Shown here: piece by piece, positions 1-32,225 of the stretch | How positions within the stretch are numbered: the first letter of the stretch is position 1 | Layout: every line of letters begins with the position of its first letter | Assembly (NCBI GenBank): GCA_027483125.1 | Contig: JAIXVH010000233.1 | Span: forward strand, 1 to 32,225 | DNA length: 32,225 nt | Reading direction: 5' to 3' | From: Acetobacteraceae bacterium | GTDB taxonomy: Bacteria; Pseudomonadota; Alphaproteobacteria; Acetobacterales; Acetobacteraceae | The notes under the pieces: model-generated | Database searches by the model: none | The model's input: the letters and a program-made list of their open reading frames with translations, nothing else | Told to the model about the DNA's origin: nothing | Position numbers and translations under genes: made by a program

Positions 1-3
1 CGG

Positions 4-1395
4 CTATTGCTCATGGAAGGCACGATGCAGGCTGTCGCGGACCGGCTGTGTCATGTACCGCCAGAAACTCCGCTGGCCGATCATCACATGCGCCTCCACC
101 GGCATGCCGGGCACCAGGAACACCGCTGGCAGGCGGGCCAACTGCTCTTCATCGATTTCGACATAGGCCCGGAAATAGGTGGCGCGCGTGGCCTGGTCAG
201 TGGTCACGTCGGCCGCCACGAAGGTCACGCGGCCATGCAGATACGGCACCAGGCGCTGCTTGAAGGCGGGCAGACGGATTTCGGCCTGCAGCCCCGGATA
301 GACCACGTCGATGTCGAAGGGCTGCACATTCACCTCGGCCACCAGGCGATCGCGCACCGGCACCAGATCCATCACCGGGTCGCCGGCGCGGATGGCGGCA
401 CCGATGGTGAAGTGGCGCAGATTGACGATGGTGCCGGGTTCCGGCGCGGTGATCTCGCGGCGCACGGCCACATCCTCGGCGGCACGGAGGCGTTCCTCGG
501 TCTCGGCCAGGCGGGCGGCCACTTCGCGCAGTTCAGCGCTGACCTCTTGCTGGCGTTGGCTGCGTACTTGCTCGATGCCGCGCTGCGCCTCGGCGATCGC
601 ACCCTGGGCCCGGGCTATCTGCCCGTTCAGGTCCACGATCTGCCCATCCAGGCCCGCCACGGCGCGTTGCAGCGCCAACAATTCCGGCAGCCGCGCAAGG
701 CCCTGGTTCACCAGCCCCCGGCGCATCACCTCTTCCTGGCGGATCAAGTCCAGCTGACGGCGGGACGCTGCCAGCTGCCCCTGCGCGCCGACGATCACAG
801 CCTGCTGCTGCGCCACGCGCGTTTCCAGCACCATGACCTGGCTCATCAGCGAGGCCTGGCGTGCTTCAAACAAGGCGCGCTGGCCGGCCATGACCTCATC
901 GGCGCGGGCATGGCCCGCGGTGGTCAGCGCCAGGGGGAAGGCCACTTCGCGGGCATTGGCGGCCTCGGCATCCAGCCGCGCATCCTGCGCCAGCAGGCCG
1001 AAGCGTTGGGCGCGTAGCGCATCCAGCGTGGCATTGGCCTGGATGTCATCCAGGCGCATGACCACCTGGCCGGCCTCGACGCGCGTGCCGTCGCGCACCA
1101 GGATTTCACGCACAATCCCGCCTTCAAGATGCGCCAGCGTCCGCCGCGTGCCTTCCACCTTGATGACGCCGGGCGCGATGGCAGCCTCGGCCAGGGGCGC
1201 GGTGGTGGCCCACACCATGAAACCGCCGAAGAAGCCCACCATGAACACCAGCCCCACGATGATCGGCCAGCGCGTGCGCGGCGCCTTGGCATCCAGGATC
1301 GGGTCGAAGGGCAGATCGATGGGCGGTCGGCGGGCCGGCGCCACGGTGGCGGGCGGCGGGGCAGCGGGGCGTTCGGCGACGGGTGCGTCGGACAT
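4..1395 (-). CDS. HlyD family type I secretion periplasmic adaptor (membrane fusion protein)
   Basis: Single N-terminal TM (WPIIVGLVFMVGFFGGFMVWATTAPL), 'GVIKVEGTRRTLAHLEGGIVREILVRDGTRVEAGQVVMRLDD' lipoyl/HlyD motif, C-terminal 'VFLVPGMPVEAHVMIGQRSFWRYMTQPV'. The track ORF starts at a GTG (1404); ATG at 1395 with an upstream GGGAGG is more likely. Confidence 0.93.
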   Translation of the reverse strand: MSDAPVAERPAAPPPATVAPARRPPIDLPFDPILDAKAPRTRWPIIVGLVFMVGFFGGFMVWATTAPLAEAAIAPGVIKVEGTRRTLAHLEGGIVREILVRDGTRVEAGQVVMRLDDIQANATLDALRAQRFGLLAQDARLDAEAANAREVAFPLALTTAGHARADEVMAGQRALFEARQASLMSQVMVLETRVAQQQAVIVGAQGQLAASRRQLDLIRQEEVMRRGLVNQGLARLPELLALQRAVAGLDGQIVDLNGQIARAQGAIAEAQRGIEQVRSQRQQEVSAELREVAARLAETEERLRAAEDVAVRREITAPEPGTIVNLRHFTIGAAIRAGDPVMDLVPVRDRLVAEVNVQPFDIDVVYPGLQAEIRLPAFKQRLVPYLHGRVTFVAADVTTDQATRATYFRAYVEIDEEQLARLPAVFLVPGMPVEAHVMIGQRSFWRYMTQPVRDSLHRAFHEQ

Positions 1396-1396
1396 C

Positions 1397-3154
1397 TCAG
1401 GCACCTCCCTGGGCGGCGACAGGACCTGGGCCGGGCAGCCCGGCCGGCCGCGGCGGCGCCATCAGGCGCTTCAAAACTTCGGCGCGCGGGCCGAACATCT
1501 CGATCGCGCCTTCCTTCAGCAGCAGCACCTTGTCCACGCCCTGCACCAGCGCCGGGCGATGGCTGACCAGCACCACGGTCGTGCCCTGGGCCTTCAGTTG
1601 TTCCAGCGCGCGGGTCAGCGCGGCCTCGCTGTCGCCATCGAGGTTGGAATTGGGCTCGTCCAGCACCACCAGCTTGGGTCGGCCAAACATGGCACGCGCC
1701 AGACCAATCAACTGCCGCTGTCCGCCGGAGAGGAAGGTCCCGCCCTCGCCGATCTCGGTGTCATAGCCCTGCGGCAGGCGCAGGATCATCTCATGGCAGC
1801 CGGCGAGACGGGCGGCAGCGAAGACCTCCTCCGGCTCGGCCTCGCCCATGCGGGCGATGTTGCGGAAGACGGTGCCGTCGAACAGTTCCACATCCTGCGG
1901 CAGGTAGCCGACATGGCGGCCGAAATCCTCGCGCTGCCACATGAAGACATCGGCGCCATCCAGCCGCACATGGCCCTGGCTTGGTTGCGCCACGCCGATC
2001 AGCATGCGGATCAGCGTGGTCTTGCCGGCGGCCGAGGGGCCGATGATGGCCAGCGAATCCCCTGGCGGCAGGTCGAAGTTCACACCCTTGACCATGGGCA
2101 CGCCCTGGCCGGGGAAGGCGAAGGTCACGCGCTCGACCGCCAATGCACCCGTGGGTTCGGGCAGCGCCATACCCTCGGGGCGCAGCCGCGGCAGGGCCAT
2201 GAAGGTCTGCAGGCGACGATAGGATTGCCGTGCCGCCACCAGCGATTTCCAGCCGCCGATCAACTGTTCGACCGGCGCCAAGGCGCGGCCCATGATGATC
2301 GATGCCGCGATCGAGGCGCCCGCCGTCAATTGCTGCATCAGCACCAGATAGGCGCCCAGGCCCAGGATCGCGATCTGCACCGCAAGCCGGATGAACTTGG
2401 TCATGCCCATGATCCAGGCGGCACGGTCCGCCGCGCGGATCTGCGGCGGCAGCATGGCCGAAACGCCCTCGCGCCAGCGCGACACCACGGCGGGCAGCAT
2501 GCCCATGCTGTCGATCACCTCGGCATTGCGGCCAATCGCATCGGCGCGGCGCTGGCTCGCCATCGCCGCCACATTCGCTTCCTTCAGAAGGGAAGCGGTG
2601 ATGATCTCGTTCAGGATGGTCAGGCCGAACAGCAATGCCGCGCCGGCCAGCGCCACCCAACCCATCACCGGGTGCAGCATGAAGATCACGGCCAGGTAGA
2701 TCGGCACCCAGGGCACGTCATAGATGGACAGCATCGCCGGCGAGCCCAGGAAGCCGCGGCAGATGGCCAGGTCGCGCAGCGCCTCCATCCGGTAGGGGCG
2801 GCCCTTCAGCTGCGATTCCAGGGCGCGCGAGAAGCCTTCCGGGGCAACGCGATTCTCGATCCATTGGCCCACGCGCTGCATCACCGTGCTGCGCACCGCC
2901 TCCAGCACCGCAAGAATCCCGATGGCAAAGACGGCGATCAGCGTCAGGTAGATCAGTGTGTCGGTGTTGCGGGTGGCGAGCACCCGGTCGAACACCTGCA
3001 TCATGTAGATCGACACGGTGAGCTGCAGCAGGTTCGCCACGCCGGAAAACGCGCCGACAATCGCGAATTGCCCGCGGCAGGCGGCCAACGCCTTGGCGAT
3101 CGGCGTGTCCTTCATCGGGTTGGGCGCGAACAGCCCCGGGCGCGGCGGCATCAT
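1397..3154 (-). CDS. type I secretion system permease/ATPase (ABC transporter)
   Basis: TM domain followed by an ABC ATPase: Walker A 'GPSAAGKTT', signature 'LSGGQRQLIGLARAM', Walker B 'LVVLDEPNSNLD', H-loop 'VSHRP'. Directly upstream of the HlyD gene. Confidence 0.94.
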   Translation of the reverse strand: MMPPRPGLFAPNPMKDTPIAKALAACRGQFAIVGAFSGVANLLQLTVSIYMMQVFDRVLATRNTDTLIYLTLIAVFAIGILAVLEAVRSTVMQRVGQWIENRVAPEGFSRALESQLKGRPYRMEALRDLAICRGFLGSPAMLSIYDVPWVPIYLAVIFMLHPVMGWVALAGAALLFGLTILNEIITASLLKEANVAAMASQRRADAIGRNAEVIDSMGMLPAVVSRWREGVSAMLPPQIRAADRAAWIMGMTKFIRLAVQIAILGLGAYLVLMQQLTAGASIAASIIMGRALAPVEQLIGGWKSLVAARQSYRRLQTFMALPRLRPEGMALPEPTGALAVERVTFAFPGQGVPMVKGVNFDLPPGDSLAIIGPSAAGKTTLIRMLIGVAQPSQGHVRLDGADVFMWQREDFGRHVGYLPQDVELFDGTVFRNIARMGEAEPEEVFAAARLAGCHEMILRLPQGYDTEIGEGGTFLSGGQRQLIGLARAMFGRPKLVVLDEPNSNLDGDSEAALTRALEQLKAQGTTVVLVSHRPALVQGVDKVLLLKEGAIEMFGPRAEVLKRLMAPPRPAGLPGPGPVAAQGGA

Positions 3155-3369
3155 GGAAGCTGTGCTCCGGCCAAGACGCTGAACATACCGATTCCTTTCT
3201 GGTAGGTGCCCCGTGGAGGGTCCCGGAAGTAACGAGCGGCAAATTTTGCCGCCCCCCTCGTCGCAGTCATTCGCATGAAAACCTTTATAGCACGTAAACT
3301 CATCAAATCATCATCCGAACGGGTAGCATCTCGCGGCACGCCCGGATGTCTTGTTACGCCCAGCCTGTG

Positions 3370-3780
3370 TCATGTTTTGTCGGCGACAGGACGAAACACG
3401 ACCATGCGGGCCACCGCAAAATTAATGAACATGCCCGCCACCGAACCCGCCGCGACCCCCAGCACCGGCCAGGCGCGCACCGTCTCGTTCCAGGCGATCA
3501 ACGCGGCGTAAGTGCCGTAATTGGCCGCGAAGCCCAGCAGGTTCAAGGCAACAAACACGCCCCATTGCCGTGCCGCGGGGGTATCCCGCGCCGCATCGCG
3601 GAAGGTCCAGGCGCGGTTCACAGCCCAGGTGGTGCTCGCCGCCGCCAAATACGAGACCACGCGCCCGCCATAAGGCCCCGCGCCCAGCCACAACATGCCC
3701 AGCAGAACCGCCGAATCGACGACGAAACCCAGGGTGCCGACCACGCCGAAGCGGAGGAATTGCAGGATCAATGCGCGCAT
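3370..3780 (-). CDS. GtrA family membrane protein
   Basis: 136 aa, four TM segments, 'LRFGVVGTLGFVVDSAVLLGML', 'TWAVNRAWTFRD', 'FINFAVARMVVFR' typical of GtrA. Confidence 0.85.
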   Translation of the reverse strand: MRALILQFLRFGVVGTLGFVVDSAVLLGMLWLGAGPYGGRVVSYLAAASTTWAVNRAWTFRDAARDTPAARQWGVFVALNLLGFAANYGTYAALIAWNETVRAWPVLGVAAGSVAGMFINFAVARMVVFRPVADKT

Positions 3781-3877
3781 GACCCTGGCTACTGCGCGCA
3801 GGCCGTGGCGAAAAGCGGGCGGGGCTGTTGCGGTGGCGTGTCAGTGCCAGCAACCTGCACCCGATACAGGGGGCGGC

Positions 3878-4699
3878 ATGATCGGATTGATCGGTCTGGG
3901 GCAGATGGGCGGCGCCATGGCGCGCAGGCTGGTGGAACAGGGGCAGGTGCCGCGCGTATGGGATGCGCATGGCCCGGCGCGTAACCGTGCGGCCGGCCAG
4001 GTGGTGGACGGCCCGGCGGCCTGTGCCGCGCCGGTCGTCATCCTCTCCCTACCCGACGCCGGCGCGGTTGCCGCCGTGCTGGAAGCGCTGCTGCCGGCCA
4101 TGCCTCCAGGCGGTGTGGTGGTCGATACCTCCACGCTGGACCCGCTCGCCGCTCGCGAATTCGCCGCCCGCGCTGCCTATCTGGACGCACCCGTCTCGGG
4201 CGGGCCAGCCGGTGCTGCGACGGGCACGCTGACCATGATGCTGGGCGGTGAGGCCGCGGCGCTGGAACGCGCCCGCCTTGCCCTGTCGCTGCTGGCCACG
4301 CGCATCATTCATGTGGGCGGGCCGGGCGCGGGCCAGGTGGCGAAGCTGGTCAACAACCTGCTGGTGGCCACGCATCTGGCCGCGGCTGGCGAGGCGATGC
4401 GCCTGGGGGCGGCAGCCGGTGTCGGGCCCGAAGCGCTGCTTGCGGTAGTCAACGCCGCTTCCGGCCGCTCCGCCGCGACCGAGGTGAACTGGCCGCGCTG
4501 GGTGCTGAACGGCGCCTTCGATTCCGGCTTCACCGCGGGGCTGATGCGCAAGGATGTGCGCCTGGCCATGGCGCTCGCCGAGGCGACTGGCACGCCGCTG
4601 GCCACCTGCGCCGCCGCCGCCAGCGCATGGGCGGCATCGGACATCGCCGATGCGGAGGATTTCAACCGCGTCTCGGCGCGGATCGGAGGCATCGCATGA
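3878..4699 (+). CDS. NAD(P)-dependent oxidoreductase, 3-hydroxyisobutyrate dehydrogenase/tartronate semialdehyde reductase family
   Basis: 'IGLIGLGQMGGAMARRL' Rossmann motif, 'DAPVSGGPAGAATGTLTMMLGG', catalytic-Lys motif 'GAGQVAKLVNNLL'. ATG at 3878 inside the longer track ORF. Confidence 0.9.
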   Translation: MIGLIGLGQMGGAMARRLVEQGQVPRVWDAHGPARNRAAGQVVDGPAACAAPVVILSLPDAGAVAAVLEALLPAMPPGGVVVDTSTLDPLAAREFAARAAYLDAPVSGGPAGAATGTLTMMLGGEAAALERARLALSLLATRIIHVGGPGAGQVAKLVNNLLVATHLAAAGEAMRLGAAAGVGPEALLAVVNAASGRSAATEVNWPRWVLNGAFDSGFTAGLMRKDVRLAMALAEATGTPLATCAAAASAWAASDIADAEDFNRVSARIGGIA

Positions 4700-6108
4700 C
4701 CCCGCGCGACATCCTTGCCGCCCACCCCATCGCCGGCGACGGCGAAATGTTCGCCCTGCACGATCCAGCCACGGGCGCGCTGATGGCGCGATACGCCGCC
4801 CAGGACGGCGCAGCCGCCGCGGCCGAGGCCGCAGCCCGCCACCCCGGCTGGGCCGCCCTGCCCGCCGCCGAACGCGGCCGTCGCCTCTGGGCGCTCGGTG
4901 CCGCGATCCGCGACGCTGCCGCGGATTTGGCGCTGCTCGAATGCGCCAATACCGGCAAGCCCATTCGTGACTGCCGCGCCGAGGTCGCGCGCGTGGCCGA
5001 GATGGCCGAATACTACGCGGGCTTCGCCGACAAGCTGGAGGGCCGCGTGGTGCCCGTGCCGTCGGGGCATATCGTGACGGTGCACCACGAACCCTATGGC
5101 GTGATCGCCGCCATCACGCCCTGGAATGCGCCGCTGTTCACCGCCGGCTGGAACGCCTTTCCGATCCTGGCCGCGGGCAATGCGGCGGTGCTCAAGCCCA
5201 GCGAATACACGCCCTACACCACGCTGGAATTGGCGCGCATGGCGCAGGCACTGGATATCCCGCTGGTCGCGGTGGCGGGTGGTGCGGCCACCGGCGCGGC
5301 ACTGGTCGCAGCGCCGGAGGTGTCCAAGCTGGTCTTCGTGGGCAGCCCCGCGGGCGGGGCGCGCGTGGCCGCGGCTTGTGCCGCGCGCGGCATTCCCTGC
5401 GTGCTGGAACTGGGCGGAAAATCCGCCAATATCGTCTTCGCCGATGCCGATTTCGACGCCGCCATCCAGGGCGCGCAACAGGCCATTTTCGCAGGCGCCG
5501 GACAATCCTGTGTGGCTGGCTCGCGGTTGCTGGTTGAGGCCTCGATCCATGACCGTTTCCTCTCGGCGCTGCACGATGCCATGCGCCGCATCCGCATCGG
5601 TGACCCGCTGGATGAGAGCACGGAAATGGGCCCTGTCGCGCATGCCGCGCAGCTCGCGCACATCCATGGCCTGATCGCCGGCGCACCCCGGCTGACCTGC
5701 AACGCGCCCGCCCGCGGCTGCTTCATGGCGCCCACCATCCTGCATGGCCTGCCCCCCGATGCGCCGGCGCTGACCGAGGAGATCTTCGGCCCCGTCGTGG
5801 CAGCCCAACCCTTCGCCGATGAGGCGGAGGCGATCCGCCTGGCCAATGCGTCGCGCTTCGGCCTGGCGGGCGCGGTCTGGACGCAGGATCTCGGCCGCGC
5901 GCATCGCGTCGCCGCGGGCGTGCGCGCCGGGACCTTCTGGATCAACGGCTATCGCACCATCCATGTCAGCGTGCCGTTTGGCGGCTTCGGCGCCTCAGGC
6001 CATGGGCGGTCTTCGGGGATCGAGGCGATGCGCGACTATACCCAGACCAAGGCGGTGTGGCTGGATGCGCGGGAGCAACCGGCACTGGGATTCGGCCATC
6101 GGCCCTGA
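4696..6108 (+). CDS. aldehyde dehydrogenase family protein (betaine-aldehyde-dehydrogenase-like)
   Basis: 'ITPWNAPLF', 'LELGGKSANIVFADADFDAA', catalytic Cys 'GAGQSCVAGSRLLV', 'EEIFGPVVA', 'PFGGFGASGHGRSSG'. ATG overlaps the previous stop (ATGA). Confidence 0.92.
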   Translation: MTPRDILAAHPIAGDGEMFALHDPATGALMARYAAQDGAAAAAEAAARHPGWAALPAAERGRRLWALGAAIRDAAADLALLECANTGKPIRDCRAEVARVAEMAEYYAGFADKLEGRVVPVPSGHIVTVHHEPYGVIAAITPWNAPLFTAGWNAFPILAAGNAAVLKPSEYTPYTTLELARMAQALDIPLVAVAGGAATGAALVAAPEVSKLVFVGSPAGGARVAAACAARGIPCVLELGGKSANIVFADADFDAAIQGAQQAIFAGAGQSCVAGSRLLVEASIHDRFLSALHDAMRRIRIGDPLDESTEMGPVAHAAQLAHIHGLIAGAPRLTCNAPARGCFMAPTILHGLPPDAPALTEEIFGPVVAAQPFADEAEAIRLANASRFGLAGAVWTQDLGRAHRVAAGVRAGTFWINGYRTIHVSVPFGGFGASGHGRSSGIEAMRDYTQTKAVWLDAREQPALGFGHRP

Positions 6109-6222
6109 CCAACGCAAAGCGCCATCGTCGCAGCAGATTTTTACAAAAACGCAGCCTCGCGGGCTGCCGCTGTAACCCTGCCACCGACCGACACGAACCC
6201 CGACCAGAAACGGCGGGATCCG

Positions 6223-7116
6223 ATGTCGCAGGTGGTACAGAGCTTGGCGGAAGTCTATCGCGCGGCGGAGCGCGCGGAGTTCGTGCGCGGGGTGCGCGAG
6301 GCCGGAGCAAGCCGCGTCGTGATACTGCGTTTCGCGCAACCCGCAGGCGCATTCCCTGACCCGCCGACCAATGACCTCACCCTCGCGCTGAATGAATCCG
6401 GCCGCGGCCGCATGGTGTCCGACGTCGGCGCGGGCCGGCATGAGCAACTCTTCCGCGTCGGGGACTTGATGTTGAAGCCGCCCATGGCCTCGACCTTCTT
6501 TTCGGTGGATGCGCCACATGCCAAGCGCTTCCTGTCCATCCCGGCGGACCAACTAAAGCGGCTGACGGAACAGGTCAGTGGCCGCGAACGACTGGATTTT
6601 GGGCGTCTGCACGCGCAACCCATACGACCCCATGGCATACGCCCGATGATCGACGCGTTTTGGCAGGAAATGCGCCGCCCAGGCGAGTATTGCGCACTGC
6701 TGGTCGAGGGCGTGCTGCTCGCGCTGACGGCAAGCCTGTTGCAGTTGGCCAACGCCACGATCGAGCCGCCGCGGCCGGCCACACTTCTATCGCCCGCGCG
6801 GCTGCGGCTTCTGGATGAGTGGCTGGAGCATCACATGGCGGAGAATTTCGGCATCGACGCCATGGCCGCCGCTGTCGGGCTGTCGGCATTCCATTTCTCG
6901 CGCGCCCTGAAGGCCAGCACCGGCCAGACGCCGCGCGCCCTTGTCACGCAGCGGCGCCTCGAACGCGCGCGGACCATTCTCGATACCGGCACAACGCCGC
7001 TGGCCGACATCGCAGCCGCCTTGGGCTTCGTGGATCAGGCCCATTTCACCAACAGCTTCCGCAAGGCCCATGGCATTGCCCCGGGCGCCTGGCGGCGCAT
7101 GCGCTGCGGGCGGTAA
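6223..7116 (+). CDS. AraC family transcriptional regulator
   Basis: C-terminal double HTH: 'MAAAVGLSAFHFSRALKASTGQTPRALVTQRRLERARTIL...PLADIAAALGFVDQAHFTNSFRKAHGIAPGAWRR'. Confidence 0.92.
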   Translation: MSQVVQSLAEVYRAAERAEFVRGVREAGASRVVILRFAQPAGAFPDPPTNDLTLALNESGRGRMVSDVGAGRHEQLFRVGDLMLKPPMASTFFSVDAPHAKRFLSIPADQLKRLTEQVSGRERLDFGRLHAQPIRPHGIRPMIDAFWQEMRRPGEYCALLVEGVLLALTASLLQLANATIEPPRPATLLSPARLRLLDEWLEHHMAENFGIDAMAAAVGLSAFHFSRALKASTGQTPRALVTQRRLERARTILDTGTTPLADIAAALGFVDQAHFTNSFRKAHGIAPGAWRRMRCGR

Positions 7117-7117
7117 A

Positions 7118-7141
7118 GGGTGGGCGGCACGCCGCCCACCC
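7118..7141. terminator. GC-rich stem-loop between convergent AraC and fasciclin genes
   Basis: gggtgggcgg-cacg-ccgcccaccc, 10-bp perfect stem in the short convergent gap; no U-tract, so terminator function is uncertain. Confidence 0.55.
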
Positions 7142-7148
7142 GGATGCC

Positions 7149-7655
7149 TCACGCCGGCAGGATAAAGCCTTCCAGCGAATGCAGCAGCCCGTTGCCGGCC
7201 GGCACATTGGACACGATGATCCGCAGCCCATTGACCGAAGGCAGCCCCGTCGTGCCGTGTTCGACGCGCAGCGTCAGACCCGATGCCGCACGCATGGCAA
7301 AGGTCTGGCCCATGAAGGCGTCCATGTTGCCGCCCGGCAGCAGCATTTGCTGGCTTTCGGCGATGTGGTTCAGCACCGTGGTGCGGCGATAATCCGCATC
7401 AGTCTCCAGCCGCCGCAGCGCATCGGCCGAGAGCAGCCCATAAGCGCCATTGGCGGGCGCGAAGACCGTGTAGCGGGCGTTGGAGGCACGGAACTGCGCC
7501 TCCACCCCGGCCTGACGGACGATTGCGGCGAACCGCGTAAGGTCGCGCGAACCGGCGATGACGTCCATCAGCGTGTTCATGGACTGCGCACGTGCCAACA
7601 TCGGTGCAGCCAGTGCCGCGCCAGCCAGACCCGCGAAAACATGCCTTCTGTTCAT
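7149..7655 (-). CDS. fasciclin (FAS1) domain-containing secreted protein
   Basis: N-terminal signal 'MNRRHVFAGLAGAALAAPMLARAQ' and FAS1 motifs 'YTVFAPANGAYGLL', 'TVLNHIAESQQ', 'VNGLRIIVSNVPAGNGLLHSLEGFILP'. Confidence 0.9.
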   Translation of the reverse strand: MNRRHVFAGLAGAALAAPMLARAQSMNTLMDVIAGSRDLTRFAAIVRQAGVEAQFRASNARYTVFAPANGAYGLLSADALRRLETDADYRRTTVLNHIAESQQMLLPGGNMDAFMGQTFAMRAASGLTLRVEHGTTGLPSVNGLRIIVSNVPAGNGLLHSLEGFILPA

Positions 7656-7855
7656 TCAGTGCTCCTTTGCCTTGCCTCGAACCCGACGCGCCGCTTGCCA
7701 GCGCTTGCGGTGAGGTCTTGAGCAAAGACCATTTGTCCCGGCCGCGTATTGCAACGCCGTGCTGCAAAAGCCTGATCTGCGCATCGCCGATCACGGCTTG
7801 CGCGCCACCACCCGCCCGCGCTTCAATCATCAGCACAAGACCTGGGAGACTTCAC

Positions 7856-9445
7856 ATGCATCGCCGAGACATCTTCGCCGCCGGTGCGGCCACCATGCTG
7901 GCCGGCCCGGCGCTCGCCCAAGCCCCACAGGCGCGCACGCTGCGCTACGTGCCGCACGCCAACCTGCCGAATATCGACCCCTTCACCAACACCGCCTTCG
8001 TGGCGCGCGACCACGCCTTCCTGGTCTTCGACCAGCTCTACGGCATGGACGAACAATTCCGCCCGCAGCCACAGATGGTCGAAGGCCATGTGGTCGAGAA
8101 TGACGGGCTGCTCTGGCGCTTCACGCTGCGCGAGAATCTGCGCTTCCACGACGGCACGCCAGTGCGCGGGCGGGACTGCATCGCCTCCATCCGCCGCTGG
8201 GGCCGGCGCGACGCCTTCGGCCAGGTGCTGATGGCGCGCGTGGCCGACATGACCGAGGTCAGCGACCGCGTCTTCACCATCCGCCTGAACCAGCCCTTCC
8301 CGAAGATGCTGGACTGCTTCGCCAAAGTCACGACCAGCTGCCTCTTCGTGATGCCCGAACGGCTGGCCAATGTGGACCCCTTCCAGAACATCACCGAAGC
8401 CGTCGGCAGCGGCCCCTATCGCTTCGTGCAGAATGAATGGGTGCCGGGCTCGCGCCTCGCCTATGCGCGCAACACCGACTACGTGCCGCGCCAGGGTGCG
8501 CCCAGCATGACCGCGGGCGGCAAGGTCGCGCATTTCGACCGCGTGGAATGGCTGATCATGCCTGACCCGGCCACCGCCTCGGCCGCGCTGCAATCGGGCG
8601 AGATCGACTGGTGGGAACAGCCCACCGCGGACCTCTTCCCGCTGCTGGCGCGCAACCGCAACCTGCAGGTGGACATCATCAACAATTCGGGCCTGATCGG
8701 TATCTTCCGGCCCAACCATGTCTCGGCGCCGTTCAACAACCCGGCCGTGCGCCGCGCCGTGCTGACCGCGATCAACCAGATCGACTTCATGACCGCCGTG
8801 ATCGGCACCGCGGGCGTGGATGGGCGTTCCGATCTGCGACGCGAGAATATCGGCTACTTCGCCCCCGAAAGCCCTTCGGCCAGCAATGTCGGCCTGGACC
8901 GGCTGCGCAAGAACCTGGCGGCCGCACGCACGGAACTGCAAGCGGCCGGCGCCATGGGCGCGCGGCTCGTGCTGCTGAACGCGACCGACCTGTCCTCGAT
9001 CAACGCGGCCACGCTGGTGGGCGCGGACCTGTTCCGCCGGATGGGCTTCAACGTCGAACTGGTCAGCACGGATTGGGGCACGCTGGTCGCGCGCCGCGCC
9101 TCACGCAATCCGCTGGAACAGGGCGGCTGGTCGGGCTTCTTCACCTTCTGGTCGGGCGTGGACCATTGGAACCCGTCTTCGCATGCCTCGATCCGCGGGC
9201 ATGGCGAGCAGGCCTGGCCGGGCTGGCCGACCATCCCGGCGATCGAAGCGCAGCGCGACGCCTGGTTCAACGCGCCGAACGAAGCCGCCGAACGCGCCGC
9301 GACCGCCGAAATGCAACGCATCGCCTTCGACGAAGTGCCCTACGTGCCCACCGGCATGTACTACCAACCCACCGCCTACCGTCGGAACCTGACCGGCATG
9401 CTGAAAGGCCAGCCGCCACTGTTCTGGAACCTGCGCCGCGCTTGA
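7856..9445 (+). CDS. peptide/nickel-type ABC transporter substrate-binding protein (SBP family 5)
   Basis: 'MHRRDIFAAGAATMLAGPALAQ' signal; 'LLWRFTLRENLRFHDGTPVRGRDCIASIRRW', 'GSGPYRFVQNEWVPGSRLAYARNTDY' SBP_bac_5 motifs. Confidence 0.93.
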   Translation: MHRRDIFAAGAATMLAGPALAQAPQARTLRYVPHANLPNIDPFTNTAFVARDHAFLVFDQLYGMDEQFRPQPQMVEGHVVENDGLLWRFTLRENLRFHDGTPVRGRDCIASIRRWGRRDAFGQVLMARVADMTEVSDRVFTIRLNQPFPKMLDCFAKVTTSCLFVMPERLANVDPFQNITEAVGSGPYRFVQNEWVPGSRLAYARNTDYVPRQGAPSMTAGGKVAHFDRVEWLIMPDPATASAALQSGEIDWWEQPTADLFPLLARNRNLQVDIINNSGLIGIFRPNHVSAPFNNPAVRRAVLTAINQIDFMTAVIGTAGVDGRSDLRRENIGYFAPESPSASNVGLDRLRKNLAAARTELQAAGAMGARLVLLNATDLSSINAATLVGADLFRRMGFNVELVSTDWGTLVARRASRNPLEQGGWSGFFTFWSGVDHWNPSSHASIRGHGEQAWPGWPTIPAIEAQRDAWFNAPNEAAERAATAEMQRIAFDEVPYVPTGMYYQPTAYRRNLTGMLKGQPPLFWNLRRA

Positions 9446-9481
9446 GGGCGGGCGCTGGGCTGGACAGGTTGCGCTGATGAC

Positions 9482-9510
9482 TCTGGGGAAGGGCGCTGCC
9501 CTTCCCCAGA
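9482..9510. repeat. perfect 13-bp inverted repeat, 3-nt loop
   Basis: tctggggaagggc-gct-gcccttccccaga. Confidence 0.9.
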
Positions 9511-9557
9511 CCCGATCCCGCCAGGGGTCAACGCCCCCTGGACCCGGTGTGGGTTAT

Positions 9558-9633
9558 CGGTCTGGTTGGGGAGGGGGCATGGCACGCCCTTCACCACAGA
9601 CGCTCCCGTGATGCCCCCTCCCCAACCAGACCG
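9558..9633. repeat. perfect 23-bp inverted repeat, 30-nt spacer
   Basis: cggtctggttggggagggggcat ... atgccccctccccaaccagaccg. Confidence 0.92.
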
Positions 9634-9680
9634 AAGACTCATGGATTCCAAGGGCCTTTCGGCCTTTAGCGGGGTGAGGT

Positions 9681-9707
9681 TTGGAGAGGGGCAGAGCCCC
9701 TCTCCAA
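9681..9707. repeat. perfect 12-bp inverted repeat, 3-nt loop
   Basis: ttggagaggggc-aga-gcccctctccaa. Confidence 0.9.
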
Positions 9708-9727
9708 CGCCACCCTCGCCACCTATC

Positions 9728-10717
9728 TCAGCCCCGCCCTTCCTCCACCGCGTGGCACGCGGTTTCGGTCAGCGCATGGGCTTTCAGTTCCGGCCGTTCC
9801 GCGCGGCAGCGGTCATTGGCCAGCGGGCAGCGCGGATGAAAGGCGCAGCCGCTCGGCGGGTCGATTGGCGATGGCACTTCGCCGCCCACCGGCATGCGCT
9901 GGCGGCCTGACATCTCGAGGTCTGGAATCGCTTCCATCAGGGCGCGTGTGTAAGGGTGGCGCGGGCTGGTGAAGAGCGTTTCGGCCGGCGCCATTTCCAC
10001 GATGCGGCCCAGATACATGACGCCCACGCGGTCACTGACCTGGCGCACCACGGCGAGGTTGTGGCTGATGAAGAGGAAGGTCAGCCCGAGGCGTGACTGG
10101 AGTTCCTTCATCAGGTTCAGGATCTGCGCCTGGACGGAGACATCGAGCGCGCTGGTCGGTTCGTCGCAGACCAGGAATTCCGGGTTGGAGGACAGCGCGC
10201 GGGCGATGGAGATGCGCTGGCGCTGGCCGCCGGAAAACTCGTGCGGGAATTTCACGCCGTCGAGCGGGGAGAGGCCCACCTGTGTCAGCAATTCCGCCAC
10301 GCGCTCGCGCTGCGCGGCGTCGCCCTTGACCAGGCCGAAGGCACGAATGGGTTCGGCGATGATGTCCAGCACGCGCCAGCGCGGGTTGAGGGACGCGTAG
10401 GGGTCCTGGAAGATCATCTGCATGCGGCTGCGCTGCGCGGGGTCGCGGCGGGCGGCGTGCAGGTCCTGGCCGTCGAAGCGGACATCGCCGCGCGACGCGC
10501 TGTAGAGCCCCACCACCAGGCGCGCGACGGTGGATTTGCCGCAGCCGGACTCGCCTACGAGAGAGAGCGTGGTGCCCTTGGGAATGCTGAAGGACACGCC
10601 GTCGACGGCGCGCAGGGTGCGCTTGCCCTCACGCGCCAACAGGCGCTGCAACGGGGGGCGCGAGACATCGAAGAAGCGCGCCAGGTCGCGCGTTTCCAGC
10701 ATGGGCGTTTCAGTCAT
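9728..10717 (-). CDS. dipeptide/oligopeptide ABC transporter ATP-binding protein (DppF/OppF-like)
   Basis: '[19 protein letters not shown]', '[15 protein letters not shown]', '[23 protein letters not shown]', C-terminal '[24 protein letters not shown]' oligo_HPY domain. Confidence 0.95.
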
Positions 10718-11675
10718 GGGCGTAGAGCCAGCAGGCCGCGCGGGTTTCGCCCGCGGGCAGCAGGTCGGGGCGTTGCTGGCGGCAGCGTTCCATCACCTGC
10801 GGGCAGCGCGGGTTGTAGGCGCAGCCCTGCGGAATGGCGGAGAGGCGCGGCATGGAGCCATCGATGGCCGCGAGTTTGTCGACGCGCCGGTCGAGCGGCG
10901 GGATGGAGGCCATCAGGCCCGACGAGTATGGGTGCTTGGCGTGCTTCACCACCTCGCGCACCGGGCCGATTTCAGCCACGCGCCCGGCATACATCACCGC
11001 CACGCGGTCCGCCGTTTCGGCGATCACGCCCATGTCGTGCGTGACCAGCATCATCGCCGTGCCCTTCTCCCGCGCCAGCCGCTTGAGCAGTGCGATGACC
11101 TGCGCCTGGATTGAGACGTCGAGCGCGGTGGTCGGTTCGTCGGCGACGATCAGCTTGGGTTCGGCGCAGAGCGCCAGGGCGATCACCACGCGCTGGCGCA
11201 TGCCGCCGGAGAATTGGTGCGGATAGGCGTCGATGCGGTCGCGCGCGGCCGGGATGCCGACCAGTTCCAGCCACTCAATCGCGCGCTCGCGCGCCTGCGC
11301 GGGGTTCAGCGGCAGATGGGTGGTGATGGTCTCCACCAGTTGGCGCCCGATGGTGTAGAGCGGGTTCAGCGTGGTCAGCGGGTCCTGGAAGATCGCGCCG
11401 ATATGCCGGCCGCGGATGCGGCGCATTTCCTCATAGGGAAGGTTGTCGATGCGCCGGCCTTCGAGAAGGATCTGCCCGCCAGCGATGCGGCCGGGCGGTT
11501 CCAGCAGTCCGATGATGGCCGCACCGGTCATCGACTTGCCGGCACCGGATTCACCGACGACGCCGAGCACCTCGCCGGGTTCGATGGCGAAGGACACATC
11601 ATCCAGCGCGACCAGCGTGCCGCGGCGGGTGGGGAATTCGACGCGGAGATTCCGCACTTCCAGCAGTGAGTTCAT
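10710..11675 (-). CDS. dipeptide/oligopeptide ABC transporter ATP-binding protein (DppD/OppD-like)
   Basis: '[20 protein letters not shown]', '[15 protein letters not shown]', '[23 protein letters not shown]', '[21 protein letters not shown]'. ATG at 11675 ([10 protein letters not shown]). Confidence 0.95.
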
Positions 11676-12577
11676 CGCAGCTTGGGATTCAGCGCATCGC
11701 GCAGCCAGTCGCCCAGCAGGTTCACCGACAGCACCATGATGATCAGCGCCAGGCCCGGGAAAATCGTGATCCACCACTCGCCCGAGAACAGATAGTCATT
11801 CCCGAAGCGGATGAGCGTGCCGAGCGAAGGCTGCGTCGGCGGCACGCCCACGCCCAGGAAGGACAGCGTGGCTTCGGCCAGGATCGCGAGTGCCAGGTTC
11901 AGCGTGCCGATCACCAGCACCGGCCCCAGCACATTGGGCAGCACATGGCGCAGCATGATCGCACCCTGCCCCAGCCCGATCACGCGCGCGGCCAGGACGT
12001 ATTCCTTGTTGCGCTCGACCAGCGTGGAGCCGCGCACGGTGCGCGCGAATTTCGGCCATTCGCTGATGCCGATGGCGAAGATCACCACATACAGCGCGAT
12101 CTGGTCATGCATCTCCCGCGGCAATGCTGCGCGGACGATGCCATCGATCAGCAGCGCCACCAGGATGGAGGGGAAGGTCAACTGGATATCGGCGATGCGC
12201 ATCAGCAGCGCATCGACCGTGCCGCCCAGATAGCCGGCCAGCAACCCCAGCGTGACGCCCAGCAGCACCGCGAACAAGGTGGCTGCGAAGCCCACCAGAA
12301 GCGACACCTGCGCGCCATACATGATGGCCGAGAGCACATCGCGGCCCTGGTTGTCGGTGCCCAGCGGGAAGCGGGCATCGCCGCCCTCGGAGAAGGCGGG
12401 CGGCTTGAAGGCGTCCATCAGGTCGATCGACGTCAGGTCGAAGGGATTATGCGGCGCGATCCAGGGCGAGAGCACCGCGCCGAAGATGCAGATGGCCGCG
12501 ACGATGGCGGAGATGATCGTCACCCAGGACCGGGTGAAGGACCACCAGATGTCGCTGTCGAAAAAGCGGCGCATCAT
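11672..12577 (-). CDS. peptide ABC transporter permease (DppC/OppC-like)
   Basis: 'HPFPLGTDNQGRDVLSAIMYG'-type motif (here ARFPLGTDNQGRDVLSAIMYG) and BPD_transp_1 EAA region 'EYVLAARVIGLGQGAIMLRHVLPNVLGPVLV'. ATG near 12577 chosen over the longer ORF. Confidence 0.93.
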   Translation of the reverse strand: MMRRFFDSDIWWSFTRSWVTIISAIVAAICIFGAVLSPWIAPHNPFDLTSIDLMDAFKPPAFSEGGDARFPLGTDNQGRDVLSAIMYGAQVSLLVGFAATLFAVLLGVTLGLLAGYLGGTVDALLMRIADIQLTFPSILVALLIDGIVRAALPREMHDQIALYVVIFAIGISEWPKFARTVRGSTLVERNKEYVLAARVIGLGQGAIMLRHVLPNVLGPVLVIGTLNLALAILAEATLSFLGVGVPPTQPSLGTLIRFGNDYLFSGEWWITIFPGLALIIMVLSVNLLGDWLRDALNPKLR

Positions 12578-12640
12578 GCAAGGCCCGATCGTCGCAGGGG
12601 CGCAGGCCCGAAGGCGTGAATCGATCCGCACAAGGCGGAA

Positions 12641-12699
12641 CTGATGCCGCGCCGGAAGCAGCCTGGAAGAAGATGGCGAGAGATCATGCGCGGCATCAG
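12641..12699. repeat. perfect 12-bp inverted repeat (35-nt loop) between the permease genes
   Basis: ctgatgccgcgc (12641-12652) and gcgcggcatcag (12688-12699); overlaps the stop codon of the upstream DppB-like gene. Confidence 0.88.
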
Positions 12700-13676
12700 T
12701 GGCCGCCTGACTTGCCGATGCGCAGGCGCGGATCGACTGCGTAGTAGAGAAGGTCAACGACGAGATTGATCACCACGAAGACCAGCGCGATCAGCATCAG
12801 ATAGGCGGCCATCACCGGAATATCGGCCGCACCCACGGACTGGATGAACAGCAGCCCCATCCCCGGCCACTGGAAGACCGTCTCGGTCACGATGGCAAAA
12901 GCGATGATGGCGCCAAGCTGCAGCCCCGCGATGGTGATCACCGGCACCAGCGTGTTCTTCAGCGCATGGCCAAAATGCACCGCGCGGTTCGGCAACCCGC
13001 GGGCGCGGGCGAATTTGATGTAGTCGGTGCGCAGCACTTCCAGCATCTCCGCGCGCACCAGGCGCATGATCAGCGTCAGCTGGAACAGGCCCAGCGTGAC
13101 CGCCGGCAGCACCAGCGCCTTCAGCCCGCCCCAGGTGAAGAAGCCCGATGTCCAGCCGGCGATGTTCACCACCTCGCCACGGCCGAAGCTGGGCAGCCAG
13201 CCCAGCCACACCGCGAAGACCAGGATCAGCAGGATGCCGATCAGGAAGGTGGGCAGCGACACGCCGATCAGGCTGAAGGTCAGGAAGAACTTGGACAGCC
13301 AGGAATTGCGGTACAGGCCGGTATAGACCCCCATCGGCACGCCCACGGCCAGCGCCAGGAAGGCCGCGGTGAAGGCCAGTTCCAGGGTGGCTGGCGCACG
13401 CTCCACGATCAGTTCCGCGACGGGGCGCGACAGCCGGTACGAGATTCCAAAATTGCCCTGAACCGCATTGCCCAGGAAGGTGCCGAACTGCACGAAGAAG
13501 GGCTGGTCCAGGCCCAGTTGGCGGATCAGCGCCTGGCGCTGTTCCTCGGTGAAGTCCTGGCCGAGCATGATCGCCACCGGATCGCCCACATAGGCGAACA
13601 TGGCGAAGCTGATGAAGCTGACCACCAGCATGACCGGCAGCGCCTGCAACAGGCGGGAGATGATGAAGGCGAACAC
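12696..13676 (-). CDS. peptide ABC transporter permease (DppB/OppB-like), GTG start
   Basis: 'MFAFIISRLLQALPVMLVVSFISFAMF', 'DPVAIMLGQDFTEEQRQALIRQLGLDQPFFVQFGTFLGNAVQGNFGISY', EAA loop 'TDYIKFARARGLPNRAVHFGHALKNTLVPVIT'. Confidence 0.95.
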   Translation of the reverse strand: MFAFIISRLLQALPVMLVVSFISFAMFAYVGDPVAIMLGQDFTEEQRQALIRQLGLDQPFFVQFGTFLGNAVQGNFGISYRLSRPVAELIVERAPATLELAFTAAFLALAVGVPMGVYTGLYRNSWLSKFFLTFSLIGVSLPTFLIGILLILVFAVWLGWLPSFGRGEVVNIAGWTSGFFTWGGLKALVLPAVTLGLFQLTLIMRLVRAEMLEVLRTDYIKFARARGLPNRAVHFGHALKNTLVPVITIAGLQLGAIIAFAIVTETVFQWPGMGLLFIQSVGAADIPVMAAYLMLIALVFVVINLVVDLLYYAVDPRLRIGKSGGH

Positions 13677-13715
13677 GGCCGCTTCGTGACGGCGCGGACC
13701 GGCGCCGTCAAGCCG

Positions 13716-14762
13716 TCACGCCTTTGGTGTGCCGCTCGACATGCCGTGCTCGGCCCAGTCCTTGATGATGGAATAGCCGACCGCCAGCAGCACCGGCCCC
13801 AGGAACAGCCCCAGGAATCCGAAGGCAAAGACGCCACCCAGCGCGCCGACCAATGTCAGCAGCAGAGGCAGGTCCGCGCCTTTCGAGATGAACCATGGGC
13901 GGATGATATTGTCGGCCGAAGAAATACCGAGGCCCCCATAGAGCAGCATGAAGATCGCCCAGCCCCATTCGCCCTGCGTGAACAGCCAGATCGCGGCCGG
14001 AATCCACACGAGCGGCGCGCCCACGGGAAGGATCGAAATCACGCCCGCCACCACGCCCAACAGCAGCGCATTCGGCACGCCGGCCAGCCACAATCCGAAG
14101 GTGGTCATGATGCCCTGCACGATCGCGGTGCCGATCAGGCCATAGACCACGCCGCGCGTGACATTCGCGGTCAGTTCCAGGATATGCGTGCCGCGCGCGC
14201 CCGCCAGCCGCTGCAACAGGCCCTGCACATAGGCCGCAATTGTGCCGCCATCTCGGTAGATGAAGAAGGCCAGGAAGATCGCGACCAGCATCTCCGCGAT
14301 GCCCGACAGCACCGAGAGCAGCAGCGACAGCGCGGTCTGCGCGATGGTGCCGGCATAGGGGCGGATCAACGCCACCAGCGCGCCGGATTCACCGGCGATT
14401 CCATGCCACCAGGCGACGGCCTCATCGCCTACGAAGGGCAGCGCTGCCAGCAGCGGCGTGATGTCCGGCAGACCGCCGGAAATCATGCGTTCCAGCCGGC
14501 CGGACAGCGCGTCGATCTCCGCGCGCGATGTGGGCGTGGCGTAGATGATCGGCACCACCAGCACGACGAAGGCCGCCAACACCATGATGAGCGCCGCCGC
14601 ACCGCGCGGCAGCCCGCGCCGCGTGAGCCACTGGAACATCGGCCAGGTGCAGAAGACCAGGATGGCCGCCCACAGCAGCGCCGAGACGAACGGGCGCACC
14701 ACCAGGAAACACCCGATGCCGAGCGCACCCGCGGCACCGAAGGCGAGGATCCGCGCCTGCAT
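13716..14762 (-). CDS. AI-2E family transporter (YdiK/PerM-like membrane protein)
   Basis: 348 aa, multi-TM, 'VYGLIGTAIVQGIMTTFGLWLAGVPNALLLGVVAGVISILPVGAPLVWIPAAIWL' characteristic of the family. Confidence 0.88.
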   Translation of the reverse strand: MQARILAFGAAGALGIGCFLVVRPFVSALLWAAILVFCTWPMFQWLTRRGLPRGAAALIMVLAAFVVLVVPIIYATPTSRAEIDALSGRLERMISGGLPDITPLLAALPFVGDEAVAWWHGIAGESGALVALIRPYAGTIAQTALSLLLSVLSGIAEMLVAIFLAFFIYRDGGTIAAYVQGLLQRLAGARGTHILELTANVTRGVVYGLIGTAIVQGIMTTFGLWLAGVPNALLLGVVAGVISILPVGAPLVWIPAAIWLFTQGEWGWAIFMLLYGGLGISSADNIIRPWFISKGADLPLLLTLVGALGGVFAFGFLGLFLGPVLLAVGYSIIKDWAEHGMSSGTPKA

Positions 14763-15541
14763 TATGCGGTGAACCGGCTGCCAGCGGGCGCGACATCGCC
14801 GCTGATGCCGCCGGCATCGAGCGCGCGGCGGACGGTGCCGTTGGCCTTGGCGGCCTCGATCCAGGCGGTGGCGGCGGCAAGTTGTTCAGGGCGCCCGGGC
14901 GGCACGATGATGGCGGTGCCGAGGGCGTGAAAATGCCCCTCCGCGATGCGCAGGCCGGGCACTTGCGGCAGCAGGGTTTGCAGCGATTCCAGGCCGAGTG
15001 CGACGGCCTGGGCGCGGCCTTCGCGCATCCATTCGAGCGCTTGCGGCACGCCGATCGCGGCGAGGAATTGCGCGCGCGGGAAGGCGCGTTCGGCGCTGCG
15101 CAAGGTGGTGGTGCCCTGCACGCCCACGATGGTCAGCCCCGCGCGATTGGCTTCTTCCACACGGGTGATGCCGGCGGCTGGCAGCACGCCGAGCGTCGAG
15201 ACCGAGAGGTAGTAGTTGGGGCCGACGCCCACGCGCCGCGCGCGATCCGCATCCATCGGCACGAAGGAGACGTCCAGCCGCGCTTCGGCCACAGCATCGA
15301 CCACCTCGGAGGAGGAGTTGAAGGTGACGAGGTCGAGCGTCGCACCGATGTCGCGCGCCAGCGCGCGCGCCAGCTCCACCGCCGTGCCACGCGGCGCACC
15401 ATCCGGCCCGCGGCTGGCCCAGAAGGCGGACATGACGGGTGCGATGCCGACACCCACGCGGATGCGCCCGCCGGGTGCCAACGGGTGTGCGGCCTGCGCG
15501 AAGGCTGCGCCCGGAAGCGCCAACAGCATGCGTCTGTACAT
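14762..15541 (-). CDS. family 3 (amino-acid-type) ABC transporter substrate-binding protein
   Basis: 'GRIRVGVGIAPVMSAFWASRGPDGAPRGTAVELARALARDIGATLDLVTFNSSSEVVDAVAEARLDVSFVPMDADRAR' SBP_bac_3 pattern with signal-like N-terminus; no cognate permease in the window. Confidence 0.85.
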   Translation of the reverse strand: MYRRMLLALPGAAFAQAAHPLAPGGRIRVGVGIAPVMSAFWASRGPDGAPRGTAVELARALARDIGATLDLVTFNSSSEVVDAVAEARLDVSFVPMDADRARRVGVGPNYYLSVSTLGVLPAAGITRVEEANRAGLTIVGVQGTTTLRSAERAFPRAQFLAAIGVPQALEWMREGRAQAVALGLESLQTLLPQVPGLRIAEGHFHALGTAIIVPPGRPEQLAAATAWIEAAKANGTVRRALDAGGISGDVAPAGSRFTA

Positions 15542-18500
15542 CTAGACCTCCTCCACCTGCGCCACGCCGGGCAGCACCTTCATCGCCTGCATCAGCCGCG
15601 GCGAGACGTTCCAGCCGCCGGGCAGCGCCACTTCGATATCAAGCCCGGAACCCAGGCGCGGCACCAGCGCAACCTTGCCCCGCCCACGCCCTTCGCGCGA
15701 GAGGATCGCCTGGATGGGCTGGATCGCGGCCGGACCATCCAGCCACAGGCGGATATTCTGCGCGATGCCGGAGGCGGCGCGGTCCAGCTTGTCCACTTCC
15801 AGCGCGGTCAGTCGCAGCGCGTCGTTTTCGAGCTTGGCCTCGGCGGTGACAACCAGCGCCTGGCCTTCCTCCAGCATGTCGCGGCAACGGTTCAGCACCT
15901 CGGAAAAACATGTGACTTCGAAGCTGCCCGAGGCATCGGACATCGACACCCAGGCCATGCGGCTGCCGGTCTTGGTGTTGCGTTCCTTGCGGCTATTCAC
16001 AGTACCCGCGAGCTTCACGCGGCGCGCACCGGCTTCGGCCACCGCCTTCACATCCACGCTGCGCGTGACACCCAACGCCTTCAGCGCCTTCGCGTACTCA
16101 TCCAGCGGATGCGCGGAGAGGTGAAAACCCACCGCCTCCTGCTCGAAGGCCAGTTTGTCCAGCAGCGGCCAGGGCGGCGTCTCGGGCAGGCGCAGCATGG
16201 GTGGGCCTTGCTCCACCGCACCGAAGAGGTTGACCTGGTTGGTGGCGCGTTCCTCCGCCATGGCCTGGGCGCGGCGGATGACGGCTTCAGCGCCGGCGAC
16301 GGTGGCGGCGCGATTGCTCTCCAGCGTATCGAAGGCGCCGGCCTTGGCGAGCATCTCGATCATCGTCTTGTTGATGCCGCGCGGGTCGGCGCGTTCAGCG
16401 AAATCGGCGATGGAGGCGAAGGGCTTGTGTCGCGCGCGCACCAGGTCCTGCATGGCGGCCATGCCCACGCGTTTCACCGCGGCCAGCGCGAAGCGGATGG
16501 CGCCATCCTCGATCGTGAACTCCGCGGCGCTGCGGTTGATGTCGGGCGGCAGGATCTTGATGCCCAGCCGCGACGCCTCCTGCATATGCAGCGCGAGCTT
16601 GTCGGTATTGCCCATGTCCAGCGTCATGGAGGCCGCCAGGAAGGCAACCGTGTGGTTCGCCTTCAGCCAGGCGGTCTGGTAGCTGACCAGCGCATAGGCC
16701 GCCGCGTGGGACTTGTTGAAACCATATTCGGCGAAGCGCTGCATCAGGTCGAACACCTCGCCGGCCTTGGCCTCGGGCACGCCATTCTTCACGGCACCTT
16801 CAGTGAAGGCGGCGCGCTGGCGCTCCATCTCCTTCATGTCCTTCTTGCCCATCGCGCGGCGCAGCAGGTCGGCACCGCCGAGCGAGAAGCCGGCCATCAC
16901 CTGCGCGATCTGCATGACCTGTTCCTGGTAGACCATGATGCCGTAGGTCTCCTCCAGGATCGCATGGATGGAGGGGTGCGGGCTGTCCCATTTCTCGCCG
17001 TGCTTGCGCTGGCAATAGGCGGGGATATTGGCCATCGGGCCAGGCCGATACAGCGAGACGGCGGCGATCAGATCCTCGAGCCGGTCGGGCCGCATCGCGC
17101 GCAGGCAGTCGCGCATGCCCTGCCCTTCGAACTGGAACACGCCCGAGGCATCGCCGCGCGCCAGCATCGCATAGGTCTTGGCGTCATCGAGCGGGATGGC
17201 GCTGATATCCACCGGCGTGCCTTGCGCCGCCAGCAGGGCGAGTGCGCGCTCGATCACCGTCAATGTCTTCAGGCCCAGGAAGTCGAACTTCACCAGGCTC
17301 GCCTGCTCGACATACTTCATCGAGTATTGCGTGATCAGGTCCGGGCTGCGCGGGTCGCGATAGAGCGGCACGATGTCGATCAGCGGCGCGCGCCCGATCA
17401 CCACGCCGGCAGCATGCGTGCTGGCGTTGCGGTACAGCCCTTCGACCTGCTGCGCGATGTCGAGCAGGCGCGCCACAGTCTCATCGCCCGCTGCCATCTC
17501 CTGCAAACGCGTCTCGCCGGCGATGGCGTCCTTCAGCGCCACGGGCTTGGCCGGGTTGAAGGGGATCAACGAGGCGATGCGGTCCACCTGGCCGTAGGGC
17601 ATGCCCAGCACGCGCCCCACATCGCGCACCGCCGCCTTGGCCTGCAACTTGCCGAAGGTGATGATCTGCGCGACGCGCTCCTGCCCGTATTCGCGGCGCA
17701 CATAATCGATCACCTCATCGCGCCGGTCCTGGCAGAAATCGATGTCGAAGTCTGGCATGGAGACACGTTCGGGATTCAGGAACCGCTCGAACAGCAGGCC
17801 GAAGCGGATGGGGTCCAGATCGGTGATTTCCAGCGCCCAGGCGGCCAGCGAACCCGCCCCCGAACCGCGGCCCGGCCCCACCGGAATACCCTGGCGCTTC
17901 GCCCATTGGATGAAGTCGGCCACGATCAGGAAGTAGCCTGAGAAGCCCATCTTCTCGATCACCGACAGCTCGTAATCCAGCCGCTTGCGATACTCCTCCA
18001 CCGGCGCAAACAGCGTGCCGGAGAGCCGCTTCTCCAGCCCCGCGCGCGCCATGTCGCCCACGAATTCGGCTTCCGTTCGGCCTTCGGGGACCTTGGGGCA
18101 GATGGGCAGTGCGGGCTTCTTCACCTCGGTCATCACCGCGCACATGCGCGCGATCGCCAGCGTGTTGTCGCAGGCATCGGGCAGGTCGTGGAACAGGGCA
18201 CGCATCGCATCGGCGGGCTTGAACCAGTGCTCCTGCGTGACGCGCCGGCGGTCGGGCTCGGCCATCGTGCGGCTTTCGGCGATGCAGAGCAGCGCGTCAT
18301 GCGCTTCGTGCATTGCCTGCTTGGCGAAATACACGTCGTTCGCGGCGACAATCGGTAGCGCCAATTCGTCGGCGAGCGCGAGTTGGCCTGGTTCCGTCGC
18401 GGTATCGCGCTCGGTGCCGTGGCGATGCAGTTCCACGGCAAGGCGGCCGTCAAACGCCTCGCGGAATTCGCGCAGCAAGGCTTCGGCGCGCGGGCGGCGG

Positions 18501-18949
18501 CCTTCCGCCAGCAGGCGCGCCACCGGCCCATGCGTGCCGCCTGTCAACAGGAACAGCCCGCTGCCGTGGCGCGCGATGGCGTCCCATTCCAGCGCGGCGC
18601 GACCCGATGCGTGCTCACCCAGATGCGACAGGCTGACCAGGCGTTGCAGGTTGTCCAACCCTTGCGCATCCATCGCGAGTGCGACCAGCACATCAGGCGG
18701 CAGCCGTGCCGATTCTGCCCGTGCATCCGATGACGCGCGCGACAGCCACAGCTGCGCGCCCATGATCGGCTGCACGCCCTTGGCCGCGCAGCCTTGCGCG
18801 AATTCCAGCGCGCCGAACAGGTTGGCGGTGTCGGTGATGGCCAAGGCCGGCATCGCAGCATCCGCGGCCAGGGCTGCCAGCTTCTCCGCCTTGATCGCGC
18901 CTTCGCTCAGCGAATAGCTCGAATGGCAATGCAGGTGGATGAAGCCCAT
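15542..18949 (-). CDS. dnaE: DNA polymerase III subunit alpha
   Basis: 1135 aa from MGFIHLHCHSSYSLSEGAIK (PHP domain); 'GPGRGSGAGSLAAWALEITDLDPIRFGLLFERFLNPERVSMPDFDIDFCQDRRDEVIDYV' catalytic motif; C-terminal OB/HhH region. Confidence 0.98.
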   Translation of the reverse strand: MGFIHLHCHSSYSLSEGAIKAEKLAALAADAAMPALAITDTANLFGALEFAQGCAAKGVQPIMGAQLWLSRASSDARAESARLPPDVLVALAMDAQGLDNLQRLVSLSHLGEHASGRAALEWDAIARHGSGLFLLTGGTHGPVARLLAEGRRPRAEALLREFREAFDGRLAVELHRHGTERDTATEPGQLALADELALPIVAANDVYFAKQAMHEAHDALLCIAESRTMAEPDRRRVTQEHWFKPADAMRALFHDLPDACDNTLAIARMCAVMTEVKKPALPICPKVPEGRTEAEFVGDMARAGLEKRLSGTLFAPVEEYRKRLDYELSVIEKMGFSGYFLIVADFIQWAKRQGIPVGPGRGSGAGSLAAWALEITDLDPIRFGLLFERFLNPERVSMPDFDIDFCQDRRDEVIDYVRREYGQERVAQIITFGKLQAKAAVRDVGRVLGMPYGQVDRIASLIPFNPAKPVALKDAIAGETRLQEMAAGDETVARLLDIAQQVEGLYRNASTHAAGVVIGRAPLIDIVPLYRDPRSPDLITQYSMKYVEQASLVKFDFLGLKTLTVIERALALLAAQGTPVDISAIPLDDAKTYAMLARGDASGVFQFEGQGMRDCLRAMRPDRLEDLIAAVSLYRPGPMANIPAYCQRKHGEKWDSPHPSIHAILEETYGIMVYQEQVMQIAQVMAGFSLGGADLLRRAMGKKDMKEMERQRAAFTEGAVKNGVPEAKAGEVFDLMQRFAEYGFNKSHAAAYALVSYQTAWLKANHTVAFLAASMTLDMGNTDKLALHMQEASRLGIKILPPDINRSAAEFTIEDGAIRFALAAVKRVGMAAMQDLVRARHKPFASIADFAERADPRGINKTMIEMLAKAGAFDTLESNRAATVAGAEAVIRRAQAMAEERATNQVNLFGAVEQGPPMLRLPETPPWPLLDKLAFEQEAVGFHLSAHPLDEYAKALKALGVTRSVDVKAVAEAGARRVKLAGTVNSRKERNTKTGSRMAWVSMSDASGSFEVTCFSEVLNRCRDMLEEGQALVVTAEAKLENDALRLTALEVDKLDRAASGIAQNIRLWLDGPAAIQPIQAILSREGRGRGKVALVPRLGSGLDIEVALPGGWNVSPRLMQAMKVLPGVAQVEEV

Positions 18950-19008
18950 GCGCGAATCCGCCCCAGATGATGCGAAGAACTGGGTAGCACAGCCCGCGCG
19001 CCGGCCCC

Positions 19009-19893
19009 ATGCTGGGCGCGATGGTGACAATCCTATGCGGCCTCGGCGCGATGCTGCTCTATTCCGGCAGTTTCGTGGCCACCAAGCATGGCCTGGCCGT
19101 GGGGCTGTCGGGCTTCGATGTGATGATGCTGCGCTATGCGGCGGGCGGTGTGGTCGCGGCGCTGCTGCTGGCGCGCATCGGCCTTGGCGGGCTGTCGGCC
19201 GGGCGCATAGCGGCGCTCGCCGCTCTCGGCGGCGCGCCCTATTTCACGGCGCAGGTGGTGGGTGTGGGCTGGTCCAGCGCCTCGCATGCCGCAGTGCTGA
19301 ACCCGGGCGGGACAGTGGTTTTCGCGACGCTGCTGGGCTGGTTCGTGCTGCGCGACATGCCCGGGCGCGGGGCGCTGGCCGCGCTGCCGCTGCTGCTCGG
19401 CGGGCTTCTGCTCATCTCAGGCGCGTCCTTCGGCGGCACGGCGCTGTGGGGCGATGCGGTGCTGCTGATGAGCGGGATCCAATGGGCGCTGTACGGCACA
19501 CTGCTGCGCCGATGGCATGTGACCGGCCTGCGCGCGGCCTGCATCATCAGCGCCTTCTCGCTGCCCGTGGTGCCGTTGCACGCGGTGCTGGAGGGTTGGC
19601 AGGGCATCGCCGCGCATCCATCGGAGGCGCTGCTGCAGGCACTGTTCCAGGGCATCGCGGTGGGTGTCCTGGCGAATGCGCTCTACTCGCATTGCTACGC
19701 GGTGATGGGGCCTGGACGGGCTGCGATCTTCCCGCCGCTGGTGCCTGTGCTGGGCACATTATTGGCCGCGCTGGTGCTGGCGGAGGCGATCAGCGCCACG
19801 CAGATCGGCGGCATGGCGCTGGTGGTCGGAGGCATGCTGCTGGCGGGGCTGTGGCGCAGCCCCGTTTCGCAGGTCAAACGCCCGTCTGGCTGA
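19009..19893 (+). CDS. EamA/DMT superfamily transporter
   Basis: About ten TM helices, 'VLNPGGTVVFATLLGWFVLRD', internal duplication typical of EamA. Alternative ATG at 19021. Confidence 0.87.
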   Translation: MLGAMVTILCGLGAMLLYSGSFVATKHGLAVGLSGFDVMMLRYAAGGVVAALLLARIGLGGLSAGRIAALAALGGAPYFTAQVVGVGWSSASHAAVLNPGGTVVFATLLGWFVLRDMPGRGALAALPLLLGGLLLISGASFGGTALWGDAVLLMSGIQWALYGTLLRRWHVTGLRAACIISAFSLPVVPLHAVLEGWQGIAAHPSEALLQALFQGIAVGVLANALYSHCYAVMGPGRAAIFPPLVPVLGTLLAALVLAEAISATQIGGMALVVGGMLLAGLWRSPVSQVKRPSG

Positions 19894-21313
19894 CGAATTT
19901 GGTGTTCAGATAGGCCTCGATCGCCTCAGAACCGCCCTCGGTGCCATAGCCGCTATCCTTCACGCCGCCGAACGGCACTTCTGGCAGCGCGAGGCCCAGA
20001 TGGTTGATCGTCATCATGCCAACCTCGACGCCCGCGGCCAGCCGCGCAGCCGTCTTGCCGCTGGTGGTGAAGGCGTAGCTGGCCAGGCCATAGGGCAGGC
20101 GATTGGCCTCGCCGACCACTTCCTCGATATCCTTGAAGGGGCGCATGAAGGCGATCGGGCCGAAGGGTTCGTCATTCATGCCCATCAGCTCCGTGGACGC
20201 GCCGGCGACGACGGTGGGCTCGTAGAAATAGCCCTTGTTGCCGATGCGGTTGCCGCCGGTGACGACCTCCGCACCCTTGCCGCGCGCATCGGCCACCATG
20301 GCTTCCAGCACCGGGATCCGCCGCTCATTCGCCAGCGGCCCCATGGTGGTGTCGGCGGCCAGACCATCGCCCACCTTCACCGCGCGCGCGTGGCCCACGA
20401 AGCTGGCGACGAAGCGATCATAGACCTTTTCCTGCACCAGGAATCGCGTCGGGCTGACGCAGACCTGGCCGGCATTGCGGAACTTCGCCATGGCGAGGAT
20501 TTTCGCCGCCGCATCCACATCCGCGTCGTCGAACACCATGGCCGGCGCGTGGCCGCCCAGTTCCATTGTCAGGCGCTTCATGTGCTGGCCGGCGAGTGCC
20601 GCCAGATGCTTGCCGATCACGGTGCTGCCGGTGAAGGTCACCTTCTTCACGATCGGGTGCGGGATCAGGTAGCCGCTGATCTCCGACGGCGTGCCGAAGA
20701 CGATGTTGATGACATCGCCGGGCACGCCCGCATCCAGAAAACACTTCAGCAATTCGACCGGCGAGGCCGGCGTTTCCTCGGGCGGCTTGACGATGACCGA
20801 GCAGCCGGCGGCCAGCGCCATCGACACCTTGCGCACCACCTGGTTGATCGGGAAATTCCACGGCGTGAAGGCCGCGACCACGCCCACCGGCTCCTTGATG
20901 GCGAGCTGGTAGATGCCCTCGGCGCGGGCGGGAATCACCTGGCCATAGGTGCGGCGCGCTTCCTCGGCGAACCAGTCGATGATGTCGCAGCCAGCCATGA
21001 CTTCCATCTTGGCTTCCGCGACCGGCTTGCCCTGCTCCAGCGTCATGATGCGCGCGATGGCGTCGGCGCGGCTGCGCATCAGATCGGCGGCGCGGCGCAT
21101 GACCTTGCCGCGCTCGAAGGGGCTGACCTTGCGCCATTGCGCGAAGCCGCGTTCGGCGGAGGCGAGCGCCGCATCCAGATCGGCGCGGCTGGCATGGGCG
21201 ACTGTGCCTATCACTTCTTCGTTGGATGGGTTCAGCACATCGATGCGGCGGCCGCCTTCCGCATCGCGCCATTGGCCCGCGATGTGCAGGGAAACATTGG
21301 GATATTCGGACAT
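19874..21313 (-). CDS. gabD: NAD-dependent succinate-semialdehyde dehydrogenase-like aldehyde dehydrogenase
   Basis: 'PWNFPINQVVRKVSMALAAGCSVIVKPPEETPASP', 'TMELGGHAPAMVFDDADVDAAA', 'NAGQVCVSPTRFLVQ', 'MMTINHLGLALPEVPFGGVKDSGYGTEGG'. ATG at 21313. Confidence 0.88.
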   Translation of the reverse strand: MSEYPNVSLHIAGQWRDAEGGRRIDVLNPSNEEVIGTVAHASRADLDAALASAERGFAQWRKVSPFERGKVMRRAADLMRSRADAIARIMTLEQGKPVAEAKMEVMAGCDIIDWFAEEARRTYGQVIPARAEGIYQLAIKEPVGVVAAFTPWNFPINQVVRKVSMALAAGCSVIVKPPEETPASPVELLKCFLDAGVPGDVINIVFGTPSEISGYLIPHPIVKKVTFTGSTVIGKHLAALAGQHMKRLTMELGGHAPAMVFDDADVDAAAKILAMAKFRNAGQVCVSPTRFLVQEKVYDRFVASFVGHARAVKVGDGLAADTTMGPLANERRIPVLEAMVADARGKGAEVVTGGNRIGNKGYFYEPTVVAGASTELMGMNDEPFGPIAFMRPFKDIEEVVGEANRLPYGLASYAFTTSGKTAARLAAGVEVGMMTINHLGLALPEVPFGGVKDSGYGTEGGSEAIEAYLNTKFVSQTGV

Positions 21314-21432
21314 ATGGGCGTCTCCTTCCTTTGGCACGGAAGCATGCCCGAGGGGCGCGGCCGCGCATAGGCTCCCCTCGCGGCGGGCAGCGCAGCCTGG
21401 GCAATATGGCGTGTCAGCAGAGGACCGCGCCC

Positions 21433-22086
21433 ATGCCTGTGAACGTGCGCATCATCGACAGCCGTGTCGGCTATTCCTTCAAGACGCCCAAGCCGCTCGA
21501 TTTCAAGGCGACGCCCAAGACCGACATCGCGCTGCTGTTCGCCGACATCGTCGATGCCCTTCGCAACCAGAAGATCGGGCTGTTGCAGATCCTGGCGCAT
21601 GGGATCTACCGCTCGGACGAGACGGGCAGGCACCGCTTCGGCTTCGGCGTCGAGCTCGGGCAGCAGAACCTCTACGCCAGCAACCTGCGCGACATTCTGG
21701 GACGGCTGGCGGGGCGCTTCGCATCCAGGGAGATGGGCATTGAGCTGCGCGCCTGCGCGGTGGCGCAGAACAACGCGTTCAACGAACCGCAGGGCGATGG
21801 CGGCGTGGCGTGGCGCGTGGGCGATGGCCTGGCATTCTGCCAATCGATGGCCGACATCACCGTGACAGGCGTGCTGGCATCGACCGAGAACCAGACCAAT
21901 CCCTGCGACCCCGTCGCCATGCTGGTAATGGACCGGGCGGTGAGCGATGCGGGCGTCTTGTTTCAGAAGAGCGACGAGGAAATCCGCAACCAGAACTGCG
22001 GCATGGGTGTGTGGGACGGCAATGTCTGGCTGTTCACGCCGGGCAAGGCCGCACGCAATGTCACGGCGCAGTTTCGCGGACGGTAG
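21433..22086 (+). CDS. uncharacterised 217-aa protein with DUF4347/caspase-like (clan CD) pattern
   Basis: MPVNVRIIDSRVGYSF...; 'LLQILAHGIYRS' then 'GIELRACAVAQN' then 'GDGLAFCQSMADITVTGVLASTENQ', the order seen in DUF4347-type proteins (…SHG…/…L.GC.VA…/…F…LA..T...VAAST). The CDS itself is well supported; the fold is inference. Confidence 0.75.
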   Translation: MPVNVRIIDSRVGYSFKTPKPLDFKATPKTDIALLFADIVDALRNQKIGLLQILAHGIYRSDETGRHRFGFGVELGQQNLYASNLRDILGRLAGRFASREMGIELRACAVAQNNAFNEPQGDGGVAWRVGDGLAFCQSMADITVTGVLASTENQTNPCDPVAMLVMDRAVSDAGVLFQKSDEEIRNQNCGMGVWDGNVWLFTPGKAARNVTAQFRGR

Positions 22087-22113
22087 CGCAGGCGGCACCG
22101 CTCCGGCCGCCCT

Positions 22114-22800
22114 TCAAAGCGGCGCCGCTTCCACGCGCCCGCCGCGAATGGTCACCGCACGATCCATCCGCGCGGCCAGCGCCGGGTTGTGCGTGGCGAT
22201 CAGCGCCGCGACGCCATGGCCGCGCACCTGTTCCAGCAATTCCTCGAAGACCCGGTCCGAGGTGCCGACATCGAGATTGCCGGTCGGCTCATCGGCCAGC
22301 AGCAGGCGCGGCTTGTTGGCCAAGGCGCGCGCGATGGCGACGCGCTGTTGTTCGCCGCCGGATAGGCGCCCGGGCCGGTGGTCCAGCCGCTCCGTCAGGC
22401 CGAAACGGCCGAGCAGTTCGGCCGCGCGCGCCGCCGCCTGCGCACGCCCCACACCGGCTGCCATCTGCGGCAGGATCACATTCTCGGCCGCGGTGAATTC
22501 CGGCAGCAAATGGTGCGACTGATAGACGAAGCCGATCGAGGAACGGCGCAGCGCGGTGCGCTTGTCATCGCCGAGCGTCCCGGCGGCCTGGCCGGCGATG
22601 AAGACTTCGCCGGAATCGGGCTTTTCCAGCAGGCCGGCCAGATGCAGCAGCGTGGATTTGCCGGTGCCCGAGGGTGCGACCAGCGCCACGATCTCGCCCG
22701 CGCGCAGGGACAGCGAGGCGCCGTCCAGCACGGTCAGCGCGCCGGCCTCGGTGCGGAAACGCCGCACCACATCGCGCAATTCCAGGACCACATCACTCAT
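22114..22800 (-). CDS. lolD: lipoprotein-releasing ABC transporter ATP-binding protein LolD
   Basis: '[32 protein letters not shown]', '[18 protein letters not shown]', '[15 protein letters not shown]', '[12 protein letters not shown]'; adjacent to lolC/E. Confidence 0.95.
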
Positions 22801-24043
22801 TGCGCAGCATCACCACGGGATCGGTGCGCGCCGCGCGCCAGCTGGGATAGATCGTCGCCAGCAGGGACAGCACCAGCCCCATTCCGACGGCCTGCGCAAC
22901 ATCCCAGTAGTCCACCACGGCGGGCAGTTGCGTCAGCCAGTACACCTCCGGACTGAAGAGTTCCGTGCCCGAGAGCGACTGCACGAATTGGCGGATGTCC
23001 TCGATGTAGGTGCAGAACACCATGCCGAGCGCGAAGCCGATCAGCGTGCCCGCGATGCCGACCGAGGCACCCGCCAGCAGGAACACGCGCAGGATCGCGC
23101 CTTGCGTGGCACCCATGGTGCGCAGCACCGCGATGTCGCGCCCCTTGTCCTTCACCAGCATGATCAGGCTGGAGATGATGTTGAAGGCGGCCACGATGAT
23201 GATCAGCGTCAGGATCAGGAACATGACATTGCGCTGAACCTGCACGGCGCCGAAGAAGCTGCTGTTGAGATCCTGCCAATCCAGCACGCGCACGGGTTGC
23301 CCGGCGGCGGCGCGGATGGCGTTGTTCACCTGGCGGACGCGCGTGGGGTCCTGCACGAAGACTTCAATCTGCGAGGCAGTGTCGCCGGTCTGCATATAGG
23401 TTTGCGCGGCGGCCATGGGCAGGAAGACGAAGCCGCTGTCATATTCGTTCATGCCGATCTGGAAGACGGCGACGATGGTGTAGGCACGCAGCCGCGGCAC
23501 CGTGCCGAGCACCGTCGTGCGGCCCTGTGGCGAGACCAAAGTGATCCGGTCACCCAGGCGCAAACCCAGGCGCGCGGCCAGTCTGCTACCGACCACGATG
23601 CTGTCATCGCCGCCGAATTGCGCGAGCGAACCGGCGATGATGTTGTCGGCGATGATGCGCCGGCCGCGCAGGTCATCGGCCGCGATGCCGCGCATGATGC
23701 CGCCCGTGGCGCCGCCGCCTTCCGAGGTGAAGAGGACCTGGCCTTCGACAATGGGTGTAGCACTGGCCACACCAGGGACGGCGCGCACGCGTGCGGCAAG
23801 CGGACCGTAATCGGGAATGTTGCCGCGCTCCTGCGCGTAGACGCCCATATGGCCGTTCAGACCCAGAATGCGGTTGAGCAGTTCCTCGCGAAAGCCGTTC
23901 ATCACAGACATCACGATGATCAGCGTCGCGACACCGAGCGCGATGCCGACCAGCGAGAAGATCGCGATGATCGAGACGAACCGCTCACCCTTGCGGGCGC
24001 GCAGATAGCGGAAGGCGATCATGCGTTCGAAGGCGTTGAACAT
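22793..24043 (-). CDS. lolC: lipoprotein-releasing ABC transporter permease LolC/LolE
   Basis: '[65 protein letters not shown]' is the LolC/E signature; C-terminal FtsX-type TM region. lolC versus lolE cannot be decided by eye. Confidence 0.95.
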
Positions 24044-24053
24044 GGGAAGAGCT

Positions 24054-25361
24054 TTACGCGCGAATCCGCGCCAGCGCATCCTCCACGCTCACCTCATGCC
24101 GCTCGCCGGTCGCGCGGCGCTTCAGCTCGACGCGCCCGGCCGCCGCACCGCGCGGCCCGATGATCGCCTGCCAGGGGAAGCCCAGCAGATCCGCATCGGC
24201 GAATTTCACGCCTGCCCGTTCGGCGCGGTCGTCATAGACGGCCTGGTCGGGCAGGCCCGCGAGCATCGCCTCGCACATCGCATCCGTTGCCGCGTCGCCC
24301 TGCTTCAGGTTCAGGATCGCGGCCTTCCAGGGGGCCACGGCGTCGGGCCAGATGATGCCGGCCTCGTCGTGGTTTGCCTCGATCAGGGCTGCGACCAGGC
24401 GCGAGACGCCGATGCCGTAGCTGCCCATTTCCGGCGTGACATTGGCGCCGTCCGGGCCGGGCACGGAAACACCCATCGCGGCGGTGTATTTCGTGCCGAA
24501 ATAGAAGATGTGCCCGACCTCGATGCCCCGCGCGGAGACACGGTCCGCCTCGGGGATCGCGTCCCAGGCGGCGACATCGTGCTTTTCATCCGTGGCGGCG
24601 TAGCGGGAGAGCCAGAAATCCGTGATCGGCTTCAGGTCGGCATTGTAGTTGGGCGCTTCGGCCAGGGCGTCGAATTGCAGCAGATCCTTGTGCAGGAAGA
24701 CCTGGCTTTCGCCGGTCTCCGCCAGGATGATAAATTCATGGCTGAGATTGCCGCCGATCGGGCCGGTATCGGCCTGCATCGGGATCGCCTTCAGGCCCAT
24801 GCGCGCGAAGGTGCGCAGATAGGCCACGAACATCTGGCGATAGGAATGCTGGGCGGCCTCGGCCGTCAGGTCGAAGCTGTAGGCGTCCTTCATCAGGAAC
24901 TCGCGGCCGCGCATCACACCGAAGCGCGGGCGACGCTCGTCACGGAATTTCCACTGGATGTGGTAAAGGTTGCGCGGCAAATCCCGATAGCTGCGGGCGT
25001 AGCTTTTGAAGATATCGGTGATCATTTCCTCATTGGTCGGGCCGTAGAGGATCTCGCGGTCGCCGCGGTCCTTGATGCGCAGCATTTCCTCGCCGTAGTC
25101 GTCATAGCGGCCGGATTGGCGCCAGAGCTCGGCCGACTGGATGGTCGGCATCAGCACTTCCTGGGCGCCGGCGCGGTCCTGCTCCTCGCGCACGATCTGC
25201 GTGACGTTGCGCAGCACGCGCCAGCCCATGGGCAGCCAGGCGTAGATGCCGGCCGCCGTCTGGCGGATGAGGCCCGCGCGCAGCATCAGGCGGTGCGAGA
25301 CGATCTGCGCCTCGGCGGGCGTTTCCTTGAGCGTGGGCAGGAAGGCGCGGGAAAGACGCAA
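24054..25361 (-). CDS. proS: prolyl-tRNA synthetase (short alphaproteobacterial type), TTG start
   Basis: 435 aa; '[53 protein letters not shown]', '[60 protein letters not shown]'. GAGGA upstream of the TTG. Confidence 0.97.
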
Positions 25362-25372
25362 GGCGATGTTCC

Positions 25373-25468
25373 TCAGGCAGGTGCGGGCGGCAACCTAAAG
25401 GCCGGGCGCTGCACCGCAAGAGGGGGCGTTTGTTGCGCGATCGAAGCAATATAACTGCGGTGCAGCAT
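25373..25468 (-). CDS. candidate short upstream ORF (31 aa, Pro-rich) before proS
   Basis: [31 protein letters not shown]; its TGA overlaps the GAGGA preceding the proS TTG. No clear Shine-Dalgarno for its own ATG. Confidence 0.3.
25408..25466. repeat. perfect 11-bp inverted repeat (37-nt loop) in the proS leader
   Basis: gctgcaccgca (25408-25418) / tgcggtgcagc (25456-25466). Confidence 0.85.
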
Positions 25469-25544
25469 GAATTCGCGCAAGTTTTTTTCGATATCCGCCT
25501 GAGCGGCATGCAGATATTGCTTCCCCTACCATCAGCCTTGGGCT

Positions 25545-25573
25545 AAAAAAAAGGCCGCCCATCGAGGGCGGCC
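25545..25573 (-). terminator. rho-independent terminator, minus-strand orientation
   Basis: On the minus strand: GGCCGCCC-TCGAT-GGGCGGCC followed by TTTTTTTT. Confidence 0.88.
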
Positions 25574-25595
25574 AAGTTTAGGGAGGAAACGCCAG

Positions 25596-25772
25596 TCACA
25601 CGGCAGAAAGAGGACCAACCTCTCTCTGAACCCAAGATTGGCAAAAAACGGTCGGGGCGCTCAACGTCAAACGACCGGTTCGGTGGGTGAAAAATGGGCG
25701 AAAAGCTCGGACCCGCCAAAAACGAAAGCGGATCGTGCCTTTAATGGCCCGGTCCGCCTTTTTTTTGTGCAT
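25596..25772 (-). CDS. candidate small basic protein (58 aa)
   Basis: MHKKKADRAIKGTIRFRFWRVRAFRPFFTHRTGRLTLSAPTVFCQSWVQREVGPLSAV; GAGGG about 9 nt upstream of ATG; stop shortly before the 25545 terminator. Competes with an ncRNA interpretation. Confidence 0.25.
   Translation of the reverse strand: MHKKKADRAIKGTIRFRFWRVRAFRPFFTHRTGRLTLSAPTVFCQSWVQREVGPLSAV
25643..25677 (-). terminator. weaker hairpin with T-tract, minus-strand orientation
   Basis: CGGTCG...CGACCG stem followed by TTTTTT on the minus strand (aaaaaa at 25643-25648 on plus). Confidence 0.4.
25728..25766 (+). terminator. rho-independent terminator, plus-strand orientation
   Basis: gcggatcg-tgcctttaatggcc-cggtccgc stem (one G:U) followed by c + tttttttt. 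Confidence 0.7.
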
Positions 25773-25987
25773 TTTTTGCGCCCTCAAGCGCCGGGCGCGG
25801 CCTCCGGCCGCTGGGCTTACGCCGCGCAACAGACCCAACAGGCGAGACTGGCTTATGGGCGGCGCCGGCCGCCATGCGGCCGGATGCCGCGGGGGTGTGG
25901 CGATTCTGGGAATGCAGCGCCTCGCACGGCGGTCACGGGTAGGATGCGGGATGGCATTATGACCGTTCTGCGATCGGCACGCCGCCG

Positions 25988-26263
25988 TCAGCCGCCCGGC
26001 GGCCGGGTCAGCGCAAACACCCCATCGCGGAAGCTCGCCCATTCCTGCGCAATCACCCAATAAATCCCAAGCCACACCACCACCGAAATCCCCGTGGTGA
26101 TCAGCACCTTGCGTCCCAGCCGCGGCTGGGTCGGCGCGCCGCGCCAGCCGCCTGTGGTCTCCTGACCCGTCGAATCGGGGCGCACGCCGATCGGCAGCGC
26201 GATGAACAGCGCCGTCCACCACACCAGAAAAAACACCACCAGGCCGGTGAACCAGCTCATCAC
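25988..26263 (-). CDS. DUF1467 family membrane protein
   Basis: 'MMSWFTGLVVFFLVWWTALFIALPIGVRPD' plus second TM; start overlaps the rnj stop (ATGA-type), the usual alphaproteobacterial context. Confidence 0.9.
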   Translation of the reverse strand: MMSWFTGLVVFFLVWWTALFIALPIGVRPDSTGQETTGGWRGAPTQPRLGRKVLITTGISVVVWLGIYWVIAQEWASFRDGVFALTRPPGG

Positions 26264-27918
26264 ACCCTCATCAGATGCACTTCGACATTGGGGCGCTTCT
26301 TCAACCGCCGCCCCACCGCCTTGCGCAGTGCCGCCCGCGCGGCCTCGCGCAGCGAATCATCCTCGCGCTTCAGGGCATTGGGCAAGTCGCGCATCACGCG
26401 CGCCAGTTCCTCGGCCAGTTGCTCGGGTTCCTCGCCGGCGGGGTCGAACAGCCCGGGGGCGGCCACCTGCGGCTGGCCCAGCACCTTGCCCGCGCGGTCC
26501 ACCGCGAAGCTCGCCACCACCACGCCGTTGTAGAGCATGCGCTTGCGCGCCCCCAGCACGCCGCCCTCCATCGGCAGCAGCCGGTTGCCGTCCACCGCGA
26601 GCCGCCCGACCACGGCACTGCCGACCACATCCGCACGGCCGGGTGCGAGGCGGATGATGTCACCATCCTCCACCAGCAGCGCATCCGCGCCCGCTTCTTC
26701 GGCCAATGCGGCGTGTTCCGACAGATGCCGCCATTCGCCATGCGTCGGCACCGCGACCTTGGGCTTCACCAAGGCATAGAGCCGGCGCAATTCGTCCTTC
26801 GCCGGGTGGCCGGAGACATGGATGCCCGCCACGTCATCCGGCGTGATCACCTTCGCCCCGGCGCGCGCCAATTCGCCCTGCATGCGCAGCACCGCGCGTT
26901 CATTGCCCGGGATCATGCGTGCGGAGAAAATCACCGTATCGCCCTCACCCAGCGAGATATGCGGGTGCTCGTCATTGGCGATCTTGGCCATGGCGCTGCG
27001 CTCTTCGCCCTGGCTGCCGGTGCAGATCAGCAGAAGCTCGCTGTCGGGCAGGTAGCTCGCCTCTTCCTCCGCGATGAAGTCGGGCACGCGCGTCAGGTAG
27101 CCGCATTCGCGCGCGGCGTTCACCGCATTGCGCAAGCTGCGCCCAAACAGCGCGACCTTGCGGCCGGCGGCCTGCGCAGCGAGTGCCACCGATTCCACAC
27201 GCGCGACGTTGGTCGCGAACAGCGTGATGGCGACGCGGCCCTTCTGCTCGGCGATCACCTTGGTCAGCGCCTCGCGCACCGTGGCTTCGCTGCCGGCGCG
27301 GCCATCGACCAGCACATTGGTGCTGTCGCAGACCATGGCCAGCACGCCTTCTTCGCCCAAGGCGGCGAAGGCCGCCTCATCCGTCGGCGGGCCGAGCAGC
27401 GGGAATGGGTCCAGCTTCCAATCGCCGGTGTGCAGCACCGTGCCGTGATGCGTGCGGATCACCAGCGCCTGCGCCTCGGGGATGGAGTGCGTCACGCGCA
27501 GGAACTGGCATTCGAAGGGTGCCAGCGAAAACGCCGCACCGGGCTTGATGACATGCAGCGGCACGTCCTGGCCCAGGCCCACCTCGCCCAGCTTGCGCCG
27601 CAGCACGGTGATGACGAAGGGCGTGCCATAGACCGGGCAATTCAGGCTGGGCCAGAGATGCGCCACCGCCCCGATATGGTCTTCATGCGCATGGGTGATC
27701 ACCAGGCCCACCAGCTTCTTGGCGCGCTCTGCGATCCAGGCCGGGTCGGGCACCAGCACATCCACTTCAGGGTTTTCGGATCCGCCGAAACCCAGGCCGC
27801 AATCGACCGCCAGAAGCGCGCCGTCGCAGCGATAGATGTTGAAGTTCATTCCGATCTCGCCGGTCCCGCCGAGGGGAATGAAGGCAAGGTCGTTGTTCGC
27901 GTCAGGGGAAATTGTCAT
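26260..27918 (-). CDS. rnj: ribonuclease J (metallo-beta-lactamase/beta-CASP)
   Basis: 'FIPLGGTGEIGMNFNIYRCDGALLAVDCGLGF', 'VITHAHEDHIGAVAHL', 'ICTGSQGEERSAMAKIAN', 'HVSGHPAKDELRRLYALVKPKVAVPTHGEWRHL'. Confidence 0.97.
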   Translation of the reverse strand: MTISPDANNDLAFIPLGGTGEIGMNFNIYRCDGALLAVDCGLGFGGSENPEVDVLVPDPAWIAERAKKLVGLVITHAHEDHIGAVAHLWPSLNCPVYGTPFVITVLRRKLGEVGLGQDVPLHVIKPGAAFSLAPFECQFLRVTHSIPEAQALVIRTHHGTVLHTGDWKLDPFPLLGPPTDEAAFAALGEEGVLAMVCDSTNVLVDGRAGSEATVREALTKVIAEQKGRVAITLFATNVARVESVALAAQAAGRKVALFGRSLRNAVNAARECGYLTRVPDFIAEEEASYLPDSELLLICTGSQGEERSAMAKIANDEHPHISLGEGDTVIFSARMIPGNERAVLRMQGELARAGAKVITPDDVAGIHVSGHPAKDELRRLYALVKPKVAVPTHGEWRHLSEHAALAEEAGADALLVEDGDIIRLAPGRADVVGSAVVGRLAVDGNRLLPMEGGVLGARKRMLYNGVVVASFAVDRAGKVLGQPQVAAPGLFDPAGEEPEQLAEELARVMRDLPNALKREDDSLREAARAALRKAVGRRLKKRPNVEVHLMRV

Positions 27919-27948
27919 GTGCCGACAGCAGATACGGCAAACCCAGCG

Positions 27949-28752
27949 CTATTCAAGCTCCGCGCGTGTGCGGGATGGCAGGACCGGCGAGGGATTGCGC
28001 TCGGACAGCATGCGCAGCCCGTCCAGCGTGATGTCCTGGTCGATGCGTTCGATGACGCTTGTGCCCTCGGCGAAGAGCGGTGCCAGGCCGCCAGTGCCAA
28101 TCACCTTCATCGGCGCATCGAATTCAGCCTTGATGCGGCCGGTGATGCCCTCGATCAACCCGACATAGCCCCAGTAGATGCCGGATTGCATGGCGGCGAC
28201 AGTGTTGCGCCCGATCGCCGCCTGCGGGCGGCCGATGCCGATGCGCGGCAGGCGCGCGGCCGCGCGGTGCAGCGCCTCGATCGAGAGGTTGATGCCCGGC
28301 GCGATCACGCCGCCCTGGTAGTCGCCCGCAGCATCCACCACATCGAAGGTGGTGGCGGTGCCGAAATCGATCACGATCAGCGGGCCCTTGTAGTGCCGAT
28401 GCGCGGCGAGCGCGTTCAGCAGGCGGTCGGCGCCGACATCAGTGGGGCTGTCCACCTTGATGGCGAAGCCCCAGTCGAGCGCGGCGCGCGCGACCAGCGG
28501 CTCAGCACCGAACCAGTCGCGGCACAGGCGGCGCAGATTGTAGAGCGCGGCGGGCACCACGGTGCCGATGACGCAGCGGGTGATCTGAACAGGTTTCAGG
28601 GACGCGAATTGCATCAACTGCAGCAGCCACACGGCATATTCGTCAGAGGTGCGCTCGGGCGCCATCGCAATACGCCAACGACCGCGCCACCGCGTGCCGT
28701 CATGCACCGCGAAGACCACATTGGTGTTGCCCGCATCGATGGCCAGCAGCAT
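27949..28752 (-). CDS. coaX: type III pantothenate kinase
   Basis: '[19 protein letters not shown]', '[18 protein letters not shown]', '[45 protein letters not shown]'. Confidence 0.97.
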
Positions 28753-29426
28753 CAGGCGATTTCCCCTGCGTGCAGCACCACGCTGCCCGCGTCCGTCAGC
28801 AGGCGCAGCCCACCATCATCGGCAAGGCCTTCATAGCGCCCGGCGGTGGTTGTTGCACCCCTGGTGACGGACAGCGGCGTGCCAAGCGCGGGGCCGGCGG
28901 CCTGCCAGGCGCTGCGGATGGCGGCGAAGCCCTCGCGTGCGAGCTGGGCGCGGCGGGTGGCGAGTGCGGCCAGAAGGCGCGCGGCGAAATCCTCCGGCGG
29001 TTCAGCGCCGAGGGCAGCCGTGGCGCGGCCGGTGACATGGGGGGCGAAGGCCAGGTTCACGCCAAAACCGACGGAGAGCCAAGCAATATGCGGGCCATCC
29101 GCTTCGGCCTCCAGCAGGATGCCGGCGACCTTGGCACCATCCAGCATGAGGTCGTTCGGCCATTTCAGTTGTGTGTGCGGGCCGGCTGCATCGTGCAGCG
29201 CGACGGCGGCGAGCAGCGCGTGCTGAGGCGCATCGCGCAAGGGCGCGTCGGGGCGCAGCAGCACCGATAGGTGCAGATTGCCTGATGGTGAATTCCAGGA
29301 TCGGCCATGCGTGCCACGACCTGCGGTCTGACGGCGTGCGAGGATCGCGTGGCCATCGGGCGCGCCCGCCAGCGCTGCTTCGCGCAACGCGTCGGCGGTG
29401 CTGGGGAGGCTGTCGTGGATGATCAC
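28752..29426 (-). CDS. birA: biotin--[acetyl-CoA-carboxylase] ligase
   Basis: '[53 protein letters not shown]', '[20 protein letters not shown]'; no N-terminal HTH. Confidence 0.95.
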
Positions 29427-30844
29427 CCGATCAGGGAGGCGACCGCCGCGCGTGCCGCCGCCAGCAAGGGGCCGGGGAAGATGAAGAACAGCGCCGTGAA
29501 CAGCCCGGTGCCGCCGATGACGATGGAGAGCGATGTCGGCCGCGGATCGAAGGCCGGCAGCGGCGCGTCGAAATACATCACCTTGATGATGCGCAGATAA
29601 TAATAGGCCGAGACGACCGAGGCCAGCACGCCCACCACCGCCAGCGTCCAGAAGCCCGCCTGCACCGCCGGCAGCAGCACATAAAGCTTGCCGAAGAAGC
29701 CGGCGAGCGGCGGCACGCCGGCCATGGAGAACATGAAGACGGCCATCGCGAGCGCCATGGCGGGGTCGGTGCGGCCGAGGCCGGCGAGGTCATCCACGCC
29801 CTCCACCGCGCGGCCGTTGCGGCGCATGGCGATGAGCACGGCGAAGGCGCCGATGTTCATGAACAGGTATATGGCCATGTAGACCAGCGTGCCGCGCAGG
29901 CCGGCATCGCCGCCAACGGCCAGGCCCATCAGCGCGAAGCCGATATGGCCGATGGAGGAATAGGCCATCAGGCGCTTGATGTTCTGCTGCCCGATGGCGG
30001 CGAAGGCGCCCAGCACCATGGAGCCGAGCGAGGCCAGAATAATGACCTGCTGCCATTGCGCGGTGACATCACCGAAGGGCCCGGCAAGGACGCGCGTGAG
30101 GAGCGCCACGGCGGCGATTTTGGGGGCGGCCGCGAAAAAGGCGGTGACAGGTGTGGGCGCGCCTTCATAGACGTCGGGCGTCCACATATGGAACGGCACG
30201 GCGGAGACCTTGAAGGCCAGGGCCGCGATGATGAAGACGATGCCCACAATGACGCCGGCGGAGACGCCTTGCGGGGAGGAGAGCGCTTCCGCGATGCGGT
30301 CGAAATTGGTGGTGCCGGTGAAGCCATAGACCAGCGAGGCGCCATAGAGCAGCAGGCCGGAGGCCAGCGCACCCAACACGAAATACTTCAGGCCAGCTTC
30401 AGCGCTGCGCGGGTTGTCACGGTCAATCGAGGCAATGACGTAGAGCGGCAGCGAGAGCAGTTCGAGGCCCATGTAGAGCGCCATCAGGTCATTGGCGCTG
30501 ATCATCACCATCATGCCGACGGTGGCGAAGAGAATGAGGACCGGGAATTCGAAGCGCGCGATGCCTTCCTTCTGGTTCCAGTCCATCGCCATCACGATGC
30601 CGAGTGCCGCGCCCAGAATGGCGAGAAGCTTCATGAAACGGCTGAAGCTGTCGGCCACGTATTGGCCGGCGAAGGCGGTGCCTTCGGGCTGCGCCAGCGT
30701 CAGTGCGGCGGCCAGGACCAGGGCGCCGACGACGGCCATGGTGACGGGGAAGGTCGTGTCGCGCTTGGGGATCACGCCGCCGATCAGGATGAAGAGGCCG
30801 GCAATGGCGAGAACGAGTTCGGGGAGTGCGAGAGTCCAGTTCAT
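29423..30844 (-). CDS. nuoN: NADH-quinone oxidoreductase subunit N
   Basis: 'YMGLELLSLPLYVIASIDRDNPRSAEAGLKYFVLGALASGLLLYGASLVYGFTG', 'FHMWTPDVYEGAPTPVTAFFAAAPKIAA', 'QQNIKRLMAYSSIGHIGFALMGL'. Confidence 0.97.
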   Translation of the reverse strand: MNWTLALPELVLAIAGLFILIGGVIPKRDTTFPVTMAVVGALVLAAALTLAQPEGTAFAGQYVADSFSRFMKLLAILGAALGIVMAMDWNQKEGIARFEFPVLILFATVGMMVMISANDLMALYMGLELLSLPLYVIASIDRDNPRSAEAGLKYFVLGALASGLLLYGASLVYGFTGTTNFDRIAEALSSPQGVSAGVIVGIVFIIAALAFKVSAVPFHMWTPDVYEGAPTPVTAFFAAAPKIAAVALLTRVLAGPFGDVTAQWQQVIILASLGSMVLGAFAAIGQQNIKRLMAYSSIGHIGFALMGLAVGGDAGLRGTLVYMAIYLFMNIGAFAVLIAMRRNGRAVEGVDDLAGLGRTDPAMALAMAVFMFSMAGVPPLAGFFGKLYVLLPAVQAGFWTLAVVGVLASVVSAYYYLRIIKVMYFDAPLPAFDPRPTSLSIVIGGTGLFTALFFIFPGPLLAAARAAVASLIG

Positions 30845-30845
30845 G

Positions 30846-32225
30846 TCACTGCATCCCGGCCAGGCGCGTGACCGCCAACGCGGCGTGATGCTGCGTGACG
30901 AGTTGCGCGACCGACGCCTCGAAGAATTGCGTGAAGGATTGCGGCGAAATGCCCATCCAGAGAGTGAGTGCGATCAGCGGCGCGAACACCGCGTGTTCGC
31001 GCGGCGAGAGATCCATCATGGCGCGCAGATTGTCGCGCGTGATCTTGCCGAAGGCGACGCGGCGGTAGAGCAGCAGCATGTATGCCGCGCCCAGGATCAT
31101 GCCGAGGCCGGCGCCGAGCGCGAGCCAGGGCGAGACCGCCCAGGCGCCGACGATCACCAGGAATTCGCCGGGGAAACCCGCGGTGCCGGGGAGTGCGACG
31201 CTGGCCATGGTGAAGAGCATGAACACCAACGCATAGGCGGGCAGGATTTTGGCCACGCCGCCATATCGGGCGATTTCGCGCGTGTGCTCGCGGTCATACA
31301 GGACGCCCACACAGAGGAAGAGCGCGCCAGAGACGACGCCATGGCTGAGCATCTGGAACAGCGCGCCCTCGATCCCCTGCTGGTTGAAGGTGAAGACGCC
31401 GATGGTGACGATGCCCATATGCGCGACCGAGGAATAGGCGATGAGCTTCTTCATGTCGGTCTGCGCGAGTGCGACCAGCGAGGTATAGACCACCGCGATG
31501 ACGGAGAGCGCGAAGATCAGCGGCGCGAAATCGGCGCTGGCTTCGGGCAGCATGGGCATGGAGAAACGGATGAAGCCGTAGCCGCCCATTTTCAGCAGAA
31601 CGCCCGCCAGAATGACGGAGCCCGCGGTGGGCGCTTCGACGTGTGCGTCGGGCAGCCAGGTGTGCACGGGCCACATCGGCACCTTCACCGCGAAGGAGGC
31701 GAAGAAGGCAAGGAAGATGAGGTGCTGCCAGCTGGCCGGCACGTCCCAGGCCAGAAGGTCCGGGATGTCGGTTGTGCCGGCGCCGTACCACAGCGCGATG
31801 ATGGCCAGCAGCATCAGCACCGAACCGGCGAAGGTGTAGAGGAAGAATTTATAGGCCGCGTAGACGCGCCGCGCGCCGCCCCAGACACCGATGATCAGGA
31901 ACATCGGGATCAGCACGCCTTCGAAGAAGATGTAGAACACTACGAAGTCCAGCGCGCAGAACATGCCGACCATCATGGTCTCTAGGATCAGGAAGGCGAT
32001 CATATATTCGCGCACCCGGGTCTGCACCGCTTGCCAGGAAGACAGAATGCAGATGGGCGTCAGCAATGTGGAGAGCAGCACGAACAGCACTGAGATGCCA
32101 TCCACGCCCATATGATAGGTGACGCCGAAATCAGCGAGCCAATCCAGCCTTTCGACGAATTGGAACTCAGCTTCATTCTTGTCGAAGCGGAACCACAGCA
32201 CCAGGGACAGCATGAAGGTGATCAG
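30846..32225 (-). CDS. nuoM: NADH-quinone oxidoreductase subunit M (5' end truncated by window edge)
   Basis: '[28 protein letters not shown]', '[49 protein letters not shown]', '[24 protein letters not shown]'. Frame stays open to the end of the window. Confidence 0.97.

What the first reader, a model, noticed from the sequence alone, without database searches (positions are those of the whole stretch)
21433..22086. Stand-alone 217-aa protein with a putative caspase-like (DUF4347-type) His/Cys dyad
Seen: the predicted protein carries 'LLQILAHGIYRS' (His56, codon 21598-21600) and, 52 residues later, 'GIELRACAVAQN' (Cys108, codon 21754-21756), then 'GDGLAFCQSMADITVTGVLASTENQTNP'. Knowledge: DUF4347, a domain usually found at the N-terminus of very large secreted proteins, has the same order of motifs (hydrophobic strand-SHG; strand-GC.VA; F...LA..T...VAAST) and belongs to the clan CD/caspase-hemoglobinase-like group. 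Inference: this may be a compact, cytoplasmic (no visible signal peptide), single-domain relative, divergently oriented to a gabD-like ALDH. A free-standing version that is not part of an adhesin could be a protease, a pseudo-protease or a regulator not yet described.
Basis: partly seen in the sequence, partly recalled or inferred. Interest (0 to 1): 0.65.

Follow-up and report, generated by a model that had tools for sequence, protein, structure and literature searches.

The report
Likely injected caspase-like protease effector
A lake alphaproteobacterium carries a small stand-alone protein that keeps the His/Cys pair of caspase-like proteases and occurs almost only in bacteria armed with a type VI secretion "harpoon", so it is probably a protease injected into other cells, akin to two Pseudomonas proteins described in 2026.

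Summary
The ORF at 21433-22086 (+) is real. It encodes a 217-aa protein with no signal peptide that matches no Pfam, NCBIfam or PDB entry by sequence. Profile work shows it belongs to an undescribed family of roughly 200-aa solitary proteins in Acetobacterales, other Alphaproteobacteria, Acidobacteriota and Runella. His56 and Cys108 are invariant in all 18 diverse members aligned, and each follows a predicted strand. The new point is function. A solved DUF4347 structure is Tce1, a cargo of the Pseudomonas aeruginosa type VI secretion (T6SS) tube protein Hcp3; its stand-alone relative Tce2 harms yeast through its active site (PMC13323088). The AlphaFold model of a window-family relative matches Tce1 best. 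In 300 same-family genomes, 18 of 19 gene carriers have a T6SS sheath gene against 142 of 300 overall (p = 9e-6, uncorrected for phylogeny; genus level 0.016). Carriers elsewhere are mostly T6SS-positive too. The gene is solitary, lacks an immunity partner, and diverges faster than its syntenic neighbours. Best reading: an orphan Tce-like cysteine-protease effector. Secretion and proteolysis are untested.

The parts
21433..22086 (+). CDS of 217 aa (stop included): stand-alone DUF4347/clan-CD-like protein, Tce-like effector candidate
   Evidence: syntenic ortholog in G001
21598..21600 (+). His56 codon, first member of the predicted catalytic dyad, directly after predicted strand 48-54
   Evidence: invariant in 18/18 and 19/19; DSSP of model
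21754..21756 (+). Cys108 codon, predicted nucleophile, directly after predicted strand 102-106 (IELRAC)
   Evidence: invariant in 18/18 and 19/19; DSSP of model
22006..22041 (+). C-terminal motif GxWxGxVWxFxP (residues 192-203); compare GGDWxLE at the end of DUF4347
   Evidence: G192/W194 conserved; D136/W137 conserved in the DUF4347 set; correspondence is inference, outside the hhalign-aligned part
21338..21432 (.). 95-bp divergent intergenic region with the ALDH gene; no sigma-70-type promoter found
19874..21337 (-). flanking ALDH (gabD-like) gene, syntenic in G001, 77% identical
22114..22800 (-). flanking LolD-like ABC ATPase gene, syntenic in G001, 79% identical; leaves no room for an immunity gene

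Best explanation
The protein is a free-standing single-domain cysteine protease of the caspase-hemoglobinase (clan CD) fold, in the DUF4347 branch. It works as an orphan, immunity-less T6SS effector: loaded into the lumen of the Hcp tube as Tce1 is and Tce2 is thought to be, delivered into another cell (more likely eukaryotic, such as a protist or fungus, than bacterial), where Cys108 activated by His56 cleaves an unknown protein. Shown here: the conserved dyad, homology to DUF4347, fold-level similarity, T6SS co-occurrence, and a solitary fast-evolving gene. Inferred: proteolysis, Hcp loading, delivery and target.
For: H56 and C108 are invariant in all 18 divergent homologs. Profile match of the family to DUF4347: 97.4%, E 1.3e-11. 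For the window's own subfamily alone: 95.8%, E 6.7e-9, with 30 column shuffles and a reversed control at most 1.1%. 11 of 18 members hit Pfam DUF4347 and 3 of 18 hit CHAT. A DUF4347 profile finds PDB 9qpe_G, which is Tce1 inside Hcp3 (PMC13323088). The model of a relative (pLDDT 84, pTM 0.86) has 9qpe_G as top PDB hit, prob 1.00, TM 0.58/0.63. The window protein's own model (pLDDT 74) has SAVED-CHAT as top hit, prob 0.94, with legumain and the TcdB protease domain lower down. Tce2 is a stand-alone 190-aa protein, His65/Cys115, toxic to yeast but not as C115S. T6SS sheath: 18 of 19 carriers against 124 of 281 non-carriers, Fisher p 8.6e-6; genus level 0.016. In a class-wide sample with 64 of 337 T6SS-positive, the three carriers outside the family are all positive. 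Further Acetobacterales genomes 3/3, Acidobacteriota 4/4 (one weak), Runella 2/2 with T6SSiii TssC, E < 1e-149. Hcp in 18 of 19 carriers, including the window's genome. Single gene with no recurring neighbour. Identity 39-43% against 72-80% for its syntenic neighbours.
Against: No family member lies in a T6SS cluster, and none was seen beside hcp. T6SS co-occurrence is not corrected for phylogeny or genome size. One MAG with a 99% identical paralog shows no sheath gene (L082/G634), possibly because it is incomplete. Many T6SS-positive genomes lack the gene. The window protein's own model is only moderately confident and did not rank 9qpe among its top 50. The family profile did not find 9qpe by sequence. 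No activity data exist for any member.
Confidence: 0.58

Rival explanations
1. A cytoplasmic caspase-like protease or signalling protein that acts inside its own cell (regulated proteolysis, stress or cell death). The T6SS link would be a by-product of shared lineage and genome size.
For: No signal peptide or secretion motif; located among housekeeping genes; no physical link to T6SS genes. Clan-CD proteins such as CHAT act intracellularly in bacterial immunity (PMC10028731, PMC9729208, abstracts).
Against: No partner, sensor or substrate gene recurs beside it. T6SS association recurs in other families and in two other phyla, including the distinct T6SSiii of Runella. It diverges much faster than its neighbours. 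Closest structural relative of the better-modelled member is an Hcp cargo.
Confidence: 0.25
2. A T6SS effector aimed at bacteria, with self-protection by inactivity at home or by an unlinked immunity gene.
For: The 2021 study saw killing of E. coli by Tce1/PA0256 (PMC8262886). Most T6SS effectors are antibacterial (general knowledge).
Against: No recurring adjacent immunity-like gene in the loci inspected. The 2026 study did not reproduce marked E. coli toxicity for Tce1 or Tce2 and found Tce2 toxic to yeast.
Confidence: 0.1
3. A catalytically dead domain, for example a binding or adhesin-derived DUF4347 fragment left by gene decay or exported by type I secretion.
For: DUF4347 is usually the N-terminus of giant secreted proteins. 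Type I secretion genes lie at 4-3154 in the window and beside the B-type gene in G005 and G006. Some relatives are broken.
Against: Giant DUF4347-like proteins of the same bacterial family have lost the His (LVAYGS, L032-L035), whereas every solitary member examined keeps both His and Cys. The window gene itself is 20 kb from the type I genes and intact. Its C-terminus has no obvious type I signal by eye.
Confidence: 0.07

Closest known systems
Tce2 (PA2372) and Tce1 (PA0256, PDB 9QPE), Hcp3-loaded T6SS cysteine-protease effectors of Pseudomonas aeruginosa (PMC13323088)
   Same: Stand-alone size (190 aa for Tce2 against 217 aa), His-Cys spacing (50 against 52), DUF4347/clan-CD fold, T6SS-positive host, no immunity gene nearby; a relative's model matches Tce1 with TM 0.58/0.63.
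   Different: No sequence-level match to Tce1 by phmmer or family profile. [quoted passage not shown] Hcp binding and toxicity untested here. The extra C-terminal WxGxVWxFxP conservation was not compared with Tce2.
DUF4347 (PF14252)
   Same: Order and context of motifs (strand-HG, strand-xC.xA, later LA..TGA.V.AS); hhalign 97.4%; 11 of 18 family members score E <= 1.
   Different: Typical members are N-terminal domains of proteins of about 600 to 10,000 aa; the window protein itself does not match the Pfam model.
CHAT caspase-like domain (PF12770), e.g. SAVED-CHAT 8TL0
   Same: Fold and dyad type; top PDB fold hit of the window model; 3 of 18 members hit CHAT.
   Different: CHAT proteins carry sensor or TPR domains and act inside the cell; this protein is a bare domain.
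TcdB/RtxA-type autoprocessing cysteine protease domains and caspases/legumain
   Same: Clan-CD His/Cys arrangement; several among the fold hits.
   Different: Fold scores are weak (E > 0.02); no inositol-phosphate site tested; not part of a large toxin.

Membership tests
DUF4347 (PF14252) | Score above the Pfam gathering cut-off | tested here: not met
   Window protein: no hit even at E 10. Own genome: none over the cut-off. Eleven of 18 relatives hit at E <= 1, best 1.2e-6.
DUF4347 (PF14252) | Homology by profile-profile comparison with His and Cys aligned | tested here: met
   hhalign 97.4%, E 1.3e-11, H56 on HG and C108 on C; controls at most 1.1%.
Clan CD (caspase-hemoglobinase fold) peptidases | His and Cys each at the C-terminal end of a central strand, His before Cys | tested here: met
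   Strands 48-54 and 102-106 precede H56 and C108 in the model; same in the relative. Distance between side chains was not measurable (coordinates not available).
Clan CD (caspase-hemoglobinase fold) peptidases | Structural match to solved clan-CD proteins | tested here: inconclusive
   Top hit SAVED-CHAT, prob 0.94, E 3.9e-3, TM 0.40, mixed with Rossmann-type hits. Relative: Tce1, prob 1.00 but E 5.1e-3.
Clan CD (caspase-hemoglobinase fold) peptidases | Proteolytic activity | not testable with these tools
   Needs biochemistry.
T6SS Hcp-cargo cysteine-protease effectors (Tce) | Genome encodes a T6SS with Hcp | tested here: met
   TssC on G000:C344 and C326, Hcp on G000:C76.
T6SS Hcp-cargo cysteine-protease effectors (Tce) | Conserved His/Cys dyad in a small stand-alone domain | tested here: met
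T6SS Hcp-cargo cysteine-protease effectors (Tce) | Binding to or loading in Hcp; T6SS-dependent delivery | not testable with these tools
   Needs co-purification and secretion assays.
T6SS Hcp-cargo cysteine-protease effectors (Tce) | Direct sequence relation to Tce1/Tce2 | tested here: inconclusive
   DUF4347 profile finds Tce1 at 1.4e-6 but the family profile does not.

The most novel reading that the evidence does not exclude
The family is an unrecognised cross-phylum class of orphan, immunity-less T6SS protease effectors. It occurs in Acetobacterales, Acidobacteriota and Bacteroidota, and with both T6SSi and T6SSiii. Environmental bacteria would use it against eukaryotic predators or competitors, and it would be derived from the same ancestor as the N-terminal domain of giant DUF4347 adhesins.
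Probability: 0.33. Interest if true: 0.7.

Novelty: new member of a known kind. Interest (0 to 1): 0.52.

Why it matters
Effectors that ride inside the Hcp tube and have no immunity gene are hard to find because they lack markers and can sit away from T6SS clusters. A conserved His/Cys family that tracks T6SS across phyla would extend the Tce class far beyond Pseudomonas. It gives a searchable motif set (xHG, I.L.xC.xA, GxWxGxVWxF) and a testable function for DUF4347, which is still annotated as unknown.

Tried and rejected
Direct sequence look-ups of the window protein (Pfam, NCBIfam, PDB, plasmids, phages, genome contigs patterns) gave nothing; only six-frame searches in relatives found homologs. 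PADLOC and PHROGs gave only chance-level hits such as Cas13a at E 0.067, so a defence or phage origin is not supported; no viral contig. Weak matches L005 (E 0.008) and L012 (41 residues, E 0.00995) were inspected and discarded. The idea of a linked immunity gene was rejected after inspecting the family gene's immediate neighbours in 25 loci. Genetic linkage to T6SS clusters was looked for and not found. The idea that the gene decays only where T6SS is lost (G069, L027) was not kept as strong evidence, because broken copies also occur in T6SS-positive genomes (L023, L029/L040, L011). A first gene-calling script based on GC3 called wrong strands and was replaced by a codon-usage model. Alignment A1 was not conserved enough for pattern scans of two collections.

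Full report
What is there. His56 and Cys108 lie at the stated codons. The gene is a single transcription unit between a divergent ALDH gene and a convergent LolD-like gene, with 27 bp between it and the latter. The window lies in a 4.0-Mb assembly (G000). The genus neighbour G006 holds a contig that genome contigs names as Rhodovarius crocodyli (same length and coordinates; Acetobacterales, Roseomonadaceae), so the host is Rhodovarius or very close.

Homologs. The protein alone hits nothing in Pfam, NCBIfam, PDB, plasmids, phages or by peptide patterns in genome contigs. Six-frame searches found six divergent homologs in the same bacterial family, and profile searches extended the set. A second copy in the window's own genome (G000:C414:6344-6907) belongs to a better conserved sister subfamily ('A': MIIHDRRL, LHILCHGFE, FACAPADT, VIAARDTQ, IDFGAWEGPVY). 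The window protein belongs to a faster-evolving subfamily 'B' (several long branches, so fine placement is unsure). Subfamily A also occurs in Acidobacteriota and in two Runella (Bacteroidota).

Conservation. In 18 diverse members only L51, H56 and C108 are strictly invariant. In a second set of 19 they are again invariant. Four further, very divergent members (L031, L038, L039, L041) also keep both residues. By contrast, giant DUF4347-type proteins in the same bacterial family have LVAYGS in place of the HG motif (L032-L035).

Relation to DUF4347 and fold. The family profile aligns to ten DUF4347 domains from other Alphaproteobacteria with 97.4% probability and E 1.3e-11, His on His and Cys on Cys. 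Subfamily B alone gives 95.8% and E 6.7e-9; 30 shuffles per comparison and a reversed profile give at most 1.1%. Eleven of 18 members hit Pfam DUF4347 and three hit CHAT. AlphaFold2 with 18 relatives gave pLDDT 74, pTM 0.75 for the window protein and pLDDT 84, pTM 0.86 for the R. crocodyli relative. In both, the His and the Cys directly follow central strands. Foldseek against PDB: the window model's best hit is the SAVED-CHAT filament protein (prob 0.94, E 3.9e-3). The relative's best hit is 9qpe_G, Tce1 (prob 1.00, TM 0.58/0.63, E 5.1e-3). E-values are modest, so the fold assignment rests on the profile and motif evidence together with the models.

What Tce1 and Tce2 are. PDB 9QPE is the P. 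aeruginosa Hcp3-Tce1 complex (PMC13323088). Tce1 (PA0256) had earlier been noted as an Hcp3 cargo with a DUF4347 domain (PMC8262886). Tce2 (PA2372) is 190 aa with predicted dyad His65/Cys115. It impairs yeast growth, and the C115S change relieves this. Neither has an obvious immunity gene nearby, and neither markedly affected E. coli in the 2026 work, unlike the 2021 report for Tce1. The authors call both putative cysteine proteases.

T6SS test. In the same 300 family genomes, 142 carry the sheath gene TssC (PF05943). Of the 19 that carry a solitary family member (four genomes with only giant DUF4347-like proteins set aside), 18 are TssC-positive; Fisher p 8.6e-6. This is not corrected for phylogeny; treating genera as units, all ten carrier genera are positive (p 0.016). 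Eighteen of 19 carriers also have Hcp. The TssC-negative carrier, G069, has an in-frame stop in its copy and only a partial Hcp match, but broken copies also occur in T6SS-positive genomes, so this is weak support. In a class-wide sample (64 of 337 positive) the three carriers outside the family (G564, G485, G551) are all positive; a fourth match there (L012) covers 41 residues without the motifs and was dropped. Outside the sample, 3 of 3 further Acetobacterales genomes and 4 of 4 Acidobacteriota genomes (one weak) are positive, and both Runella have T6SSiii TssC. One MAG (L082) with a copy is negative.

Gene context. No neighbour recurs across the family apart from synteny between close relatives. 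Sites include ALDH/lolD, sdh-type and thiolase-type housekeeping loci (families named from sequence by eye). In G001 the gene sits in the identical slot: EamA-type 72%, ALDH 77%, LolD 79% and LolC/E 80% identical, the gene itself 39-43%. So it is an old resident that evolves fast, as expected of an effector but also of a weakly constrained gene.

Conclusion. Shown: a real gene, a conserved dyad, homology to DUF4347, clan-CD-like models, and a strong but phylogenetically uncorrected T6SS association. Inferred: that it is a protease, is carried in Hcp, and acts in another cell, probably a eukaryote since no immunity gene is present. It is filed as a likely new member of the Tce kind, not as a proven one: Pfam's cut-off is not met by the window protein, and Hcp binding and activity are untested.

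Noticed in passing
window 25538-25611 (-): Rfam match to mmgR/suhB sRNA (RF00519, 50.8 bits over a 41-bit cut-off), 'Makes More Granules Regulator RNA'.
   Followed up: no
G000:C414:6344-6907 (L036): A second family member (subfamily A, about 27% identical to the window protein) in the window's own genome; 99% identical copy in a Lake Pavin MAG (L082).
   Followed up: yes
window 4-3154 (-): Type I secretion HlyD-like and ABC genes; in G005 and G006 the homologous cluster lies close beside a subfamily-B gene (L064, L065), so a further copy might lie just beyond the window's contig end.
   Followed up: partly
L032-L035 (open frames 972-2936 aa): Giant DUF4347-like proteins of one genus with Tyr in place of the catalytic His (LVAYGS) but Cys kept: likely pseudo-enzymes.
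   Followed up: partly
L027, L029/L040, L023, L011: Copies broken by an in-frame stop or a frameshift, in both T6SS-negative and T6SS-positive genomes: recurrent decay or assembly error.
   Followed up: partly
L101, L102 (Runella): Subfamily-A genes in Bacteroidota, near PQQ-like repeat proteins with secretion signals, in genomes with T6SSiii.
   Followed up: partly
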